Source: Pseudomonadota bacterium (GTDB taxonomy: Bacteria; Pseudomonadota; Alphaproteobacteria; Rhodobacterales; Rhodobacteraceae). From it: a stretch of 64,000 nt of DNA. The stretch spans positions 1-64,000 of the forward strand of contig JAIUPD010000002.1 in assembly GCA_020161615.1 (NCBI GenBank), written 5' to 3'. The position numbers and the translations under genes were made by a program. Under the pieces are notes generated by a model that saw nothing but the letters and a program-made list of their open reading frames with translations, was not told the DNA's origin and made no database searches. This document shows, piece by piece, positions 1 through 64,000 of this stretch. Position 1 is the first letter of the stretch, and each line of letters starts with the position of its first letter.

Positions 1-677
1 AGCTCGAACTTCTGGCCGTAGTTTTCGCAGACAAAGCCCCGCGCCGGGCCTTCCAGCACCTCGACCCGGTAGACAAGACCGCGCGGCAGGATGGCGATCT
101 CCTTCGGCTCAAGGTCGATGATCCCAAGTTCTGTGCAGAAGCGCAGCCTGCCCTCTTGCGGCACCACCAGAAGCTCTGAATCGGCCGAGTAGAAATAGGC
201 GTCCGTCATGCTTTCGGTGACAAGGTAGATATGGCTCGCCATGCCGACTTGCGTGTTCACGTCGCCCGCCGTGGTCATCGTCCGCATACCGGTCAGCCAG
301 GTCAGCTTCTCGCCCGCATGGGGCACCGGGTCCCAGCGATACTGGCCAAGGCTGATGACATCCTCGACCACATGCGGCGCGGTCTTCCAGTAGGGCAGCG
401 CGATCTTGGCATAGCGCCCCGAATGCTTCACCGAGGGCCGGATGCGGTAGCACCAGGTCCGCTCGTTCTGATGCGAGGGCGCGGTGAAGGCGGTGCCGGA
501 AAGCTGTTCGCCGTAAAGCCCGTAGCTGCATTTCTGGGGGCTGTTCTGGCCTTCGGGCAGCGCGCCCGGCAGTGCCTCGGTCTCGAAGTCATTGCCGAAG
601 CCGGGCATGTAGCCTTCATGCGGGCCGGTGACCGAGGGGGCGCGGATCATGCCTTGGGGCAGGCTCTGGTCGTTCAT
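1..677 (-). CDS. hmgA: homogentisate 1,2-dioxygenase (5' part; cut by window edge)
   Basis: The enzyme opens the ring of homogentisate to maleylacetoacetate with Fe(II) and O2, in tyrosine/phenylalanine catabolism. Only the N-terminal 225 or so residues are present; the iron-binding C-terminal cupin lies beyond base 1. The visible part is typical of the family: [18 protein letters not shown] near residue 24, then [13 protein letters not shown] and [11 protein letters not shown], then the [20 protein letters not shown] stretch. The ATG at 677 has a GGAGAC ribosome site just upstream. The gene is divergent from a marR gene, and the spacer carries a dyad (730-741), so local MarR control is likely (inference). 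Confidence 0.95.
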
Positions 678-729
678 GGCTGTCTCCTCGCGGGGCGTAA
701 TGGGTCATCTGGGGTGCACCAAATATTTA

Positions 730-741
730 TTGCACATGCAA
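730..741. promoter_or_regulatory. candidate MarR operator between hmgA and marR
   Basis: TTGCACATGCAA has perfect 5-bp arms (TTGCA/TGCAA) around a 2-nt centre. It lies in an AT-rich patch of the 179-nt divergent spacer, about 55 nt upstream of hmgA. MarR-family proteins usually bind short dyads with TTGC/GCAA-type arms, so this is a plausible operator. Binding is inferred. Confidence 0.5.
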
Positions 742-856
742 CAAAGTCAAGGCCTAGCGGGATGAGGCCTCGCCGACGCCGCAGGGCAGATTGATTTCGC
801 CCGTCAAGTGTGGTCGGCTGGCGCCGGCCTCCCCTCCCCATCGAAATTGACCGCGC

Positions 857-1294
857 ATGACCGACGCCAACGCCTTCGACCTCAACACCTTTCTGCCTTA
901 TCGCCTGAACGCGGTGGCGGGTCGTATCAGCCGGGCCTTTGCCGAGCGATACCGCGAGGAATTCGGCATCTCGATCCCGGAATGGCGGGTGCTGGTGCAT
1001 CTGCATCAGGGCGGCGATGTCTCGGTCCGCGATATCGAGGCGCGGGTCGACATGGAGAAATCCAAGGTCAGCCGCGCGGCCTCGAGGCTGGAGGCGGCGG
1101 GCTATATCACCAAGGCGGTGAATGACAGCGACCGGCGGCTGCTGCTGCTCAGGCTCACGCCCCAGGGCGAGGCGCTGGTAGCGCGGCTGCTGCCGGTGGC
1201 GATTGCCTATCAGGAAGAGATGAAGGCGAAGCTCGGTCCGCTGGTCGAGGGGTTGGAGGCCGGGATCGCCGTGCTTCTGGACGACGGGAAATGA
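857..1294 (+). CDS. MarR family transcriptional regulator
   Basis: A 145-residue winged-helix protein of normal MarR length. Residues about 30-95 hold the fold, with ISIPEWRVLVHL, then the recognition region VDMEKSKVSRAASRLEAAGY and the wing NDSDRRLLLLRLTPQG. It resembles the HpaR/HmgR-type regulators that sit beside aromatic catabolic genes. It is divergent from hmgA, and its TGA overlaps the ATG of cidA by 4 nt, so it is translationally coupled to the cidA-lrgB pair. It probably represses hmgA, itself and cidA-lrgB until an aromatic acid is present (inference). Confidence 0.88.
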   Translation: MTDANAFDLNTFLPYRLNAVAGRISRAFAERYREEFGISIPEWRVLVHLHQGGDVSVRDIEARVDMEKSKVSRAASRLEAAGYITKAVNDSDRRLLLLRLTPQGEALVARLLPVAIAYQEEMKAKLGPLVEGLEAGIAVLLDDGK

Positions 1295-1644
1295 TCCGCG
1301 CGCTGGCGCTGATCCTGTCCTGCCAATTGGCGGGCGAGGTCGGCGCCCGCTTCCTGTCGCTGCCCGTGCCGGGGCCGGTGCTGGGCATGGCCCTGCTCTG
1401 GGCGCTGATGGTCCTGCTGCCGCGGGTGGCCGAGGCCGTCACGCCGGTGGGCGAGGGGATCCTGCGCCACCTGTCGCTCTTGTTCGTCCCGGCGGGGGTG
1501 GGCGTCGTCGGCCACCTCGACCGGCTGGGGCCGCAAGCACTGGCGCTGGCGGCGGCGATCCTGATCTCGACGGCGCTCGCCATCGCGGCCGGGGCGCTGG
1601 CCTTCACGCTGGTGGCGCGGCTGATGGGGTCGCGGGATGCGTGA
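1291..1644 (+). CDS. CidA/LrgA family membrane protein
   Basis: A 117-residue protein with four hydrophobic segments and the family pattern LPVPGPVLGMALLWALM near residue 24, followed by LSLLFVPAGVGVV. The family was first called holin-like. Members paired with LrgB homologues also act in organic-acid transport (pyruvate in Bacillus, glycolate in the plant fusion protein PLGG1). It overlaps marR by 4 nt and lrgB by 8 nt, so the three are one translational unit. The substrate is unknown. The setting beside hmgA suggests an acid linked to aromatic breakdown, which is inference. Confidence 0.85.
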   Translation: MIRALALILSCQLAGEVGARFLSLPVPGPVLGMALLWALMVLLPRVAEAVTPVGEGILRHLSLLFVPAGVGVVGHLDRLGPQALALAAAILISTALAIAAGALAFTLVARLMGSRDA

Positions 1645-2353
1645 CGTGGCCGATATCTGGTCCTACCTGGCGCAGGGGCCGCTGCTGTGGCTGACGCTGA
1701 CGCTGCTGGCCTATGCCCTGGCCGATCTGGTGGCCGAGGCGCTGGGCCGCCCGCCGCTGGCCAATACCGTGCTGATCTCGGTCGTGCTGCTGGGGCTCAT
1801 GCTGTGGGCCACCGGGACGCCCTATGCGACCTATTTCGAGGGTGCGCAATTCGTGCATTTCCTGCTGGGCCCGGCCACCGTCTCGCTGGCGGTGCCGCTT
1901 TGTCGGCAGGGCGCTCGGCTGCGGCGGGCCGTGCTGCCCGTACTGGCCGGCGTGGTGACGGGATCGGTCGTGGCCATGGTCTCGGCCCTGGCGATCGGCC
2001 GGGCGCTGAGGCTGGATTTGGCGACGCTGGCCTCGCTCGCGCCCAAGAGCACCACGGCCCCGGTTGCCATCGGCATCGCCGAGGGGCTGGGCGGCTCGCC
2101 CACGCTGGCGGCGGTGCTGGTCATCCTGACCGGAATCACCGGCGCGCTGATCGCCACGCCGCTGCTGAACCGGCTGGGGATCCGGGACTGGCGCGCGCGG
2201 GGGCTGGCGGTGGGGACGGCGGCGCATGGCATCGGCACGGCGCGGGCCTTTCAGGTGCATCCGACGGCGGGGGCTTTTGCCGGGATCGGCATGGGCCTGA
2301 ACGCGATCCTGACGGCGCTGCTGGCGCCGGTGGTGCTGCGTCTCTTCCTGTGA
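1637..2353 (+). CDS. LrgB/CidB family membrane protein
   Basis: A 238-residue polytopic protein that is the usual partner of CidA/LrgA. The LrgB signatures are visible: LGPATVSLAVPL near residue 80, LAPKSTTAPVAIGIAE near 135, and GTAAHGIGTARAF near 195. The ATG at 1637 lies inside the last codons of cidA (8-nt overlap), implying 1:1 translation. Together the two probably form an organic-acid transporter or a regulated pore in the inner membrane. The gene is followed by a GC-rich intergenic repeat (2371-2421). Confidence 0.88.
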   Translation: MRDVADIWSYLAQGPLLWLTLTLLAYALADLVAEALGRPPLANTVLISVVLLGLMLWATGTPYATYFEGAQFVHFLLGPATVSLAVPLCRQGARLRRAVLPVLAGVVTGSVVAMVSALAIGRALRLDLATLASLAPKSTTAPVAIGIAEGLGGSPTLAAVLVILTGITGALIATPLLNRLGIRDWRARGLAVGTAAHGIGTARAFQVHPTAGAFAGIGMGLNAILTALLAPVVLRLFL

Positions 2354-2370
2354 GCCGCGCGCGGGCCGAG

Positions 2371-2421
2371 GCCCCGGGGGCGCTGCCCCCGGACCCCCGG
2401 GATATTTGCGGCGCAAAGAAG
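2371..2421 (+). repeat. intergenic GC-hairpin plus GATATTT...AAAGAAG element, copy 1
   Basis: Just after lrgB, a GGGGG/CCCCC hairpin is followed by CCCCCGGGATATTTGCGGCG and then CAAAGAAG. The core contains the small inverted repeat TTTGC-GGC-GCAAA. Related copies occur after ilvE (11530-11620) and after the HIT gene (47796-47860, minus strand). Each copy is downstream of a gene and points the same way as it, so a role in 3'-end formation is likely. The rest of the gap to 2650 shows no gene. Confidence 0.6.
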
Positions 2422-2650
2422 GGAGGGGCGCGGGCTTCGGCCATGCCATCGCGCTCGGGGGTGGCTTCGCGCCTCGGCTGGTAGTGTCGCGTTAACCCTA
2501 ATGGCCCGTAACCGCGGCTTCCTTGCTTTGCCGCTATCCCGAGGGGCGAGTTGCGAAGGGACCGTCTTCCGGTGGAGCACGGTTCGCGCCGAAGCGCCCC
2601 CTTTCTTCGCCGCCCGCGCTGTGGCAGAGGTCAGCGAAACGGAGGCGCCG

Positions 2651-3103
2651 ATGGCCGATTATCCTGCCCTTGCCCAGAATATCCGCGCCCTCACCGAGGG
2701 CGAGACCGATCTCGTGGCCCTGATGGCGACGCTCGCCTGCGAGGTGCATCACGCCGACGACCGCTTCGACTGGACCGGGTTCTATCGCGTCGTGGCGCCG
2801 GGTCTGTTGAAGATCGGGCCTTATCAGGGCGAGCATGGCTGTCTGGTGATCCCCTTCGAGCGCGGGGTTTGCGGCGCGGCGGCGCGCACGCGGGCGGTGC
2901 AATTGGTGCCGGATGTCGAGGCTTTTCCCGGGCATATCGCCTGTTCGTCCTCGACCCGCTCCGAGCTGGTGCTGCCGGTCTTTGACGGGCGGGGCGATCT
3001 GATCGGCGTCTTCGATATCGACAGCGACGCGCCAGATGCCTTCACCGACCAGGATGCGCGCGCGCTGGCGGCGATCCTCAAGGAAACATTTGCCGGAGTC
3101 TGA
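2651..3103 (+). CDS. msrC: GAF-domain free methionine-(R)-sulfoxide reductase
   Basis: A 150-residue single GAF domain that reduces free L-methionine-(R)-S-oxide in the cytoplasm. Cys64 (GCLVIPFERG), Cys74 (GVCGAAA) and Cys98 (FPGHIACSS) are spaced 10 and 24 residues apart, the same spacing as the three cysteines of E. coli fRMsr. DWTGFYRV and the closing ELVLPVFD...GVFDIDS stretch are also typical. The frame is open upstream, but the ATG at 2651 has GGAGG six bases before it. The next gene starts 1 nt after the stop, so the two are probably co-transcribed. Confidence 0.9.
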   Translation: MADYPALAQNIRALTEGETDLVALMATLACEVHHADDRFDWTGFYRVVAPGLLKIGPYQGEHGCLVIPFERGVCGAAARTRAVQLVPDVEAFPGHIACSSSTRSELVLPVFDGRGDLIGVFDIDSDAPDAFTDQDARALAAILKETFAGV

Positions 3104-3104
3104 C

Positions 3105-4145
3105 ATGGTGCATCTGTGGGTCCGGGCCGAGCAGCGGCCGAACGAGGAGCGGGTCGGTCTGACGCCCGAAGGCGCGGCGGCGCTGATCGCCAAGGGCTTC
3201 CGCGTCACCGTCGAGGAAAGCCCGGTCCGCGCCTTGCCGCTGGCGCCCTATCGGGCGGCGGGCTGCGAGAGCGCACCCTATGCCAGCTGGCCCGAGGCAC
3301 CCTCTGACGCCATCGTCTTCGGCCTGAAGGAGCTGCCCGAGGATGGCACGCCGCTGCGGCACCGGCATATCCTCTTCGGTCATGCCTACAAGGGCCAGCC
3401 CGCCGGGCCCGCGCTGCTGAAACGGTTCCGGGACGGGGGCGGCACGCTGTATGACCTCGAATCGCTGGTGGACGAGCGGGGGCGCCGGGTCGCGGCTTTC
3501 GGCTATTGGGCCGGATTCGCGGGGGCGGGCGTCAGCGTCAAGGCCTGGGCGGCGCAGCAGGCGGGCGGGATCTGTCCGCCGGTCCAGCGTTATGCCGACA
3601 AGGAGGCGATGATTGCCGATCTGGCCGCCGATCTTGCCGGGCGCAGGCCCGATGCGCTGATCATCGGCGCGCTGGGCCGTGTCGGCACCGGGGCGGCCGA
3701 TCTGCTGGAGGCGCTGGGCCTTGCCGTCACCCGCTGGGACATGGCCGAAACCGCCAGCGGCGGACCCTTCCCCGAGGTTCTGGCGCATGACCTCTTCTTC
3801 AACTGCATCCTCGCCCGGCCGGGCTGCCCGGTCTTCGTGCCCGCCGATGCCGGGACACGCCCGCGCCGGCTGACGGTGATCGGCGATATCGCCTGCGACC
3901 CGGGCAGCGCCTATAACCCGGTGCCGGTCTATGATCGGGCGACGGACTGGGCCGAACCGGTGCTGCGTGTGGCGGAGAACCCGCCCCTCGACGTCATGGC
4001 CATCGACAACCTGCCCTCGCTGCTGCCCGTCGAATCGTCGCAGGATTTCGCGGCGCAGCTCCTGCCGCATCTCATGACGCTGGATTCGCCGGAGCAAGGC
4101 GTCTGGGGTCGGGCGCGGGCCGAGTTCGAACGCTTCGCAGGTTAA
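3105..4145 (+). CDS. saccharopine dehydrogenase (NAD+, L-lysine-forming type)
   Basis: A 346-residue protein of the alanine dehydrogenase/LYS1-like fold. The N-terminus VRAEQRPNEERVGLTPEGAA matches the substrate half of LYS1-type enzymes, and IIGALGRVGTGAADLLEALG near residue 185 is the dinucleotide-binding loop. FGYWAGFAGAG and IDNLPSLLPVESSQDFA are also family features. LYS1 enzymes interconvert saccharopine with lysine plus 2-oxoglutarate. In bacteria the direction and true substrate vary, and no other saccharopine-pathway gene is nearby. The ATG at 3105 follows the previous stop by 1 nt; a GTG at 3108 is an alternative. Confidence 0.85.
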   Translation: MVHLWVRAEQRPNEERVGLTPEGAAALIAKGFRVTVEESPVRALPLAPYRAAGCESAPYASWPEAPSDAIVFGLKELPEDGTPLRHRHILFGHAYKGQPAGPALLKRFRDGGGTLYDLESLVDERGRRVAAFGYWAGFAGAGVSVKAWAAQQAGGICPPVQRYADKEAMIADLAADLAGRRPDALIIGALGRVGTGAADLLEALGLAVTRWDMAETASGGPFPEVLAHDLFFNCILARPGCPVFVPADAGTRPRRLTVIGDIACDPGSAYNPVPVYDRATDWAEPVLRVAENPPLDVMAIDNLPSLLPVESSQDFAAQLLPHLMTLDSPEQGVWGRARAEFERFAG

Positions 4146-4238
4146 AAAACAACCCCCGGGGTCTTTTCAAGGGTCGGGATCGCAGGCATAGAGGACGGCT
4201 CGACCATTTTGTCGGGCGTTTGTTCTCGGAATTCACCC

Positions 4239-5588
4239 ATGTCTGCCGCCGCTCAAACCGGCTTCCTCGCGAATGCCCGTTCCGTCCTTGTCCTGGGCCT
4301 GCCGCTGGTCGGCAGCCATGTCGCGCAATTCCTGCTGCATGTGACCGATACGGTCATGCTGGGCTGGTATACCGTCACCGATCTGGCGGCGGGGGCGCTG
4401 GGGGCGACGGTGTTCTTCGTCGTCTTCACGCTGGGCATGGGCTTTGCCCAGGCGGTGATGCCGATGGTGGCGACCGCCGCCGCCGCGGGCGACGATACCG
4501 AGGTGCGGCGCGTCACCCGCATGGGGATCTGGCTGTCGCTGGCCTTTGCCGCCTTGGCGCTGCCGGTCTTCCTGTTCTCGGGCTCGCTGCTGGCGGTGCT
4601 GGGGCAGGAGCCGGATGTGGCGCTGGTGGGCGGCGGGTATCTCTCTATCGTCGGTTTCGGCCTGGCGCCGGCGCTGGTCGCCATGGTGATGAAGAGCTAC
4701 CTCGCCGCGCTGGGGCGGACGCAGGTGGTGCTTTGGGCCACGATTGCCGGGGTTTTCGTCAATATCGGCGTCAACTGGCTGCTGATCTTCGGCAATCTGG
4801 GCTTTCCCGAGATGGGGGCCCGGGGTGCGGCCGTGGCCTCGGTCCTGGTGCAGATCGTCACGCTGGCGGTGCTGATGGTCTATGCGATCAGCCTGCCCTC
4901 GCTGCGGCATTACCAGCTGCTGGTCCGCTTCTGGCGTCCCGATTGGGTGGCGCTGCGGCGGGTCAATGCGCTGGGCCTGCCCATCGGCCTGGCGCTGCTG
5001 GCCGAGACGGGGCTTTTCGCGGCCTCGGCGGTGATGATGGGCTGGCTGGGCAAGAACACGCTGGCCGCGCATTCCATCGCGCTGGAGATCACAGCGCTGT
5101 TCTTCATGGTCCATCTGGGCCTGTCGAACGCGGCGACGGTGATGGTCGGGCGGGCGCGGGGTTTTGGCGACGTGGCGGCGCTGAGGGCCGGGGCGCGGGC
5201 GGCCGTGGTGCTGTCCCTCGGCTTCGCGCTGGCCACCATCGTCGTCTACTGGATCTTTGCCGAGCAGATGGTGGGTCTGTTCCTCAAGCCCGACGATCCC
5301 GAGCGTCCGGCGATCATCCCGCTGGGCGTGACGCTGCTGATGGTGGCGGCGCTCTTTCAGTTCGCGGATTCGGGGCAGGTCATGGCCATGGGTCTGTTGC
5401 GCGGGATTCAGGACACCAAGCAGCCGATGATCATCGCCGCCGTTTCGTACTGGCTGGTGGGCCTGCCCTGCGGCTACGGCCTGGGCTTCCTGGCCGGCTG
5501 GGAAGGGGTCGGCATCTGGCTGGGGCTGGTGCTGGGGCTGACCACCGCGGCGCTGGCGCTGCATGCGCGGTTCTGGCGCGCGGTCTGA
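4239..5588 (+). CDS. MATE family efflux transporter
   Basis: A 449-residue inner-membrane protein with about 12 hydrophobic segments in two homologous halves, as expected for a cation-coupled multidrug and toxin extrusion pump. Typical MATE segments are LPLVGSHVAQFLLHVTDTVM near residue 23, LGMGFAQAVMPMVATAAAAG near 70, and a matching second half from LGLPIGLALLAETGLF near 245. The ATG at 4239 gives the usual short N-terminus. The last 115 bases overlap the 3' end of the oppositely oriented glycosyltransferase gene. Substrate unknown. Confidence 0.92.
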   Translation: MSAAAQTGFLANARSVLVLGLPLVGSHVAQFLLHVTDTVMLGWYTVTDLAAGALGATVFFVVFTLGMGFAQAVMPMVATAAAAGDDTEVRRVTRMGIWLSLAFAALALPVFLFSGSLLAVLGQEPDVALVGGGYLSIVGFGLAPALVAMVMKSYLAALGRTQVVLWATIAGVFVNIGVNWLLIFGNLGFPEMGARGAAVASVLVQIVTLAVLMVYAISLPSLRHYQLLVRFWRPDWVALRRVNALGLPIGLALLAETGLFAASAVMMGWLGKNTLAAHSIALEITALFFMVHLGLSNAATVMVGRARGFGDVAALRAGARAAVVLSLGFALATIVVYWIFAEQMVGLFLKPDDPERPAIIPLGVTLLMVAALFQFADSGQVMAMGLLRGIQDTKQPMIIAAVSYWLVGLPCGYGLGFLAGWEGVGIWLGLVLGLTTAALALHARFWRAV

Positions 5589-6250
5589 GACCGCAGCCAG
5601 AGGATCTGCGCCAGCAATTCGCGCGGGCTCTGACAGCGCAGGATGTCGCGGATCATCGCGGCATCGCCCCAAAGTCCGCGCCAGAGGCCCTGCTTGGCCG
5701 CCTTCCAAGGGCTGGCGACGCCGGGCCAGGCGACGATCCGCACGCGAAGGGCCTGCGCTTTCATCGCCCGGTTCAGAAAGACCTCGAAGCCGAAGCGCGG
5801 CAGCCCGGGCAGGTCCGGTGCCAGCGCCTGCAGCAGCGCGACCGGCAGCACCCGTTCGCCGCTGATGTAATCGACGCCGAGCGCCCGCCACAGCCCCGGC
5901 GCATTGCCCCTGAGCGAGATGGTGGCCTCGGCCGTCCCCTCCAGCACCGGGGTGGCGAGGCGCGTCACATCCTCGGGCGTCAGGCCCACCAGATCCGCGT
6001 CCAGCAGCAGCGCATGCTCGCTCGAGAGCGCGGCGATCCCGGCGGCCAGCGCGGCGGTCTTGCCGCCATTGGCGGGCATCGCCAGCACCTCGGCCCCAAG
6101 GCTGCGCGCCACCTCGGCCGTGCCGTCGGTCGAGCCGTCGTCGATGACCAGCAGCCGGTCGATCAGCGGATGGTCCTGCACGGCGGCCAGCACGCCCGGC
6201 AACCGCGCGGCTTCGTTCCAGGCGGGGATCAGGCAGGTCAGGCGGGTCAT
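5474..6250 (-). CDS. family 2 glycosyltransferase (last gene of the plcP-agt run)
   Basis: A 258-residue GT-A glycosyltransferase with LIPAWNEAARLPGVL at the N-terminus, DDGSTDGTAEVA near residue 35, and the metal-binding LLLDADLVGLTPEDV near 80. No membrane segments are evident. The ATG at 6250 overlaps the dedA stop by 4 nt, so it is coupled to the lipid cassette and is probably a lipid- or polyprenyl-linked sugar transferase (inference). The final 38 or so codons (CSASAAVVSPSTSPSQ onward) run through the MATE gene on the other strand and look low-complexity, so a mutation of an earlier stop may have lengthened the protein. Confidence 0.85.
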   Translation of the reverse strand: MTRLTCLIPAWNEAARLPGVLAAVQDHPLIDRLLVIDDGSTDGTAEVARSLGAEVLAMPANGGKTAALAAGIAALSSEHALLLDADLVGLTPEDVTRLATPVLEGTAEATISLRGNAPGLWRALGVDYISGERVLPVALLQALAPDLPGLPRFGFEVFLNRAMKAQALRVRIVAWPGVASPWKAAKQGLWRGLWGDAAMIRDILRCQSPRELLAQILWLRSQTARQNRACSASAAVVSPSTSPSQMPTPSQPARKPRP

Positions 6251-6819
6251 GCCTCGCTCCGGTGGGCGCGGTGCAACCAGACCAGCAGCAGGATCACCGC
6301 CAGCGCCACCACGGCGACAATGACGCGGTCCATCCAGACCTCGGCATGTTGCCAGCGGTCGCCCAGCCACCAGCCCAGGGCGACCAGAGCGCTGCTCTTG
6401 ATGATCGTGGCGCCCAGATTGACCAGCAGAAAGCGCAGGAAAGGGTAGCGCGTCGCGCCCGCCGCCATCAGCACGGCGAAACCGGCGCCATGGGTCAGCT
6501 TGGCGATGACCAGAAGGCGCGCGCCGTGGTCCTGCATTTCCCGCTTCAGGCGGTCCTGCAGACGGGTGTTGCGGGTCATCCGCGCGCGCAGCCGCGGGGG
6601 CAGCAGCCGCCCGCCACGCCGCCCGACACCATAGAGGATCGCGTCGCCCAAGAGGTCGGCGGCGATCACCACGACCAGCAGTGCGGGCAGATGGACCAGC
6701 CCATGCCCCGCCAGATACCCGCCCAGGATCGAGATGATCGGCCCCTCGAGCAGCGCCAGGGGGGCGAGGATGGCCAGCCCGTATTGGTGGACCAGAGCCA
6801 GAAGTTCGGCGTTATCCAT
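6247..6819 (-). CDS. DedA family membrane protein
   Basis: A 190-residue inner-membrane protein with the DedA/SNARE-associated pattern: LALLEGPIISILGGYLAG near residue 20, the re-entrant-like GDAILYGVGRRGG near 58, and LTHGAGFAVLMAAGATRY near 108. DedA proteins are proton-linked membrane proteins; some flip undecaprenyl phosphate or phospholipids. The ATG at 6819 forms TAATG with the stop of the upstream agt gene, and its own stop overlaps the next ATG by 4 nt. In this context it may move the lipid substrate or product across the membrane (inference). Confidence 0.9.
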   Translation of the reverse strand: MDNAELLALVHQYGLAILAPLALLEGPIISILGGYLAGHGLVHLPALLVVVIAADLLGDAILYGVGRRGGRLLPPRLRARMTRNTRLQDRLKREMQDHGARLLVIAKLTHGAGFAVLMAAGATRYPFLRFLLVNLGATIIKSSALVALGWWLGDRWQHAEVWMDRVIVAVVALAVILLLVWLHRAHRSEA

Positions 6820-7940
6820 TATTCCGCAACAGACATCTGCCCTTTTCTGTCCGGCTCGGGCTTGGTCATCGTCGTGCCGCGCCATTCGAAGCCGCGCCGG
6901 GCGAAGGTGGCGAGCCAGAGCGCGGGCAGCATCAGATCTCGCAGCGGCAGCACGGCGAGGTCGCGCCAGCCGCCGGGCCAGCCGGCGCGGCGGATCAGAT
7001 AGGCCTCGGCCAGATACCAGACCGCGAGATAGGCCAGCGCGAACAGCGGCCCGGCCGCCAGCATCGCCAGCAGGAAGGGGACGAACGCGCCGTTGAGAAA
7101 TTCCAGCGCGAAGAGCCCGGGAAAGGCGTCGCGGCGCACCCGGCTCCAGCGCAATTGCCGGTCCCAGACCTGCCGCAGACTGCGTTTGCCAATAGGCTGG
7201 GCAAAAGGCAGGGGGGCCAGCGTCACCTCCAGCCCCAGCGACCGGATCATGCGGGTGGCGGTCGCATCCTCGGCCATATAGGCGCCGAGCGCGGTGAAGC
7301 CTCCCGCCCGGTCGACCAGCGCCCGGTTGAAGAACATGGTCTTGCCCTGCGCATAGCCGTTGCCCAGGCTGTCCGAGGCATATTGCAGCCGCGCCTGGTT
7401 CGAGTTCAGCACCGCGCATTCCAGATGCCCGCCCCAGCCCTCGGGGCGGATGCCGAGCGGCGGCGAGGAGACAAGGCCGCTGCCCGCCCCCCAGGAGCCG
7501 ACCACGGTGGTCAGATAGTCAGGCGGCAGCAGCAGATTGGCGTCGGTGGTGCAGATCCAGTCCGAGGCGGCGGCATTCCAGCCCTTCCACAGGTTGTTCA
7601 GCTTGGGATTGCCGGTCACCGCGTCGAAACCGATCATCAGGCGCGCGGGAATCTGCGGGTAGCGGGCCATCAGGCGGCGCAGCAGGGGGATGGCGGGGTC
7701 ATCCGCGGCCTGCGCGCAGAAGATCACCTCGTAATCGGGGTAATCCTGGGTGAAAGAGCTTTCCAGCGTCTCGGCGTCGAAGGGATCCAGCCCGCAGACC
7801 GGCCTGAGCAGTGTCACGTGCGGCTGACCGATGCCGCCGGGCAGGCGGCGGGCACTGTTCAGGCGGTGCAGGTAGAAGGCGACGCTCGCCAGATGCACCC
7901 CCAGCAGGGTTGCGGCGCCGATGGCAAGCAGCAGGGACAT
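6819..7940 (-). CDS. agt: GT21-type diacylglycerol/ceramide glycosyltransferase (Agt-like)
   Basis: A 373-residue membrane glycosyltransferase of the ceramide-glucosyltransferase type. An N-terminal anchor (1-25) is followed by VTLLRPVCGLD, the D1 region FCAQAADDP (about 75-82), D2 in CTTDANLLLPPDY (Asp133), D3 in YMAEDATATR (Asp225) and RQLRW (261-265), then C-terminal membrane segments. Rhizobial and roseobacter members add glucose or glucuronate to diacylglycerol and are found with PlcP. The ATG at 7940 makes TGATG with the plcP stop and has GGAGG four bases upstream; a GTG one codon earlier is possible. Ceramide cannot be excluded as acceptor. Confidence 0.82.
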   Translation of the reverse strand: MSLLLAIGAATLLGVHLASVAFYLHRLNSARRLPGGIGQPHVTLLRPVCGLDPFDAETLESSFTQDYPDYEVIFCAQAADDPAIPLLRRLMARYPQIPARLMIGFDAVTGNPKLNNLWKGWNAAASDWICTTDANLLLPPDYLTTVVGSWGAGSGLVSSPPLGIRPEGWGGHLECAVLNSNQARLQYASDSLGNGYAQGKTMFFNRALVDRAGGFTALGAYMAEDATATRMIRSLGLEVTLAPLPFAQPIGKRSLRQVWDRQLRWSRVRRDAFPGLFALEFLNGAFVPFLLAMLAAGPLFALAYLAVWYLAEAYLIRRAGWPGGWRDLAVLPLRDLMLPALWLATFARRGFEWRGTTMTKPEPDRKGQMSVAE

Positions 7941-8746
7941 CACGCCTCCAGGAGGTCGGGGGTCGCGGTCTGCGGGGCACGCGCGGGTTCGGGCGCGCTG
8001 ACCAGCCGAAGGCGGCCGTCGAAAGTCTCCACCAACCCACTTAGGCTATCCACCCAATCGCCGCAATTGGCATATACCAGCCCGTGATCGCTATGCAGGC
8101 CGGCGATATGGAAATGGCCGCAAATCACCCCGTCCACGCCTTGCGCCCGGGCCAGATCCACCAGCCGCCGCTCATGGGTGCGGCCCATGTGCATCAGCGT
8201 GTTCAGCCAGGCCAGCAGCGCCTCGATCGAGCTGCGTGCCTCGGTCCCGCGCGTCGAGCGCGAGAGGCGTTGCAGCCGCCGGTCCACCAGCCTGAGCGCA
8301 TGGTCGATACGGCTGCCGAGGCGGGTGAAGACATGGGCGCGGAAGAGCCGCGCGTCGATCTGGTCGCCGTGGATCACCAGATAGCGGCGCCCGTCGGCGG
8401 CCTCGTGCAGATGGGTATCGACGGCCTCGGCCCGCGGGCGCTTGGCCTCGGGCGCGCGCTCGGGGAAAGGGTCGTGGTTTCCGCGCAGATAGATCAGCCG
8501 CGCGCCCTGCGCCTGCCGGGCGTTCAGGTGGTCGATCACTGCCTGATCGGCGCCGGTCCAATGCGGCAGCAGCGGTTGCCAGAGGTCCAGCACATCGCCG
8601 GCCAGCACATAGGTTTGGGCCGGATGGGCGTGCAGGAAGTCGAGGATCCGTTCGGGCTGGGCCCCCAGCGCGCCCAGATGCAGATCGGAGAGGAAAAGCG
8701 TCCGGCAGGGCTGCGGCAGGGCAAACGGGGCTGAGCGGTCGGGCAT
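7940..8746 (-). CDS. plcP: PlcP-like metallophosphoesterase (phospholipase C-type)
   Basis: A 268-residue calcineurin-like phosphoesterase of the COG2908 group. All metal-site blocks are present: SDLHLG (Asp21, His23), AGDVLDLW (Asp51), RGNHD (90-92), HGDQID (126-128), CGHFH (211-213), and the PlcP-like NCGDWVDS near 228. Sinorhizobium and marine roseobacter PlcP cuts phospholipids to diacylglycerol under phosphate limitation. The alternative family label, UDP-2,3-diacylglucosamine hydrolase (LpxH-like), is less likely because agt follows with a 1-nt overlap and a Pho-box-like sequence lies about 58 nt upstream. Confidence 0.82.
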   Translation of the reverse strand: MPDRSAPFALPQPCRTLFLSDLHLGALGAQPERILDFLHAHPAQTYVLAGDVLDLWQPLLPHWTGADQAVIDHLNARQAQGARLIYLRGNHDPFPERAPEAKRPRAEAVDTHLHEAADGRRYLVIHGDQIDARLFRAHVFTRLGSRIDHALRLVDRRLQRLSRSTRGTEARSSIEALLAWLNTLMHMGRTHERRLVDLARAQGVDGVICGHFHIAGLHSDHGLVYANCGDWVDSLSGLVETFDGRLRLVSAPEPARAPQTATPDLLEA

Positions 8747-8792
8747 TCTGAACCTGCGGTCGCTACGGTCGCGCGCAGATTGTCCCCTGGGG

Positions 8793-8821
8793 GAAACGGC
8801 CGCGTGACGGAATCATGACGC
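8793..8821 (-). promoter_or_regulatory. candidate Pho box upstream of plcP
   Basis: On the minus strand GCGTCATGATTCCGTCAC (8804-8821) fits the CTGTCAT-N4-CTGTCAT layout at 10 of 14 arm positions with exact 11-bp spacing. A weaker third unit, CCGTTTC, follows at the same period (8793-8799). A possible -10, GACAAT, sits at 8779-8784. The site is about 58 nt before the plcP start, where a PhoB-activated promoter would be expected. It was read by eye and is not scored against a matrix. Confidence 0.55.
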
Positions 8822-9071
8822 TTCTGCAACGCAGCGTAAACCAGAGAGCGCGCCCGCCCAGCGAAAAAAGGGACCTCTGGCACACGATATCTTGAGCCAC
8901 CCCGGCCGGGGGCTGCCGTGTGATTCGCGTGCCGGGCGCCGGATCTGGCTTGTCCGGGCGCGCGGGCGCCGTCTGATTTTCTGGCGAGGGAGAGGCGCAG
9001 GGGCCGAAAACAAGGGCCGAGACAGCGCGATGCGGCGGGTCCGGCAGGCGCCGAGCGCTGCCCCGAAACGA
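8822..9071. other. gene-free stretch between plcP and tRNA-Lys
   Basis: Together with the Pho-like box and the tRNA hairpin this forms a 366-base gap without a convincing gene. Open frames here have no ribosome site and no recognisable protein features. I see nothing else in it apart from GC-rich sequence. Confidence 0.6.
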
Positions 9072-9105
9072 CCGAAGGCCCGGGCGTTGCCGCCCGAGCC
9101 TTCGG
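9072..9105 (-). terminator. hairpin terminator of tRNA-Lys
   Basis: On the minus strand CCGAAGGCTCGGGCG pairs with CGCCCGGGCCTTCGG around a GCAA loop, a 15-bp stem with one G-T pair. It starts 7 nt after the encoded CCA of the tRNA. The following TCGTTTCG is only modestly T-rich. Confidence 0.8.
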
Positions 9106-9112
9106 AAGAAAG

Positions 9113-9187
9113 TGGTGAGCCGGACAGGGATCGAACCTGTGGCCAACTGATTAAAAGTCAGTTGCTCTACCGCTGAGCTACCGGCCC
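9113..9187 (-). tRNA. tRNA-Lys (anticodon TTT)
   Basis: The minus strand folds as a full cloverleaf: acceptor GGGCCGG with CCGGCTC (one G-T pair), D arm GCTC/GAGC, anticodon stem ACTGA/TCAGT with loop CTTTTAA (anticodon TTT), T arm ACAGG-TTCGATC-CCTGT, discriminator A and an encoded CCA. Length is 75 nt with CCA. A promoter lies 13 nt upstream and a strong hairpin follows. The 3' end shows no sign of use as an attachment site for a mobile element. Confidence 0.96.
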
Positions 9188-9199
9188 ACGATGCGAGGC

Positions 9200-9228
9200 T
9201 AACTAGAAAGAACTGTCGCCGGGGTCAA
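9200..9228 (-). promoter_or_regulatory. sigma-70-type promoter of tRNA-Lys
   Basis: On the minus strand TTGACC (9223-9228) and TAGTTA (9200-9205) are separated by 17 nt, close to the housekeeping consensus. The expected start, near 9193, is a few bases before the mature tRNA 5' end at 9187. Confidence 0.75.
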
Positions 9229-9289
9229 GGCGAAAGATGCCTTTTTTTCAGATGGACTTGCAGGGCCCTTCGTCGCGACGCCGCGTCCC

Positions 9290-10003
9290 TCAGCCGGTGG
9301 TCAGCATATAGCCCTCGCCACGCACCGTTTGCAGGTAGCGCGGGCGGCGCGGGTCGACCTCGAGCTTGCGCCTGAGGCGGGTGATCTGCACGTCGATGGC
9401 GCGCTCCTGCGCCACCTCGGCGCCGAGGCCCCGCTCGCGGCCCAGCTGATCGACCAGCGCCTCGCGGCTGACCACCTGCCCGTGCCGCGCCGCCAGCACT
9501 TTCATCAACGCCGATTCGGTCTGTGTCAGGCGCACGGGGTCGGAGCCGTCGCGCAGATCGCCGGTCTCGATCTCGTAGCGCAGGCGGCCCAGCATCAGGA
9601 CCGGCTGCTGGGTCTGGTCCGCCTCGGGGCGGGGGGTGCGGCGCAGGATGGCGTTGATCCGCAGGACCAGTTCGCGCGGCTCGAAGGGTTTGGACAGGTA
9701 ATCGTCGGCCCCGGCCTCGAAACCGGTGATGCGGTCCTTCGCCTCGCCCCTTGCGGTCAGCAGGATCACCGGCGTCGCCAATTCGCCCCTGAGCCAGCGG
9801 GTCAGCGCCACACCATCCTCGCCGGGCATCATCACGTCCAGGACCATCAGGTCAAAGGCCAGCCCGGACAGAAGCCGCCGCGCCTGGGCCGCATCGCGCG
9901 CGGCGGTCACCATGAAACCCTGCTTGATCAGATACCGCTTCAGCAGGTCGCGGATCCGCTCGTCATCGTCGACGATCAACAGATGCGCCGCCTGGTCACT
10001 CAT
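9290..10003 (-). CDS. petR: OmpR-family response regulator, PetR-like
   Basis: A 237-residue regulator. The receiver domain (about 7-120) has the acidic pair in LLIVDDDERIRD, phospho-acceptor Asp in LMVLDVMMPGEDG, Thr in ILLTARG and Lys in LSKPFEPREL. The C-terminal winged helix ends with AIDVQITRLRRKLEVDPRRP and VRGEGYML. It follows a MarR-type gene with a 4-nt overlap and lies beside ilvE, the arrangement of petP-petR in Rhodobacter capsulatus, where the pair is needed for growth and bc1 gene expression. No histidine kinase is adjacent. The symbol rests on order plus domain type. Confidence 0.82.
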   Translation of the reverse strand: MSDQAAHLLIVDDDERIRDLLKRYLIKQGFMVTAARDAAQARRLLSGLAFDLMVLDVMMPGEDGVALTRWLRGELATPVILLTARGEAKDRITGFEAGADDYLSKPFEPRELVLRINAILRRTPRPEADQTQQPVLMLGRLRYEIETGDLRDGSDPVRLTQTESALMKVLAARHGQVVSREALVDQLGRERGLGAEVAQERAIDVQITRLRRKLEVDPRRPRYLQTVRGEGYMLTTG

Positions 10004-10500
10004 GCTTTGCCGTCCTTCAGCGCCAGATACTGGGCGCGGATCCCCTCGTCCATCATCGCTTCCAGCACCTGCCGGAACCCCGCCACCGCCTGCGGCCCCG
10101 CCGCGCGATAGGCCGCGCGCATCCGCGCCCGCTGCGCCTCGGACAGCTGGCGTTCCAGCTCGGCGCCCGCAGGCGTGAGGTAGAGGTGCCTCTCGCGCCG
10201 ATCCTCGCGCCCGACGCGCGATTCGACCAGCCCGTCCTCGATCAGCGTGCGCAGCACGCGGTTGAGGGATTGCTTGGTCACGCCCAGCACCGCCAGCAGG
10301 TTGTTGACCGTGGTCCCGCGCGAGCGGTTGATGAAATGCAACGCCCGGTGATGGGCGCGGCCATAGGCGAGTTCGTCGAGGATACGGTCGGGATCGGCCG
10401 TGAAGCCACGATAGGCGAAGAACATCGCCTCGATCCCCTTGCGCAGCTGTTCGTCGGTCAGGAACAGCAGATTCTCGCCGCCCGTGGTCCCGTCAGCCAT
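10000..10500 (-). CDS. petP: MarR family regulator, PetP-like
   Basis: A 166-residue winged-helix protein: LAYGRAHHRALHFINRSRG leads into LLAVLGVTKQSLNRVLRTLI (recognition helix) and the wing REDRRERHLYLTPAGAELE. The ATG at 10500 has GGGAGG upstream; the frame is open further 5' but lacks another good start. The stop overlaps the petR ATG by 4 nt, as in petP-petR of Rhodobacter. It is divergent from ilvE, and a 15-bp perfect palindrome lies in the shared spacer. The ligand is unknown. Confidence 0.82.
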   Translation of the reverse strand: MADGTTGGENLLFLTDEQLRKGIEAMFFAYRGFTADPDRILDELAYGRAHHRALHFINRSRGTTVNNLLAVLGVTKQSLNRVLRTLIEDGLVESRVGREDRRERHLYLTPAGAELERQLSEAQRARMRAAYRAAGPQAVAGFRQVLEAMMDEGIRAQYLALKDGKA

Positions 10501-10569
10501 CCGTGCCTCCCGTTCCGGTCCGCCCCTGTTTATGTCAGCCTTGTTGACTTTCCAAGAATCAATTGTTAG

Positions 10570-10584
10570 CAACCCGGCGGGTTG
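10570..10584. promoter_or_regulatory. perfect palindrome in the petP/ilvE spacer
   Basis: CAACCCGGCGGGTTG is a 15-base perfect palindrome (7-bp arms, 1-nt centre) about 70 nt from each start codon. It abuts a TTGACG that could be a -35 for ilvE, so a bound protein would interfere with ilvE transcription. PetP is the obvious candidate (inference). Confidence 0.45.
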
Positions 10585-10655
10585 ACGCAAGATTATGTCC
10601 AGTTCGAACGTAATAGGCGCAACAATCGGAAAATTCTGTGCCTGAGGAGGCGACG

Positions 10656-11525
10656 ATGGCCGGCGCGTATGACGACAGAGACGGATACATCTGGATGGAC
10701 GGGGCGCTGGTGCCCTGGCGCGACGCCAAGGTCCACATCCTGACCCATGCCATGCACTACGCCTCGTCGGTTTTCGAGGGCGAGCGCTGCTACAACGGCA
10801 AGATCTTCAAGAGCCGCGAGCATTCGGCCCGGCTGATCGAATCCGGGCGCCTCCTGGACATGACGATCCCCTATACCGTCGACCAGATCGAGGAAGCCAA
10901 ATATGCGATGCTGAAGGCCAATGGCTGGACCGACGCCTATGTGCGCGCCGTCGCCTGGCGCGGGGCGGGGCTGGACATGGGCGTCTCGGCGGCGCGCAAC
11001 CCGGTGATGCTGGCGGTCGCCGGCTGGGAATGGGGCGCCTATTACGGCGACGCCAAATGGCAGGGCGCCAAGCTCGACATCGCCAAGTGGAAGCGCCCCT
11101 CGCCCGAGACGATCCCGACCGCGGCCAAGGCGGCGGGCCTCTACATGATCTGCACCATGTCCAAGCACGCGGCCGAGGCCAAGGGCTGCTCGGACGCCTT
11201 GTTCATGGATTACCGCGGCTATGTGGCCGAGGCGACCGGGGCCAATGTGTTCTTCGTCAAGGACGGCGTGGTGCATACGCCGCTGGCCGACGCCTTCCTC
11301 AACGGGATCACCCGGCAGACGGTGATCGGCATGCTCAAGGACATGGGGCTGGAGGTGCAGGAGCGCCACATTATGCCCGAGGAGCTGTCGTCCTTCTCGG
11401 AATGCTGGCTGACCGGCACCGCGGCGGAAGTGACCCCCGTGGGCCAGATCGGCGAGTTCCATTTCCAGGTGGGGGAGCTGACGCGGAAGGTCTCGGATAC
11501 CTACGAGAAGCTGGTCCGCGCCTGA
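10656..11525 (+). CDS. ilvE: branched-chain amino acid aminotransferase
   Basis: A 289-residue fold-type IV PLP enzyme that transfers the amino group between glutamate and Val/Leu/Ile. The N-terminus YIWMDGALVPWRDAKVHILT leads to HAMHYASSVFEGERCYNG. A probable PLP lysine lies in the central region and GYVAEATGANVFFVKDG is typical, followed by LNGITRQTVIGML and LTGTAAEVTPV. The ATG at 10656 has GAGGAGG seven bases upstream; a GTG at 10638 is less likely. It is followed by intergenic element copy 2. Confidence 0.93.
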   Translation: MAGAYDDRDGYIWMDGALVPWRDAKVHILTHAMHYASSVFEGERCYNGKIFKSREHSARLIESGRLLDMTIPYTVDQIEEAKYAMLKANGWTDAYVRAVAWRGAGLDMGVSAARNPVMLAVAGWEWGAYYGDAKWQGAKLDIAKWKRPSPETIPTAAKAAGLYMICTMSKHAAEAKGCSDALFMDYRGYVAEATGANVFFVKDGVVHTPLADAFLNGITRQTVIGMLKDMGLEVQERHIMPEELSSFSECWLTGTAAEVTPVGQIGEFHFQVGELTRKVSDTYEKLVRA

Positions 11526-11529
11526 CGGA

Positions 11530-11620
11530 GGTGGCGGGGGGCCAGCCCCCCGCGCCCCCCGCCAAAGGGGGTTTCCCACCCCCTTTGGATACCCCCCGAG
11601 GATATTTCCAGAACAAAGAT
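11530..11620 (+). repeat. intergenic GC-hairpin plus GATATTT...AAAG element, copy 2
   Basis: After ilvE come GGCGGGGGGC/GCCCCCCGC, then CCAAAGGGGG paired with CCCCCTTTGG (11562-11588), then the core CCCCCCGAGGATATTT with AACAAAGATGGGG. It matches copies near 2393 and 47796, but the TTTGC/GCAAA arms of those copies are not kept here. It probably terminates ilvE transcription. Confidence 0.6.
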
Positions 11621-11637
11621 GGGGCGGTGGGCTTTGC

Positions 11638-13059
11638 CTACCGCCGCATCCTTTGCAGGAGCGCGAGAGAGACGTAGCCGTCGGGCGGCAGGCCGTTCTG
11701 GGCCTGCCAGTCGCGCACCGCGCTGAGCGTGCCCTGGCCGACACGGCCGTCGATGGTGCCGTCGTAATGCCCGGCGCGGGCGAGGATGCGCTGAAGCTCC
11801 TCGCGCTCGGTCCGGCTGAGCGGGCGGTCGTCGCGCGGCCAGCTGCCGACGAAGCCGCCGCCACCGCGCAGCCGGTCGGCCAGATGGCCGATGGCGATCG
11901 CATAGGCGTCGGCGTTGTTGTAGCGCTTGATGGTGCGGAAGTTCTGGAAGGCGAGGATCGCGGGCCCGCGCGAGCCGGCCGGGAACAGCAGCGTCGCCTC
12001 GCCCGAGCGGGGCAGCGTGGCGCCGCGCTGCGGTTCCAGCCCCAGCCGGCGCCATTCGGCCACGTCGCGGCTGGTATTGGCCAGTCGCGGGTTGAAATTG
12101 CCGGGGATCACCACCTCGACCCCCCAGGGCTGGCCGCGCTGCCAGCCGTGGCTGGCGAGATAGGCCGCGGTCGAGGCCAGTGAATCGGTCGGATCGTCGG
12201 ACCAGATGTCGCGCCGCCCGTCGCCGCGGAAATCGACGGCATAGGCGAGGTAGCTGGTCGGAATGAACTGCGTATGGCCCATGGCCCCGGCCCAGGAGCC
12301 GACCATGTGACTGGGGTCCACGTCGCCCGACTGGATGATGCGCAAGGCGCCGATCAACTGTTCCTCGTAGAAATCAGCCCGGCGCGAGGACATGGCGAGC
12401 GTGGCCAGCGCGGGAATGATCGGGGTGCGGCCCCTGAGCGTGCCGAAAGAGCTTTCCAGCCCCCAGACCGCGACCACCACCTCACGGTCGACGTTATAGC
12501 GCGCCTCGATCTCGTCCAGCAGGCGCCGATGCTCGCGCAGGGCCCGCTGGCCGTTGGCGATGCGGGTCTGCGAGACGGCGCTGTCGAGATATTCCCAGAT
12601 CGAACGGCTGAATTCGGGCTGATGCGCCTCGCGCTGGAGGATCTCGCTGTTCGGGCGGATGCCGTCGAGCGAGGCGGCGAGCACGCGTTCGGCAATCCCG
12701 GCCTGACGCGCGCGGGTGCGGAATCCGGCCAGCCAGCGGTCGAAGTCGGCATTCCCCGAGGCGGTGACGGCCGGCGCGCTGGCCCTTGTGGCGCGGGCGA
12801 GCGCGAGGGGCCGGGCCTGGGGCAGGCGGCTGCTGGCGGGGGCGAGCCCGGCCAGCGTGGCGCTGCGGGCCAGACTGCGCGTCGTCTCGCGCTCCTCGCC
12901 CTCGATCGGGGTGGCGGCGCGGGTGGGCGGCGTCAGCGCGACCGTACCGCCCGCGATGGGGCGACCTTGCGGGCGGGGCGAGCGATCGACATTGGCGCCC
13001 GCGTCGACCGGGAGAAGGCATGCGGCGCACAGCCAGAGGAAACCGGCGCGAAGATCCAT
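11638..13059 (-). CDS. lytic murein transglycosylase (MltB/SLT_2 type) with PG-binding domain
   Basis: A 473-residue secreted enzyme that cleaves glycan strands of peptidoglycan. A signal peptide (about 1-22) is followed by a variable linker, then the SLT_2 domain (about 105-400) with the catalytic glutamate in VWGLESSFGTLRG, and AGAMGHTQFIPTSYL and DDPTDSLASTAAYLASHGW. A C-terminal peptidoglycan-binding domain spans about 415-470 (LQRILARAGHYDGTIDGRVG). This order is usual in alphaproteobacterial MltB-like enzymes. It sits 71 nt downstream of the ABC ATPase gene with no clear functional link. Confidence 0.92.
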   Translation of the reverse strand: MDLRAGFLWLCAACLLPVDAGANVDRSPRPQGRPIAGGTVALTPPTRAATPIEGEERETTRSLARSATLAGLAPASSRLPQARPLALARATRASAPAVTASGNADFDRWLAGFRTRARQAGIAERVLAASLDGIRPNSEILQREAHQPEFSRSIWEYLDSAVSQTRIANGQRALREHRRLLDEIEARYNVDREVVVAVWGLESSFGTLRGRTPIIPALATLAMSSRRADFYEEQLIGALRIIQSGDVDPSHMVGSWAGAMGHTQFIPTSYLAYAVDFRGDGRRDIWSDDPTDSLASTAAYLASHGWQRGQPWGVEVVIPGNFNPRLANTSRDVAEWRRLGLEPQRGATLPRSGEATLLFPAGSRGPAILAFQNFRTIKRYNNADAYAIAIGHLADRLRGGGGFVGSWPRDDRPLSRTEREELQRILARAGHYDGTIDGRVGQGTLSAVRDWQAQNGLPPDGYVSLALLQRMRR

Positions 13060-13130
13060 GGAAAGCCTGCTCTGTCCTTGTTTTGACAGAAGTCTAGCGC
13101 AATCGCCTCAAACGGGAAAGAACGGCGTGT

Positions 13131-14219
13131 TCAGGTGAGCGGAACCACGCAATCGCAGATCCGCATCGTCACCCGGGTGCCAATGGCATGCTGCTGGCCG
13201 GGGCCGGAAATGACGATCAGGCAATCGTCGCCTTCCTGGACCCAATAGATCTGGTCGTGCCCCCGGAATTCGCGCCCGGTGATGATCGCCGCGCCGTTGG
13301 GATCGGCGTCCAGCATGATCTGTTCCGGCCGCACCGCCAGCGTCACCGCGCCATTCGCCGCACGGCTCATCGGCAGGTTGCCGAAGGCGGTCTGCACGTT
13401 CATGCCGTTCGCCGTGCCGGTCAGGATGTTCGACCGGCCGATGAAATTGGCGACGAATTCGCTGACCGGGTTGCGATAGATCTCGTCGGGCGTGCCCATC
13501 TGCACCACGCGGCCCGCGTCCATCACCGCGATCCGGTCGGCCAGCGCCAGCGCTTCCTCCTGATCGTGGGTCACGAGGATCCCGGCCGAGCCGGTTTCCT
13601 TCAGCAATTTGCGGACTTCCTGCCGCGTCTCGACCCGCATCTTGGCGTCGAGGTTGGAAAAGGGCTCGTCCAGCAGGATCAGTTTCGGCGCCACGGCCAG
13701 GGCGCGCGCCAGGGCCACCCGCTGCTGTTGTCCGCCCGACAGCTGATGCGGCCGCCGCTTGCCCAGATCGGCCAGGCCGACCAGGCGCAGCATCTCCTGC
13801 GCGCGGGCATTGGCCTCGGCCCGGGGCAGTTTGCGCAGGCCGAATTTCACATTGTCCAGCACCGACAGATGCGGGAACAGCGCGTAATCCTGAAACACGA
13901 AGCCAATGCCCCGGCTTTCGGGCGGCAGATGCGTGATGTCGCGGCCTTCGAAGGTGACCGAGCCCTCGTCCGGGTCCTCGAAACCGCCGATCATCCTGAG
14001 CGTGGTGGTCTTGCCGCAGCCCGAGGGGCCAAGGAGCGCCAGCAATTCCCCCTCGCCCAGCGCCAGCGACACGCGCTCGACCGCGGCCGTCCCGGCATGG
14101 GAGAAGGTCTTGCGCAGGCGGTCGACGTCCAGCAGCGGTTTGGCCGGGCGCTGACGGAAGCCCAGGGGCGAGGCATCGGCCGGCATGCGGAAGGTCAGGG
14201 TCTTGGGTAGTTCGGTCAT
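13131..14219 (-). CDS. ABC transporter ATP-binding protein (PotA/FbpC-like), orphan
   Basis: A 362-residue ATPase with Walker A GPSGCGKTTT near residue 68, Q-loop VFQDYALFPHLSVLDNV, signature LSGGQQQRVALARAL, Walker B LILLDEPFSNLD, and H-loop LVTHDQEEALALAD. A C-terminal TOBE-type domain spans about 280-360. This layout is typical of iron(III) and polyamine/spermidine importers. No permease or binding-protein gene is adjacent, so the partner is elsewhere or the ATPase is shared. It is divergent from deoC across a perfect inverted repeat. Confidence 0.88.
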   Translation of the reverse strand: MTELPKTLTFRMPADASPLGFRQRPAKPLLDVDRLRKTFSHAGTAAVERVSLALGEGELLALLGPSGCGKTTTLRMIGGFEDPDEGSVTFEGRDITHLPPESRGIGFVFQDYALFPHLSVLDNVKFGLRKLPRAEANARAQEMLRLVGLADLGKRRPHQLSGGQQQRVALARALAVAPKLILLDEPFSNLDAKMRVETRQEVRKLLKETGSAGILVTHDQEEALALADRIAVMDAGRVVQMGTPDEIYRNPVSEFVANFIGRSNILTGTANGMNVQTAFGNLPMSRAANGAVTLAVRPEQIMLDADPNGAAIITGREFRGHDQIYWVQEGDDCLIVISGPGQQHAIGTRVTMRICDCVVPLT

Positions 14220-14316
14220 TTCGGCAATCCCAACCGTTGCGCTTGGCTATTCCCGGGCCGCGGGAATGTCAATTTTCTTTGGCCATCGGCAGGCCGCCGC
14301 TCACGACGTCGCGTAA

Positions 14317-14334
14317 TTTGACCGTTTGGTCAAA
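14317..14334. promoter_or_regulatory. perfect inverted repeat upstream of deoC
   Basis: TTTGACCGTTTGGTCAAA has 7-bp perfect arms around GTTT, the size of a TetR- or similar dimer operator. It lies about 64 nt before the deoC ATG and about 98 nt from the ABC ATPase start, so it could control either or both. No regulator gene is adjacent. Confidence 0.55.
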
Positions 14335-14397
14335 AGGGAATTGTGTGCTACCCCGGGCATGCCATAGTGTCGCTTCTCCCCGAGCCCGGATTCCCCC

Positions 14398-15348
14398 ATG
14401 ACGCACGACCGCAACCCCGGAATGCCGCTGACGAAAGACTGGTTCGACCGCGTTCAGGTCAACCGCCCCGCGGCCGAGCGTCGGGCGGCCAGCCTGCTGG
14501 CGCGGCGCAGCGTGAAAAAGGAACATCAGGCGGCCTGGCTGGTCAATGCCATCCGCTGCATGGACCTGACGACGCTGGCGGGCGACGACACCGAGGATCG
14601 CGTGGCCCGGCTCTGTGCCAAGGCACGCCGCCCGCTGGCCGATTCCATTGCCGAGGGGCTGGGCCTGACCGAAATGCCGAAGACTGGCGCAGTCTGCGTC
14701 TATCCGACGATGGTCTCGGCGGCCAAGCGCGCGCTGTCGAACAGCGGGATCCCGGTGGCCTCGGTCGCGACGGGCTTTCCGGCGGGTCTGATGCCTCTGG
14801 ACCTGCGTCTGGCCGAGATCCGCTATGCCGTGGATCAGGGCGCCGACGAGATCGACATCGTTATCACCCGCGCCCATGTCTTTCAGGGCGAGTGGAATGC
14901 GCTTTACGACGAGGTTGCGGCGATGCGCGAGGCCTCGGGCGCGGCGCATATGAAGGCGATTCTGGCGACCGGCGATCTGGTCACGCTGTCGAATGTCTAT
15001 GCCGCCTCGATGGTGGCTATGCAGGCAGGGGCCGATTTCATCAAGACCTCGACCGGGAAAGAGGGTGTGAACGCCACGATCCCGGTCAGCCTGACCATGG
15101 TGCGGGCCCTGCGCGATTATGGCGAGCGGACGGGCGTGAAGATCGGTTTCAAGCCCGCCGGGGGCATGAAGACCGGCAAGGACGCGCTCAGCTGGCAGAT
15201 CCTGATGAAGGAGGAGCTGGGCCGCGACTGGCTGGAGCCGGACCTCTTCCGCTTCGGCGCCTCCTCCATGCTGGCCGATATCGAGCGGCAGCTCGAACAC
15301 TATGTCACCGGGCGCTATGCCGCCTCGCACCGCCACGCCATCGCCTGA
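14398..15348 (+). CDS. deoC: deoxyribose-phosphate aldolase
   Basis: A 316-residue class I aldolase that splits 2-deoxyribose 5-phosphate into glyceraldehyde 3-phosphate and acetaldehyde. The Schiff-base lysine is Lys216 in DFIKTSTGKEG. A second conserved lysine is in GFKPAGGMKT (Lys252), and the ADEIDIVI strand carries the conserved acid. It is longer than the 220-260 residue bacterial forms, mainly at the N-terminus, like other alphaproteobacterial and eukaryotic-type DERAs. The aldehyde dehydrogenase gene starts 7 nt after the stop, which fits removal of acetaldehyde. Confidence 0.94.
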   Translation: MTHDRNPGMPLTKDWFDRVQVNRPAAERRAASLLARRSVKKEHQAAWLVNAIRCMDLTTLAGDDTEDRVARLCAKARRPLADSIAEGLGLTEMPKTGAVCVYPTMVSAAKRALSNSGIPVASVATGFPAGLMPLDLRLAEIRYAVDQGADEIDIVITRAHVFQGEWNALYDEVAAMREASGAAHMKAILATGDLVTLSNVYAASMVAMQAGADFIKTSTGKEGVNATIPVSLTMVRALRDYGERTGVKIGFKPAGGMKTGKDALSWQILMKEELGRDWLEPDLFRFGASSMLADIERQLEHYVTGRYAASHRHAIA

Positions 15349-15355
15349 GGTCGCC

Positions 15356-17653
15356 ATGCCCACAGTCACGGAAGCCCTCGCCATGATGGACTACGGTCCC
15401 GCCCCCGAATCCGCCGCCGTCGCGATGGACTGGCTGAAAGGCCGCGCCTTCGGACATTTCATCAACGGCGCCTTCACCAAACCGGGCGAGACCTTCGCCG
15501 TCACCAACCCCGCGACCGGGGCGGAACTGGCGCAGGTCGCGCAGGGGTCGGAGGCCGATGTGGCCGAGGCGGTGAAGGCCGCGCGTTCGGCCGCCAAGGG
15601 CTGGGCAAAACTCTCGGGCGGGCAGCGGGCGCGGTACCTCTACGCGCTTGCCCGGCTGATGCAAAAGCGTGAGCGGCTGTTCGCGGTGCTGGAAAGCCTC
15701 GACAACGGCAAGCCGATCCGCGAATCGCGCGACATCGACGTGCCGCTGGCCGTGCGCCATTTCTATCACCACGCCGGCTGGGCCGAGCTTCTGGCCGAGG
15801 AATTTCCGGGGATGCGCCCGCATGGCGTCTGCGGGCAGATCATCCCGTGGAACTTCCCGCTGCTGATGCTGGCGTGGAAGATCGCGCCCGCCTTGGCCGC
15901 CGGGAACACGGTGGTGCTGAAACCCGCCGAGTTCACGCCGCTGACGGCTTTGCTTTTCGCGGAACTCTGCGTCGAGGCCGGGTTGCCCAAGGGTGTCGTC
16001 AACATCGTCACCGGCGACGGGCGGACGGGGGCGGCGCTGGTCGCCGCGGAGGTGGACAAGATCGCCTTCACCGGCTCGACCGAAGTGGGCCGCCTGATCC
16101 GCCAGCAGACCGCGGGCAGCGGCAAGGCGCTGACGCTGGAGCTGGGCGGGAAATCCCCCTTCATCGTTTTTGCCGAGGCCGATCTGGATGCGGCGGTCGA
16201 GGGCGTGGTGGACGCGATCTGGTTCAATCAGGGCGAGGTCTGCTGCGCGGGCTCGCGCATTCTGGTGCAGGAGCAGGTGGCAGAAACCTTCACCGCCCGG
16301 CTGAAAGCCCGCATGGCCAAGCTGCGCGTCGGCGATCCGCTGGACAAGTCCACCGATATCGGCGCCGTGGTTCATGGAACGCAGCTCGACCGGATCCGGG
16401 GGCTGGTCGATCAGGCCATCCAGCAGGGCGCGATCCTGCATCAGGCGCCGCTGCCGGAGGGGCCGGGCTCGTTCTGCCCGCCCATGCTGCTGACCGACCT
16501 GGGCGCCGCCAATATCGCCAATACCGAGGAAATCTTCGGCCCGGTCGTCACGTTGATGAGTTTCCGCACCCCGGGCGAGGCGGTGGAACTGGCCAACAAC
16601 ACCCGCTACGGGCTGGCCGCCAGCATCTGGTCCGAGAACCTGACGACCGCGCTGGACATCGCAAGCCAAGTCAAGGCCGGCGTTGTCTGGATCAACGGCA
16701 CCAACATGTTCGACGCCAACGCCCCCTTCGGCGGCATGCGCGAATCGGGCTTCGGGCGTGAAGGCGCGCGCGAGGGGATGCTGGCCTATCTCACCTCGGA
16801 CGAGGCGACTGGCAAGGAGCGCAAGGCGCCCGCCGCCGTCTCGGCCCTGCCGGGCGAGGCTTCGGGCGATGCCGTGGACCGCACGCGCAAGCTCTATATC
16901 GGCGGCGGGCAGAAGCGCCCGGACGGCGGCTATTCCTATGCCGTCGCCGGGGCGCAGGTCCCGCTGGGCGGGCGCAAGGACATCCGCAACGCGGTCGAGG
17001 CGGCGCATGGGGCCAAGGGCTGGTCCAAGGTCACCGGCCACAACCGCGCGCAGGTCCTCTATTTCCTGGCCGAGAACCTGCAGGCCCGCGCCAAGGATTT
17101 CGCGCCGAGGGACGAGGTGGCGCAGGCCGTGGAACGCGCCTTCTACTGGGCGGCCTGGGCCGACAAATATGACGGCAAGGTCCACTCGACCACCGGACCC
17201 AACATCACCCTGGCGATGAAGGAACCCTACGGTGTGATGGGCATTGTCTGCCCAGAGGAAGCGCCGCTTCTGGGCTTCGTCTCGACCGTGCTGCCCGCCA
17301 TCGCCATGGGTAACCGGGTGATCGCCGTGGCGTCGCAGTCCAATCCGGTGCCGGCGCTGGACCTCTATCAGGTGCTGGATACCTCGGACGTGCCGGGGGG
17401 CGTGGTCAACATCGTCACCGGCCCGCGCGGGGAACTGGCCGAGACGCTGGCGAAACATGACGATGTGGCGGCGCTCTGGGTCTTTGCCGACCCCGATCTC
17501 TGCCGCAAGGCCGAGGCCTTTTCGGCCGGCAACCTGAAACCCGTCTGGGCCGAGTCGCGGATGCGCGACTGGACGGGACCGGCCGGGCAGTCGCGGGACT
17601 TCCTGCGGCGGTCCGTGCAGGTCAAGACGGTCTGGGTGCCCTACGGGGCGTAA
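15356..17653 (+). CDS. two-domain aldehyde dehydrogenase (second domain lacks catalytic half)
   Basis: A 765-residue protein. Residues about 30-490 form a full NAD-dependent aldehyde dehydrogenase: PWNFPLLMLAWK, FTGSTEVG, the general base in LELGGKSPF and the nucleophile in NQGEVCCAGS. Residues about 520-765 repeat the start of the fold (YSYAVAGAQVPLGGRKDI, then MGIVCPEEAPLLGFVSTVLP) but stop before any catalytic Cys or Glu. Fused forms of this size accompany deoC in related bacteria and probably oxidise the acetaldehyde produced by DeoC. The ATG at 15356 has GAGGT upstream. The role of the second domain is unclear. Confidence 0.88.
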   Translation: MPTVTEALAMMDYGPAPESAAVAMDWLKGRAFGHFINGAFTKPGETFAVTNPATGAELAQVAQGSEADVAEAVKAARSAAKGWAKLSGGQRARYLYALARLMQKRERLFAVLESLDNGKPIRESRDIDVPLAVRHFYHHAGWAELLAEEFPGMRPHGVCGQIIPWNFPLLMLAWKIAPALAAGNTVVLKPAEFTPLTALLFAELCVEAGLPKGVVNIVTGDGRTGAALVAAEVDKIAFTGSTEVGRLIRQQTAGSGKALTLELGGKSPFIVFAEADLDAAVEGVVDAIWFNQGEVCCAGSRILVQEQVAETFTARLKARMAKLRVGDPLDKSTDIGAVVHGTQLDRIRGLVDQAIQQGAILHQAPLPEGPGSFCPPMLLTDLGAANIANTEEIFGPVVTLMSFRTPGEAVELANNTRYGLAASIWSENLTTALDIASQVKAGVVWINGTNMFDANAPFGGMRESGFGREGAREGMLAYLTSDEATGKERKAPAAVSALPGEASGDAVDRTRKLYIGGGQKRPDGGYSYAVAGAQVPLGGRKDIRNAVEAAHGAKGWSKVTGHNRAQVLYFLAENLQARAKDFAPRDEVAQAVERAFYWAAWADKYDGKVHSTTGPNITLAMKEPYGVMGIVCPEEAPLLGFVSTVLPAIAMGNRVIAVASQSNPVPALDLYQVLDTSDVPGGVVNIVTGPRGELAETLAKHDDVAALWVFADPDLCRKAEAFSAGNLKPVWAESRMRDWTGPAGQSRDFLRRSVQVKTVWVPYGA

Positions 17654-17678
17654 CACCCATTCACGAGCGGCAACGCCA

Positions 17679-17704
17679 GGGCGGGGTGCTTCCCCGCCCG
17701 ATAC
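17679..17704 (+). terminator. hairpin after the deoC-aldehyde dehydrogenase unit
   Basis: GGGCGGGG pairs with CCCCGCCC around TGCTT, 26 nt after the stop. The following ATACCCGTTTT is only partly T-rich. The remaining 120 or so bases to 17820 hold no gene. Confidence 0.6.
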
Positions 17705-17820
17705 CCGTTTTGAAGATCCCTTGTCGTCTGGCGGTTGGGCCGGGCGGCGGGGGCATTCCGGGTTGGGAAACTACGGAAGGCAAAGGGGTCGGGGTTCGCT
17801 CCCCGGCCCTTTTCGCTGTT

Positions 17821-18945
17821 TCAGGGCAGCGAGGCGGGCGTCCGTTCCGGCGCCAGTTCCTCGAAATCGAAATTGTCGAGCCGCCGGGCGCGGCGCGTGG
17901 CGCGGTCGGCCGAGGTGCGGATCTCGGCCACGTCCTTCGTCGCCTGCGCGAAATGGCGGTCCAGATTCTCGACCCGCCCGCCCAGCAGGTCCAGATCGCG
18001 GCAGAGCATCGCCAGTTCCCGCCGGATCGCCCCTGCCTGCTCCTTCATCCGCGCGTCCTTCAACACCGCGCGCATGGTGTTGAGCGTCGCCATGCAGGTG
18101 GTGGGCGAGACGATCCAGACCCTGAGCCCGAAGCCCTCGCGCACCAGATCGGGGAAATTGGCGTGGAGTTCGGCATAGACCGCTTCCGAGGGCAGGAACA
18201 TCAGCGCGCCATCTGCCGTCTCGCCCTCGAGAATGTATTTCTCGGCAATCGCTCGCATGTGGTGGCGGATCGCGGCGCGCATCATGCGGCGGGCTTCCTG
18301 CTTTTCGCCCTCGGTTTCGGCCGCGCGCAGCGCTTCGTAGGGTTCCAGCGGGAATTTCGCGTCGATGGCGATGGGGCCGGGGGGCTTGGGCAGATGCACC
18401 AAGCAATCGGCGCGTTTCCCGTTCGAGAGCGTCGCCTGCATCGTGTAGCTGTCCGACGGCAGCGCCTGCGCCACGATGTCATGCAGCTGGATCTCGCCAA
18501 AGGCGCCGCGGGTCTGCTTGTTGGACAGGATGTCCTGCAGGGACAGCACGTCGCCCGACAGCTTCTCGATATTCGCCTGCGCCTTGTCGATGGCCTCCAG
18601 CCGCGCGTGCAGATCGCCGAGGGAGCGCGCGGTGCGGACGGCGCTGCCTTCCAGCGCCTCGCCCATCGTGTCCGCCACGTCCGCCAGCCGCTGCTCCATC
18701 AGCCCCAGCATCTGCGTCTGCGCCCGCGCCTGCGCGTCGGAGACATGGTGCAGCCCGCCCGCCAGATGCTGCTGGCCATCGCTGAGCGCCTGCACCCGTT
18801 GACCCAATTGCGCCATCTGCCCGGCCAAGGGCGCGGCGATGCGGGCGGATTTCAGGGCGGCATGGAGGATCAGCAGCAGCAGCACGGCGAGGATCCCGGC
18901 GGCGCCGGCGGCCAGCACCCAGGGGTCGGACAGATCGAGTGTCAT
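17821..18945 (-). CDS. rmuC: DNA recombination protein RmuC
   Basis: A 374-residue RmuC-family protein. A single N-terminal membrane anchor (about 10-28) is followed by a long Ala/Gln/Leu-rich coiled coil, then the nuclease-like domain: [36 protein letters not shown] and [14 protein letters not shown]. RmuC limits DNA inversions at short inverted repeats. The ATG at 18945 overlaps the mutL stop by 4 nt, so two genome-stability genes are translationally coupled. Confidence 0.93.
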
Positions 18946-20789
18946 CGCCGGCCGAACAGCTTCTCGATATCCGAGAGTTTCAGCTCCACATAGGTCGGCC
19001 GCCCGTGGTTGCACTGGCCCGACAGCGGCGTCGCCTCCATCTCGCGCAAGAGCGCGTTCATCTCCTCGGCGCGCATCTGGCGGCCGGAACGGATGGAGCC
19101 GTGGCAGGCCATCCGGCTCAGCACCGCGTCGATCCGCGCGCCCAGCTTCTGCGACGACCCGAGGTCGGCGAGTTCATCGAGGATATCCAGCACCAGCCCG
19201 CGCGCATCGCAATTCCCCAGCGCAGCAGGGGTTTCGCGCACCGCCACGGTGCCCTCGCCGAAGGGCTCCAGCACCAGACCGAGGCTCGCGAGGTCCCCGG
19301 CATGGTCCAGCAGGCGCTGGGCGTCGCTGACCGAAAGGGTGATGATCTCGGGGATCAGCAGCGCTTGCGCTTTGATGCCGTGTTCGGCGACCTGCGCCTT
19401 CAGCCGTTCATAGACCAGCCGCTCATGCGCGGCGTGCTGGTCGACGATGACGATTCCGTCCTTCGTCTGGGCGATGATGTAGTTTTCATGCAGCTGCGCG
19501 CGGGCGGCGCCCAGCGGGGTTTCGACCGGGCCCTGTTCGGGTTCGATCCGGGCAGAGGTGAAGGGCGCGGGGCTTTCGGCCAGCACCGGCGCAGCCTCGG
19601 GCGCCTGCGCGGCATAGGCGTGGCGCAGCACACCCAGTGAGGGGCGGCTGGCGAAATCCATCTGGTAGATGCGCGGCGCCACGGGTTCCGGCCGCATCGC
19701 CGCCAGCGTCTCCTCCGCCACGGTGGCCGAGGCCCGGTGCCCGGCCCCCGACAGCGCGTGGCGGATGCCGCTGACCACCATGCCCCGCACCAGGGCGGAA
19801 TCGCGGAACCGGACCTCGGCCTTGGCGGGATGCACGTTCACATCGACCAGATGCGGGTCGCACTCGAGGAACAGCACCGCCGCCGGATGCCGGTCGCGCG
19901 ACAGCACGTCCATATAGGCGGCCCTCAGCGCGCCGATCAGCAGCTTGTCCCGCACTGGACGGCCGTTGACGAAGAGGTGCTGCGCCACGGCAGAGCCCCG
20001 CGAATATGTCGGCAGCGCGGCGAAGCCGGTCAGGCGGAAGGCGTCCCGCTCAAGATCCAGCCGGATCGCGTTCTCCACGAAATCGCGGCCCATCAACCGG
20101 CCGAGGCGGGTGCCGAGCGCGTCGAACAACTCGCCCTGTTCGGCATCGACCCGCAGGATCTCGCGCTGGCCGTCGACGTCGAAAAGGGTGAAGCCGACGA
20201 AGGGCTCGGCCATGGCCAGCTTGCGCATTACGTCGGCGATGGCCTGCGCCTCGGCCCGGTCGGTGCGCAGGAACTTCAGCCGGGCGGGCGTGGCGAAGAA
20301 GAGGTCGCGCAGCTCTACTTGCGTGCCCCGGTTCAGCGCGGCGGGGCGGACGGGGCCGATCTGGCCGCCCGTGACAGTGATCTCGGCGCCCTCATGCCCC
20401 GCGGCCCGGCTGGTGATGGTCAGCCGCCCGACCGCGCCGAGGGACGGCAGCGCCTCGCCCCGGAAGCCGAAGGTGTGGATGTCCAAGAGGTCCGAGCCGT
20501 CGATCTTCGAGGTGGCGTGGCGGCTCAGCGCCAGCGGCAGATCGGCGGGGGTCATGCCGTGGCCGTCGTCCGTCACCCGGATCAGCACCTTGCCGCCGCC
20601 GGCATAATCGACCCGCACCCGGGTGGCGCCCGCGTCGAGCGCGTTTTCCACCAGCTCCTTCACGGCCGAGGCCGGGCGCTCCACCACCTCGCCCGCGGCG
20701 ATGCGATTCGCGGCGGCCTCGTCCAATTGACGAATGACGGGAAGGGCTTGGCTTATCTTGGGGCGGGCTGCATGCATGCCACTAGGCAT
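18942..20789 (-). CDS. mutL: DNA mismatch repair protein MutL
   Basis: A 615-residue protein. The N-terminal GHKL ATPase shows [33 protein letters not shown], the TSKI lid and [14 protein letters not shown] proline-rich linker and the C-terminal dimerisation domain follow, including [15 protein letters not shown] and [11 protein letters not shown] near the end. MutL couples MutS recognition to downstream nicking. The ATG at 20789 is used; an ATG four codons later (20777) is equally possible. It follows the M16 gene by 27 nt and overlaps rmuC. Confidence 0.96.
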
Positions 20790-20816
20790 AGCATGAGAGC
20801 CCGTCCCGGAAAAGCG

Positions 20817-22139
20817 TCACGGCGTGGTGGATTCCACGCCCTCGGGCTGGCCGACCACCACGAAATGCAACGCCTCGGGCTGGGCCAGGCGCTGGGCGAC
20901 GCGCTGGATATCCTCCAGCGTGACGGCCCGCACCAGGTCGTTGCGGATATTCACGTAGTTCAGCGGATAGTTCTGGAACTGCATCGAGGCCAGGATTCGG
21001 GCGATGGATTCGTTCCCGTCGAACCTGAGCGGATAGGCGCCGGTCATGTAGGTCTGGATGCGCTCCAGATCCTCCTGCGTGATGCCGCCTTCGGCCAGCC
21101 ACCGGAACTGCTCGCGCACCAGCGCGATCGCCTCGGCGGCGGTTTCGTTGCCGGTCGAGAAGCGGCCGACATAGCTGTCGCCGAACCGCGACGAGGCAAG
21201 CGAGGTGTAGATCCCATAGGTCAGGCCGCGCGCCTCGCGGATCTCGGCCATCAGGCGCGAGTTGAAGCCGCCGCCGCCGAAAATCTCGTTCATGACGAAG
21301 GCGGGCATGAAATCGGGGTCGTCGGCATCCATGCCGGCATGGCCGAACTGGATGATCGATTGCGGTCCGTCGAAGGGCACCACGGTCACACCGGGGGCGG
21401 CGTCAAAGACCCGGTAGTCGGGCAGGGGGCGGTCTGCCGTAGGCAGCCCTTCGGCGATGCGGTCGATGATGGCGGCCAGTTCCGGGCCGGTGATGTCGCC
21501 CGCCGCGCCCACCACGATCCGGTCGCTGGTGAAGGCGGCGCGATGCGCGGCAAGAACATCGTCCAGCGTCAGCGCCCCCACCGTGGCGGCGGTGCCGTCG
21601 ACGGGCGTGGCATAGGGATGCCCGGCATAGCCCAGCCGCGAATAGGTTTCCTGGGCGATGGTACTGGGGTTGCGGGCCGCGCGTTCGAGCGAGGCGATGG
21701 TCTGCGCCCGCACCCGGTCCAGACTCATATGGCTGAACTGTGCATCGGTCAGGGCCATCAATGCCAGATCGACCACCTGATCGCGGTTCTCGGTCAGGGC
21801 GCGGATGGTCATCGAGACGGAATCGCGCCCGGCCGAGAAGCTGACCGATCCGGCCAGCGCCTCGAGCGCGGCGGCGTAGCCCTGCGCGTCCAGATCGCCC
21901 GCGCCTTCGGTCAGAAGCGAGGTCATCAGCGAGACCGCGCCCGCCTTGCCCTCGGGGTCCAGCGAGGCGCCGCCGGTGAAGATCACCTCGATCGAGACGA
22001 AGGGGATCGAATGTTCCTCGACCAGCCAGGCCTGGTGCCCGGCAGGCGAGGTCACGGCCTCGATGTCGATGGCCTGCGCCGGGGCGGCGACAGAGAGGGC
22101 CAGCGCCAGCGTGGCGCCCATCAGACGGTTCAAACGCAT
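20817..22139 (-). CDS. M16 family peptidase homologue, non-catalytic partner
   Basis: A 440-residue pitrilysin-fold protein with a signal peptide (about 1-23). It lacks the HxxEH zinc motif at the expected N-terminal place but keeps the C-terminal half, including GGGGFNSRLMAEIREARGL and YGIYTSL. Such subunits pair with an active M16 subunit to close the chamber. The ATG at 22139 makes TGATG with the stop of the active subunit just upstream, so equal synthesis is expected. It probably works in the periplasm on short peptides. Confidence 0.9.
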   Translation of the reverse strand: MRLNRLMGATLALALSVAAPAQAIDIEAVTSPAGHQAWLVEEHSIPFVSIEVIFTGGASLDPEGKAGAVSLMTSLLTEGAGDLDAQGYAAALEALAGSVSFSAGRDSVSMTIRALTENRDQVVDLALMALTDAQFSHMSLDRVRAQTIASLERAARNPSTIAQETYSRLGYAGHPYATPVDGTAATVGALTLDDVLAAHRAAFTSDRIVVGAAGDITGPELAAIIDRIAEGLPTADRPLPDYRVFDAAPGVTVVPFDGPQSIIQFGHAGMDADDPDFMPAFVMNEIFGGGGFNSRLMAEIREARGLTYGIYTSLASSRFGDSYVGRFSTGNETAAEAIALVREQFRWLAEGGITQEDLERIQTYMTGAYPLRFDGNESIARILASMQFQNYPLNYVNIRNDLVRAVTLEDIQRVAQRLAQPEALHFVVVGQPEGVESTTP

Positions 22140-23470
22140 CACTCTTCCGCTCCCATCAGCCAGCCCGTGACCGAGGCGCGGCGATCGAGCCTGCGCGCGG
22201 CGGCAATCACTTCCTCGGGTGTTACCGATTCAAGGATATCGAGCCATTCCTCGCTGTCCTGCAGGCTCAGCCCCAGCACGAGATTGAGGCCAAGCGTGTT
22301 CGCCCGGTCAGCGGTGTCGTCCTGTTCATAGACCGCGGCGGCGCGGATCTGCATGCGCACGCGCTCAAGCTGGTCCATGTCGACGCCGGTTTCGATGAAA
22401 TCGGCCAGAACGCGGTCCAGCGCGGCCTCGGCCGCCTCCAGGGTCACGCCCTCGGCCGGCATGATTCCCAAGGAGAAGGTGCCGCTGTCCAGCGCGGCGC
22501 CGCTGTAGCCGGCCCAGGCGCTGATCGCGATCCCCTCGTCATAGGTCAGCCGCCGTTCCAGAACCGAAGTCTGCGAGGACCCGCCCAGGATCGCCGCCAG
22601 CACCTGAAAGGCCGCGGCCTCGCGCTGGTCGCCCGGCCGGCGGTTCGGCGCCAGATAGAGGCGGTTCACATAGGGCTGGCCCACCCGCGCGTCGCGCATG
22701 ATCAGCCGCCGTTCAGCCAGTTGCGGCGGTTCCTGCGGGCGGGACCGCGTCGGCAGGTCGGTGACCGCGGGAATGGGGCCGTAATACTGGTTGGCCAGGG
22801 CCAGAACCTCGTCGGCCTCGACATCGCCTGCAACCACCAACACCGCGTTGTTGGGCGCGTAGTGGACGCGGTAGAAATCGGTGGCGATGTCGCCGGTCAG
22901 CTGCTCCATCTCGTGCCGCCAGCCGATGATCGGGCGGCCATAGGGGCTGTTCTGATAGAGCGCCGCGCGCATCTGTTCGGCAAAAACCCGGTCGGGGTTC
23001 GATTCCAGCGTTTGCCCGCGTTCGCGCAGGATCACGTCACGCTCGGGCAGCCAGTCCGACCGATCGAGCCGCAGGTTGACCATGCGGTCGGCTTCCATCT
23101 GCATCATGATCGGCAGGCGGTCAGCGGCAACGCGCTGGTGATAGGCGGTGTAATCCCAGCTGGTAAAGGCGTTGTGGCTGCCGCCATTGGCCTGCACCAC
23201 GGCGTCGAACTCGCCTTCCTCCATCGAATCGGTGGCCTTGAACATCAGATGTTCGAGGAAATGGGCGATGCCGGAATGTCCGGCGGGATCGTCGGCGGCG
23301 CCGACCCGATACCAGACCATCTGCACGACGACCGGGGCGCGGTGATCTTCGACCACCACCACCTGCATGCCGTTGTCGAGGGTAAAGAGTTGGGGATCTT
23401 CGGCGGCGGCGGCAAGGACGCTCGCAGCCCAGACGAAAGAGGCGGCGATCAGGCGCTTGGCAACGAACAT
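22139..23470 (-). CDS. M16 family zinc metallopeptidase, catalytic subunit
   Basis: A 443-residue secreted peptidase with a signal peptide (about 1-20, ending AAAAE). The inverted zinc motif HFLEH is near residue 68, in AGHSGIAHFLEHLMFKAT, and a downstream glutamate ligand lies in EADRMVNLRL. WDYTAYHQRV and the second-half arginine/tyrosine pair of the family are also seen. The ATG at 23470 gives a proper signal peptide; the frame is open further upstream without one. It is co-translated with the inactive partner. Confidence 0.92.
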   Translation of the reverse strand: MFVAKRLIAASFVWAASVLAAAAEDPQLFTLDNGMQVVVVEDHRAPVVVQMVWYRVGAADDPAGHSGIAHFLEHLMFKATDSMEEGEFDAVVQANGGSHNAFTSWDYTAYHQRVAADRLPIMMQMEADRMVNLRLDRSDWLPERDVILRERGQTLESNPDRVFAEQMRAALYQNSPYGRPIIGWRHEMEQLTGDIATDFYRVHYAPNNAVLVVAGDVEADEVLALANQYYGPIPAVTDLPTRSRPQEPPQLAERRLIMRDARVGQPYVNRLYLAPNRRPGDQREAAAFQVLAAILGGSSQTSVLERRLTYDEGIAISAWAGYSGAALDSGTFSLGIMPAEGVTLEAAEAALDRVLADFIETGVDMDQLERVRMQIRAAAVYEQDDTADRANTLGLNLVLGLSLQDSEEWLDILESVTPEEVIAAARRLDRRASVTGWLMGAEE

Positions 23471-23576
23471 GAAAAGGGCTCCGCGGTCAGTCGGCGCAGA
23501 ATGACCGGGGCACCGGCGCGGCGCAACGGGGTGTGCCGCGTTTGTGAAGCCTTGGCGACGCCTCGGCGCGGCGGGC

Positions 23577-24110
23577 TCAGTTCTGGGGCGGTGGCGGCGC
23601 GGCCGGGGTGCGCACGCCGCGGGCGCGCCAGCGCTGCAATTCCGCCTGCGGGTCGAGGATCTGCTCCTCATAAGCGCGGCGGTAGAGGTTGGTGTTGAAC
23701 ATCCGTTCCAGGATGCGCCCGCCGCCCTGACGGCGCACGTCCTCATCCTCGGCCGCCAGCGTGGTGCGGATATCGGGCGTGACCCCGTTGCGCCCGGCAT
23801 AGGCCACCAGCCCCGCATCGGCGGCGGGTACGCCGCCCGTCCGCTCGGCCGAGACCCGCCCGCCCAGCGCCGCCACGACCGAGGCGCGGGGATCGGGGTC
23901 GACCAGGTTGGAACCGCCGGGCGTCGGCGTCGGCAGGGTGCTGAAATCGGGCGGTGCCTGCAGCGGCTGCGTCGGCAGGACCGAGAATTCGTCCGGCGAA
24001 TCCTGCCGGGCCGAGGCGTTCATCAGCAAGGGCACATCGCCATTGCGCGAACAGGCGCCCAGCGCCAGGGCGCCGATCGTGGCAAGGGTGCAGAGGCGAA
24101 GAAGGGTCAT
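23577..24110 (-). CDS. DUF3035 family lipoprotein
   Basis: A 177-residue predicted lipoprotein: a signal peptide with lipobox LGAC (Cys20), then a proline-rich, probably disordered chain (QAPPDFSTLPTPTPGG) and a C-terminal basic, Arg/Gln-rich part. The family is largely limited to Rhodobacterales and relatives and has no agreed function. It lies between lspA, whose product would process it, and the M16 pair. A 106-nt gap before the M16 genes could hold a further promoter, but none is clear. Confidence 0.8.
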   Translation of the reverse strand: MTLLRLCTLATIGALALGACSRNGDVPLLMNASARQDSPDEFSVLPTQPLQAPPDFSTLPTPTPGGSNLVDPDPRASVVAALGGRVSAERTGGVPAADAGLVAYAGRNGVTPDIRTTLAAEDEDVRRQGGGRILERMFNTNLYRRAYEEQILDPQAELQRWRARGVRTPAAPPPPQN

Positions 24111-24146
24111 CCCGGTCTCGGACTTCGGCGGAAAAGTTGCCCTGTC

Positions 24147-24638
24147 TTAGCCCATGCTGGCGCGGTCGTCACGGGGCGTTTTTCCCCCGGCGGTCAGGAT
24201 CAGCCCGAAGGCGCCCACGAAGATGGCGATATCGGCGATGTTGAAGGCCCAGGGATTGGTGAAGCCGCAGCAGGAAACGTTGAGGAAATCCGCGACCGCG
24301 CCCCAGACCAGCCGGTCGATGGCATTGCCCAGCGCGCCGCCGATCAGAAGCCCGGCCGAGGCCTGCATTAGCGGCCGGCCACCCTCGCGCCGGACCCAGC
24401 GCCAGACCCAGATCGTCACCACCACCGGCAGCAGGATGAGCACCCAGCGCAAGAGGGGCGACTCATCGGCGAAGAGGCCGAAGTTGACGCCCTGGTTCCA
24501 CGCCATGCTGAGCGTGAAATAGGGCGGCCAGACCTCGATCATCAGGATTTCGCGCAGGTTCAGGCCGACGACCACGACCCATTTCAGGATCTGGTCGGCC
24601 ACGAAGGTGATCAGGGCAACGAGGAAGGTGATCCGCAT
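24147..24638 (-). CDS. lspA: lipoprotein signal peptidase (signal peptidase II)
   Basis: A 163-residue inner-membrane aspartyl protease that removes lipoprotein signal peptides after lipid modification. Four membrane segments are visible. The conserved VADQILKW is near residue 13, and the catalytic aspartates lie in [11 protein letters not shown] (about 105-115) and [11 protein letters not shown] (about 132-142). [12 protein letters not shown] is the family's N-G-F motif. It starts 4 nt after purH and precedes a lipoprotein gene, so the run supplies both enzyme and substrate. Confidence 0.96.
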
Positions 24639-24642
24639 GCGA

Positions 24643-26226
24643 TCAATGCCGGAAATGGCGCATGCCGGTGAAGACCATCGCCAGCCCGGCCTCGTCGGCG
24701 GCCGCGATCACCTCGGCATCGCGCATCGAGCCGCCGGGCTGGATCACGCAGGTGGCGCCGGCGGCGGCGGCTTCCATCAGCCCGTCAGGGAAGGGGAAGA
24801 ACGCGTCCGAGGCCACGGCCGAGCCAATGGTCAGGGGCTGGGGCAGGCCCAGCGCCTCGGCCATACGCTCGGCCTTTTTCGCGGCGATCAGGGCGCTGTC
24901 CACGCGGCTCATCTGGCCCGCGCCGACGCCCACCGTGGCGCCGTCCTTGACGTAGACGATGGCGTTCGACTTGACGTGTTTGGCGATTTTCCAGGCCAGC
25001 AGCAGGTCGGCCATCTGGTCAGCGGTGGGCGCCTTCTTCGTCACGACCTTCAGATCGTCCAGCCCGACAAAGCCGTTGTCCTTGTCCTGCACCAGAAAGC
25101 CGCCTGCGACCTGACGGAAGGTCAGGCCCCCGTCGCGCACATTCGGCAGCCCCTCGGTGGTCAGCAGGCGCAGGTTCTTCTTGGCGGCGAAGATCGCCTT
25201 CGCCTCGTCCGAGGCGCCGGGCGCGATCACAACCTCGGTGAAGATCCCGGTGATCTCCTGCGCGGTTTCGGCGTCGAGCGGCTGGTTCAGCGCGACGATC
25301 CCGCCGAAGGCCGAGGTCCGGTCGCAATCAAACGCCGCCTTGTAGGCCTCAAGCAGGGTCTTGCCCTTCGCCACGCCGCAGGGGTTGGCGTGCTTGATGA
25401 TGGCACAGGCGGCGCCTTCGGTCGGGTCGAATTCGGCGACCAGCTCGAAGGCGGCGTCGGTGTCGTTGATGTTGTTGTAGCTCAGTTCCTTGCCCTGATG
25501 CTGCACCGCGGTCGCGACGCCCTGACGCCCGGTGCCTTCGGTGTAGAAGGCGGCGGACTGGTGCGGGTTCTCGCCATAGCGCAGGGTCTGGGCCAGCGTA
25601 CCGGCAAAGGCGCGGCGGCGCGGGGCCTCGATTTCCAGCGTCTTGGCGAACCAGGCACTGACGGCCGCGTCATAGGCCGCCGTACGGGCATAGGTATTGG
25701 CCGCGCATTCCTGCCGGAAGCGCAGGGTGGTGCCGCCCTGTTCCAGCTGCGCCAACAGCGGCGCGTAATCCTCGGGGTCGGTGATCACGGTGACATAGGC
25801 GTGGTTCTTGGCGGCGGCGCGCAGCATGGCCGGGCCGCCGATGTCGATGTTTTCCACGCAATCGTCGTAATCGCCGCCCTTCGCCACCGTGGCCTCGAAC
25901 GGGTAGAGGTTCACCACCAGCAGGTCGATGGGCAGGATCCCGTGCTCGGCCATGGAGCCGAGGTGGCCCTGATCCTCGCGCAGCGCCAGCAGCCCACCGT
26001 GGACCATCGGGTGCAGCGTTTTCACCCGTCCGTCCATCATCTCGGGGAAACCGGTCAGCTCGGCCACGTCCTTCACCGCCAGCCCCGCCTCGCGCAGGGC
26101 CTTGGCGGTGCCGCCGGTGGACACCAGGTCAACACCCTTGGCGGCGAGCGCCTGGCCCAGTTCGATCAGTCCGCCCTTGTCGGAAACCGAAAGAAGGGCG
26201 CGTTTGACGGGGACAAGATCGGTCAT
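24643..26226 (-). CDS. purH: bifunctional AICAR formyltransferase/IMP cyclohydrolase
   Basis: A 527-residue cytoplasmic enzyme for the last two steps of IMP synthesis. The N-terminal cyclohydrolase domain shows [47 protein letters not shown] and [17 protein letters not shown]. The C-terminal transformylase domain has [14 protein letters not shown], the KHANPCGVA active-site motif and [11 protein letters not shown]. The ATG at 26226 is preceded by GAGGAAG; an upstream TTG is in frame but unlikely. It is spaced 14 nt from the heparinase-like gene and 4 nt from lspA. Confidence 0.97.
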
Positions 26227-26240
26227 TTCGGAGGGCTTCC

Positions 26241-27995
26241 TCAATCCAGGGCGAACAGGTCACGCGGCAGGGCCAGGTCGTCGTCGCGGCCGATGTCGCG
26301 AATCGCGAGCGGGGTATCGCGTGCCTTGGCGAGTGTCCAGTTTATCTGACTGCTGTCGTCCAGGATCACGCCCCGGACGACCACCTGCTGGCAGGGCCGG
26401 GGCGCCAGCCGCCCCTTTTCCAGATAGACCGAGGGCTCCAGCGACAGCCGCCCGGCGCCGTCGAATCGGAAAACCCAGATCTCGCCCGAGGGCAGCGCCA
26501 CCGACACCGCGCTGCCGTTCATATCGAGGGACGCATCGGCATCGGGGTGCAGATGGAAGCGCAAGGCATAGGAAACGCCACGCATTTTCCCCCGCATCAG
26601 CACCTGTTCGAAAGTCTTGCGGTGGGCGGGCTCCAGCGCGGCCAGCGTATCCTCGCCCAGCAGGACCCGCCCGTCGCGCCCCATGCTCAGCGTGCGGATA
26701 TGCGTCAGGCCATGGGTCGGCACATAGCCGTCGTGGCTGAGCAGCAGCGACGATCCGTCGCGCTCGTCCGACCGGTGCTGGGTGACCAGCGAGGGTCCCT
26801 CGACCAAGGGTGCGCCGCCTTCCTCGGGGCGCGAGATGCGGCCGAAGCGGGCCGAGGAAAAGCCGTCGAGCGAGAGGGTAGAATGCGAATTGGTGGCGCG
26901 CCCGGCCTTTTCCCATTCCGGCCCGAACGGCACGCCCGAGCCCGAGCTGACCACCAGCGGCCGCCGGTTCGAGGTCAGCTCGAAGGCCAGCATCGAGGCA
27001 TGGGCGAAGCGCGCGGCGGGTCCGGCTGGCGGGGCGGCGGCGTCGACCAGCACCGTTGTCCGTCCGCCTTCCAGCCGGGCATAGCCCATGGCCAGCGTCC
27101 TGTTGGGCCGTACCGGCACAGCGGCGATGGACAGGGCGTGCTCCAGCCGCCCCTCCATCCCCCGCCCGCCGCCGTGGAAGCGGCACAGCCCGCCATCGGC
27201 ATGGCGCAGCGTCCTGAGGCAGGGCGCGATCCGCCCCAGCGCGGTTTCCAGCGCCGCGGGGATCGGTGCCCCGGCATCCTCCAGCGCGCGCAGGGCCCAG
27301 GTCAGCAGGGTGAAGGTCTCCAGCAGATCCTCAGGATTGCGGCTGGCGAGGCCCCCGTCGGCGGCGATGTCATCGGTGCAGGCGCGGGTCAGGGCGCCCA
27401 CCGCCTCGGCGCGGTGCGGCTCCATCCCGATCAGGGCGAAGGCGGCGTAGAGGAGGCCGGTCAGCGCCTCGAACCGGGGCAGGCCGGGGGTGGCGTGGCG
27501 CCAGCGGCGGGCCAAGAAGGCGGTCTGCCGGCCCAAAGCGGCAAAGAAGGGCTGGTTTTCCTCGGCCTCGCGGCCCACGGTCAGGAAGACCGCGTGATGC
27601 AGCCAGCGCAGCACCCGGCGGCCGGTGACATCGGGCGTCCAGCCCGGCCCCTCGCCCATACCGAAGCGCTGGATCCAGTCGGTCACCCAGGCCTGCGCCT
27701 TGAGCCGCGCCTCGCGGTCGCCATTGGCCGCCAGATGGTCAAGCCAGGCCATGCCGTGCAATTCCGCCGCGAAGCCCTGCGAAGGGGGCTCGACATCCCA
27801 GGGCGCCAGCGTTTCGACCATATGCCCGGCCAGCAGGAAATTGCCCTGCGCCAGCTGCCGGCCCTTGGCGTAGAAGCCCACGGTGCGGGGTTCGGGCATC
27901 GAGACGAAGCCGCCCGCCGGGGGCGCCGAGCGCACCGCGCGCGCGGCAAGGCGGTTGCCCCACCGTGTCTTGCGCGCGCTCCAGCCCTGCTCCAT
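26241..27995 (-). CDS. heparinase II/III family protein
   Basis: A 584-residue protein. Residues about 40-290 look like the alpha-toroid of heparinase II/III-type lyases ([20 protein letters not shown] and [16 protein letters not shown]). The C-terminal beta domain from about 330 includes [20 protein letters not shown], where His and Tyr-equivalent residues of the fold are expected. There is no obvious signal peptide. Genes of this kind recur between rsmB and purH in Rhodobacterales, and the true substrate is not known. The ATG at 27995 was chosen for AAGGGTAAGG upstream and for the loss of family sequence before it. Confidence 0.85.
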
Positions 27996-28044
27996 GGCCC
28001 TTACCCTTCTTTTCCCTCGGGCATAGCGCCAAGGGCGGCTTCTG

Positions 28045-29268
28045 TCATCCTCTCTGGCGGAGGAGCGCCATGTAGAAGCCGTCGATGCCCCCTTCGTGAT
28101 CATCGGGGCGGATGCGCCAGCCGCCTTCCGGCGTGGCGCGTCCCAGGGGCAGGGCCGGGGTCTCGGCGATCAGGCCGGGGTGGCGGAGCAGGGCGGCGGC
28201 GACCTGCCCCTCGCCTTCCTCGGGCAAGAGGGAGCAGGTGCAATAGACCAGCCGCCCGCCGGGCTTGAGGAAGCCGAGCGCCCGGTCGAGGAGCTGCGCC
28301 TGCAAGGCGGTCAGCGCCTCCACATCGGCGGGTTTGCGCACGAAGGGCAGGTCGGGATGGCGGCGGATCGTGCCGGTGGCAGAGCAGGGCGCGTCCAGCA
28401 GCACGGCATCGACTGGCGCGGGCGGGGTCCAGTCCAGCGCATCGGCGGTGACAACTTGCGCCGTGAGCCCGGTGCGGGCGAGGTTCTCGGACAACCGATT
28501 CAGCCGCGCCGCGCTGAGGTCCAGCGCCGTGACCTCAGCGCCCATGGCCGCCAGCTGCATCGTTTTGCCCCCCGGGGCGGCGCAAAGGTCCAGCACCGCC
28601 TCGCCGGGTTGCACGTTCAGCAATGTCGCAGGCAGGGCGGCGGCGGCGTCCTGGATCCACCAATCGCCCTCGGCAAAGCCGGGCAGGGCGCTGACCTGCA
28701 CCCCCGCTGGCAACCGCCAGGAGGAGGCGACGGGCTCGGCCCCTTCGGGCGCGCTCTTGCCGGGCTTGAGGCTCAGGTCCAGGGGCGGGGTCCGGTGATG
28801 CGCCGCCTCGATGGCCTGGACGCTCTCCTCGCCCCAAATCCCCCGCAACCGGCGGCGCAGCCAGCCGGGCAGGGGCTGTACCGGCAGATCGGCCCAGCCC
28901 TCGAACCCGGCGACTCGACGCAAGACGGCATTCGCCATACCGGCGGCGCGGGCTGTCTGGCGGTCGGCTTTCAGCGCGTTCACCGTGGCGCTGACCACGC
29001 CATGCGGCGCTTCGCCCAGGTCCAGCAGTTCGACCGTCGCCACCCTGAGCGCCGCCATCACCAGGGGTGCCGGTTCGCGGGCCATCAGCGGCCCCAGCAC
29101 CGCCTGCGTGCGGGCGAAATTGCGCAGCGTGGCCAGCGCCAGCCGCTGCGCGCGGGCGCGGTCGGCGGGCTCTGCCGGCGGCAGCGACACCTCGGGCAGC
29201 ATGGCACCGCCGACAACGCCCGCCACCAGCGTGGCAGCCATGCGGCGCGGGTCTTGGCTGGGCGGCAT
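28045..29268 (-). CDS. rsmB: RsmB-like rRNA cytosine-C5 methyltransferase
   Basis: A 407-residue protein. The NusB-like RNA-binding N-terminus spans about 35-150. The SAM-binding methyltransferase domain holds VLDLCAAPGGKTMQLAAMGA, DLSAARLNRL, the catalytic-loop Cys in LLDAPCSATGTIRRHPD and the nucleophile region LVYCTCSLLPEEGEGQV. RsmB methylates C967 of 16S rRNA. As first gene of the minus-strand run it may set transcription of the heparinase-like, purH and lspA genes (inference). Confidence 0.92.
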   Translation of the reverse strand: MPPSQDPRRMAATLVAGVVGGAMLPEVSLPPAEPADRARAQRLALATLRNFARTQAVLGPLMAREPAPLVMAALRVATVELLDLGEAPHGVVSATVNALKADRQTARAAGMANAVLRRVAGFEGWADLPVQPLPGWLRRRLRGIWGEESVQAIEAAHHRTPPLDLSLKPGKSAPEGAEPVASSWRLPAGVQVSALPGFAEGDWWIQDAAAALPATLLNVQPGEAVLDLCAAPGGKTMQLAAMGAEVTALDLSAARLNRLSENLARTGLTAQVVTADALDWTPPAPVDAVLLDAPCSATGTIRRHPDLPFVRKPADVEALTALQAQLLDRALGFLKPGGRLVYCTCSLLPEEGEGQVAAALLRHPGLIAETPALPLGRATPEGGWRIRPDDHEGGIDGFYMALLRQRG

Positions 29269-29344
29269 CGGGTCCTCGGGCTTGTTTCGCGGGGGGCAGA
29301 GGGCTACCTAGCCCTTATCCCGCCGCCCGACGAGAGGAAAGCCA

Positions 29345-29521
29345 ATGTCCGCTTCCGACCTGCCACCCGCCGCGCAACGCGCCCTGGCCGAAGCCGAGGA
29401 GCGCCGCCGCAAGGCCGAGGCCGAGGCCGCGACCCTGCCCAAGGAGCTGGGCGGCCGCAACGGGCCCGAGCCCGTGCGCTACGGCGATTGGGAGAAGAAG
29501 GGGATCGCGGTCGATTTCTGA
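29345..29521 (+). CDS. DUF1674/SDHAF4 family small protein
   Basis: A 58-residue protein (ATG at 29345, TGA ending 29521). A charged, Ala/Glu-rich N-terminal half is followed by the family signature ELGGRNGPEPVRYGDWEKKG and a final VDF. The homologue SDHAF4 (Sdh8) binds flavinated SdhA and helps assemble succinate dehydrogenase. The bacterial member probably does the same (inference). It is divergent from rsmB and followed by two hairpins. Confidence 0.9.
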   Translation: MSASDLPPAAQRALAEAEERRRKAEAEAATLPKELGGRNGPEPVRYGDWEKKGIAVDF

Positions 29522-29533
29522 GGGCCGGGCCAA

Positions 29534-29588
29534 GGTGGGATGAAATCCCACCCTACGCGGGCCGTAGGATGGGCGATTCGCCCATCCT
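29534..29588. terminator. tandem hairpins between DUF1674 gene and minus-strand gene
   Basis: GGTGGGAT-GAA-ATCCCACC (29534-29552) is followed by AGGATGGGCG-ATT-CGCCCATCCT (29566-29588). They sit between two converging stops and can end transcription from both sides. The GGATGGG/CCCATCC arms recur in the hairpin at 60257-60284. Confidence 0.65.
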
Positions 29589-29590
29589 CC

Positions 29591-29950
29591 TCACCGCAGC
29601 CGGAAATCCGCGTGGATCCCCGCGCCCCGCTCGGTGACGAAGCGCAATTCGTCGCCGTCGCGCAGCACCGCCTGACAATCGGCGCCCAGATCCGTCTCGC
29701 CCCAATAGAGCGTCCGGCAGAAATATCCGTCCCGCCATTGCCATTCGCCGCTGACCGGCCGGCCCATGCCGCGCCCGGTGATCTGGCCGTCGGCCTGCAC
29801 CTCCAGCCGGATGCCCAGCCGGGTCAGCGCATGGCCCAGAACCAGTTGCCGGAATTCACCGCCGTCGCGCACCGGCTCGAAGGCCGGGGCCATGCCCGGA
29901 GTGAGCAGCCCGGGGATCAGGATCAGGACGAAGGTCAGGATCGCGCGCAT
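29591..29950 (-). CDS. small secreted protein of unknown function
   Basis: A 119-residue protein with a signal peptide (about 1-23, MRAILTFVLILIPGLL start). The mature part is short and beta-rich: FRQLVLGHALTRLGIRLEV, then SGEWQWRDGYFCRTLYWG with two cysteines (Cys78 and the one in GADCQAV) that may pair, and a C-terminal ERGAGIHADFRLR. Similar Rhodobacterales proteins are, I believe, sometimes mislabelled dihydrodipicolinate reductase, which this does not resemble. It lies 35 nt after selO on the same strand. Confidence 0.75.
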   Translation of the reverse strand: MRAILTFVLILIPGLLTPGMAPAFEPVRDGGEFRQLVLGHALTRLGIRLEVQADGQITGRGMGRPVSGEWQWRDGYFCRTLYWGETDLGADCQAVLRDGDELRFVTERGAGIHADFRLR

Positions 29951-29985
29951 GCCCCTCCTACGCAGCAGGGGCCGGATTGGTTTCG

Positions 29986-31425
29986 TCAGGTGCCGCAGAA
30001 AGTGACGTAATTGCCGAATCCCTCGGGCGCCGGGCCCTCCAGATCCTCGAAGCCGGGGCGTGGGGTGAAGGGCGCGGCCAGCGCCTCCATCAGGCGCCGC
30101 ATCGGCGTCAGGTCGCCGGCCTGCGCCGCGGCCAGCGCTTCCTCGACCCGGTGGTTGCGCGGGATGTAGAGCGGGTTCACCGCCTCCATCGCCTCCGCCG
30201 TCCGGTCGCGCCGGGTATCCCACTCGGCCAGCCAGCCCTCCAGCCGCGGGTCGCGTCCGATCAGCGCGCCCAATGGCAGCCGGTTGCCCCGGGCGACGTC
30301 CGACAGCGCGCGGAAGGCGCCGGTGAAATCCGCCCCCTGCGCCGTCAGCATGTCGAGGAAGCCGTCGATCAGCGCGTCATCGGCGGCGCTCACCCCCAGC
30401 TTCGCCCCGAAGCGCTTGCGGCGCTCGGCGGCATAGAGCCCTTCGGCCCCCTCGATCACCGCCTGCAATTCCGGCAGTGCCTCGTCGGGGTTCTCGGCGA
30501 TCAGCGGCAGCAGGGTCTCGGCCAGCCGGGCCAGGTTCCAGCGCGCCAGCAGCGGCTGGTTGCCATAGGCATAGCGGCCCTGGCTGTCGATCGAGGAAAA
30601 CACCGCCGCCGGGTCATGCGCGTCGATGAAGGCGCAGGGGCCGTAATCGATGGTCTCACCGGAAATCGTCATGTTGTCGGTGTTCATCACCCCATGCACA
30701 AACCCGACCGAGACCCACCCGGCCACCAGCGCCATCTGTCGGGCGATGACCCGGTGCAGGAAGGCGAGGTAACGGTCCTCGGTCCCGGTCAGGTCGGGGT
30801 CGTGGCGGGCAATCGCGTAATCAGCCAGCAGCCGCAGCCGCGCGGTTTCACGGCGGGCATAGAAGAACTGGAAAGTGCCCACGCGCAGATGGCTGGAGGC
30901 GACCCGCGCCAGCACCGCGCCTTGCAGCCCGGCGCCGTCGCGCCAGACCGTCTCGCCGGTCGTGGCGGCCGAGAGAGCGCGGGTGGTGGGGATGCCGAGG
31001 CCGTGCATCGCCTCGCCCAGGATCACCTCGCGCAACACCGGGCCCAGCGCCGCCTTGCCGTCGCCGCCCCGCGAAAACGGCGTCCGGCCCGAGCCCTTCA
31101 GATGGATGTCGCGGCGCTGTCCCTGCCGGTCGATCACCTCGCCCACCAGCATCGCCCGCCCGTCGCCCAGCTGCGGCGAGAAACCGCCGAACTGGTGCCC
31201 AGCATAGGCCATGGCCAGCGGCGAGGCGCCTTCGGGCATCGCGCCCCCCGTCAGCATGGCCAGCCCGGCCGGTTCCCGCAGCGCCAGAGGATCAAGGCCC
31301 AGCTCGGCCGCCAGCCCCTCGTTCAGCCAAACCAGAGCCGGTTCCGGCGCCACGGCGCCCTGGAACGGCAGATACATGCCCTCAAGCTCGCGGGCATAGG
31401 AATTGTCGAAGGGAATGGTCAGCAT
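29986..31425 (-). CDS. selO: SelO/YdiU family protein adenylyltransferase
   Basis: A 479-residue pseudokinase-fold protein that transfers AMP from ATP to Ser/Thr/Tyr residues of target proteins, linked to redox stress. Visible features: SPLAMAYAGHQFGGFSPQLG, GDGRAMLVGEV, the ATP-site HLKGSGRTPFSRGGDGKA, the catalytic-region VSVGFVHGVMNTDNMTISG and TIDYGPCAFID. Cysteines remain near the C-terminus (YVTFCGT). The ATG at 31425 has GAGGTG upstream. It follows the NAGPA-like gene by 51 nt. Confidence 0.93.
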   Translation of the reverse strand: MLTIPFDNSYARELEGMYLPFQGAVAPEPALVWLNEGLAAELGLDPLALREPAGLAMLTGGAMPEGASPLAMAYAGHQFGGFSPQLGDGRAMLVGEVIDRQGQRRDIHLKGSGRTPFSRGGDGKAALGPVLREVILGEAMHGLGIPTTRALSAATTGETVWRDGAGLQGAVLARVASSHLRVGTFQFFYARRETARLRLLADYAIARHDPDLTGTEDRYLAFLHRVIARQMALVAGWVSVGFVHGVMNTDNMTISGETIDYGPCAFIDAHDPAAVFSSIDSQGRYAYGNQPLLARWNLARLAETLLPLIAENPDEALPELQAVIEGAEGLYAAERRKRFGAKLGVSAADDALIDGFLDMLTAQGADFTGAFRALSDVARGNRLPLGALIGRDPRLEGWLAEWDTRRDRTAEAMEAVNPLYIPRNHRVEEALAAAQAGDLTPMRRLMEALAAPFTPRPGFEDLEGPAPEGFGNYVTFCGT

Positions 31426-31476
31426 GGGGCACCTCTGCCCCACCAGATAGGCGCTCGGACGCCCGGGGAAACCCCC

Positions 31477-32208
31477 TCAGCCGCCCGAGGCGACGAGGCC
31501 CACCACCGGCCCCATCGGCACGCCCCAATCGTCGCGGCCCAGTTCCGGCGCGTAGAGCCGCGAGATCCGGCCGTCGAAATAGAGCGCATTCGGCACGCCG
31601 AGTTCGTCGCGGAAGAAGCGGGCGAAGCGGTGGAAGGTGACCGGCTGGTTCGAGATCACGAAGAACGCCCGCTGCCCGTCCGCGCTGACCCCAACGCCGT
31701 TTCGCAGGTTCAGCGACTCGCTGTCGGGCAGGAAGCGCGGATGCAGGGCACCGTCGATCACCAGCATCGGTCCCGATTGCGTGGCGAAGCGGCACCGGGG
31801 CGCCTCGTCGGCGAAGCGGCGGCTTTCGATGACGGCCAGAACGCCGTCCCCGAAGCAGAAGACCCCGTTGGGCAGCAGGCCGAAATTCCCCGGTCCCGCG
31901 CGCGTGACCAGTGCGGTGCGGCGCTCGCCCTCCTCGACGTAAAGGCCCACCGGGGCGCGGTCGGGGTGATACATGCCCGCGTTCATGGCAAAGACCAGAT
32001 GCGAGCCCTGGCCCTGAAGCGCCGCGTCGATCCGGGCGAAAGAGCCGAAACGCTGCCCCTCGGCATCGTCGAGGAAAAGCCGCAGGTCCTGATCGGCCGA
32101 GGCCTCGCAGACGGTGAAGCTCAGCGTTTCGAACGCCTGGTCGCGGCATTCGGCCGAGGCGGGACCAGCCAGCAGCAGCCCCAGCGCGACGGCCAGGCTA
32201 TTCCTCAT
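31477..32208 (-). CDS. phosphodiester glycosidase family (NAGPA/DUF2233) secreted protein
   Basis: A 243-residue protein with a signal peptide (about 1-20, ending PASAE). The NAGPA-like domain shows FAMNAGMYHPDRAPVGLYVE near residue 75, NFGLLPNGVFCFGDG, RCRFATQSGPMLVIDG and NLRNGVGVSADGQ. Family members cleave GlcNAc-phosphodiesters (the uncovering enzyme in animals) or act on envelope glycans in bacteria; the bacterial substrate is generally unknown. Its ATG lies 11 nt inside the rbfA end, so the two are coupled. Confidence 0.85.
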   Translation of the reverse strand: MRNSLAVALGLLLAGPASAECRDQAFETLSFTVCEASADQDLRLFLDDAEGQRFGSFARIDAALQGQGSHLVFAMNAGMYHPDRAPVGLYVEEGERRTALVTRAGPGNFGLLPNGVFCFGDGVLAVIESRRFADEAPRCRFATQSGPMLVIDGALHPRFLPDSESLNLRNGVGVSADGQRAFFVISNQPVTFHRFARFFRDELGVPNALYFDGRISRLYAPELGRDDWGVPMGPVVGLVASGG

Positions 32209-32614
32209 CGTCCTCGTCCGGCGCGGCGACATCGGCCTGCACGCGGGGATCGTTGAAGATGCGCCGCGCGTCGTCCATGCGGTCGAAGGTGGCGTCCAGC
32301 TCGAACTTCAGATCGGGCGCGTATTTCAGCCCCAGATCGCGGGCTACGTGATGGCGGAGTTCCGCCTTGGACCGGCGCAGCGCCTTGAGCGCATCCTCGG
32401 CCCCCTCGCCGCCCAGCGGCATGACATAGGCCGTGGCATGCTTGAGGTCGGGCGAGGTGGTCACTTCGGAGACGGTGATGACCAGCCGCGACAGGTCGGG
32501 GTCATGCACATCGCCCCGTGCCAGCACCTCGGCCAGCCGGTGACGGATGACTTCGGCGACACGAAGCTGCCGCTGGGTGGGACCCGATCCCTGAGAGAAA
32601 CGTTTTGCGCACAT
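32198..32614 (-). CDS. rbfA: ribosome-binding factor A
   Basis: A 138-residue KH-fold factor for late 30S subunit maturation and cold adaptation. Typical segments are [39 protein letters not shown], and [19 protein letters not shown] ending in FELDATFD. An acidic tail (DEDDEE) follows. The ATG at 32614 has GGAGG upstream. It is divergent from dapB across 91 nt, an order common in Rhodobacterales. Confidence 0.95.
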
Positions 32615-32705
32615 GACCCTCCATCTAGGGCAAGAAACCGGGCGCGGAAAGCGGTTTTCCTGCCCCCAGCCGCAGGATATGGAGGGGCGAACACAGGAGT
32701 TTGAC

Positions 32706-33527
32706 ATGACCGACACCGCCGCCCCCCTTCCCGCGATCGTGGTCAACGGCGTTTCCGGCCGCATGGGCCGGATGCTGGTGCAGGTGCTGGCGGGCTCGGA
32801 CAAGGCCCGTCTGGCGGGGGCGCTGGAGCGTCCAGGTCACCCCTGGGTCGGCAAGGATCTGGGGCTGATGCTGGGCGGGGCACCGCTGGGCGTGACCGTT
32901 TCGGACGATCCGGCGGCGGTGCTGAAGGGCGCGCAGGCGGTGGTGGATTTCACCGCCCCGGCGGCCAGCGTGGCGCTGGCGCCGGTGGCGATGGCCGCGG
33001 GCTGCGCGCATGTGATCGGCACCACGGGGCTGTCGAAGGACGACCTCGCCGCCATCGGCGAGGCGGCGAAATCGGGCGTGATCGTGCGGGCGGGGAACAT
33101 GAGCCTCGGCGTCAACCTGCTGGTGGCGCTGACCCGCAGGGTCGCCGCCGCGCTCGACGCCGATTACGACATCGAGATTGTCGAAGCGCACCACCGGCAC
33201 AAGGTCGACGCGCCCTCGGGCACGGCGCTGATGCTGGGCCAGGCCGCGGCCGAGGGGCGGGGCGTCTCGCTGGACGAGGCCGCCGTGCGGGGCCGCGACG
33301 GCATCACCGGCCCGCGGGAACGGGGCAGCATCGGCTTTTCGGCCATTCGGGCGGGCGATTACATCGGCGAACATGACGTGATCTTTGCCGCGGATGGCGA
33401 GCGGATCATCCTGCGCCATGTCGCCTCGGACCGGGGCGTCTTTGCGCGGGGCGCGGTCAAGGCCGCGCTCTGGGCGCAGGGTCAGCCGAACGGCGAATAC
33501 GACATGGCCGCTGTGCTGGGGCTCTGA
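32706..33527 (+). CDS. dapB: 4-hydroxy-tetrahydrodipicolinate reductase
   Basis: A 273-residue NAD(P)H-dependent enzyme of lysine and diaminopimelate synthesis. [13 protein letters not shown] near residue 14 is the nucleotide loop. [24 protein letters not shown], and the catalytic [19 protein letters not shown] (His pair and Lys) follow. [21 protein letters not shown] is also conserved. The ATG at 32706 follows AGGAG. The next gene starts 90 nt downstream behind spaced TGCAC repeats, so it is a separate unit. Confidence 0.97.
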
Positions 33528-33532
33528 CGGCC

Positions 33533-33570
33533 TGCACGAAATCTGCACGAACCGCGCGGGGCTTCTGCAC
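33533..33570 (+). promoter_or_regulatory. 11-bp-spaced TGCAC repeats (cre-tag-like) before the DUF4173 operon
   Basis: TGCACGAAATCTGCAC (33533-33548) is TGCAC-N6-TGCAC, and a third TGCAC lies at 33566, exactly 33 bases from the first. E. coli CreB binds TTCAC-N6-TTCAC, the same spacing and 4 of 5 bases. The repeats lie about 50-85 nt before an operon that encodes an OmpR-type regulator, so autoregulation is likely (inference). Confidence 0.5.
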
Positions 33571-33617
33571 CTGGCGACGGGCAGGGTGGGGCGATCCACC
33601 TTGACCCGGAGCCTTTC

Positions 33618-34961
33618 ATGCAGACCCGTATTTCCCCGCTCGCGCGGCTTGCCGCGCTGATTTTCCTCGTCCTGCTGGGCGACTGGCTGTTCTGGCATCA
33701 GGACAGGGGCCTGTCCCTGGCATTGTTTGTCTTCGCCATCTTTGCTGCCGCCAGCTGGTCGGTCCGGCCGCTCAGCCGCCTGGTCGGTCCCGGCCTGCTG
33801 CTGCTCGCCGCCGTGCTGCCGGTCATCGAGATGCTGCAGGCCCTGTCCCTAGCCTTCCTCGCCGCCGGGCTGGTCCTCGCCCTGGCCTGGGTCCATGGGC
33901 CGCTGAGCGCCGCGCCCGGTTATGCGCTGTCCCTGCCCGGGCGCTGGCTGGCGCCGCTGAACCCGGCGCGCAACCTTCGCGCGCTGCGGGCCCTGCCGGC
34001 CGAGGCCGGGACGATCCGTCGCCAGCTGGCCCTCTGGGCCTTTCCGCTGGGGGGCAGCGCCGTGTTCATTGCGCTGCTGATGGATGCGAACCCGGTGCTG
34101 TCGCAGCTTTTCTCGCTGGATCTGGACCTGTTCCGTGCGCTGAAACGGGGGCTCTTCTGGGCCGGGATCGCCCTCATGGTCGCGCCTTTCCTGACCCCCG
34201 CACCCGTTACCGCCTCCCTGCAGTGGCGCTTGCCGGGCAGCGGGCTGAGCGCGGGCTCGGTGATCCGGGCGCTGATCCTCTTCAATCTGGTGATCGGCCT
34301 GCAGACCCTGACCGATCTGTCGATCCTTGTGGCGGGCGCCGATCTGCCTGAGGGGATGAGCTTTGCCGATTACGCCCATCGCGGCGCCTATCCGCTGCTG
34401 GCGACCGCGATGCTTGCCGGGGCCTTCGCGCTGGCCGCCCGGCCGTTCCTGTCGGCGCATCCGGCGATCAAGCCGCTGCTGGGGCTGTGGCTGGGGCAGA
34501 ACATGGTGCTTTGCGGCGCGGCGGCCCTGCGGCTCGACCTTTATATCGAGGCTTACGGGCTGACCTATCTGCGGCTCCATGCGCTGATCTGGATGGGGCT
34601 GGTGGCGGCGGGGCTGGGGCTGTGCCTGTGGCAAGTGCTGGCCGGGCGCGGCAATCGCTGGCTGCTGCTCCGGGCCGGGGGGCTGGGGCTCGTCACGCTC
34701 TATGTCGCCTGTTTCGTCAATTTCGCCGGGATCATCGCCGCGCAGAACCTCTCGCATCCCAATACTGATCCAAATTACGTCTGCGATCTGGGGCCGATGG
34801 CGGCGTTGGCCTGGGCCGAGGCCGCGAACCCGCCGCCCCCGGGCTTCCGTCTGGGCAGTTGCGGCGCGCGGCACGCACCCGTGACCCGGGGCTGGCGGGA
34901 TTGGGGCTTCCGGGCGTGGCGGCTGCGCCATAATCTCGCGGCACTGGAGGCTGCCCGATGA
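33618..34961 (+). CDS. DUF4173 family membrane protein
   Basis: A 447-residue polytopic membrane protein with about 10-12 hydrophobic segments. Family landmarks include LDLDLFRALKRGLFWAGIAL near residue 170, FNLVIGLQTLTDLSIL near 220, YAHRGAYPLLATAMLAGAF near 255 and a periplasmic-looking C-terminal part with DPNYVCDLGPMAALAWAEA. Function is not established. The stop overlaps the response-regulator ATG by 4 nt, so it belongs with a two-component system, like CreD in the E. coli cre operon, though it is not a CreD homologue. Confidence 0.85.
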   Translation: MQTRISPLARLAALIFLVLLGDWLFWHQDRGLSLALFVFAIFAAASWSVRPLSRLVGPGLLLLAAVLPVIEMLQALSLAFLAAGLVLALAWVHGPLSAAPGYALSLPGRWLAPLNPARNLRALRALPAEAGTIRRQLALWAFPLGGSAVFIALLMDANPVLSQLFSLDLDLFRALKRGLFWAGIALMVAPFLTPAPVTASLQWRLPGSGLSAGSVIRALILFNLVIGLQTLTDLSILVAGADLPEGMSFADYAHRGAYPLLATAMLAGAFALAARPFLSAHPAIKPLLGLWLGQNMVLCGAAALRLDLYIEAYGLTYLRLHALIWMGLVAAGLGLCLWQVLAGRGNRWLLLRAGGLGLVTLYVACFVNFAGIIAAQNLSHPNTDPNYVCDLGPMAALAWAEAANPPPPGFRLGSCGARHAPVTRGWRDWGFRAWRLRHNLAALEAAR

Positions 34962-35629
34962 AGATCCTGATCGTCGACGACGACCCCCGCCTGCGCGACC
35001 TGCTCAGACTGGCGCTGGAACGCGCGGGGCATGCGGTGGCGACCGCGGGGGACGGGCGCGCCGCGCTGGCGGCGGTCACCCGCGAGGGGCCGGATCTGGT
35101 GATCCTCGACGTCGGCCTGCCCGAGATGGACGGGTTCGAGGCCTGCCGCCGGATCCGCGCGACCTCGGAGGTGCCGATCCTGTTCCTGACCGCCCGCGAC
35201 GATGAGATCGACCGCGTGCTGGGCCTGGAACTGGGGGCCGACGATTACGTCACCAAACCCTTCAGCCCGCGCGAGGTGGTGGCCCGCGTCCGCGCCATCC
35301 TCAAGCGCGCGGGCGGGGGGGCGGGGCAGAAGCTGGTGCTGGGCGATCTGGTACTGGACCTGGAGGCGCGGCTCTGCCGGGCCGCGGGGGTGGAGGTGCC
35401 GCTGACCGCCACCGAATTCCAGATCCTCGCGCAGCTGATGGCGGCGCCCGGGCGGCTGGTCACGCGCCCGGTTCTGGTCGCGGCGCTCTGGGGGGCGCGA
35501 AGCGCGGTGTCGGACCGGACGCTCGACAGCCATTTGCGCAATCTGCGCCGCAAGCTGGCCGAGGCGGGGTGCGACGGTCTGCTGGAGACCGTCCACGGCC
35601 AGGGCATCCGCGCCGGGGTCCGCGCGTGA
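34958..35629 (+). CDS. OmpR-family response regulator (CreB-like setting)
   Basis: A 223-residue regulator. The receiver has ILIVDDDPRLRDLLRLAL, phospho-acceptor Asp in LVILDVGLPEMDGFEA, FLTARDDEID and the VTKPFSPREVVARV lysine. The winged-helix output domain shows PLTATEFQILAQLMAAPGRL and DRTLDSHLRNLRRKLAEAG. It is translationally coupled on both sides (4-nt overlaps). It probably binds the TGCAC repeats upstream of the operon (inference). Confidence 0.92.
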   Translation: MKILIVDDDPRLRDLLRLALERAGHAVATAGDGRAALAAVTREGPDLVILDVGLPEMDGFEACRRIRATSEVPILFLTARDDEIDRVLGLELGADDYVTKPFSPREVVARVRAILKRAGGGAGQKLVLGDLVLDLEARLCRAAGVEVPLTATEFQILAQLMAAPGRLVTRPVLVAALWGARSAVSDRTLDSHLRNLRRKLAEAGCDGLLETVHGQGIRAGVRA

Positions 35630-36585
35630 GACCGGGCTGGCGTCCTTCTCTGGCGTTTGTGCTGGGGGGCGGGCTGGCGGGGACGCTGGCCTTGTCCTTT
35701 GCCGGGTTGGTGGCGCTGCGCTACCTCGGCCCCGCCATCGGCTTTCGCAACGCCGAGATGATCCTCGCCGCGCTGATCGCGCTGGGCACCGCCTTTCTGG
35801 GCTGGCTGCAATGGCGGCTGTTGTTGCGGCCCACGCTGGCGCTGGAAGCCTATGCCGAGGCGCAGGAAAGCGCCGCCACGCCCGAACGCCCCCGCCATTT
35901 CGGCACGCGCGAGACCTTTCGCACCGGCCAGCGGGTCATCGCCATGGCCGAGGCGCTGAGGGACCGCGAGGCGACGATCCGCGCCCATACCGACCATGTG
36001 ACGCATGAGTTGAAGACCCCGGTTTCCGCCATCCGCGCGGCGGTGGAACTGCTGGAGGACGGCGGCGGGCTGGGGGAGGACGACCGGGCGCTGGTGGCGC
36101 AGATCGACGGCGCCCGGGCGCAGATCGAGGCGCAGCTTGCAGCCCTGAGGCGGGCGGCTCAGGCGCGCGAGGTGCGGTATCTGGGCGTGTCGCGGCTGGG
36201 CGAGGTGGTGCCGGGCCTCGCCGCTGATTTCCCCGAGTTGCGGGTTGAGGTGACGGCAGATGCCGAGGTGCCGCTGGCGCCCGAGGGGCTGCGGATCGTG
36301 CTGGGGCAATTGCTGCGCAACGCGGCGGAGCATGGCGCAGGGCGCGTGGTGCTGAGCGCGGGGGCCGAGCCCGGGCCCTGGGTCGAGGTGGCGGATGACG
36401 GGCGCGGGATTTCGGCGGGGAATGCCTCGCGGGTGTTCGACCCCTTCTTCACCACACGCAGGGAGGAGGGGGGGACCGGCATGGGGCTTTCCGTGGTGCG
36501 CAACCTGCTGGAGGCGCATCGGGCCGGGATCGCGCTGCTGCCCACCGACAGGGGCGCGCGGTTCAGGATCGGGTTTCGCTCGTGA
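35626..36585 (+). CDS. sensor histidine kinase (CreC-like setting)
   Basis: A 319-residue kinase. Two membrane helices (about 8-28 and 45-65) enclose a very short periplasmic loop. H-box DHVTHELKTPVSAIR is near residue 123, N-box LRNAAEHGAG, G1 DDGRGIS, F-box VFDPFFTTR and G2 GGTGMGLSVVRNLL. The start is a GTG at 35626 that overlaps the regulator stop by 4 nt; no ATG fits. The near absence of a periplasmic sensor domain suggests that sensing is by the membrane part or through the DUF4173 protein. Confidence 0.9.
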   Translation: MRPGWRPSLAFVLGGGLAGTLALSFAGLVALRYLGPAIGFRNAEMILAALIALGTAFLGWLQWRLLLRPTLALEAYAEAQESAATPERPRHFGTRETFRTGQRVIAMAEALRDREATIRAHTDHVTHELKTPVSAIRAAVELLEDGGGLGEDDRALVAQIDGARAQIEAQLAALRRAAQAREVRYLGVSRLGEVVPGLAADFPELRVEVTADAEVPLAPEGLRIVLGQLLRNAAEHGAGRVVLSAGAEPGPWVEVADDGRGISAGNASRVFDPFFTTRREEGGTGMGLSVVRNLLEAHRAGIALLPTDRGARFRIGFRS

Positions 36586-36642
36586 TGATGTCAGGCGAGA
36601 AGGGCGGCGCCCGACCTGCCGCCGGGCGAAACAGAAAGAGGG

Positions 36643-36999
36643 TTACGCGCCCACATCCTTGGCCAGCACCAGCGCCCGGCCTTCGCAGATCAGCGTCCCG
36701 TCCGGCAGGCGGCAGGTTGTTGCCAGATCGACAAGGTGCTTGTCGGGCCGTAGCCGCGTGATTTCGACCCGCGCGGTCAGGGGCACGTCCAAGGGCGCCG
36801 CGCCCCGGAAATCGAGGCTCTGCTTCAGGTAATTCGTCCCGAACCCGGGCAGCTTCACCCCCAGCAGATAGGAAAACAACGCCCCGATCAGCGGCTCGGG
36901 CACATGATCCGGCAAGGCACCCCCGGCCAGATCCGCGAACTCGGCCATGTCGGCGGCGCTGTAGCGGCGCGTCATCTCGGCGAAGTCCCCCGGCTTCAT
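36643..36999 (-). CDS. MaoC-like hotdog protein, second of pair
   Basis: A 118-residue hotdog-fold protein of the MaoC/NodN group (MKPGDFAEMTRRYSAADMAE at the start, then IGALFSYLLGVKLPGFGTNY and a closing CEGRALVLA). The Asp/His dyad of active (R)-hydratases is not obvious: the loop reads LAGGALPDHVPEP where D-x-N-P-x-H is expected. It may be a structural partner of the preceding MaoC gene, with which it overlaps by 4 nt, forming a split double-hotdog dehydratase (inference). Confidence 0.8.
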   Translation of the reverse strand: MKPGDFAEMTRRYSAADMAEFADLAGGALPDHVPEPLIGALFSYLLGVKLPGFGTNYLKQSLDFRGAAPLDVPLTARVEITRLRPDKHLVDLATTCRLPDGTLICEGRALVLAKDVGA

Positions 37000-37340
37000 G
37001 CCAGCACCGCCTTGCCTTGAAAACACACCGCACCATCCGCCTGGCGCACCGCGCGCATCGCGACCTCCGGCCCGTCGCCCTCGACCGTCAGGACCAGCGC
37101 CTCCCCGGCATAGGCGGGGTTCGGGAACATCATCTCCTGCATCGCATGCTCCCGCCCGGGATGCGCTGCGCGGACCATCGCCCAGAGCCGTGAATAGATC
37201 AGCATCCCGTGGCTGACCGTGCGGCCGAAGCGGGTGCGGGCGCTGAACCCCTCGTCCACATGGATCGGGTTGTCGTCGCCCGAGACGCGGGCAAAGGCGT
37301 CGAACTCGGCCTGCGTGGGGGTCCAGAGGGTTTCGGTCAC
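36996..37340 (-). CDS. MaoC-like acyl dehydratase with intact hydratase motif
   Basis: A 114-residue hotdog protein with the hydratase-2 signature FARVSGDDNPIHVDEGFSAR, holding the catalytic Asp and His, followed by RFGRTVSHGMLIYSRLW. Such enzymes hydrate or dehydrate (R)-3-hydroxyacyl-CoA thioesters. It starts with GTG at 37340 behind GAGGAAAC, overlapping the acyl-CoA ligase stop by 4 nt, and overlaps the second MaoC gene by 4 nt. The pair likely acts on the CoA ester made by the ligase. Confidence 0.85.
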   Translation of the reverse strand: MTETLWTPTQAEFDAFARVSGDDNPIHVDEGFSARTRFGRTVSHGMLIYSRLWAMVRAAHPGREHAMQEMMFPNPAYAGEALVLTVEGDGPEVAMRAVRQADGAVCFQGKAVLA

Positions 37341-38782
37341 AGAAGTTTCCTCAAATCGGGTTTGCGGACCTTCCCGGCGGCGGTACGGGGGAAATCCCCG
37401 ACCACATGGTAGGCCTTGGGCAGCTTGTAGGCGGCGAGGCGTTCGCGCAGCCAGGGGGTGAGCGCGGCGGGATCGGGCACCTGCCCCGGCCTTGCGATCA
37501 GGAAGGCGACGCCGGTCTCGCCCCAGCGGGCATCCGGCACTCCGATGACCGCAGCCTCCAGAATCGCGGGATGGGTAATGAGGACCTTCTCCACCTCGGC
37601 CGGATAGACGTTCTCGCCGCCCGAGATGTACATGTCCTTGATCCGGTCGATGATCCGGTAATAGCCATCGGCGTCCCGGGCCGCCACGTCGCCGGATTTG
37701 AGCCAGCCGTCCGGGGTGAAGGCGGCCTCGGTCGCCTGCGGATTGTCGAGGTAGCCGGGTGTTACCGTCGGCCCGCGCAGCAGCAACTCGCCCGCCCCGG
37801 GCTCGCCCTCCGGCACGCCATCCAGCCGCGCCTCGGTCATCATCTGCGGCTTGCCGACGCTGCCGATCTTGGCAATCGCCGCCTCGCGGTCGATGAGGAA
37901 GCCGGTCGGCCCGGTCTCGGTCATGCCGAACCCGTTGCAGATCAGCGCGCCCTTGTCGGCGAAGAAACGGATCGTGGCCTCAGGCAGGGCGGCGCCGCCA
38001 CAGGCCCAGCCCTTGCAGGCGGCGAGGTCCACCGCCGACAGATCCATCAGCATCAGCGCCTGATAGATCGCGGGCACGCCGAAGAATTGCGTGACGGCGC
38101 CCTTGGCCAGCAGGTCCAGCAGCACCGGCGCGTCGAACTTGCGCAACACCAGCGAGACGCCGCCCCAGAGGAACAGCGGCATGGTGAAGAGGTTGATGCC
38201 GCCGGTGTGGAAGAGCGGCAGAAAATTCACCGTCCGATCCTGCGCCGTCAGGCCCATGGCCTGCGCGATGTTCACCGCATTGGCCACCACCATCCGCGGG
38301 GTCTGGATCACCGCTTTGGGCGTGCCCGTGGTGCCCGAGGTGAAGAGGACATACCACGGCTGATCCTCATCCACCGAGGCGGGGGGCAGGGGGGCGGTAT
38401 CGGGGATCGCCAGCGCCATAGTGGGCAGGCCCAGTTCGGCGGCGGGGGCGGCGAAGGTTTCGTCATGCAGGACCAGCGCGGTGCTGACGCTCGCCACGAC
38501 CGGCAGCAGCTCCGCCACCGGCTGACGCCAGTTCAGGGGCGCGAGGATCAGCCCGGCCTTCTGGCAGGCGAAGAGCGCCACGAAGAATTCGGGCCGGTTG
38601 TGGCAGAGGATGGCCACGCGCGACCCTTTGGGCACCCGTTCCAGCAGCGCGGCGCCCAGACGGGCGGCGGCATCATTGACGCGGGCGAAGGACCAGACAT
38701 CGCCGGTTTCGTGGTCGATGAAGGCGGGCGCCCCGGGCGAAAGCTGGGCGCGGCGGGCGGCAAGGTCGGGGATCAGGCCCAT
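37337..38782 (-). CDS. AMP-dependent acyl-CoA synthetase
   Basis: A 481-residue adenylate-forming ligase. P-loop-like YVLFTSGTTGTPKAVIQTPR is near residue 155; NGFGMTETGPTG, GWLKSGDVAARDADGYYRII, DRIKDMYISGGENVYPAEVE and the catalytic lysine in PRTAAGKVRKPDL follow in order. It activates a carboxylic acid, probably a medium-chain or branched one, to its CoA ester. The substrate cannot be read from sequence. The ATG at 38782 follows the crotonase stop by 1 nt; it belongs to the TetR-led operon. Confidence 0.92.
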   Translation of the reverse strand: MGLIPDLAARRAQLSPGAPAFIDHETGDVWSFARVNDAAARLGAALLERVPKGSRVAILCHNRPEFFVALFACQKAGLILAPLNWRQPVAELLPVVASVSTALVLHDETFAAPAAELGLPTMALAIPDTAPLPPASVDEDQPWYVLFTSGTTGTPKAVIQTPRMVVANAVNIAQAMGLTAQDRTVNFLPLFHTGGINLFTMPLFLWGGVSLVLRKFDAPVLLDLLAKGAVTQFFGVPAIYQALMLMDLSAVDLAACKGWACGGAALPEATIRFFADKGALICNGFGMTETGPTGFLIDREAAIAKIGSVGKPQMMTEARLDGVPEGEPGAGELLLRGPTVTPGYLDNPQATEAAFTPDGWLKSGDVAARDADGYYRIIDRIKDMYISGGENVYPAEVEKVLITHPAILEAAVIGVPDARWGETGVAFLIARPGQVPDPAALTPWLRERLAAYKLPKAYHVVGDFPRTAAGKVRKPDLRKLL

Positions 38783-38783
38783 G

Positions 38784-39518
38784 TCACGCCCTCTCCAGCG
38801 AATGCAGGAAGCGGGCCATCCCGGCGCGGACCTCGGGCGTCTCGATCCGGTCCACGAAGGCCGCCAGTTCCGCCGCCAGCGAGGGCGCGGGATCGCGGGC
38901 CAGCAGCCGCTTTGCCGCCGCCATGCTGCCCCTCTCATGCCCCGCCAGCACCGAGAGCCAGCCCGCGATCACGCCATCGGGGTCGCCGCTGACCGCCTGC
39001 GCCAGACCCAGCGCCTGCGCCTCGGTCGCCGTGATCCGGCCGTTCAGCAGATGAAGTGCCCGCACCCGGTCGGCACCGATGCGGTCCGCCAGCATCCCGG
39101 TCCAGCCGCCGTCCGGGGCGAAACCGACCAGCGCGTACCAGGGCTGGATGAAGGCGCCGGGCGTCATCACCACCAGATCGGCGGCCAGCACCAGCCCCAG
39201 CGCGCCCTGCACCCGGGCGATGACCGGGCAGGGCAGCGCCGAAAGCCGCAGGATCGCCGCGTTCAGCGCGCCAACGGTCCGCCGGGCATAGGCGCGGCCG
39301 TTCCCGGCCTCGACCTCGGCCGCGAAGCGCGTCACGTCGCCGCCGGTGGAAAAGTTGCGCCCCGCGCCCGACAGGACCAGCGCCCGGGGATCGCCCAGCC
39401 GTTCCAGCGCCGCCAGCAGATCCTCCAGCAATTCCGCGGTCAGCGCATTCGCGCGCCCCTCGCGGTGGAGGGTCAGGCGGGCGATACCGGCCTCCTCCGT
39501 CAGCGCCACCAGGCTCAT
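38784..39518 (-). CDS. crotonase-fold protein lacking both hydratase glutamates
   Basis: A 244-residue enoyl-CoA hydratase/isomerase-family protein. One oxyanion-hole segment is VLSGAGRNFSTGGDVTRF near residue 50, the other RVQGALGLVLAADLVV. By alignment to rat hydratase, the catalytic Glu144 position is Gly in ALGLVL and the Glu164 position is Trp in FIQPWYALVG. The following FAPDGGWTG has the Asp seen in PaaG-type isomerases. It is therefore more likely an isomerase or related enzyme than a hydratase. The ATG at 39518 overlaps tetR by 4 nt. Confidence 0.82.
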   Translation of the reverse strand: MSLVALTEEAGIARLTLHREGRANALTAELLEDLLAALERLGDPRALVLSGAGRNFSTGGDVTRFAAEVEAGNGRAYARRTVGALNAAILRLSALPCPVIARVQGALGLVLAADLVVMTPGAFIQPWYALVGFAPDGGWTGMLADRIGADRVRALHLLNGRITATEAQALGLAQAVSGDPDGVIAGWLSVLAGHERGSMAAAKRLLARDPAPSLAAELAAFVDRIETPEVRAGMARFLHSLERA

Positions 39519-40126
39519 GGCCTCAGCCCGCGTTCCAGCATGTCGAAGACCTCCTCGACGATGCGGTCCAGATCGGCCTCGCCCTCCCAGATGCCGAAGC
39601 GTTCACCAAGCGTGATCGCCATGCCCATCAGGGCCCAGGCGCGGATTTCGGCATCGCCCTCGCGGATCTCGCCCTCGCGCACCGCGGCGGCGAGGTTCTG
39701 GCCATAGCCCCGCGCAAAGGTGGTATAGTACTGCCGGTACGCGTCAGGGGCGACGAAGCGCGCCTCCATGACGATGTTGTAGAGCGTGGGCCTTGTGCCG
39801 ACGAAGCCCAGAAACGCCCGCAGGCCCCGGCGCTCGGCGGTCAGGCGGTCGGGGGCGTCGGCCACGGCTTCGGCCAGAAAGGCGCGGGTCAACTTGCCCA
39901 TCTCGATGACCAGTTCGCGGAAAACTTCGTCCTTCGACTGGAAATAGATGTAGAACGTGCCCTGCGCGATCCCCGCCCGGCGGGTGATGTCGGCGATCGA
40001 GGCGGCGGCGAAGCCGAGTTCGCCGATCACCGCCTCGGCCGCGCGCAGGATCCCCTCGCGCGTGTCCTGCCCGCGACGGGTGCGCGGACGGCTGGCGACG
40101 GGGCGGCGGGCGGCGGGTTCGGTCAT
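39515..40126 (-). CDS. TetR family regulator of the acyl-CoA operon
   Basis: A 203-residue regulator. A basic N-terminal tail precedes the helix-turn-helix DTREGILRAAEAVIGELGFA, then ADITRRAGIAQGTFYIYFQS and KDEVFRELV. The C-terminal ligand domain spans about 80-200. It is the first gene of a tightly overlapped operon (tetR, crotonase, ligase, maoC, maoC), so it probably senses an acyl-CoA of the pathway and represses its own operon. The ATG at 40126 was preferred because AGGA is six bases upstream; an ATG at 40132 is in frame. Confidence 0.88.
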   Translation of the reverse strand: MTEPAARRPVASRPRTRRGQDTREGILRAAEAVIGELGFAAASIADITRRAGIAQGTFYIYFQSKDEVFRELVIEMGKLTRAFLAEAVADAPDRLTAERRGLRAFLGFVGTRPTLYNIVMEARFVAPDAYRQYYTTFARGYGQNLAAAVREGEIREGDAEIRAWALMGMAITLGERFGIWEGEADLDRIVEEVFDMLERGLRP

Positions 40127-40254
40127 TGGCATTCCTGACACATGAATCAGTCGTCATATTGAAAGCGGCAGAAAATCTGTCAAGCACAAACCGGGTTTGC
40201 CCTGAATCAAGGCAGGGTCCAAGGGCGCGACCTAGGGAGGGTGCGGAGGTAACG

Positions 40255-41082
40255 ATGCTGAAACTCACGCTTGTGATTCTGCTCGACTGTCTGCTGCTGG
40301 CCGCTGCCCTCCTCTCGGCGCTGGCGATCCGGGACGGGCGGGCGGCGGACCGGCTTGCGCAGACCCTGCGGGAAGGCCGCGATCCGGCGCCGCCGCTCTT
40401 CGATCCGGCAATGGTCGAGGGGCTGCCCGAGGTGGCGCAGCGCTATCTGCTGCGCGCCATCGCGCCGGGGACGCCGCTGTCCCGGACCGTCGATCTGTCC
40501 ATGGAGGGTGTGTTCCTGCTGAACGGCTCCGCCCTGCCGATGCGCGCCACGCAGGTGCTGCACGCGCCCGAGGCCTTCGTCTGGCAGTCGGCCTTCGGCA
40601 GCGGGGCGCTGAGACTCCGCGGTTCGGACGCGCTGGCAGGGGCCAAAAGCTGGACGCGCTTCGGTCTGTTCGGCCTGCTGCCGGTGGCGCGGGCAGGCGG
40701 CAACGCCGATCACCGCCGCTCGGCCGCGACCCGGGCCCTGCTGGAAGCGGTCTGGGCACCCGCCGCCCTGCTGCCGCTTTTCGGCGCGCAGTGGGAAGCG
40801 ACCGGCCCCGACAGCGCCCGCGTCTCGATCCCCGGTCTGGCGGTCGCGCCGATGGAGCTGACGCTGGCGCCCGACGGCACGATCCTCAGTTTGACCGCCC
40901 CGCGCTGGTCGGATGCCAATCCCGACCGGAGCTATCGCCTGCAATCTTTCGGCGGCAGGATCCTCGAAAGCCGCCGGTTCGGCGGCTTCACGATCCCCGC
41001 CCGGGTCGAGCTGGGCAACCATTGGGGCACCCCCGATTTCGACGGTTTCTTTCGGGCGACGATCACCGCCGCGCGCTGGTGA
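40255..41082 (+). CDS. DUF6544-like protein with N-terminal membrane anchor
   Basis: A 275-residue protein with one N-terminal hydrophobic segment (about 2-24), then a soluble beta-rich part: LPEVAQRYLLRAIAPGTPL, MEGVFLLNGSALPMRATQ, VWQSAFGSGALRLRGSDAL and a C-terminal SFGGRILESRRFGGFTIPAR. The pattern matches the family of unknown function DUF6544 as I recall it. It is divergent from the TetR gene and 65 nt upstream of the BNR-propeller gene. Function unknown. Confidence 0.7.
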   Translation: MLKLTLVILLDCLLLAAALLSALAIRDGRAADRLAQTLREGRDPAPPLFDPAMVEGLPEVAQRYLLRAIAPGTPLSRTVDLSMEGVFLLNGSALPMRATQVLHAPEAFVWQSAFGSGALRLRGSDALAGAKSWTRFGLFGLLPVARAGGNADHRRSAATRALLEAVWAPAALLPLFGAQWEATGPDSARVSIPGLAVAPMELTLAPDGTILSLTAPRWSDANPDRSYRLQSFGGRILESRRFGGFTIPARVELGNHWGTPDFDGFFRATITAARW

Positions 41083-41147
41083 AAGAAACAGACCAATCGG
41101 TATGGAAACTGTGCTAGGATCCCTCCGACCAAAGACGGGAGGATTCG

Positions 41148-42284
41148 ATGGACGAGCGGGTGACGGTGCTGGCGAGCACCTCGAAAGGATTGTTTCTGAT
41201 CGATTCGGACGGGGCGCGGCAGGAATGGACGCTCAGCGGACCTTATTGCGACGGCTGGCCGGTGAACCACGCCACGGGGGACGCCGCGACCGGGACGATC
41301 TGGGCCGCAGCGGGGGGCGAATGGCAGGGCGTGGCGGTGTGGAAATCGTCCGACCATGGCAAAAGCTGGAGCCATGCGCAGCTGTCCAACGGCAAGATGG
41401 ACGATTTCCTGGCGGCGGATGAAAACTTCCGCAAGATGCTGGGCCGCGGCCCCAACCCGGATGCGCCCTTCAAGGGCCAGATGAACGCGATCTGGGTGCT
41501 GTCGAAAGTGGGTGACACGCTCTATGCCGGGGCCCGCCCCGCCGCGCTCTATGCCAGCAAGGACGAGGGTGCGAGCTGGGAGCTGGTCGAGGGGCTGAGC
41601 AATCACCCCTCGGCCGAGAGCTGGGAGCCGGGCGGCGCGGGGCTGGTGCTGCATACGGTGCTGGGCGAGGGCGACAAGCTCTGGGTGGCGATCTCGGCCG
41701 CCGGGGTCTTCGCCTCAGAAGACGGCGGCGCGACCTGGGAGCGGCGCAACCGGCGCACCAACCAGGCGACAACGCCGGACCCCTTCACCGGCGAATGCGC
41801 CAAGGATGTCGGGCAATGCGTGCACAACATGGTGCGGTCGGCCGACGGGCGGGTGATCTACATGCAGAACCACAACGGCGTCTTCCGCTCGCGCGACGAG
41901 GGGCGGTCGTGGGATGAGATCACCGAGGGGTTGCCCTCGAATTTCGGCTTCCCGGTCGCAGTGCATCCGCAGGATTCCGACACGCTTTATGTCCTGCCGC
42001 TGAGCGAATGGGGCGGGCGCACCCCGCCCGAGGGCAAGGCCACGGTCTGGCGCTCACGCCAGGCGGGCGAGGGCTGGGAGCCGCTGCGGCAGGGCTTGCC
42101 CGACGACGCCTATTTCACCGTGCTGAGGCAGGCGATGGCCACCGACAAGGCCGAGAAGGCGGGGATCTATTTCGGCACCAATTCGGGCAGCGTCTTTGCC
42201 TCGACCGACGACGGCGAGACCTGGCAGGAGATCGCCCGTCACCTGCCGACCGTGCTGGGGGTGGAGGTGATGCACCGGCGCTGA
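41148..42284 (+). CDS. BNR/Asp-box beta-propeller protein (sialidase-like fold)
   Basis: A 378-residue cytoplasmic-looking protein with no signal peptide. Five Asp-box repeats mark a beta-propeller: SSDHGKSW (about 68), SKDEGASW (about 137), SEDGGATW (about 187), SRDEGRSW (about 246) and STDDGETW (about 353). The arginine triad and tyrosine of true sialidases are not apparent, so labels such as exo-alpha-sialidase or glycosyl hydrolase would be over-reading. It may be a YCF48-like assembly or binding protein. Role unknown. Confidence 0.8.
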   Translation: MDERVTVLASTSKGLFLIDSDGARQEWTLSGPYCDGWPVNHATGDAATGTIWAAAGGEWQGVAVWKSSDHGKSWSHAQLSNGKMDDFLAADENFRKMLGRGPNPDAPFKGQMNAIWVLSKVGDTLYAGARPAALYASKDEGASWELVEGLSNHPSAESWEPGGAGLVLHTVLGEGDKLWVAISAAGVFASEDGGATWERRNRRTNQATTPDPFTGECAKDVGQCVHNMVRSADGRVIYMQNHNGVFRSRDEGRSWDEITEGLPSNFGFPVAVHPQDSDTLYVLPLSEWGGRTPPEGKATVWRSRQAGEGWEPLRQGLPDDAYFTVLRQAMATDKAEKAGIYFGTNSGSVFASTDDGETWQEIARHLPTVLGVEVMHRR

Positions 42285-42299
42285 GGGCGGTGCGTCAAC

Positions 42300-42318
42300 C
42301 CGCGCCCGGGGGGCGCGG
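42300..42318. terminator. GC hairpin between converging genes
   Basis: CCGCGCCC pairs with GGGCGCGG around GGG, between the propeller stop and the stop of the EamA transporter gene. It has no T tract, so its efficiency is uncertain. Confidence 0.45.
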
Positions 42319-42329
42319 AACGACCCATC

Positions 42330-43217
42330 CTAGGGCTCCACCGCGCCCGCCACGCTGCGCGGGCGCCGCGCCGGGCTGAGCAGGATCGCCCCCAGCACCA
42401 GCGCGCAGGCGATCCATTGCCGCGGTCCCAGCGCCTCGCCAAAGGCGAACCAGCCGATGGCGAACATCACCGGCAGTTCCACACTGCCCGCCACGGCGGT
42501 GCGGGCGGTGCCGACCACCGGCGAACAGATGGTGTAGAGGAGCTGCGGGATCAGCGCCGTGCCCAGGCCGATGCCCGCCACCATCAGCCAGCCTTCGGCC
42601 CCTGCCGGGACCAGCGCCGCGGCGGGGGTGGCCAGCGCCAGGGGCGCGAGGCCCAGCACCGAGCCGGCCGAGACGATGCCGATGCGGACCAGCGCCGGGA
42701 CCTCGGGCAGGCGGTGGACCAGCACGGCGATCCCCAGACCAAAGCCCGCCGGGGCGGCCAGCGACAGCAGCAGCGCGAGCAGGTGCCGGGGCTCGACCGC
42801 GCCGGGGCCGGTGACCAGCGCCGCGGCGCCCAGGATCACCAGCGCGGCGATGATTGCCCGGGCCTGCGGCCGTTCACCGAACAGCGCCCAGGCGAAGGCC
42901 AGCGCGAAGGCGGGGTAGGTCATGTAGAGGACACCGGCGGTCGAGACCGGCACCACCTCGACCGCGCGGACATAGGCGGCCCAGCCCAGCCCCATCAGCA
43001 GCCCCGCCCCCAGCCCCCAGGCCAGCACCCGCCCCCGATGCCGCCAGCGCCAGGCCAGCGGCGCCAGCAGGAGCGTGGCCAGCGCGTAGCGGTAGAGCGC
43101 GACGGCATGGGGCGCCATACCCTGATCGGTCAGCGAGCGGGCGAAGAGCGGCACGAGGCCGAAGCCGACCGAGGCGAGGATCACGCCCAGCAGGGCAAGG
43201 GTCTGATGACGCGGCAT
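42330..43217 (-). CDS. EamA/DMT family transporter
   Basis: A 295-residue membrane protein with about ten hydrophobic segments in two EamA repeats: LFARSLTDQGMAPHAVALYR, then VSTAGVLYMTYPAFALAFAWALFGE at the end of repeat one, and SVELPVMFAIGWFAFGEALGPRQW closing repeat two. DMT transporters move amino acids and other metabolites, usually outward. It starts 47 nt after the nitrile hydratase accessory gene on the same strand, so it could export or import a nitrile-pathway compound (inference). Confidence 0.88.
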   Translation of the reverse strand: MPRHQTLALLGVILASVGFGLVPLFARSLTDQGMAPHAVALYRYALATLLLAPLAWRWRHRGRVLAWGLGAGLLMGLGWAAYVRAVEVVPVSTAGVLYMTYPAFALAFAWALFGERPQARAIIAALVILGAAALVTGPGAVEPRHLLALLLSLAAPAGFGLGIAVLVHRLPEVPALVRIGIVSAGSVLGLAPLALATPAAALVPAGAEGWLMVAGIGLGTALIPQLLYTICSPVVGTARTAVAGSVELPVMFAIGWFAFGEALGPRQWIACALVLGAILLSPARRPRSVAGAVEP

Positions 43218-43264
43218 CCCCCGGGTCTATCAGCGCGGACTGGATCCGTACAGGCGGGCAGGCG

Positions 43265-43573
43265 TCACGCCCCGGGCGCGTTCTCCAGGAGGATCGGCTG
43301 GCCGTGCGGCGTGGCATGGGCGGCCTCTTCCCACAGATGCGCGAGCGCCGCGACTTCGAGCGGCAGGGCGACGCCGAGCCCGGCCAGCAGCTTTTCCAGC
43401 GTCACCAGCCAAGCCTCCCAATAGGACGTGCCCCGGGCGATCTCGGCCCCCAGCGCGCGGGTCCAGTCGGGCCAGGTGAAGACGCCGGCATCGGCCAGCG
43501 CCACGGTCACCCCGAAAAGCTGCGCCTGCCAAGGGGCCTGAAACGGGGCGTGATCGGGCTCAGAGCCGGTCAA
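43265..43573 (-). CDS. nitrile hydratase accessory (activator) protein
   Basis: A 102-residue protein that resembles the N-terminal part of nitrile hydratase beta: FQAPWQAQLFGVTVALADAG, then SYWEAWLVTLEKLLAGLG. In cobalt enzymes such proteins carry the cobalt-loaded alpha subunit to the enzyme (self-subunit swapping). The start is a TTG at 43573 inside the last codons of nthB (14-nt overlap) with GGAGG nine bases upstream; no ATG or GTG fits. A low-efficiency start fits a sub-stoichiometric chaperone. Confidence 0.88.
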   Translation of the reverse strand: MTGSEPDHAPFQAPWQAQLFGVTVALADAGVFTWPDWTRALGAEIARGTSYWEAWLVTLEKLLAGLGVALPLEVAALAHLWEEAAHATPHGQPILLENAPGA

Positions 43574-44216
43574 GATAGCCCTCCCACAGGTCGGCGCTGA
43601 TCGTCAGGCCGGGTTCGCTGTCCGCGCTCCAGACTTCGGCCGCGTCGAAGACCACGGTATAGAGGCGCTCAGGCACCTCGCCCTTTCCATGGGCATTGGC
43701 ATCGGGCAGCACGAAACCGCCATGGTCGGATTCGATGACCCCCTCCTTGCCCGCCAGATAGACCGGCAGGCGGGTATGGCCGCGGGGATGCGCGTTCTTC
43801 GCCCGCACCCGTTGGCCCGTCGCAAAGCGCGGCGGCTCGCTCAGCGGCCGGTCGCAGGGCGTGCCGCGGGCCAGGACGGCGGGCACCCGCTCGGCGCCGA
43901 GGCGTCTGGCATCGGCCGGACGCTCCAGCGCCGTGCCGGTCGCCAGTTCGGCCGGGGTGATCAGGCCGTGACGGGTCAGCAGCACCTCCAGCGCCCTGAT
44001 CCAGATCTCGTAATAGCTGGCGGCGTAATAGGTGGCGGGGGGCAGGCATTCCCGGGCGTGGCGGCTTTCGTCCAGCGTCCAGCGGCCGAGCGCGCCGCAG
44101 GCCAGCACTACGCCCAGCGCGCGGGCCTCCCAGGGGGCGTGAAACCAGGGCTCGTCCGCCTCGGGCAGGACCGGGCCGAAGCCCATCTTGCCGCCCAGAT
44201 CATGCGGGCCGTTCAT
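43560..44216 (-). CDS. nthB: nitrile hydratase subunit beta
   Basis: A 218-residue subunit. The start [16 protein letters not shown] is the family N-terminus, followed by [39 protein letters not shown], and the C-terminal SH3-like barrel with [20 protein letters not shown] and [13 protein letters not shown]. It forms the active heterodimer with alpha, contributing arginines near the metal. The ATG at 44216 overlaps the alpha stop by 4 nt. The same frame is open far upstream but that part is the antisense of alpha. Confidence 0.93.
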
Positions 44217-44812
44217 GCCGGGACCCGGGGCAGGCCGGTGCCGATCATGCTCTCGCGCGTCACCAGCTCGGCCAGCGCCTCGGCCGACCAGCCCTCGGTC
44301 CCCTCCGGCCGCATCGGGACGACCAGATAGCGCAGCTCGGCGGTGGAATCCCAGACACGCAGTTTCGTACCCTCGGGCAGGTCCAGCCCGAACTCGGCCA
44401 GCACCGCGCGCGGCTCGATCACCACGCGCGAGCGATAGGCGGGCGATTTGTACCAGACCGGCGGCAGGCCCAGCAGGCTCCACGGATAGCAGGAGCAGAG
44501 GGTGCAGACGATGACGTGATGCAGGTCCGGCGCGTTGAAGACGGCGCGCACATGCTCGCCCTGACGGCCGGTGAAGCCCATCGAGGCGACGGCCGCGGTC
44601 GCGTCCCGCTCCAGCCAGTCGGCAAAGGCGGGATCGGTCCAGGCGCGGGCCACCACGGCGGCGCCGTTCTGCGGGCCGACCTTCTCGGCATAGGTCTCGA
44701 TGATCGCATCCACCGCCGCTGTCTCGATCAGGCCCTTGCGGGTCAGGATCGTTTCCAGCGCGCGGACGCGGGCCTCCATCGGGTCGAGGTGGTTGTCGTG
44801 ATCGTGGGGCAT
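44213..44812 (-). CDS. nthA: nitrile hydratase subunit alpha, cobalt type
   Basis: A 199-residue subunit carrying the metal centre [10 protein letters not shown] (Cys103, Cys106, Ser107, Cys108). Threonine in the second position of this motif marks cobalt-type enzymes; iron types have serine. [21 protein letters not shown] and [20 protein letters not shown] are also conserved. The enzyme hydrates nitriles to amides in the cytoplasm. It is the first gene of nthA-nthB-activator. No amidase or cobalt transporter is in the window. Confidence 0.95.
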
Positions 44813-44937
44813 GGCGGCTCCTTGGGCAGCGGCCTAGGTTAGGCGAAAGGCGCCCGCGCGCAAGCCCTGCAAGGGACTTGTGGGATGCGTGGAATCTGGC
44901 AGGCTCTGACAACGGGTCGCGCGAGAGGAACGTCCGA

Positions 44938-45657
44938 ATGCCCGATGTCTTCGACTTTCCCGCCGCTCTGGCGAGGGCCCAGACCCCGGCCGCCGCCTGC
45001 GCCGAGTTGTTGTCCTGGTCCAAGCCGCACGGATTCACCACCTATGCCATCGGCGCCGCGCCCCACCCCGGCGCGCCCTATCCCACGCCCTTCATGGTGA
45101 CCAATTGGCCGCCGGAATGGCACAGCGCCTATTACGACCGGCAGTTTGGCGACCGCGACCCGACGCTCAGGGCGATGAAGGCGCTGGGCCGCCCGTTCAG
45201 CGTCTCGGACCTGCGGGCTGGGCGCTGCGGTTTCCTGCCCGATGCCGCCGAGCGCGAGGTGATCGATTACGCCGCGACCCTCGGCTATCCCGAGGGGTTT
45301 CTGGTGCCCGTCTTCCGCGCCAATGGCTATCGCGGTTTTGCGGTGCTGGTCGGGGATGCGCCCGACCCCGGACCCGCACTGCGCGCCCGGCTGCAATTCC
45401 TGCTGGAACACGCGCATGACCGGCTGCGGGTGCTGGTCGCGCAGCACCTGGATGAAAACGCCCTCCTGACCCCGCGCGAGGTGCAGATCCTGTCTCTGGC
45501 GCGGCAGGGGCAGGGCGATGCCGATATCGCCCGGCAGGCGGCGATCAGCATTCGCACCGTGCGGTTCCATTTCGACAACGCGCGCCGCAAGCTCGCCGCC
45601 CGCTCTCGGTCAGAGGCGATCGCCATCGCAGTGGAACAGCATCTCTTGCCGGTGTGA
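44938..45657 (+). CDS. LuxR-type quorum-sensing regulator without adjacent luxI
   Basis: A 239-residue regulator. The N-terminal autoinducer-binding domain (about 15-160) shows WPPEWHSAYYDRQFGDRDPT, which holds the conserved Trp, Tyr and Asp of AHL pockets, and RCGFLPDAAEREVIDYAATL. The C-terminal LuxR helix-turn-helix has LTPREVQILSLARQGQGDAD and ISIRTVRFHFDNARRKLAA. The ATG at 44938 has GAGAGGA upstream. It is divergent from nthA. No AHL synthase gene is in the window, yet a lux-box-like site begins at its stop codon. Confidence 0.9.
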   Translation: MPDVFDFPAALARAQTPAAACAELLSWSKPHGFTTYAIGAAPHPGAPYPTPFMVTNWPPEWHSAYYDRQFGDRDPTLRAMKALGRPFSVSDLRAGRCGFLPDAAEREVIDYAATLGYPEGFLVPVFRANGYRGFAVLVGDAPDPGPALRARLQFLLEHAHDRLRVLVAQHLDENALLTPREVQILSLARQGQGDADIARQAAISIRTVRFHFDNARRKLAARSRSEAIAIAVEQHLLPV

Positions 45658-45676
45658 CCTGTCACAAGTCACAGTT
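45657..45676 (+). promoter_or_regulatory. lux-box-like dyad at the 3' end of luxR
   Basis: ACCTGTCACAAGTCACAGTT has the ACCTGT-N8-ACAGGT layout of the Vibrio fischeri lux box with 11 of 12 arm positions matching. It starts at the last base of the luxR stop. A weak promoter, TTGTCT-N16-TAGGCT, overlaps and follows it, then a terminator at 45735. No coding gene follows on this strand. Confidence 0.6.
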
Positions 45677-45734
45677 GTCTTTGCGTCAAGCAGGGATAGG
45701 CTGATTCCATTCAGATAGACATTTCTGCAAGGTA

Positions 45735-45768
45735 CGGGACGGTGCAACCCGCGCCGTCCCGTTTTTTG
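45735..45768 (+). terminator. intrinsic terminator after luxR and the lux box
   Basis: CGGGACGG pairs with CCGTCCCG around an 11-nt loop and is followed by TTTTTTG. It is the clearest rho-independent terminator in this part of the window, about 75 nt after luxR. Confidence 0.85.
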
Positions 45769-45794
45769 TTTGCCCGTTTTCCCGTGCGGATCGT

Positions 45795-47015
45795 TCAGGC
45801 AGTGGCCAGCGCCGCCTCGGGCCGTCTTGGACGGCTGCGCAGCAGGATCGTCACCATCACCCCGATATTCAGCGCGTTCCAGGCGATCCCGTTGAGGAAA
45901 GCCAGCTGGTAGGATCCGCTCGCGTCATAGATCCAGCCCGACATCCAGCCGCCCAGCGCCATGCCCAGGATCGTCGCCATGATGACGAAGCCGACGCGCG
46001 CACCGGCCTCGCGCGCGGGCAGATATTCGCGGATGATGATGGCATAGGCGGGCACGATCCCGCCCTGGCTCAGGCCGAAGATCAGGCTCACGGCATAGAG
46101 CGAGGCCAGCCCGTCGAAGGGCAGATAGAGGATCAGCCCGATCATCTGCCCGACCGACCCGATCAGCAGCGTCGGGATGCCGCCCAGCCGGTCCATGACG
46201 AGGCCCGAGATAAGCCGCGACACGACGCCGCCCATCAGCATGACGCTGAGCATCTCGGCCCCCACCGCCGGGCCATAGCCGAGATCGACGCAGAAGGCGA
46301 CGATATGCACCTGCGGCATCGACATGGCGACGCAGCAGGCGACGCCTGCCAGCGCCAGAAGCCAGGTCATCATCCGTGGCGACCAGGGAACCTCGCGCAG
46401 GGCCCGGCCGGTGGCCTGGGCGGCGGCGGTCAGGCTTTCCGCGGGCAGGCGGCGGCGCAGGAACAGCGAGGCCGGGATGATCAGCAGCGGCACCAGCAGG
46501 GCCAGCAGCCAGCACACGCCGCGCCAGCCGCTCTCGGCCAGCACGCCCGACAGCGCCAGCGGCCAGATCGCGCCCGCGAGGTAATTGCCGCTGGCGGCGA
46601 TGCCCACGGCGATCCCCCGGCGGCGGCGGAACCAGAGCGAGATATCGGCCATCAGCGGGGCGAAGAAAGCCGCCGCGCCCAGCCCGATCACCGCCTGCGC
46701 CCCGGCCAGTGTCGCGATCGAGGGGCTGAGCGCCGCCAGCACGTAGCCCAGCGCCGTCAGCAGCGCCGCGGCCATCAGCATCGGCGTCACCCCGAAGCGG
46801 TCGAGCTGCCGTCCCCAGAGAAGATTGCCCAGCGCATAGCCGGTCATGGTCAGCGTATAGGGCAGCGAGGCCGCGCCCCGCCCGCCGCCGAACTCGGCCT
46901 GGACCGCCGGCATGAGGGCGATGATCGACCACATGCCGACGCTGCCGACGGTCGAGATCGATAGCGACAGCGCGAGGCGCGCCCAGGAATAGCGGGAGTC
47001 GAGGATCGGGTTCAT
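45795..47015 (-). CDS. MFS transporter (monocarboxylate-porter-like)
   Basis: A 406-residue membrane protein with about 12 helices. Typical MFS loops are GNLLWGRQLDRFGVTPML after helix 2 and FRRRRGIAVGIAASGNYLAG. RLISGLVMDRLGGIPTLL is the matching loop in the second half. PEVP-like ends are absent. The overall pattern recalls the monocarboxylate/oxalate branch. It converges on luxR and precedes no obvious pathway gene. Substrate unknown. Confidence 0.88.
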   Translation of the reverse strand: MNPILDSRYSWARLALSLSISTVGSVGMWSIIALMPAVQAEFGGGRGAASLPYTLTMTGYALGNLLWGRQLDRFGVTPMLMAAALLTALGYVLAALSPSIATLAGAQAVIGLGAAAFFAPLMADISLWFRRRRGIAVGIAASGNYLAGAIWPLALSGVLAESGWRGVCWLLALLVPLLIIPASLFLRRRLPAESLTAAAQATGRALREVPWSPRMMTWLLALAGVACCVAMSMPQVHIVAFCVDLGYGPAVGAEMLSVMLMGGVVSRLISGLVMDRLGGIPTLLIGSVGQMIGLILYLPFDGLASLYAVSLIFGLSQGGIVPAYAIIIREYLPAREAGARVGFVIMATILGMALGGWMSGWIYDASGSYQLAFLNGIAWNALNIGVMVTILLRSRPRRPEAALATA

Positions 47016-47066
47016 GGCGGCAGATTAGGGCCCGCTCGCCGGTGCCGCCAGTGGGAATTTTACAGG

Positions 47067-47762
47067 TTAAAGGCCCGCCAGCAGATCGGGCAGCGCGGCT
47101 AGGTCGCGCAGGATGTGATGCGGCCGGCCGAACAGCCGGTCCATCGGCGCGCCGTCGCGGTTGACCCAGGCGGTGGTGAAGCCGAAAGCCGCGCCGGCGC
47201 AGGCGTCCCAGCCGTTCGAGGAAACGAAGAGCACCTCCTCGGGCTCCAGCCTCAGACCGGTGCCGACCAGCGCGTAAACCCGGTCGTGCGGCTTGAAGAC
47301 GCCGACGCTTTCCACGGAATAGAGCGCCTCGAACTGGCCCTGAAGCCCGGCGGAATTGACCGCGCCCTCCAGCATCCCGGGCGAGCCGTTCGACAGGATC
47401 GCCAGCCGCTGCCCCTGCGCGGCCAGCGCCGCCAGCATGCCCGGAACCTCGGGAAAGGCGGCCAGTTCCCAGTAGAGCGCCAGCAGCCGCGAGCGCAGTC
47501 CGGGGTCAGACAGGCCCGCCTTCTCCAGCGCCCAGTCGAGCCCGTCCTGCGTCACCTGCCAGAAGTCGGCGTGGTGCCCGGCCACGGCCCTGAGCCAGGT
47601 GTATTCCAGCTGCTTGCGGCGCCAGTCGGCGGCGATCTCGGGCCAGCGGGGCGCCCAGCTTTCCGACCCCGGCTCACCGGCGGCGGTCCGCGCCGCCGCG
47701 CCCACGTCAAAGAGCGTGCCATAGGCGTCGAACACGCAGGCCCTGATCCGGTTCTTGCTCAT
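47067..47762 (-). CDS. haloacid dehalogenase type II-like hydrolase
   Basis: A 231-residue HAD-superfamily enzyme. Nucleophile Asp is in CVFDAYGTLFDV (about residue 11); LEYTWLRAVAGHHADFWQVT, LAILSNGSPGML, FKPHDRVYALV and VLFVSSNGWDACAGAAFGF follow the L-2-haloacid dehalogenase pattern closely, including the SSNxWD block. It would release halide from (S)-2-haloacids, though some members are phosphatases. The ATG at 47762 was chosen over open upstream sequence, which is the intergenic element. Confidence 0.9.
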   Translation of the reverse strand: MSKNRIRACVFDAYGTLFDVGAAARTAAGEPGSESWAPRWPEIAADWRRKQLEYTWLRAVAGHHADFWQVTQDGLDWALEKAGLSDPGLRSRLLALYWELAAFPEVPGMLAALAAQGQRLAILSNGSPGMLEGAVNSAGLQGQFEALYSVESVGVFKPHDRVYALVGTGLRLEPEEVLFVSSNGWDACAGAAFGFTTAWVNRDGAPMDRLFGRPHHILRDLAALPDLLAGL

Positions 47763-47795
47763 GCTCCCCTTTCCGAAACGAGGCCCGACCCGCCG

Positions 47796-47860
47796 CTTCT
47801 TTGCGCTGCAAATATCCTCGGGGGGTGAGCCGAAGGCGAGGGGGGCAGAAAGCCCCCCTC
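47796..47860 (-). repeat. intergenic GC-hairpin plus GATATTT...AAAGAAG element, copy 3
   Basis: Read on the minus strand: GAGGGGGGC/GCCCCCCTC hairpin (47838-47860), then CCCCCCGAGGATATTTGCAG and CGCAAAGAAG (47796-47825), with TTTGC-AGC-GCAAA as an inner inverted repeat. It follows the HIT gene in the same direction, as copies 1 and 2 follow lrgB and ilvE. Confidence 0.6.
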
Positions 47861-47874
47861 CTTTTTCCCTTGCC

Positions 47875-48258
47875 TTATCCGGCGCGTTCCAGCATCCGGC
47901 CCAGCACCCTGCCGCCCAGGATATGCACATGCAGATGCGGTACCTCCTGCACGCCGTCATTGCCGGCGTTGGAGATGGCGCGATACCCCGCTCCGCCTTC
48001 GCCCGGTTGCACGCCCAGTTCCTTGCAGACCCTGCCGATGGCGGTGATGAAATCGGCCTTCTCCGCGTCCGAGGCCTCCAGCGCGAAATGGTCGAAGGTC
48101 ACGTAGGGCCCTTTCGGGATTACCAGCACATGATGCGGCGCCTGCGGGCGGATGTCGTGGAAGGCCAGCGAATGCTCGGTTTCCAGCAGTTTGTTGCAGG
48201 GGATCTCGCCGCGCAGGATCCTGGCAAAGATGTTATTGGTATCATAGGCATAGGCCAC
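47875..48258 (-). CDS. HIT family (histidine triad) protein
   Basis: A 127-residue Hint-like nucleotide hydrolase/transferase. NNIFARILRGEIPCNKLLE at the start, then LAFHDIRPQAPHHVLVIPK, and the triad EVPHLHVHILGGRVLGR near residue 107. Such proteins hydrolyse AMP-lysine and related phosphoramidates. The start is a GTG at 48258 with GGAG upstream. It lies 16 nt after the small secreted-protein gene. Confidence 0.94.
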   Translation of the reverse strand: MAYAYDTNNIFARILRGEIPCNKLLETEHSLAFHDIRPQAPHHVLVIPKGPYVTFDHFALEASDAEKADFITAIGRVCKELGVQPGEGGAGYRAISNAGNDGVQEVPHLHVHILGGRVLGRMLERAG

Positions 48259-48274
48259 GGCGGTTACTCCGGTC

Positions 48275-48727
48275 TCATTTCATAGGCGGGGATCCGGGAC
48301 AGAAATTCCCGGGCAGGACGGGGGCCCAGATCGGGCAATAGGCGGGGTCGGCATACCAGACATCGGTAGCGCCGATGGCGTGGTCGACCGCCACCCATTG
48401 GTGGCCCGAGCGGCGGTAGAGCACCTGCAGGGTCGAGCCGTCCATGAATTCGGGGTCGATCTCGCCCCGCTGGTAGCCGGGCGTGGCGAGCATGTCGATG
48501 GGGGCACCGCCCGGGCGTTGGGCGGTGAGCGCGGCGAAGGCGACATCGCCTTCGACCCGCAGGTCATGGACCACGAATTCGACCGGCGCGCCCAGCACCC
48601 GTTCGGCCAGCGGGCGGGCCGCATCCATCAGATCGACCCTCAACGCCGAGCCGCGCGGCGGCTCGGTCCAGGCGCCCGCTGCCGTCGCGGCGAGGGTCAG
48701 CAACAGGGCGGCGGCGAGCTTACGCAT
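48275..48727 (-). CDS. small secreted protein of unknown function
   Basis: A 150-residue protein with a signal peptide (about 1-19, ending AGAW). The mature domain shows ARPLAERVLGAPVEFVVHDL, then GDVAFAALTAQRPGG and QWVAVDHAIGATDVWYADP, with two cysteines near the C-terminus. The pattern is that of a small alpha/beta periplasmic protein, but I do not recognise the family. Its ATG lies 8 nt inside the end of the aldehyde dehydrogenase gene. Confidence 0.72.
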   Translation of the reverse strand: MRKLAAALLLTLAATAAGAWTEPPRGSALRVDLMDAARPLAERVLGAPVEFVVHDLRVEGDVAFAALTAQRPGGAPIDMLATPGYQRGEIDPEFMDGSTLQVLYRRSGHQWVAVDHAIGATDVWYADPAYCPIWAPVLPGNFCPGSPPMK

Positions 48728-50165
48728 CTTCCGGCGACCAGCCCGAGACGGCCTTGACCTCGAGGAAATCCTCGATGCCCCAGACCCCGCCTTCGCGCCC
48801 GCGCCCGGACGCCTTCATGCCGCCGAAGGGCGAACCGCGGCCCCGGGACTTGCCGTTCATCTCCACCATGCCCGAGCGCAGGCGGCGGGCCAGCCGGTTG
48901 CGCTTTGCCCCGTCCTGCGACTGCACGTAATTCGTGAGCCCGTAAACCGTGTCATTGGCGATGCGCAGCGCATCCGCCTCGTCCTCGAAGGGGATGATCG
49001 ACAGCACCGGGCCGAAGATCTCTTCCCGGGCGATGGTCATGTCGTTGGTGACATCGGCAAAGACCGTGGGCCGCACGAAGAACCCACGGTTCAGCCCGTC
49101 CGGGCGGCCGAGGCCCCCGGCGACCAGTTTGGCGCCCTCGTCGATGCCCTTCTGGATCAGGCCCTGGATCTTGTCGAATTGCGCCTGGCTGACCACCGGG
49201 CCGATATGGTTCCCGGCCTCATGCGCGCTGGCGACGCGGGTTTTCCCGGCCGTCTCGGCGGCGATCTCCACCGCCTTGTCATAGATCGAGCGTTCCACCA
49301 GCATCCGCGTCGGTGCGTTGCAGGACTGCCCGGTGTTGTTGAAGCAATGCCGGGCGCCGCGGATCACGGCTTTCTCGTCGGCATCGGCGAAGATGATGTT
49401 TGCGCCCTTGCCGCCGAGTTCGAGATGGATGTGCTTCAGCGTCTCGGCCGCGTTCTTGGAGATGGCGATGCCCGCGCGGGTGGAGCCGGTGAAGCTGACC
49501 ATATCGACGTCGGGGTGGCCCGAAAGGTCGGTGCCGACCCCGGGTCCGTCGCCGTTCACCAGGTTGAAGACGCCGGGCGGCACGCCCGCCTCATCGAGGA
49601 TCTCGGCGAACAGCATCGACGATAGCGGCGCGATTTCCGAGGGTTTCAGCACCATGGTGCAGCCCGCCAGCAGCGCCGGGATCACCTTGAGCGTGACCTG
49701 ATTCATCGGCCAGTTCCAAGGTGTGATCAGGGCGCAGACGCCGACCGCTTCCTTGATGATCCGATCCTCCTGCGCGCGCTCGCTGAGCGGGGCTTCGAAC
49801 TCGATCTGGTCGAAGGCGCGGAGGAAATTCTCGATATGCCAGGTGCCCGAGGTCGCCTGGCTGCTCTTCGCCATGTCGATGGGCGCGCCCATCTCCAGGC
49901 TGATCGCGGCGCCCATCTCGTCGTTGCGGCGCTTGTAGACCTCAAGGATCCGCTCGACCAGCGCCTTCCTGTCGGCCGGCGGGGTTTCCATGAAGGCGGG
50001 CAGGGCGGCGCGGGCGGCGGCCACGGCGGCATCGCTGTCGGCCGTCCCGCCCAGCGAGATCACCGCGCAGGGTTCTTCGGTCGAGGGGTCGATCACCTCC
50101 AGATCGCGGCCCGCGACCGGGTTCACCCATTGGCCGTTGATGTAGAAGCGGCGTTTGTCCAGCAT
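48720..50165 (-). CDS. NAD-dependent aldehyde dehydrogenase
   Basis: A 481-residue single-domain aldehyde dehydrogenase. TPWNWPMNQVTLKVIPALLA is near residue 148; VSFTGSTRAGIAIS, the general base in HLELGGKGANIIF and the nucleophile in NNTGQSCNAPTRM follow, then EEIFGPVLSIIPF. The RGSPFGGMKASGRGREGG end is typical of broad-range enzymes. The ATG at 50165 was chosen because the family N-terminus RRFYINGQWV starts just after it. Substrate unknown. Confidence 0.92.
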   Translation of the reverse strand: MLDKRRFYINGQWVNPVAGRDLEVIDPSTEEPCAVISLGGTADSDAAVAAARAALPAFMETPPADRKALVERILEVYKRRNDEMGAAISLEMGAPIDMAKSSQATSGTWHIENFLRAFDQIEFEAPLSERAQEDRIIKEAVGVCALITPWNWPMNQVTLKVIPALLAGCTMVLKPSEIAPLSSMLFAEILDEAGVPPGVFNLVNGDGPGVGTDLSGHPDVDMVSFTGSTRAGIAISKNAAETLKHIHLELGGKGANIIFADADEKAVIRGARHCFNNTGQSCNAPTRMLVERSIYDKAVEIAAETAGKTRVASAHEAGNHIGPVVSQAQFDKIQGLIQKGIDEGAKLVAGGLGRPDGLNRGFFVRPTVFADVTNDMTIAREEIFGPVLSIIPFEDEADALRIANDTVYGLTNYVQSQDGAKRNRLARRLRSGMVEMNGKSRGRGSPFGGMKASGRGREGGVWGIEDFLEVKAVSGWSPEDA

Positions 50166-50246
50166 GGTCGGAATCTCCGGTAATTTTGCCGACACCCTGT
50201 CACCTGCCCCCGGAGAGGGCAAGGGGAGCCGCCCCGGCCGCCGCCC

Positions 50247-50912
50247 TCAGAACTCGGACCAGAGGCCCAGGCGCAGCGCCTCGACCCGTCCGTCCGGGGG
50301 AATCACCGCCTCGGCCACCAGACGGAAGCGGCTCATCAGGCGCAGGCCCAGGGCGGGGCGCAGGCGGGTGATGGCGACCTGGCGGCTGCGGAAATGGGTG
50401 GCGGTCATTATCACCAGCCAGCGGCCCCGGGCATAGCCGATCTGGGTGTTCCAGTCGGTCGCCAGTTCGGTGCCCCAGGGGACGCGGGCGGCATAGAGCC
50501 GGACGCCCGCCTGGGTCCAGAGGTTCCCGTCGCCCAGCGCCATGCCGCGCCCGGCCTCGACCGCGACGAAGGGCTGGTAGCGCGCGATGCTGTAGGGCAC
50601 GTATCGGACCCCGGAGGTAAGGCCCACGGTCATCCCCTGCGGCAGGTCGAACGGGTGCCAGCGCAGAAAGAGGTCGGCGTAATCGAAGCGCCAACTCGTC
50701 GAGAGGGCCGCGCCGATCGTCAGCCGCGGGCGCAGGCCGTATTCGGCGTAATATTCGCTTTGCTGCGGGCGCCAGCCGTTCGCCGCGCCCAGGGTCGTGG
50801 TGGTGGACAGGAAGAAGCGCCCCGCCTCGCGCGGCCAGGGGCCGGCCCCTGCCGCCCCGGCGCCGAGCAGCAGCGCCATCACCCACAGCACGAGAAACCG
50901 GACACGCACCAC
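50247..50912 (-). CDS. secreted or outer-membrane beta-rich protein, unknown function
   Basis: A 221-residue protein. The signal peptide (about 1-23) is followed by alternating short strands rich in Tyr, Trp and Arg (SEYYAEYGLRPRLTIGAAL, YADLFLRWHPF, VAITRLRPALGLRLMSRFRL) and ends in LGLWSEF with a terminal Phe, as outer-membrane barrels do. This suggests a small barrel. The start is GTG at 50912 or the next GTG codon. It lies 81 nt upstream of the aldehyde dehydrogenase gene, with no clear link. Confidence 0.75.
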   Translation of the reverse strand: MVRVRFLVLWVMALLLGAGAAGAGPWPREAGRFFLSTTTTLGAANGWRPQQSEYYAEYGLRPRLTIGAALSTSWRFDYADLFLRWHPFDLPQGMTVGLTSGVRYVPYSIARYQPFVAVEAGRGMALGDGNLWTQAGVRLYAARVPWGTELATDWNTQIGYARGRWLVIMTATHFRSRQVAITRLRPALGLRLMSRFRLVAEAVIPPDGRVEALRLGLWSEF

Positions 50913-51153
50913 AAACTTTCCCCAACACAGGAGACCTCTCTTGTCGCGCGCGGATAGTTAACAAACGGTAAAGGCGTGCGCCGCGACCCGTCAGGCAGGC
51001 GTCAAGGTGCCGGGACCGGGCAGAAAGTCATTGACGCCGGGGCCTGGCCGCGTGACGGAATGTCGCCATCGGCGGAAATCGCCGGAAAGGGGCTTCTCTT
51101 TGCGGGAAAGACCCTTATCTCGGGTTTTAAGCATTCAAAAAAGGGAATGAGCC

Positions 51154-51807
51154 ATGAGCCTGCGCATCAATGACATCGCCCCCGATTTCACCGCGGAATC
51201 GACCCAAGGCACGATCAAGTGGCACGAGTACATCGGCGACAATTACGCTGTCCTGTTCAGCCACCCCAAGGATTTCACCCCGGTCTGCACCACCGAATTC
51301 TCGGCCGCGGCCAAGCTGGCCGGCGAATTCGCCAAACGTGGCTGCAAGCTGGCCGGCATCTCGATCGACGGGGTCGAGGAACACCACAAATGGATGGCCG
51401 ACGTGAAGACCTATGGCGGCGCCGAAATGTCCTTCCCGATCATCGCCGACAAGGGGCTCGAGGTCGCCAAGCTCTATGACATGCTGCCGGCCGAGGCCTA
51501 TCTGCCCGATGGCCGCACCGCCAACGACACGGCCACCGTGCGGACCACCTTCATCATCGGGCCGGACAAGAAGATCCGCCTGATGCTGATCTATCCGATG
51601 TCGGTGGGCCGCAACTTCGACGAGATCCTGCGCGCGCTGGATGCCATCCGCCAGACCGACGGCAAGCCCTTCGCCACCCCGGCGGACTGGCAGCCGGGCG
51701 ATGACGTGATCGTCGCGCTGTCGGTCTCGACCGAGGATGCGAAGGCCCGCTTCGGCCAGCTGGACATCCCGCTGCCCTATCTGCGCAAGACCAAAGCGCC
51801 GGTCTGA
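51154..51807 (+). CDS. 1-Cys peroxiredoxin (Prx6 type)
   Basis: A 217-residue thiol peroxidase with the peroxidatic Cys45 in SHPKDFTPVCTTEFS and the Prx6-type C-terminal half (TFIIGPDKKIRLMLIYPMSV and ATPADWQPGDDVIV). No resolving cysteine is in the usual 2-Cys position; Cys64 is the only other one. It reduces H2O2 and organic peroxides. The 241-nt upstream gap holds CTTCTC and CCTTATCT 15 nt apart (51093-51120), faintly like an RpoH-type promoter. A terminator follows within the next, converging gene. Confidence 0.95.
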   Translation: MSLRINDIAPDFTAESTQGTIKWHEYIGDNYAVLFSHPKDFTPVCTTEFSAAAKLAGEFAKRGCKLAGISIDGVEEHHKWMADVKTYGGAEMSFPIIADKGLEVAKLYDMLPAEAYLPDGRTANDTATVRTTFIIGPDKKIRLMLIYPMSVGRNFDEILRALDAIRQTDGKPFATPADWQPGDDVIVALSVSTEDAKARFGQLDIPLPYLRKTKAPV

Positions 51808-51825
51808 TCCCGCGCTGCTATCCTG

Positions 51826-52125
51826 TCACCCGCGCCGGTCCCCCTGGCGCGGGTTTTCCTTTGCCAGCCGTGTGGCGGGGTGATTCTGGCCCCAGATACG
51901 CCGGGCGTCCCGCGCCAGCGTCCGCGCCTCGGCCCGGTCGAGCTGGGCGCGGGCCTCGGCGGGGTCGCCGGTTTCGGCCATCGCCCGGGTCCAGAGTTTC
52001 AGCGCCGAGCGGGGGCTCCAGGGCAGGGCCGCGGCGCAGAGCCAGAGGCGCAAGGGCGGTGGCAGCGCGTCATGCGCCCGCATCGAGCCATCCCGCCGCC
52101 GCAAGCCGCTGCGCAGGTTAGGCAT
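51826..52125 (-). CDS. DUF6525-like small protein
   Basis: A 99-residue basic protein: [20 protein letters not shown], then [20 protein letters not shown] and an acidic Ala/Glu/Arg helix ([20 protein letters not shown]) ending near [12 protein letters not shown]. It resembles the Rhodobacterales family of unknown function DUF6525 as I recall it. It overlaps the COG0523 gene end by 8 nt, so it probably shares its regulation. Its last codons lie in the stem of the peroxiredoxin terminator. Confidence 0.68.
51828..51858 (+). terminator. intrinsic terminator of the peroxiredoxin gene
   Basis: ACCCGCGCC pairs with GGCGCGGGT around a 9-nt loop, followed by TTTCC. It is about 20 nt after the peroxiredoxin stop and is embedded in the 3' coding end of the opposing DUF6525 gene. 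Confidence 0.7.
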
Positions 52126-53320
52126 CGCCCCGGCCCCAGCGCGGGAAGGGGTCGGGCAGGGCCAGGGCATCGCCGGGTTCGCGCGCGCCCTGCACCAGTG
52201 CGGCGTCCAGCGCCCGGCGAATCGCGGCCTCGTCCATCCCGGCGCCGATGAAGACCAGTTCCTGCCGCCGGTCGCCCCAGGGCTCGGCCCAATGCTCGCG
52301 CATCTCGGCCTGTATCCGCGGGTCGTCGGGCCAGCGGTCGCGCGGGACCGCGGCCCACCACATCCCCAAGGGTGAGACCGAGGACAGCGCACCGGCCAGG
52401 CTGAACTCGGCCACCCAGGCGGGGCGCGTCGCGATCCAGAAATGCCCCTTGGCGCGGATCACCCCGGGCAGCGGGCCGTTCAGCACCTCATGCAGCCGCT
52501 GCGGGTGAAAGGGCGCCCGGGCGCGGTAGACGAAGCTGGCGATGCCGTATTCCTCGGTTTCGGGCACGTGCTGGTCGAAGCCATACAGTTCCTTGGCCCA
52601 GAGCGGATGCTCCTGCGCCCGGTCGAAATCGAAAAGCCCGGTGGCGAGGATGTCGGCCGCCGCGACCTGCGCCCGATCCGTCTCGATCAGCCGCGCGTCG
52701 GGGTTCAGCGCCCGCACGATCTTGCGCGCCGCATCCAGCCGCGCGGGCCCCGCATCCGTTACCTTGTTCAGCACGATCACATCGGCGAACTCGATCTGCT
52801 CGGTCAGCAGCTGCACCAGATGCCGCGTGTCGCCCTCGCCGGCGGTCTCGCCCCGGTCGGCCAGCGCGTCGTGGCTGGCGAAATCGCGCGGCAGGTTCAC
52901 CGCATCCACCACTGTGACCATGGTGTCCAGCCGCGCCACATCGTCAAGCGCCTGCCCCTCTTCGTCGCGGAAGGCGAAGGTGGCGGCGACGGGCAGGGGC
53001 TCGCTGATGCCGGTCGATTCGATCAGCAGATGGTCGAAGCGGCCTTCCTCGGCCAGCGCGCGAACCTCGGCCAGCAGATCGCCGCGAAGCGTGCAGCAGA
53101 TGCAGCCGTTCGACATCTCGACCATCCGCTCCTCGCCCCGGCGCAGATCGACCCCGGCGGCGACCAGATCGGCGTCGATGTTGACCTCGGACATGTCGTT
53201 GACGATGACCGCCACGCGCAGCCCCTCGCGGTTGTTCAGCACATGGTTCAGCAGCGTCGTCTTGCCGGCGCCGAGGAAGCCCGACAGGACGGTGACGGGC
53301 AGGCGGGGATCAGGGGACAT
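52118..53320 (-). CDS. COG0523 (CobW/ZNG1-type) GTP-dependent metallochaperone
   Basis: A 400-residue GTPase. Walker A is in [17 protein letters not shown] near residue 12; the metal motif CICC is in [29 protein letters not shown] is Walker B-like, and the NKVTD guanine motif follows. A CobW C-terminal domain contains [17 protein letters not shown]1-type members deliver zinc to targets. Others activate nitrile hydratase, which is notable because nthA is 7 kb away. The ATG at 53320 has TGAGG upstream; an ATG at 53332 is in frame. A Zur-like dyad lies 19 nt before the start and favours zinc. Confidence 0.9.
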
Positions 53321-53338
53321 GCGGGGCCTCATAGGGCA

Positions 53339-53353
53339 TGTGATAATATAACA
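53339..53353 (-). promoter_or_regulatory. Zur-box-like dyad upstream of the COG0523 gene
   Basis: On the minus strand TGTTATATTATCACA matches TGTTATA-N-TATAACA at 13 of 14 arm positions. It stands out as AT-rich in GC-rich surroundings and lies 19 nt before the ATG at 53320, so a bound repressor would block the promoter. Zur control is inferred. Confidence 0.6.
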
Positions 53354-53459
53354 ATAGAGGCGCCGATGACGGAAGGCAACCGGCGCTGTCGCGCCGATGT
53401 GTTGAGCCGTGAGCAACTTCCCTGCTGCGGCACGGCAGGGGCTGCGCTATCTAGGCGGC

Positions 53460-54080
53460 ATGAACCGTCGCATGCTCCTTGCCACGCTGGCCTTTGCCGG
53501 CCTCGCCCTCGCCCAGCCGGCTGTCGCCGCGCCGATCTCGCTGGCCGAGATTTCGCGCTATTTCAATTCATTCCGCACGGCGCAGTCGGATTTCACCCAG
53601 GTGAACCCCGATGGCTCCATCTCGACCGGACGGCTGATGATCCACCGTCCCGGGCGGGTGCGTTTCGAATACGATGCGCCTGACCGGTCGCTGGTGCTGG
53701 CCTCGAACGGGGCGGTGAACATCTTCGACGCGCGCTCGAACGCCGGGCCCTCGACCTATCCGCTGTCGCGCACGCCGCTGAACCTGATCCTGGACGATAC
53801 CGTCAACCTAGAGCGCGACCGCATGGTCGTCCAGCATGGCGAGGACGGGCCGACCACGGTGGTCGTGGCGCAGGATCCGGCGCATCCCGAATACGGCAGC
53901 ATCCGGCTGGTGTTCAGCGCCAACCCGACCGAACTCAGGCAATGGGTCATCACCGATGACACCGGGCGCGAGACGACGGTGATCCTGGGCACGCTCAGGA
54001 CCGGCGTGTCGCTCGGCTCGTTGCTGTTCAGCCTCGATGCCGAGCTGGATCGCCGGGGCCTGTCGCTGCAGGACCGTTAA
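53460..54080 (+). CDS. lolA: outer-membrane lipoprotein carrier protein LolA
   Basis: A 206-residue periplasmic chaperone that ferries lipoproteins from LolCDE to the outer membrane. A signal peptide (about 1-23, ending AVAA) precedes the LolA fold: LAEISRYFNSFRTAQSDFTQ, then GRLMIHRPGRVRFEYDAP, YPLSRTPLNLILDD and SIRLVFSANPTELRQWVITD. The ATG at 53460 was chosen for the signal peptide. The stop region overlaps the converging SLT lipoprotein gene by 4 nt. Confidence 0.92.
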   Translation: MNRRMLLATLAFAGLALAQPAVAAPISLAEISRYFNSFRTAQSDFTQVNPDGSISTGRLMIHRPGRVRFEYDAPDRSLVLASNGAVNIFDARSNAGPSTYPLSRTPLNLILDDTVNLERDRMVVQHGEDGPTTVVVAQDPAHPEYGSIRLVFSANPTELRQWVITDDTGRETTVILGTLRTGVSLGSLLFSLDAELDRRGLSLQDR

Positions 54081-54670
54081 CGGCGCCCGCAGGCGCGCAG
54101 CTGCGTGTCGTACATCACCGCGCGATCGGCCACGCGGTCGGCCACGCGCAGCAGCCAGGCCTGGTTCTGATAGCTGCCGCGGGCATAGCCCGTGTGCCCC
54201 TCGTGATAGGCGAGGTAGAGGTTGCGCGCGTCGGTCGGCGGGATGCCGTTGCGCTGCGCCGAGAGCGAGGAATACCAGCCGATGAAATCGGTCGCGTCGC
54301 GGATGTCGTCGCGCGAGGCGCGGCGGTTGCGGGTCGAGGATTGATATTCCTCCCAGGTGCCGTCCAGCGCCTGGCTGTAGCCATAGGCCGAGGATTGCCG
54401 CCCCATCGGAATGACCCCCAGCGCATAGCGATGCGGCGTGCGGGCATCGCCCCGGAAGCGGCTTTCGGCATGGATGATCGCCATCTGCACCGGCACCGGC
54501 ACGTCCCAACGGCGCTCGGTGTCGCGCATGGCGCGCAGATAGGCCGGGCGCTCGTCCGCCAGCGCGCAGGCGTCGTCCAGATTGCGGGGAGGGGCATGGT
54601 CGCGCCCGCCGCAAGCGGCCAGGACCGACAATGCCAGAACCGCCGCCGCAAGGCGGGGAACGCTGCTCAT
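54077..54670 (-). CDS. transglycosylase SLT-domain lipoprotein
   Basis: A 197-residue predicted lipoprotein with signal peptide and lipobox LAAC (Cys20). The SLT-like domain has the catalytic glutamate region VQMAIIHAESRFRGDA near residue 62, AYGYSQALDGTWEEYQ near 95, and LYLAYHEGHTGYARGSYQNQ near 150. It would cleave peptidoglycan from the outer-membrane side. Similar short SLT lipoproteins are common in Rhodobacterales. A run of A/T about 20 nt upstream may be part of the promoter. Confidence 0.88.
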   Translation of the reverse strand: MSSVPRLAAAVLALSVLAACGGRDHAPPRNLDDACALADERPAYLRAMRDTERRWDVPVPVQMAIIHAESRFRGDARTPHRYALGVIPMGRQSSAYGYSQALDGTWEEYQSSTRNRRASRDDIRDATDFIGWYSSLSAQRNGIPPTDARNLYLAYHEGHTGYARGSYQNQAWLLRVADRVADRAVMYDTQLRACGRR

Positions 54671-54921
54671 GATACTGCCTCGATCTTTTTTTTACCTTCG
54701 TAACGCATTTCGGGGCGTTTTGGAACGATCTTGCGGGGAAAATGCCGTAACGAGGACGTGTCCGCGCGTGATCGGGACCGATCGGGTTGCGACGCCACAA
54801 TCTTGCCGCAATGGCGCCACTGTTGGGACAGGATTCACAGACTGTTTCCCCGTGATCCCACGGACCCGTATGGACGTTAACCACCGACTCACGCTAGATG
54901 GTCGGTGTGAAGGACCGTTCC

Positions 54922-55248
54922 ATGCTCAAGACACACGCGAAATTCCGGCTCGGCCAGGTGGTCCGCCACCGCAAGCACCCGTTCCGCGGTGTGGTCTTCG
55001 ATGTGGACGCGATCTTCGCCAATACGCAGGAATGGTACGACGCGATCCCCGAGGATAGCCGTCCGGCCAAGGATCAGCCCTTTTACCACCTGCTGGCCGA
55101 GAACGATAACAGCTATTACGTGGCCTATGTGTCCGAGCAGAACCTGGTTGCGGACGAGACGGGCGAGCCGATCGACCATCCCGATCTGCCGGATCTGTTC
55201 GGCGATTTCGAGAACGGCTTCTATCCGCTTCAGGCGCAGTTGAACTGA
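54922..55248 (+). CDS. hspQ: heat shock protein HspQ
   Basis: A 108-residue hemimethylated-DNA-binding/YccV-type protein: AKFRLGQVVRHRKHPFRGVV, then EWYDAIPEDSRPAKDQPFYH, AYVSEQNLVADETGEPIDHP and LFGDFENGFYPLQ. In E. coli HspQ it is a specificity factor for Lon. The ATG at 54922 gives the family N-terminus; an in-frame ATG at 54898 is less likely. The 250-nt gap upstream shows no further gene and no heat-shock promoter that I can call. Confidence 0.94.
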   Translation: MLKTHAKFRLGQVVRHRKHPFRGVVFDVDAIFANTQEWYDAIPEDSRPAKDQPFYHLLAENDNSYYVAYVSEQNLVADETGEPIDHPDLPDLFGDFENGFYPLQAQLN

Positions 55249-55429
55249 GTTTCTGACGCAGGCGTCCCGCCGCCCGGGGCCCCGTCGAGCGCGCCGCTCC
55301 GGCGCTGTTCCGGGGATGGGCAGTGCCCAGAGGCTCAGCCGTCTTCGGTCGCCGGCGGGGAATGTCGCGTCTTCTCTCCCGGTTTTTCGCGCCGCGCGAG
55401 GCGCGCCCTCCGCCCTTGGCCGTGTGCGG

Positions 55430-55948
55430 TCAATCCGCCCAGGGGATGCGCAGGCTCAGCCGGTTCCAGTCGCCGTCCCGGGCATAGCGCAGATCGGTGG
55501 TCAGGCAGCGGATGATGTGCCAGCCGAACCCGCCTTCAGGCAGGTGATCGGGGGGCGCGATCAGGGGCAGGTCCGGGTCCGGCACCACGCCGGCGGGCAG
55601 GGGGTGGCCCTGGTCGGATATCGTGCAGCCCAGGCCCGCGCGCAGCAGATCGACGCGCAGTTCGACCGGACCCGTCGCCTTGCCATAGGCGTGTTCGGCG
55701 ATGTTGTTCAGGACTTCCGCCAGCACCAGTTCGGCGTTCGACAGATCGTCCGGCGTAAGCCCGGCACGGGTCAGCTCGGTCACCAGATCGGCCAGAACCG
55801 CCCGGGTCGTCTTGTCCGCAGCCAGGAAGCCGCGCAGGAAAAGGGGGCGCCGTTCGTCCGCGTCGGTCCGTTCTTGCCCGGCCGACGCCCGGGGCCGGGA
55901 GGCGGCGGAGACGCTGGACTCTGACATGCTCACAGCACGGCCCGACAT
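55430..55948 (-). CDS. RsbW-like anti-sigma/serine kinase ATPase domain protein
   Basis: A 172-residue GHKL ATPase of the anti-sigma-factor type. After a disordered Ser/Ala/Arg-rich tail (1-38), the domain shows ELVLAEVLNNIAEHAYG (N-box) near residue 95, CTISDQGHPLP (G1 box) near 130 and PEGGFGWHIIRCLTTDLRY (G2 box). It probably phosphorylates the STAS protein encoded 22 nt upstream, in a partner-switching pair. No sigma factor or PP2C phosphatase gene is adjacent. The ATG at 55948 follows GAGAGGA; an ATG at 55927 is possible. Confidence 0.85.
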   Translation of the reverse strand: MSGRAVSMSESSVSAASRPRASAGQERTDADERRPLFLRGFLAADKTTRAVLADLVTELTRAGLTPDDLSNAELVLAEVLNNIAEHAYGKATGPVELRVDLLRAGLGCTISDQGHPLPAGVVPDPDLPLIAPPDHLPEGGFGWHIIRCLTTDLRYARDGDWNRLSLRIPWAD

Positions 55949-55970
55949 TGTTTCATCCTCTCTCCCGCGG

Positions 55971-56306
55971 TCAGCCGGTGGCCCGCAACGCGCCGGGGAG
56001 TTCGGGGTGAATGGTAAAGACACTGTCCATGCGTGTCAGGCGGAAAACCTTGGCCACCGGCGGGGTCAGGCCGGAAAGCTCCAACCGCCGCTCGCTGCCC
56101 AGAAGTTTCATGACCGCCACCACGGCGCCCAGCCCGCTGCTGTCGAGGAAGGTGACGTTGGACAGGTCCAGAATGACGGGGTTTCCCGGCGCCTCGGCCT
56201 CCGTCCGCACGGCCTCCTTGAATTCGATCGCGACGGCGGCGTCGATCCGGCTGTCCATGACGGTAACGACCAGCGCCTGGCCGATCCGTGACGTGGCGAT
56301 GTCCAC
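55971..56306 (-). CDS. STAS-domain anti-sigma factor antagonist
   Basis: A 111-residue single STAS domain with the phosphorylation site in VTFLDSSGLGAVVAVMKLL (Ser near residue 57) and RRLELSGLTPPVAKVFRLTR. It starts with GTG at 56306 behind GGAGGA. It precedes the RsbW-like kinase gene by 22 nt, so the two form an antagonist/kinase pair as in general-stress or surface signalling modules. The downstream output is not encoded nearby. Confidence 0.9.
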   Translation of the reverse strand: MDIATSRIGQALVVTVMDSRIDAAVAIEFKEAVRTEAEAPGNPVILDLSNVTFLDSSGLGAVVAVMKLLGSERRLELSGLTPPVAKVFRLTRMDSVFTIHPELPGALRATG

Positions 56307-56389
56307 TCCATCCTCCGCAATTGTCCTGTTCCTGGAAGAGCCTAGGCGCTAAACGTTACTGAAAGGTTTACGTCCGAAGGGAGAGCCCG

Positions 56390-57583
56390 ATGGCCGACGT
56401 CGTCATCATTGGTGCCGCGCGCACCCCGATGGGTGGTTTCCAGGGTATTTTCAAGGGTGTGCCGGCGGCCGAGCTGGGGGGCGTGGCCATTGCGGCGGCG
56501 CTGGAGAGCGCGGGTACCCCGCCCGAGCGGGTCGAGGAATTGCTGATGGGCTGCGTCCTGCCCGCGGGCCAGGGGCAGGCGCCGGCCCGGCAGGCCGGGT
56601 TCAAGGCGGGCCTCGGCCCCGAGGTGCCGGCGACCACGCTGAACAAGATGTGCGGCTCTGGCATGAAGGCGGCGATGATCGCCCATGACCAGATCGCGCT
56701 GGGCCAGACCGGGCTGATGGTCGCGGGCGGCATGGAAAGCATGACCGAGGCGCCCTATCTGCTGCCCAAGATGCGGGCGGGCGCCCGGATCGGCCATCAG
56801 CAGGTGATCGACCACATGTTCCTGGACGGGCTGGAGGATGCCTATGTCCGCGACGAGAGTGGCGGCGGCCGCCTGATGGGCACCTTCGCCGAGGATTGCG
56901 CCCAGCATTACCAGTTCTCGCGTGAGGCGCAGGATGACTACGCGCTGGGCTCGCTGACCAATGCGCTTGCCGCCCAGGCGGATGGCGCCTTCGACGGCGA
57001 GATTGCGGCGGTCACGCTGCACACGCCCAAGGGCGAGGTGACGGTCACTGCCGATGAGCAGCCCGCCAATGCCAGGCCCGAGAAGATTCCGACGCTGAAA
57101 CCCGCGTTCCGCAAGGATGGAACGGTGACGGCGGCCAATGCCTCGTCCATCTCGGACGGGGCGGCCGCGCTGGTCCTGGCGTCGCGCGACCGGGCCGAGG
57201 CTCTGGGTGCGCCGATCCGCGCCATCGTCCGGGGGCACGCCAGCCACGCCCAGGCGCCGGGCTGGTTCACCACCGCGCCGGTGCCGGCGGCGCGCAAGCT
57301 GTTGGAGCGGCTGGGCTGGTCGGTCGCGGATGTCGATCTGTGGGAGGTCAACGAGGCCTTCGCCGTGGTGCCCATGGCCTTCATGCGCGAGATGGGAGTC
57401 CCCCGCGACCGGATGAACGTGAACGGCGGCGCCTGTGCGCTGGGTCATCCGATCGGCGCCTCGGGTGCGCGGATCATCGTGACCTTGCTGCACGCGCTGG
57501 AGAACCGGGGGCTCAAGCGGGGCGTCGCCGCCATCTGCATCGGGGGCGGCGAGGGGACGGCGATCGCCATCGAGCGGCCCTGA
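56390..57583 (+). CDS. acetyl-CoA acetyltransferase (thiolase)
   Basis: A 397-residue thiolase. Acyl-carrying Cys88 is in TTLNKMCGSGMKAAM; MVAGGMESMTEAPYLLP, NVNGGACALGHPIGASGARI (catalytic His) and the C-terminal CIGGGEGTAIA (second Cys) complete the site. It joins two acetyl-CoA to acetoacetyl-CoA or runs in reverse, and may feed PHB synthesis or acetoacetate use. No phaB or phaC is adjacent, so no phaA/atoB symbol is given. The last motif has GEG where most have GMG. Confidence 0.93.
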   Translation: MADVVIIGAARTPMGGFQGIFKGVPAAELGGVAIAAALESAGTPPERVEELLMGCVLPAGQGQAPARQAGFKAGLGPEVPATTLNKMCGSGMKAAMIAHDQIALGQTGLMVAGGMESMTEAPYLLPKMRAGARIGHQQVIDHMFLDGLEDAYVRDESGGGRLMGTFAEDCAQHYQFSREAQDDYALGSLTNALAAQADGAFDGEIAAVTLHTPKGEVTVTADEQPANARPEKIPTLKPAFRKDGTVTAANASSISDGAAALVLASRDRAEALGAPIRAIVRGHASHAQAPGWFTTAPVPAARKLLERLGWSVADVDLWEVNEAFAVVPMAFMREMGVPRDRMNVNGGACALGHPIGASGARIIVTLLHALENRGLKRGVAAICIGGGEGTAIAIERP

Positions 57584-57641
57584 GGTCAGGGGCGCCACCG
57601 CCAGGGGCCTGCGCTCCGGTGCCCGGCCCCCGAAAACATTT

Positions 57642-57669
57642 CGACGCGCGCCGGGGAGGGCGCGCGTCG
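57642..57669. terminator. hairpin between converging genes
   Basis: CGACGCGCGCC pairs with GGCGCGCGTCG around GGGGAG, an 11-bp perfect stem. On the minus strand it is followed by AAATGTTTTC, so it suits the secreted-repeat gene best and may also stop thiolase transcripts. Confidence 0.65.
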
Positions 57670-57698
57670 TGAGGGTAGTTCCGGGATGCCCTCGGCGA

Positions 57699-58079
57699 TC
57701 AGCGGGCATCGCTCCAGTTGCGCGGGTCGTTGTTCGACGGCACACGCAGGGGATCGGCGAAGTTGCTGACGTTGAGCACTTCATCGGCGTTCAGGCCCGC
57801 GACATTCAGGTCGCGCGACGAATAGACGTCACCGGCCCGGACTTGCAGCTGGGCGGGGGCTTCGAATTGGACGACGTCCGAGGCGTTCAGGCCAGCGACG
57901 GCCAGATCACGGGCCGAGAAGACGTTGCCGGCGCGCAGGGCGACGGTATTGGACGAGGCGGTCGCGGCGACGGCCGACGGGGTCACGATGCCAACGCCAT
58001 TGACGTCCGCTGCATTGGCAGCGACGGCGCCCAGAGCGGCAAAAGCGGCGACGGCGGCGGTGGTGATAACGCGGTTCAT
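57699..58079 (-). CDS. secreted protein with two 32-residue repeats
   Basis: A 126-residue protein with a signal peptide (about 1-23, ending ANAA). The mature part holds two tandem units 32 residues apart: RAGNVFSARDLAVAGLNASD (from residue 49) and RAGDVYSSRDLNVAGLNADE (from residue 81), then NVSNFADPLRV. The RAG(D/N)V(Y/F)S-x-RDL core faintly recalls PRC-barrel-like sequences. There are no cysteines and no membrane segment after the signal. The ATG at 58079 was chosen for the signal peptide. Function unknown. Confidence 0.8.
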   Translation of the reverse strand: MNRVITTAAVAAFAALGAVAANAADVNGVGIVTPSAVAATASSNTVALRAGNVFSARDLAVAGLNASDVVQFEAPAQLQVRAGDVYSSRDLNVAGLNADEVLNVSNFADPLRVPSNNDPRNWSDAR

Positions 58080-58329
58080 TTCAGTGTCTCTTGTTGTTCT
58101 GTCTGTGTGTGTTTGTGATCGTTTGCGGTCACGAGCTTCAGGTAAGACTTCCTGCGCTGTCATCAATCCGTAACATATATGCCCGAATTGACCGGCGACT
58201 GTGCGAAAATGCGCGGTAAAACGCGCGTGAGGGGTCTTGAACCTTTAACATGCGTAACGTTCTGTCGATTTCATAACAGAAGATCCCGGCCGGCCTGTCA
58301 GGCCGCCGGTCTGGAAGAACCCCAGGCAC

Positions 58330-58361
58330 GGGGCGACGGCGGCGGGTGCCGTCGTCGCCCC
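58330..58361 (-). terminator. long GC hairpin after the SnoaL-like gene
   Basis: A 14-bp stem (GGGGCGACGGCGGC with GCCGTCGTCGCCCC, one G-T pair) and a GGGT loop lie 7 nt after the stop at 58369 on the minus strand. No T run follows. The sequence from there to the next start (58080-58329) is gene-free. Confidence 0.5.
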
Positions 58362-58368
58362 GAACGCC

Positions 58369-58806
58369 TCAGTTCGCGCCCTGTGCCATGTCGGCCGAGA
58401 TCAGCCAGCCTTGCCCCGCCCGGGTGAAATAGAGCAGCGACCGTCCCCGCATCGTCTGGGGCGCGGCGCCCTGCGGCCGGATCGTCGCCTCCCACAGGAT
58501 GACCATCGCGGCGCGGTCGGTGCCGGTGTCGGTGCGGGCCTGCAGGATGGCCAGCGCCGCGTATCCGGCCCCGAAATTGCGCGCCCAGGCGTCGCGGATC
58601 GCATCGCGTCCCGCGATCACGGGCTGCGAGGCGACAAGAACGATCGCCTCGGGCGCATAGAGCGCGGCGACGGCGCCTGCATCCTGCGCGGCGACGGCGG
58701 CCACCATGCGGTCGGCGGCCTCGCGCGGGGTGGCGACCTGGGCGGCGGCCGGGGACAGGGACAGGAGGACGGCGAGAGCAACGGTCAGAGAGAGCAGGGC
58801 TTGCAT
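58369..58806 (-). CDS. secreted SnoaL-like/DUF4440 protein
   Basis: A 145-residue protein with a signal peptide (about 1-22, ending AAAQ) and one NTF2-like alpha+beta barrel: MVAAVAAQDAGAVAALYAPE, then GRDAIRDAWARNFGAGYAAL and LLYFTRAGQGWLISADMAQG. Such domains bind small ligands or act as isomerases/hydrolases, and the name SgcJ/EcaC is often given without evidence. The ligand is unknown. It is a single gene between gene-free stretches. Confidence 0.82.
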   Translation of the reverse strand: MQALLSLTVALAVLLSLSPAAAQVATPREAADRMVAAVAAQDAGAVAALYAPEAIVLVASQPVIAGRDAIRDAWARNFGAGYAALAILQARTDTGTDRAAMVILWEATIRPQGAAPQTMRGRSLLYFTRAGQGWLISADMAQGAN

Positions 58807-58874
58807 GAAAGAACCTCGTTGAAATGCGCGGTCAGTCTACGCCCGCTCGGCCCGCGGCGCTTTACCCATTCGGG

Positions 58875-59189
58875 TTAGAGCCTGCGTGCCGATCCCCGTG
58901 TCCAGGCCGCGCGCAGCGGCCCCTCCAGCGTTTCGGGGTCGAGGTCGGGAAGAGTCACCTCGGTCCAGCCCCGAGCGCCCCAGGCGTTCGGGATAGGTCG
59001 GACATGGTTGGGCAGGAGGACCGCGTAATGCGCCTGTTCCTCGGGCGAGAGGTTGAGGTTGGCGCTGCGCCCATCCGGCGACAGAGAGGCATAGATCCGC
59101 CGCACCCGAAAGGCGCTGCGGTCGAAATGCGGTGCCTCTTCGGTGCCGGGCAGGGCCAGCGCCATCGCCCGGAACCCCGCCCCGGTCAT
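58875..59189 (-). CDS. MmcQ/YjbR family protein
   Basis: A 104-residue CyaY-like-fold protein: FRAMALALPGTEEAPHFDRS, FRVRRIYASLSPDGRSANLN, and GWTEVTLPDLDPETLEGPLR. The family is annotated as DNA-binding on structural grounds; cellular role is unknown. The ATG at 59189 overlaps the VOC gene by 4 nt. The pair is divergent from a TetR gene. Confidence 0.88.
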   Translation of the reverse strand: MTGAGFRAMALALPGTEEAPHFDRSAFRVRRIYASLSPDGRSANLNLSPEEQAHYAVLLPNHVRPIPNAWGARGWTEVTLPDLDPETLEGPLRAAWTRGSARRL

Positions 59190-59629
59190 GCGCCCTGTTC
59201 CGACCAGCGGCGCTGCATTTCCGCCGGCGTCAGCGCCTCGACATTCTGCGACAGCATCCAGCGATGGCCGAACGGGTCCAGCACGATGGCGCTGCGCTCG
59301 CCGAAACTTTGCGTCGCTGGCGGGCGGAGGACCAGCGCCCCGGCCCGCTGGGCCCGCGCGGTGGCGGCATCGGCGTCATCGGTCGCCAGATGCAGCGTTA
59401 CCGCGGTACCGCCGAGGGTATCGGGGCTGATGGCGCCGAAATCGGGGTATTCGTCGGCGATCATGACCAGCGCGCCGGCGATCTTCAACTCGGCATGGCC
59501 GATGCGGCCATCGGCGGGGTCGGTCATGCGAAAGACTTCTTCGGCGGCAAAGGCATCCCGGTAGAAATCGACCGCCGCGGCGGCGTTGCGGCAGACCAGA
59601 TAGGGGCTGAGCGAGAGCAGGGCAGGCAT
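59186..59629 (-). CDS. VOC family (PhnB/glyoxalase-like) protein
   Basis: A 147-residue protein with two beta-alpha-beta-beta-beta repeats of the vicinal oxygen chelate fold: LSPYLVCRNAAAAVDFYRDA, RIGHAELKIAGALVMIADEY, VTLHLATDDADAATARAQRA and IVLDPFGHRWMLSQNVE. Acid and His ligands are present (HAELKI, FGHRW), but the reaction cannot be stated. It is divergent from a TetR gene across 54 nt that holds a dyad, and is probably controlled by it. Confidence 0.87.
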   Translation of the reverse strand: MPALLSLSPYLVCRNAAAAVDFYRDAFAAEEVFRMTDPADGRIGHAELKIAGALVMIADEYPDFGAISPDTLGGTAVTLHLATDDADAATARAQRAGALVLRPPATQSFGERSAIVLDPFGHRWMLSQNVEALTPAEMQRRWSEQGA

Positions 59630-59664
59630 CGGCGACTCCGGTTCGGGGTTGACAGTGAATTATG

Positions 59665-59682
59665 TTACGTTACGTTTCGTAA
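59665..59682. promoter_or_regulatory. candidate TetR operator between tetR and the VOC gene
   Basis: TTACGTTACGTTTCGTAA has TTACG/CGTAA arms around 8 nt and ends one base before the tetR ATG at 59684. The patch also has a direct repeat of GTTAC. It is suited to controlling both divergent genes. Confidence 0.55.
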
Positions 59683-59683
59683 T

Positions 59684-60253
59684 ATGACCCGTCAACCCGT
59701 TTCCCGCCGCGGCCCCGGCCGCCCCCCGTCGCCCGAGGCCCGCGACAAGGCACTGGAGGCCGCGCGTGCGCTGCTGACCGAAGAGGGGCTGGGCCGTCTG
59801 ACCATGGATGCGGTGGCGCAGCGGTCGGGCGTGGGCAAGCCCACGCTCTACCGCCACTGGGCCAATGCGCTGGAACTGGCGATGGCGGCGCTGATGCTGG
59901 ATGCCGAGGATCCCGAACCCCGCGGCGAGACGCGGGAGGTGCGGCTGCGCGGGCAGCTCAGGGCGTTGGTCGCGACCTTTGCCGCGACGCGCGGGCGGCA
60001 GATCGCCATGGCGCTGGCGGCCTCGGACCCGGAGAGCGAGATCAGCCGGGCCTTCCGCAACCAGGTGATCCTGGCCAGCCGCGAAACGGGGAGGAGCATC
60101 GTGCAAGGGGCAGTGGCCGAGGCCGAGATCGAGACGCTGCTCGACATGCTCTACGGGCCGCTCTTCTACCGGCTCTTGACCGGGCACCTGCCGCTGGACC
60201 GCGCCTTCGCCGATTCGCTGGCGGCGCTGGCTCTGCGGTTGGTGGACGATTGA
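59684..60253 (+). CDS. TetR family transcriptional regulator
   Basis: A 189-residue regulator with an N-terminal RRGPGRPPSPEARDKAL AT-hook-like basic start, the helix-turn-helix LTMDAVAQRSGVGKPTLYRH near residue 40, and a TetR_C-type ligand domain ending LTGHLPLDRAFADSLAALAL. The ATG at 59684 is used; the frame is open far upstream but that is antisense of the VOC and YjbR genes. It most likely represses itself and VOC-yjbR. Confidence 0.9.
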   Translation: MTRQPVSRRGPGRPPSPEARDKALEAARALLTEEGLGRLTMDAVAQRSGVGKPTLYRHWANALELAMAALMLDAEDPEPRGETREVRLRGQLRALVATFAATRGRQIAMALAASDPESEISRAFRNQVILASRETGRSIVQGAVAEAEIETLLDMLYGPLFYRLLTGHLPLDRAFADSLAALALRLVDD

Positions 60254-60256
60254 GGC

Positions 60257-60284
60257 GCAGGATGGGTCATATTGCCCATCCTGC
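60257..60284. terminator. bidirectional hairpin between tetR and leuB
   Basis: GCAGGATGGG pairs with CCCATCCTGC around TCATATTG, a perfect 10-bp stem between two converging stops. The GGATGGG/CCCATCC arms match the second hairpin at 29566-29588. Confidence 0.7.
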
Positions 60285-60295
60285 CCGGGATCGGC

Positions 60296-61405
60296 TCAGG
60301 CGAGCGAGGCGTCCAGCGCGGCGATGATCGCATCGCCCATCGCGGCGGTCGAAACCGGCGAACCGCCTTCGGGACCCATCAGATCGGCGGTGCGCAGACC
60401 CTTGGCGAGCACTGCTTCCACGGCCTTCTCCAGCCGGTCGGCCTCGGCCCCCTGGTCGAAGGAATAGCGCAGCGCCATGGCGAAGGACAGGACGCAGGCG
60501 ATCGGGTTCGCCTTGCCCTGACCCGCGATGTCGGGCGCCGAGCCGTGCACCGGTTCATAGAGCGCCTTCGGCCGGCCGTTGGCCATCGGCGCACCCAGGC
60601 TGGCCGAGGGCAGCATGCCCAGCGAGCCGGTCAGCATGGCGGCGAGGTCCGACAGCAGGTCGCCGAACAGGTTGTCGGTGACGATGACGTCGAACTGCTT
60701 CGGCCAGCGGGTCAGCTGCATGGCGCCGGCATCGGCGTACATGTGGCTGAGTTCCACGTCCGGGTATTCCTTGTCGTGGATCTCTTGCACAACCTCACGC
60801 CAAAGGACGCCCGATTCCATGACATTGGCCTTCTCCATCGAGCAGACCTTGTTGCCGCGCTTGCGGGCCAGTTCGAAGGCCGAGCGGGCGACGCGGGCGA
60901 TCTCGCTCTCGGTATAGCGCTGGGTGTTGATGCCGACGCGCTCGTTGCCCTCGGTGAAGACGCCACGCGGCTCGCCGAAATAGACGCCCGAGGTCAATTC
61001 GCGCACGATCATGATGTCGAGCCCGGCCACCACGTCCTTTTTCAGCGAGCTGAAATCGGCCAGCGCGTTGAAGCATTGCGCCGGGCGCAGGTTGGCGTAG
61101 AGGTCCATTTCCTTGCGCAGGCGCAGGAGGCCGCGCTCGGGCTTCACGGCGAAGGGCAGGCTGTCGTATTGCGGGCCGCCCACGGCACCCAGCAGCACCG
61201 CATCCACCTCTTGCGCCTTGGCCATCGTCGCATCGGCCAGCGGCGTGCCGTGCTTGTCATAGGCGCAGCCGCCCACCAGATCCTCGCTGACGTCGAAGGC
61301 AAGCCCGCGCTTGTCGCCGTACCAGGCGATGATCTTCTTCACTTCGCCCATGACTTCGGGGCCGATGCCGTCGCCGGCCAGGATCAGGATGGAGGGGTTC
61401 GCCAC
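60296..61405 (-). CDS. leuB: 3-isopropylmalate dehydrogenase
   Basis: A 369-residue NAD-dependent enzyme of leucine synthesis, oxidising and decarboxylating 3-isopropylmalate. [19 protein letters not shown] at the start, [37 protein letters not shown] (substrate arginines), [15 protein letters not shown], and [20 protein letters not shown] (metal aspartates) with [20 protein letters not shown] are diagnostic. The start is GTG at 61405 with AGGAG upstream. leuC and leuD are not in the window. Confidence 0.97.
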
Positions 61406-61546
61406 GGGGGACTCCTGTCAAAACGGATGCGCAAGCGGCCTAGCCTGCCTCTGCCGCGCGGTCAAGCGCGCGCCGGTTTTCGTGTCTTTTCCGGTCGCGA
61501 CTCCGTGCTACTCTGCGGCCTGAACCCTTTTCAGCAGGTCCTTTCC

Positions 61547-61939
61547 ATGCGCTTTCCCCTTGTCCTCGCCCTGTGCCTGGCGGCCAGTGCCGCCCAAGCC
61601 GACGGGGGTGTCACCGTGCCCCTGCCGACCCTGCCGCCGATGACGCAGGGCGAACAGGAGCATCTGCTCATGCAGCTGGTCGTGGCCAATGTCGTGCAGA
61701 GCAATTGTCCGGGGCCCGAACAGAGCATGGCCGAATGGGCGCTGCTGACCGGAACCGCCGATCTGATCGCGGAGAGCCTGGGGCTCGACGCCGGCGCCTA
61801 TGACGACCGGTTCTATCACCCGGCTTTCAGCATGCTGGACAAGCCCGACACCTGCGCGCGGGAAATGCCGCGCGTGCAGCCCCTGATCCGGCGGCTGATC
61901 GCCTGGGGCGGGTCGCTGGAAGCCACGCCGATCGAATAG
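61547..61939 (+). CDS. small secreted protein of unknown function
   Basis: A 130-residue protein with a signal peptide (about 1-18, ending AQAD). The mature part is mostly helical: MTQGEQEHLLMQLVVANVVQ, then a segment from SNCPGPEQSMAEWALLTGTA to LIAESLGLDAGAYDDRFYH, with a second cysteine in DKPDTCAREMP that could pair with the first. I do not recognise the family. It is divergent from leuB and converges on a lysR gene 3 nt after its stop. Confidence 0.75.
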   Translation: MRFPLVLALCLAASAAQADGGVTVPLPTLPPMTQGEQEHLLMQLVVANVVQSNCPGPEQSMAEWALLTGTADLIAESLGLDAGAYDDRFYHPAFSMLDKPDTCAREMPRVQPLIRRLIAWGGSLEATPIE

Positions 61940-61942
61940 CGC

Positions 61943-62845
61943 TCAGCCCTTCAGATCCATCGCCGGGACCAGCGCTTCGGCCAAGAGGTCCCAGACCCGG
62001 CGGATGCGCGGCGTGCGGCGGATGGCCTCGTGCGCGGTCAGCCAGACGGGCAGGGTCGGCAGGGCGACGCCCAGGTCGATCTCGACCAGATCGGGATCGC
62101 GATGGCCCAGGCTGCGCTGGATGAAGCCGATCCCGGCCCCCGCGCGGATCAGCTGCCAGCTGGTCGCCACATCGTCGCAGCGCAGGGCGAACCAGTCCCG
62201 GGTCGCGGGCAGGCCCAGCGCCTGCATCCCTTCCAGCAATTGCGTCTCGCGGTCCTGGCCGATCAGGTCGTGCCCGATGGCCTCGGCCACGCCGCGGGGC
62301 AGGCCGCGCCGCTGGATATACTCGCGCGAGGCAAAGGCGCCGATGGCCGTGTCGCCCAGATGCCGCGTCACCAGATCCTGCTGCGTGGGGCGGTACATGC
62401 GGATGGCGATATCGGCCTCGCGGTAGAGCAGGTTCGACGACCGGTCCGAGGGGACGAGTTCCAGCGCGATGCGGGGCTCGGCGCGGCGAATGCTGGTCAG
62501 GATGCGGGGCAGGTGGAAAACCGAAACGGCGACCGAGGCGGTCAGGCGCACGGTGCCTTCCAGCCGCTCCTCGCGCGCGGCGGTGGCGAGGGCCATGGCA
62601 AGCGCCGCCTCTCGCATCGCCCGGGCCGGGGCCAGCAGCGCGCTGCCCGTTTCGGTCAGGGCCAGACCCCGCGGCTGGCGGTGGAAGAGGTCGGCGCCGA
62701 GCTGCCCCTCCATGGCCCGGATCTGGCGGCCCAGCGTCGGCTGGCTGCGACCTAGCTGGCGGGCAGCAGCCGACAGGCTGCCGGTCTCGGCCACGGCAAG
62801 GAAGGCCTGAACCAGCGACCAATCGAGGGAATGCAGTGTATCCAT
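61943..62845 (-). CDS. LysR family transcriptional regulator
   Basis: A 300-residue regulator: helix-turn-helix LVQAFLAVAETGSLSAAARQ and LGRSQPTLGRQIRAMEGQLG (to about residue 50), then the substrate-binding domain with LVPSDRSSNLLYREADIAIR, HLGDTAIGAFASREYIQR and GAGIGFIQRSLG. It is divergent from an epimerase-like gene across 87 nt rich in palindromes, the normal arrangement for a LysR regulator and its target. The effector is unknown. Confidence 0.93.
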   Translation of the reverse strand: MDTLHSLDWSLVQAFLAVAETGSLSAAARQLGRSQPTLGRQIRAMEGQLGADLFHRQPRGLALTETGSALLAPARAMREAALAMALATAAREERLEGTVRLTASVAVSVFHLPRILTSIRRAEPRIALELVPSDRSSNLLYREADIAIRMYRPTQQDLVTRHLGDTAIGAFASREYIQRRGLPRGVAEAIGHDLIGQDRETQLLEGMQALGLPATRDWFALRCDDVATSWQLIRAGAGIGFIQRSLGHRDPDLVEIDLGVALPTLPVWLTAHEAIRRTPRIRRVWDLLAEALVPAMDLKG

Positions 62846-62874
62846 TCATTCATGAATACAGGATATGCATATCC
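62837..62874. promoter_or_regulatory. palindrome cluster in the lysR/epimerase spacer
   Basis: Three dyads overlap here: TGTAT...ATACA arms (62837-62860), ATTCATGAAT (62848-62857) and the perfect 14-mer GGATATGCATATCC (62861-62874). The first covers the lysR start codon. They suit recognition and activation sites of the LysR regulator (inference). Confidence 0.5.
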
Positions 62875-62932
62875 ATGCAATTTCATTGAGGGCTGCGCGG
62901 GTGCATATCGGCAGGGACAACGGAGGTATCCC

Positions 62933-63820
62933 ATGACCCAGACCGCCCTGATCCTCGGCGCCCGTGGCAAGATCGGCCGCCATTTCACCAAGGCCTTCCG
63001 CGATGCCGGCTGGCAGACGAAAGCCTTCACCCGCGGCACCGACATGGCCGCCGCGGCGCAGGGCTGCGACGTGATCGTGAACGGGCTGAACCCGCCAAAT
63101 TACCACGCTTGGGACCGGCTTTTGCCCGCCATCACCACCGAGGTTCTAGCCGCTGCCAAGGCTTCGGGCGCGACGATCCTGTTTCCTGGCAACGTCTATG
63201 TCTTCGGCACCCAGCCCGGCCCCTGGGACGAGACGATGCCACACCGCCCGGTGGCCCGTAAGGGCAGGATCCGGGCCGAGGTTGAGGCGCGCTACAAGGC
63301 GGCCGCGGCGGAGGGGGTGCAGACCATCATCCTGCGCGCGGGCGATTTCATTGACCCCGACAGCGCGGAATCGCTGATCGACATCGCCTCGCTGCGCCGA
63401 TTCGACAAAGGTGTCGTCACTGCGATGGGCGATCCCGACGCGGACCACGCCTATGCCTATCTGCCGGATATGGCCCGCGCCGGGGTCCAACTGGCGGCGA
63501 TCCGCGCCGAATTGCCCGCCTTCTGCGACGTGCCCTTCCCGGGGCATACCTTCACGACCCGGGGCTTGATGCAGGCGCTGGAGGCGCTGACCGGGCGCAG
63601 CCTCCGGCTGGGTCACTTCCCCTGGTGGGCGATCCGCCTGGCCTCGCCCGTCTGGGAACTGGGGCGCGAGCTGGGCGAGATGCGCTATCTCTACGACACG
63701 CCGCACAGCCTGTCCGGCGCGCGGCTGCAGGCGCTGCTGCCGGGTTTCCGCGAAACCCCGCTGAGCGAGGTTCTGCGCGCGGTGCTGGCGCGGCGGCAGG
63801 GTTTCGCGGCCGCGGCGTGA
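62933..63820 (+). CDS. NAD-dependent epimerase/dehydratase-like protein
   Basis: A 295-residue atypical/extended short-chain dehydrogenase fold. ALILGARGKIGRHFTKAFRD is the nucleotide loop, CDVIVNGLNPPNYHAWDRLL and TILFPGNVYVFGTQPGPWDE (Tyr-type active-site strand) follow, then IILRAGDFIDP and DHAYAYLPDMARAGVQLA. It probably modifies a small carbonyl or sugar-like substrate, or is a regulatory member. The ATG at 62933 has CGGAGG eight bases upstream. It is divergent from lysR and likely its target. Confidence 0.85.
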   Translation: MTQTALILGARGKIGRHFTKAFRDAGWQTKAFTRGTDMAAAAQGCDVIVNGLNPPNYHAWDRLLPAITTEVLAAAKASGATILFPGNVYVFGTQPGPWDETMPHRPVARKGRIRAEVEARYKAAAAEGVQTIILRAGDFIDPDSAESLIDIASLRRFDKGVVTAMGDPDADHAYAYLPDMARAGVQLAAIRAELPAFCDVPFPGHTFTTRGLMQALEALTGRSLRLGHFPWWAIRLASPVWELGRELGEMRYLYDTPHSLSGARLQALLPGFRETPLSEVLRAVLARRQGFAAAA

Positions 63821-63878
63821 CTTGCGGCGTCCGCTGCGCTAGTCTTGAGGACCGGAGCCATCGACACAGGAGAGACTG

Positions 63879-64000
63879 ATGTCCAAGCATCCCCTCGACC
63901 ATGATCGCGGTGCCTCGAAAGGGCGGCTGGAACGGTTCACCGCCGCCGCCAAGGCCGACATGCCCAGCAAGGCGACGATGGCGCTGCAACAGCGCCCCCG
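63879..64000 (+). CDS. partial gene at right edge, unknown product
   Basis: Forty codons are visible: MSKHPLDHDRGASKGRLERF, then a charged Ala/Lys-rich stretch (TAAAKADMPSKATMALQQRP) that runs off the end. AGGAGAG lies about eight bases before the ATG, which supports a real start. No signal peptide or known motif is present in this part, and the protein continues beyond the window. Confidence 0.55.
   Translation, partial: MSKHPLDHDRGASKGRLERFTAAAKADMPSKATMALQQRP

What the first reader, a model, noticed from the sequence alone, without database searches (positions are those of the whole stretch)
5474..8821. Four-gene plcP-agt-dedA-GT2 cassette behind a Pho-like box: a lipid-remodelling unit with two extra members
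All junctions overlap by 1 or 4 nt (TGATG, TAATG, ATGA), so the four proteins are made together. PlcP and a GT21-type Agt are the known pair that replaces phospholipids with glycolipids under phosphate limitation in rhizobia and marine roseobacters. Here a DedA membrane protein and a second, soluble GT2 are added in the same unit. This suggests a fuller pathway: phospholipid to diacylglycerol, glycosylation, a second sugar or lipid-linked donor, and transbilayer movement. The sequence shows the order and motifs; the added roles are inferred.
Basis: partly seen in the sequence, partly recalled or inferred. Interest (0 to 1): 0.75.

Follow-up and report, generated by a model that had tools for sequence, protein, structure and literature searches.

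The report
Phosphate-saving glycolipid operon, four genes
Four tightly packed genes that travel together in Rhodobacter-like bacteria probably swap phosphate-containing membrane lipids for two-sugar lipids when phosphate is scarce, and they may be the genes behind an unusual glycolipid of Rhodobacter sphaeroides.

Summary
In detail: plcP-like, GT21, DedA/VTT and GT2 genes lie in that order on the minus strand (8746-5474), overlapping by 1, 1 and 4 nt, with a Pho-like repeat 57 nt upstream. The unit is conserved: 13 of 120 family genomes carry plcP, GT21 and GT2 side by side, 12 of them with DedA; 61 of 73 testable named loci, found through GT2, keep all four in order. A Pho-box-spaced motif is enriched upstream across relatives; the window's own site is weak.

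Corrections: published Agt is GT4; GT21 is the Pgt family. The PlcP lies outside the clade of characterised PlcPs (30-32% identity) but is nearer to them than to LpxH (20%); LpxI is present. The GT2 is a core member whose model is closest to GpgS, a retaining glucosyltransferase.

New link: genome G051, which I identify as Rhodobacter sphaeroides, carries the whole cassette. That species makes alpha-Glc(1->4)-beta-Gal-diacylglycerol under phosphate limitation, which GT21 (beta) plus a GpgS-like enzyme (alpha) would explain. My searches found no published gene for it. All enzyme steps are inferred.

The parts
8804..8821 (-). Pho-like box GCGTCAT-GATT-CCGTCAC, 57 nt upstream of the plcP start
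   Evidence: family-level enrichment; weak as a single site
7940..8746 (-). plcP-like calcineurin-type phosphoesterase, 268 aa; motifs SDLHLG at residue 20, GDVLDLW 50, GNHD 89, HGD 126, GHFH 210; outside the clade of characterised PlcPs
6819..7940 (-). GT21 (PF13506) glycosyltransferase, of the Pgt family rather than Agt (GT4) or HpnI; overlaps plcP by 1 nt
6247..6819 (-). DedA/VTT membrane protein, 190 aa; conserved EGP (from residue 25) and K-x-T-H-x-x-G (residues 107-113) where UndP flippases have R-x5-R
5474..6250 (-). GT2-type GT-A glycosyltransferase, 258 aa, fold closest to glucosyl-3-phosphoglycerate synthase; the conserved part ends near residue 225 and the tail overlaps the convergent MATE gene

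Best explanation
The unit is a phosphate-starvation glycolipid operon. When phosphate runs low, PhoB binds the box upstream of plcP (inferred). The PlcP-like enzyme cuts phospholipids to diacylglycerol and a phospho-headgroup (inferred from its relation to PlcP). The GT21 enzyme adds a beta-linked first sugar, most likely galactose, to diacylglycerol (inferred from Pgt). The GT2, a GpgS-like GT-A enzyme, adds the second sugar, most likely alpha-glucose (inferred from fold). The DedA protein moves the neutral glycolipid, or an intermediate, across the inner membrane (inferred). In Cereibacter (Rhodobacter) sphaeroides the product would be the known alpha-Glc(1->4)-beta-Gal-diacylglycerol. What is shown: gene order, conservation, family and predicted fold, the upstream motif, and presence of the cassette in the genome that I identify as C. 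sphaeroides. The confidence below is for the whole scheme; I put Pho-linked glycolipid synthesis alone near 0.8 and the exact alpha-Glc-beta-Gal product near 0.4.
Against: Sequence alone does not separate GpgS from polyprenyl-phosphate enzymes: AglJ and GpgS models both match 55 of 55 members, and the window protein is below both cut-offs. 9 of 73 loci lack plcP beside GT2: 8 have GT21-DedA-GT2, and one MAG (L118) has only DedA-GT2. DedA is missing in 3 of 73 named loci, in G046 and in Pannonibacter, and L140 has only a 44-residue match, so it is not essential. Of six E. coli DedA-family proteins compared, the cassette profile hits DedA, YqjA and YghB, the UndP-flippase kind. The window's single box is weak, and the S. 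meliloti and P. aeruginosa plcP upstreams also score only 10/14 (p 0.15 and 0.11). C. sphaeroides did not appear among the 80 named loci (C. johrii did), a second G051 replicon end found no named match, and the strain used for the GGD work was not checked.
Confidence: 0.5

Rival explanations
1. Lipid-linked donor model: the GT2 makes a polyprenyl-phosphate sugar and the DedA, as a UptA-like flippase, returns or carries polyprenyl phosphate; a separate enzyme uses the donor on the outer side to decorate the GT21 product.
For: The best NCBIfam hit of the DedA is UptA (48.8 bits, cut-off 250); GT2 hits include AglJ, PpgS and ArnC models. Of six E. coli DedA-family proteins, the cassette profile hits DedA, YqjA and YghB; PMC10127716 (section 6) places YghB-type proteins in COG0586, the UndP flippases (for DedA and YqjA the assignment is recalled).
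Against: No outward-facing GT-C enzyme is among the four conserved genes. The second essential arginine of UndP flippases aligns with glycine. The GT2 fold is nearer to GpgS than to ArnC or DPMS.
Confidence: 0.15
2. All-beta model: the GT21 is processive, as M. loti Pgt, and makes the whole sugar chain; the GT2 acts elsewhere, for example on the soluble headgroup phosphate released by PlcP, in the way GpgS glucosylates phosphoglycerate.
For: Pgt makes di- and triglycosyl-DAG by successive transfer (PMC3972451 passages). The closest folds to the GT2, GpgS, MpgS and mannosylglycerate synthase, act on small soluble acceptors (recalled).
Against: Beside the GT2, GT21 is present in 72 of 73 loci and plcP in 64 of 73, so the GT2 is tied to GT21 more than to plcP. 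The solitary GT21 genes of S. fredii, Shinella, M. bullatum, G250 and G189 have no such GT2 in the stretches fetched, and R. sphaeroides GGD carries alpha-glucose.
Confidence: 0.2
3. The phosphoesterase is LpxH and the unit belongs to lipid A synthesis (as the public annotation 'UDP-2,3-diacylglucosamine diphosphatase' says).
For: Annotation of relatives; weak hits to LpxH models.
Against: Hits are 29 bits (cut-off 134) and 22.5 bits (cut-off 190.35); 20% identity to E. coli LpxH against 30-32% to characterised PlcPs; LpxI_C is present over its cut-off in the same genome; only 20 of 120 family genomes match the gene at all.
Confidence: 0.03
4. The GT21 is HpnI and the unit modifies hopanoids.
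For: The HpnI model is the best NCBIfam hit of the window protein (197.9 bits) and is matched by 16 of 16 cassette members.
Against: Below the cut-off of 310 bits; an HpnI-annotated protein sits on a very long branch (4.2 changes per column); plasmid genes annotated hpnI are 25-28% identical; none of the four conserved genes is a hopanoid gene.
Confidence: 0.03

Closest known systems
plcP-agt operons (P. aeruginosa PA3219-PA3218, Pelagibacter, Methylosinus)
   Same: plcP followed by a DAG glycosyltransferase; phospholipid to glycolipid replacement at low phosphate; Pho box reported for P. aeruginosa (PMC8528852, PMC9239053, PMC4796936, passages)
   Different: Agt is GT4, GT-B and retaining; here GT21 plus a GT-A second enzyme and a DedA; the PlcP is outside the characterised clade
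plcP types 3 and 5 of Sebastian et al. (PMC4796936, section 13 read)
   Same: plcP immediately upstream of putative glycosyltransferases, one related to the enzyme of Devers 2011 (Pgt); may well include this cassette
   Different: The text read names neither DedA nor a role for the second enzyme and does not link the unit to R. sphaeroides GGD; the figure and supplement were not available
Pgt of Mesorhizobium loti and Agrobacterium (GT21)
   Same: GT21, acts on DAG, predicted Pho box upstream of A. tumefaciens pgt, phosphate starvation (PMC3972451 and PMC8231724, passages)
   Different: The rhizobial-type GT21 genes examined here stand without GT2 or DedA beside them; M. loti products are all-beta (1->6)
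GpgS / MpgS (GT81-type retaining GT-A enzymes; family number and chemistry recalled)
   Different: 23-28% identity over the aligned part; small soluble acceptor; no evidence yet that the cassette enzyme retains configuration
UptA/DedA (COG0586)
   Same: VTT domain; an invariant Glu in the first re-entrant region, whose exact match to YghB E39 or D51 is ambiguous in the alignment
   Different: Lys in place of the first essential Arg and Gly in place of the second

Membership tests
Characterised PlcP (S. meliloti, P. aeruginosa PA3219) | Metallophosphoesterase motifs | tested here: met
   Motifs aligned in the 17 cassette members shown; PF00149 and PF12850 over cut-off
Characterised PlcP (S. meliloti, P. 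aeruginosa PA3219) | Falls within the clade of characterised enzymes | tested here: not met
   9 canonical rows form one side of a branch at 100/100 without the window protein; it is 30-32% identical to the two references, which are 44% identical to each other. The two references were identified by neighbours and annotation
Characterised PlcP (S. meliloti, P. aeruginosa PA3219) | Hydrolyses phospholipids to DAG | not testable with these tools
   needs an enzyme assay
LpxH | Reaches the curated LpxH model score | tested here: not met
   29 of 134 bits and 22.5 of 190.35 bits
Agt (GT4 DAG glycosyltransferase) | GT4/GT-B family | tested here: not met
   PF13506 GT21 at 163.5 bits, no GT4 family among the Pfam hits; Agt is GT4 (PMC8231724)
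Pgt-type GT21 | GT21 domain | tested here: met
Pgt-type GT21 | Orthology to M. loti or A. tumefaciens Pgt | tested here: inconclusive
   Named Pgt sequences were not in hand; GT21 of S. fredii NGR234 and Shinella are 44% and 41.5% identical and group apart from the cassette genes, 91/97
HpnI | Reaches the HpnI model score | tested here: not met
   197.9 of 310 bits
UptA / COG0586 UndP flippase | VTT domain | tested here: met
   PF09335 52.7 bits, cut-off 33.9
UptA / COG0586 UndP flippase | Two essential arginines at the second re-entrant tip (YghB R130, R136) | tested here: not met
   MAFFT alignment gives Lys107 and Gly113; 65 of 79 cassette DedA carry K[LFIVM]TH
GpgS-like retaining GT-A (GT81) | Closest solved fold | tested here: met
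GpgS-like retaining GT-A (GT81) | Sequence-level assignment | tested here: inconclusive
   AglJ and GpgS models match 55 of 55 alike; the window protein is below both cut-offs
GpgS-like retaining GT-A (GT81) | Retains the anomeric configuration | not testable with these tools
   needs an assay and NMR
Pho regulon | Pho box upstream | tested here: met
   Family-level motif with an 11-bp repeat; single site weak
Pho regulon | PhoB-dependent induction at low phosphate | not testable with these tools
   PhoB gene present

The most novel reading that the evidence does not exclude
The cassette is the pathway for alpha-Glc(1->4)-beta-Gal-diacylglycerol of Rhodobacter sphaeroides. Its GT2 founds a family of retaining GT-A lipid alpha-glucosyltransferases with a GpgS-like fold, and its DedA, which has lost the second phosphate-binding arginine, is a dedicated flippase for a neutral glycolipid.
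Probability: 0.3. Interest if true: 0.75.

Novelty: new variant of a known kind. Interest (0 to 1): 0.6.

Why it matters
It gives four concrete candidate genes for a phosphate-starvation glycolipid reported in 1995, in a genetically tractable bacterium, so gene removals can test it directly. It also offers a DedA protein whose cargo can be guessed from its operon, which bears on the open question of what non-undecaprenyl DedA proteins move. And it points to misleading annotation ('UDP-2,3-diacylglucosamine diphosphatase', 'ceramide glucosyltransferase') in the relatives seen.

Tried and rejected
Rejected: LpxH, HpnI, GT4 Agt. Tried without use: a PstS model to collect Pho boxes did not work in this family (8 of 61 genomes matched, 1 over cut-off, own genome none). 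Foldseek of the DedA model against PDB gave nothing with E<=0.001. No PDB chain matched the PlcP by sequence at E<=0.01. The GT2 model at class level found only the own genome in 240 at E<=1e-30, so co-occurrence rests on the family sample. A search for the genus of G091 held only that one genome. The cassette DNA of G051 has no near match among plasmids. Cassette-type plcP (13 of 120) and canonical plcP (6 of 120) never occur together, but an overlap of only about 0.65 genomes is expected by chance, so it proves nothing. In some searches relatives are not independent; the 21-representative test is the fairest. The 80 named loci were found through GT2, so they cannot test how constant GT2 is. 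Rows dropped: an L037 fragment from the PlcP tree (replaced by L018, the same gene); L021 and L022 from the 79-upstream set because L111 and L086 are the same loci; 7 of 80 named loci set aside for short upstream DNA. The other 123 of 203 relatives were not kept by the tool and not seen. No membrane-helix prediction was run.

Papers: PMC4796936 (passages, section 13), PMC8528852, PMC9239053, PMC8231724, PMC3972451, PMC5897459 and PMC12893004 (passages), PMC10127716 (passages, outline, sections 5, 6, 8). Benning 1995, Devers 2011 and Hoelzl 2005 only as cited in those papers. 'Not found in print' for DedA in this unit rests on searches, and for R. sphaeroides GGD genes on searches (listings, plus the passages named); most subscription journals are not held.
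Full report
What is there. The window belongs to a Pararhodobacter-like genome (closest named GT2: P. aggregans, 91%). On the minus strand four overlapping genes follow each other: a calcineurin-type phosphoesterase (8746-7940), a GT21 glycosyltransferase (7940-6819), a DedA/VTT membrane protein (6819-6247) and a GT2-type glycosyltransferase (6250-5474). Pfam places them as Metallophos, Glyco_transf_21, VTT_dom and Glycos_transf_2. Upstream lie a tRNA-Lys, an OmpR-type response regulator that stays below the PhoB and OmpR cut-offs, and a MarR-type regulator. Downstream is a convergent MATE transporter.

Is it a unit. In 120 genomes of the same family, one per genus and the own genome included, strong GT21 matches occur in 13 (312 bits or more; next 35), cassette-type GT2 in the same 13 (196 bits or more; next 47), cassette-type DedA in 12 of them (77 bits or more; next 40), and the plcP-like gene in all 13. 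Coordinates show them adjacent in 13 of 13, and extracted regions confirm order and junctions. One search lists 20 genomes with any plcP match: these 13, six with a more distant plcP and neither a strong GT21 nor a cassette-type GT2, and one fragment. A scan of named genomes with the GT2 alignment found 203 relatives, of which the best 80 were kept. Of the 73 with 3 kb or more upstream, GT21 is present in 72, DedA in 70 (L140 only a 44-residue match), plcP in 64, and all four in order in 61. Carriers include Cereibacter johrii, Gemmobacter, Salipiger, Thioclava, Pleomorphomonas (Hyphomicrobiales) and a few Enterobacterales (Brenneria, Rahnella, Serratia, Pantoea), which suggests horizontal transfer. 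Named plasmid copies exist in Gemmobacter fulvus, Fuscovulum blasticum and Pannonibacter, the last without DedA. DedA-GT2 junctions overlap or lie within 20 nt in 65 of 66 loci, GT21-DedA in 59 of 62, plcP-GT21 in 36 of 62; starts were chosen by script, so these are approximate.

Regulation. Pooled, 17 plcP upstreams score 9.59 against 8.53 (sd 0.17) in shuffles. In 79 upstreams the mean is 8.80 against 7.91 in 557 control upstreams, which are richer in GC, and a Gibbs sampler without prior found (C/T)GTCA(C/T)-N4-C(C/T)GT, a direct repeat of 11 bp; the sampler was not run on shuffled sequences. With only 21 representatives under 62% identical, the score is 8.86 against a shuffle mean of 7.86 and maximum of 8.43, and the 4-nt spacer beats spacers 0-3 and 5-8. 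PhoB is present (329.6 bits, cut-off 296.2).

The phosphoesterase. It keeps the metallophosphoesterase motifs. Identity is 30% to the S. meliloti PlcP (taken to be SMc00171 because it lies near a homoserine-lactone synthase and a LuxR regulator), 32% to the P. aeruginosa protein taken to be PA3219 (followed by a glycosyltransferase) and 20% to E. coli LpxH. These two PlcPs with seven relatives form one group with support 100/100 that excludes the window protein (the LpxH branch is very long, so the root is unsure). It is best called a PlcP relative outside the characterised clade. LpxI is present elsewhere in the genome.

The GT21. Published Agt is GT4, so this enzyme is not Agt. It is GT21, the family of Pgt. 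HpnI is disfavoured by score (197.9 of 310) and by branch length. Solitary GT21 genes of S. fredii NGR234, Shinella, M. bullatum, G250 and G189 form their own group (91/97) and have no cassette partner in the stretches fetched. The two named Pgt enzymes themselves were not in hand.

The DedA. The model has eight helices (pLDDT 90.1). Aligned with six E. coli DedA-family proteins, YghB R130 meets Lys107 and R136 meets Gly113; EGP is kept in 77 of 79 and K[LFIVM]TH in 65 of 79. PMC10127716 (sections 5, 6, 8) ties those two arginines to phosphate binding by undecaprenyl-phosphate flippases and suggests, for COG1238, that a subfamily lacking such positive residues may move uncharged lipids. By profile the cassette DedA is nonetheless closest to E. 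coli DedA, YqjA and YghB, so a neutral cargo is a guess.

The link to a known lipid. PMC3972451 (passage) states that R. [quoted passage not shown] loti lipids are all beta and (1->6). G051 has the seven replicon lengths that I recall for R. sphaeroides 2.4.1, and the first 3000 bases of one replicon match 2.4.1 plasmid records at 99.9% (the end of a second replicon found no match). It carries the full cassette, four overlapping genes with box-like repeats upstream, one strong GT21 and one PlcP homologue. A beta-transferring GT21 followed by a retaining GpgS-like enzyme would give that lipid. No paper naming genes for it turned up, but most subscription journals are not held.

Verdict. The 'Agt' name is wrong, the PlcP is a relative outside the characterised clade, and the second glycosyltransferase is core. 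Sebastian et al. already described plcP followed by putative glycosyltransferases of the Pgt kind, so the general idea is known; the four-gene form with DedA and the proposed link to R. sphaeroides GGD are what I add.

Noticed in passing
window 5474-5588: The GT2 reading frame runs 115 nt antisense into the 3' end of the convergent MATE gene; the same long C-terminus occurs in L064, L066 and L067, but 63 of 78 GT2 proteins extracted are shorter than 240 aa.
   Followed up: partly
L043 and L044 (Thioclava nitratireducens plasmids): A cassette-type plcP stands on one plasmid without partners in the stretch fetched; the other plasmid has a plcP match in two pieces, GT21 matches split over several frames and a GT2, near transposase genes: probably a decaying copy.
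   Followed up: partly
L100, L120, L133, L137, L138: Enterobacterales carry the genes: Rahnella (L100, L120) and Serratia (L137) have GT21-DedA-GT2, without plcP in L100 and L137 (L120 is too short to tell); Brenneria (L133) has all four; Pantoea (L138) has plcP, GT21 and GT2 but no DedA. Likely horizontal transfer.
   Followed up: partly
L118 4895-6169: A Sungiibacteriota MAG has a DedA-GT2 pair of this type without GT21 or plcP in the locus.
   Followed up: no
L079: A record titled Exiguobacterium profundum MAG carries a Rhodobacteraceae-type cassette, probably a mislabelled or contaminated assembly.
   Followed up: no
L039-L043, L047: Public annotation calls these PlcP-type proteins UDP-2,3-diacylglucosamine diphosphatase, and the GT21 proteins of L040-L042 ceramide glucosyltransferase.
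   Followed up: yes
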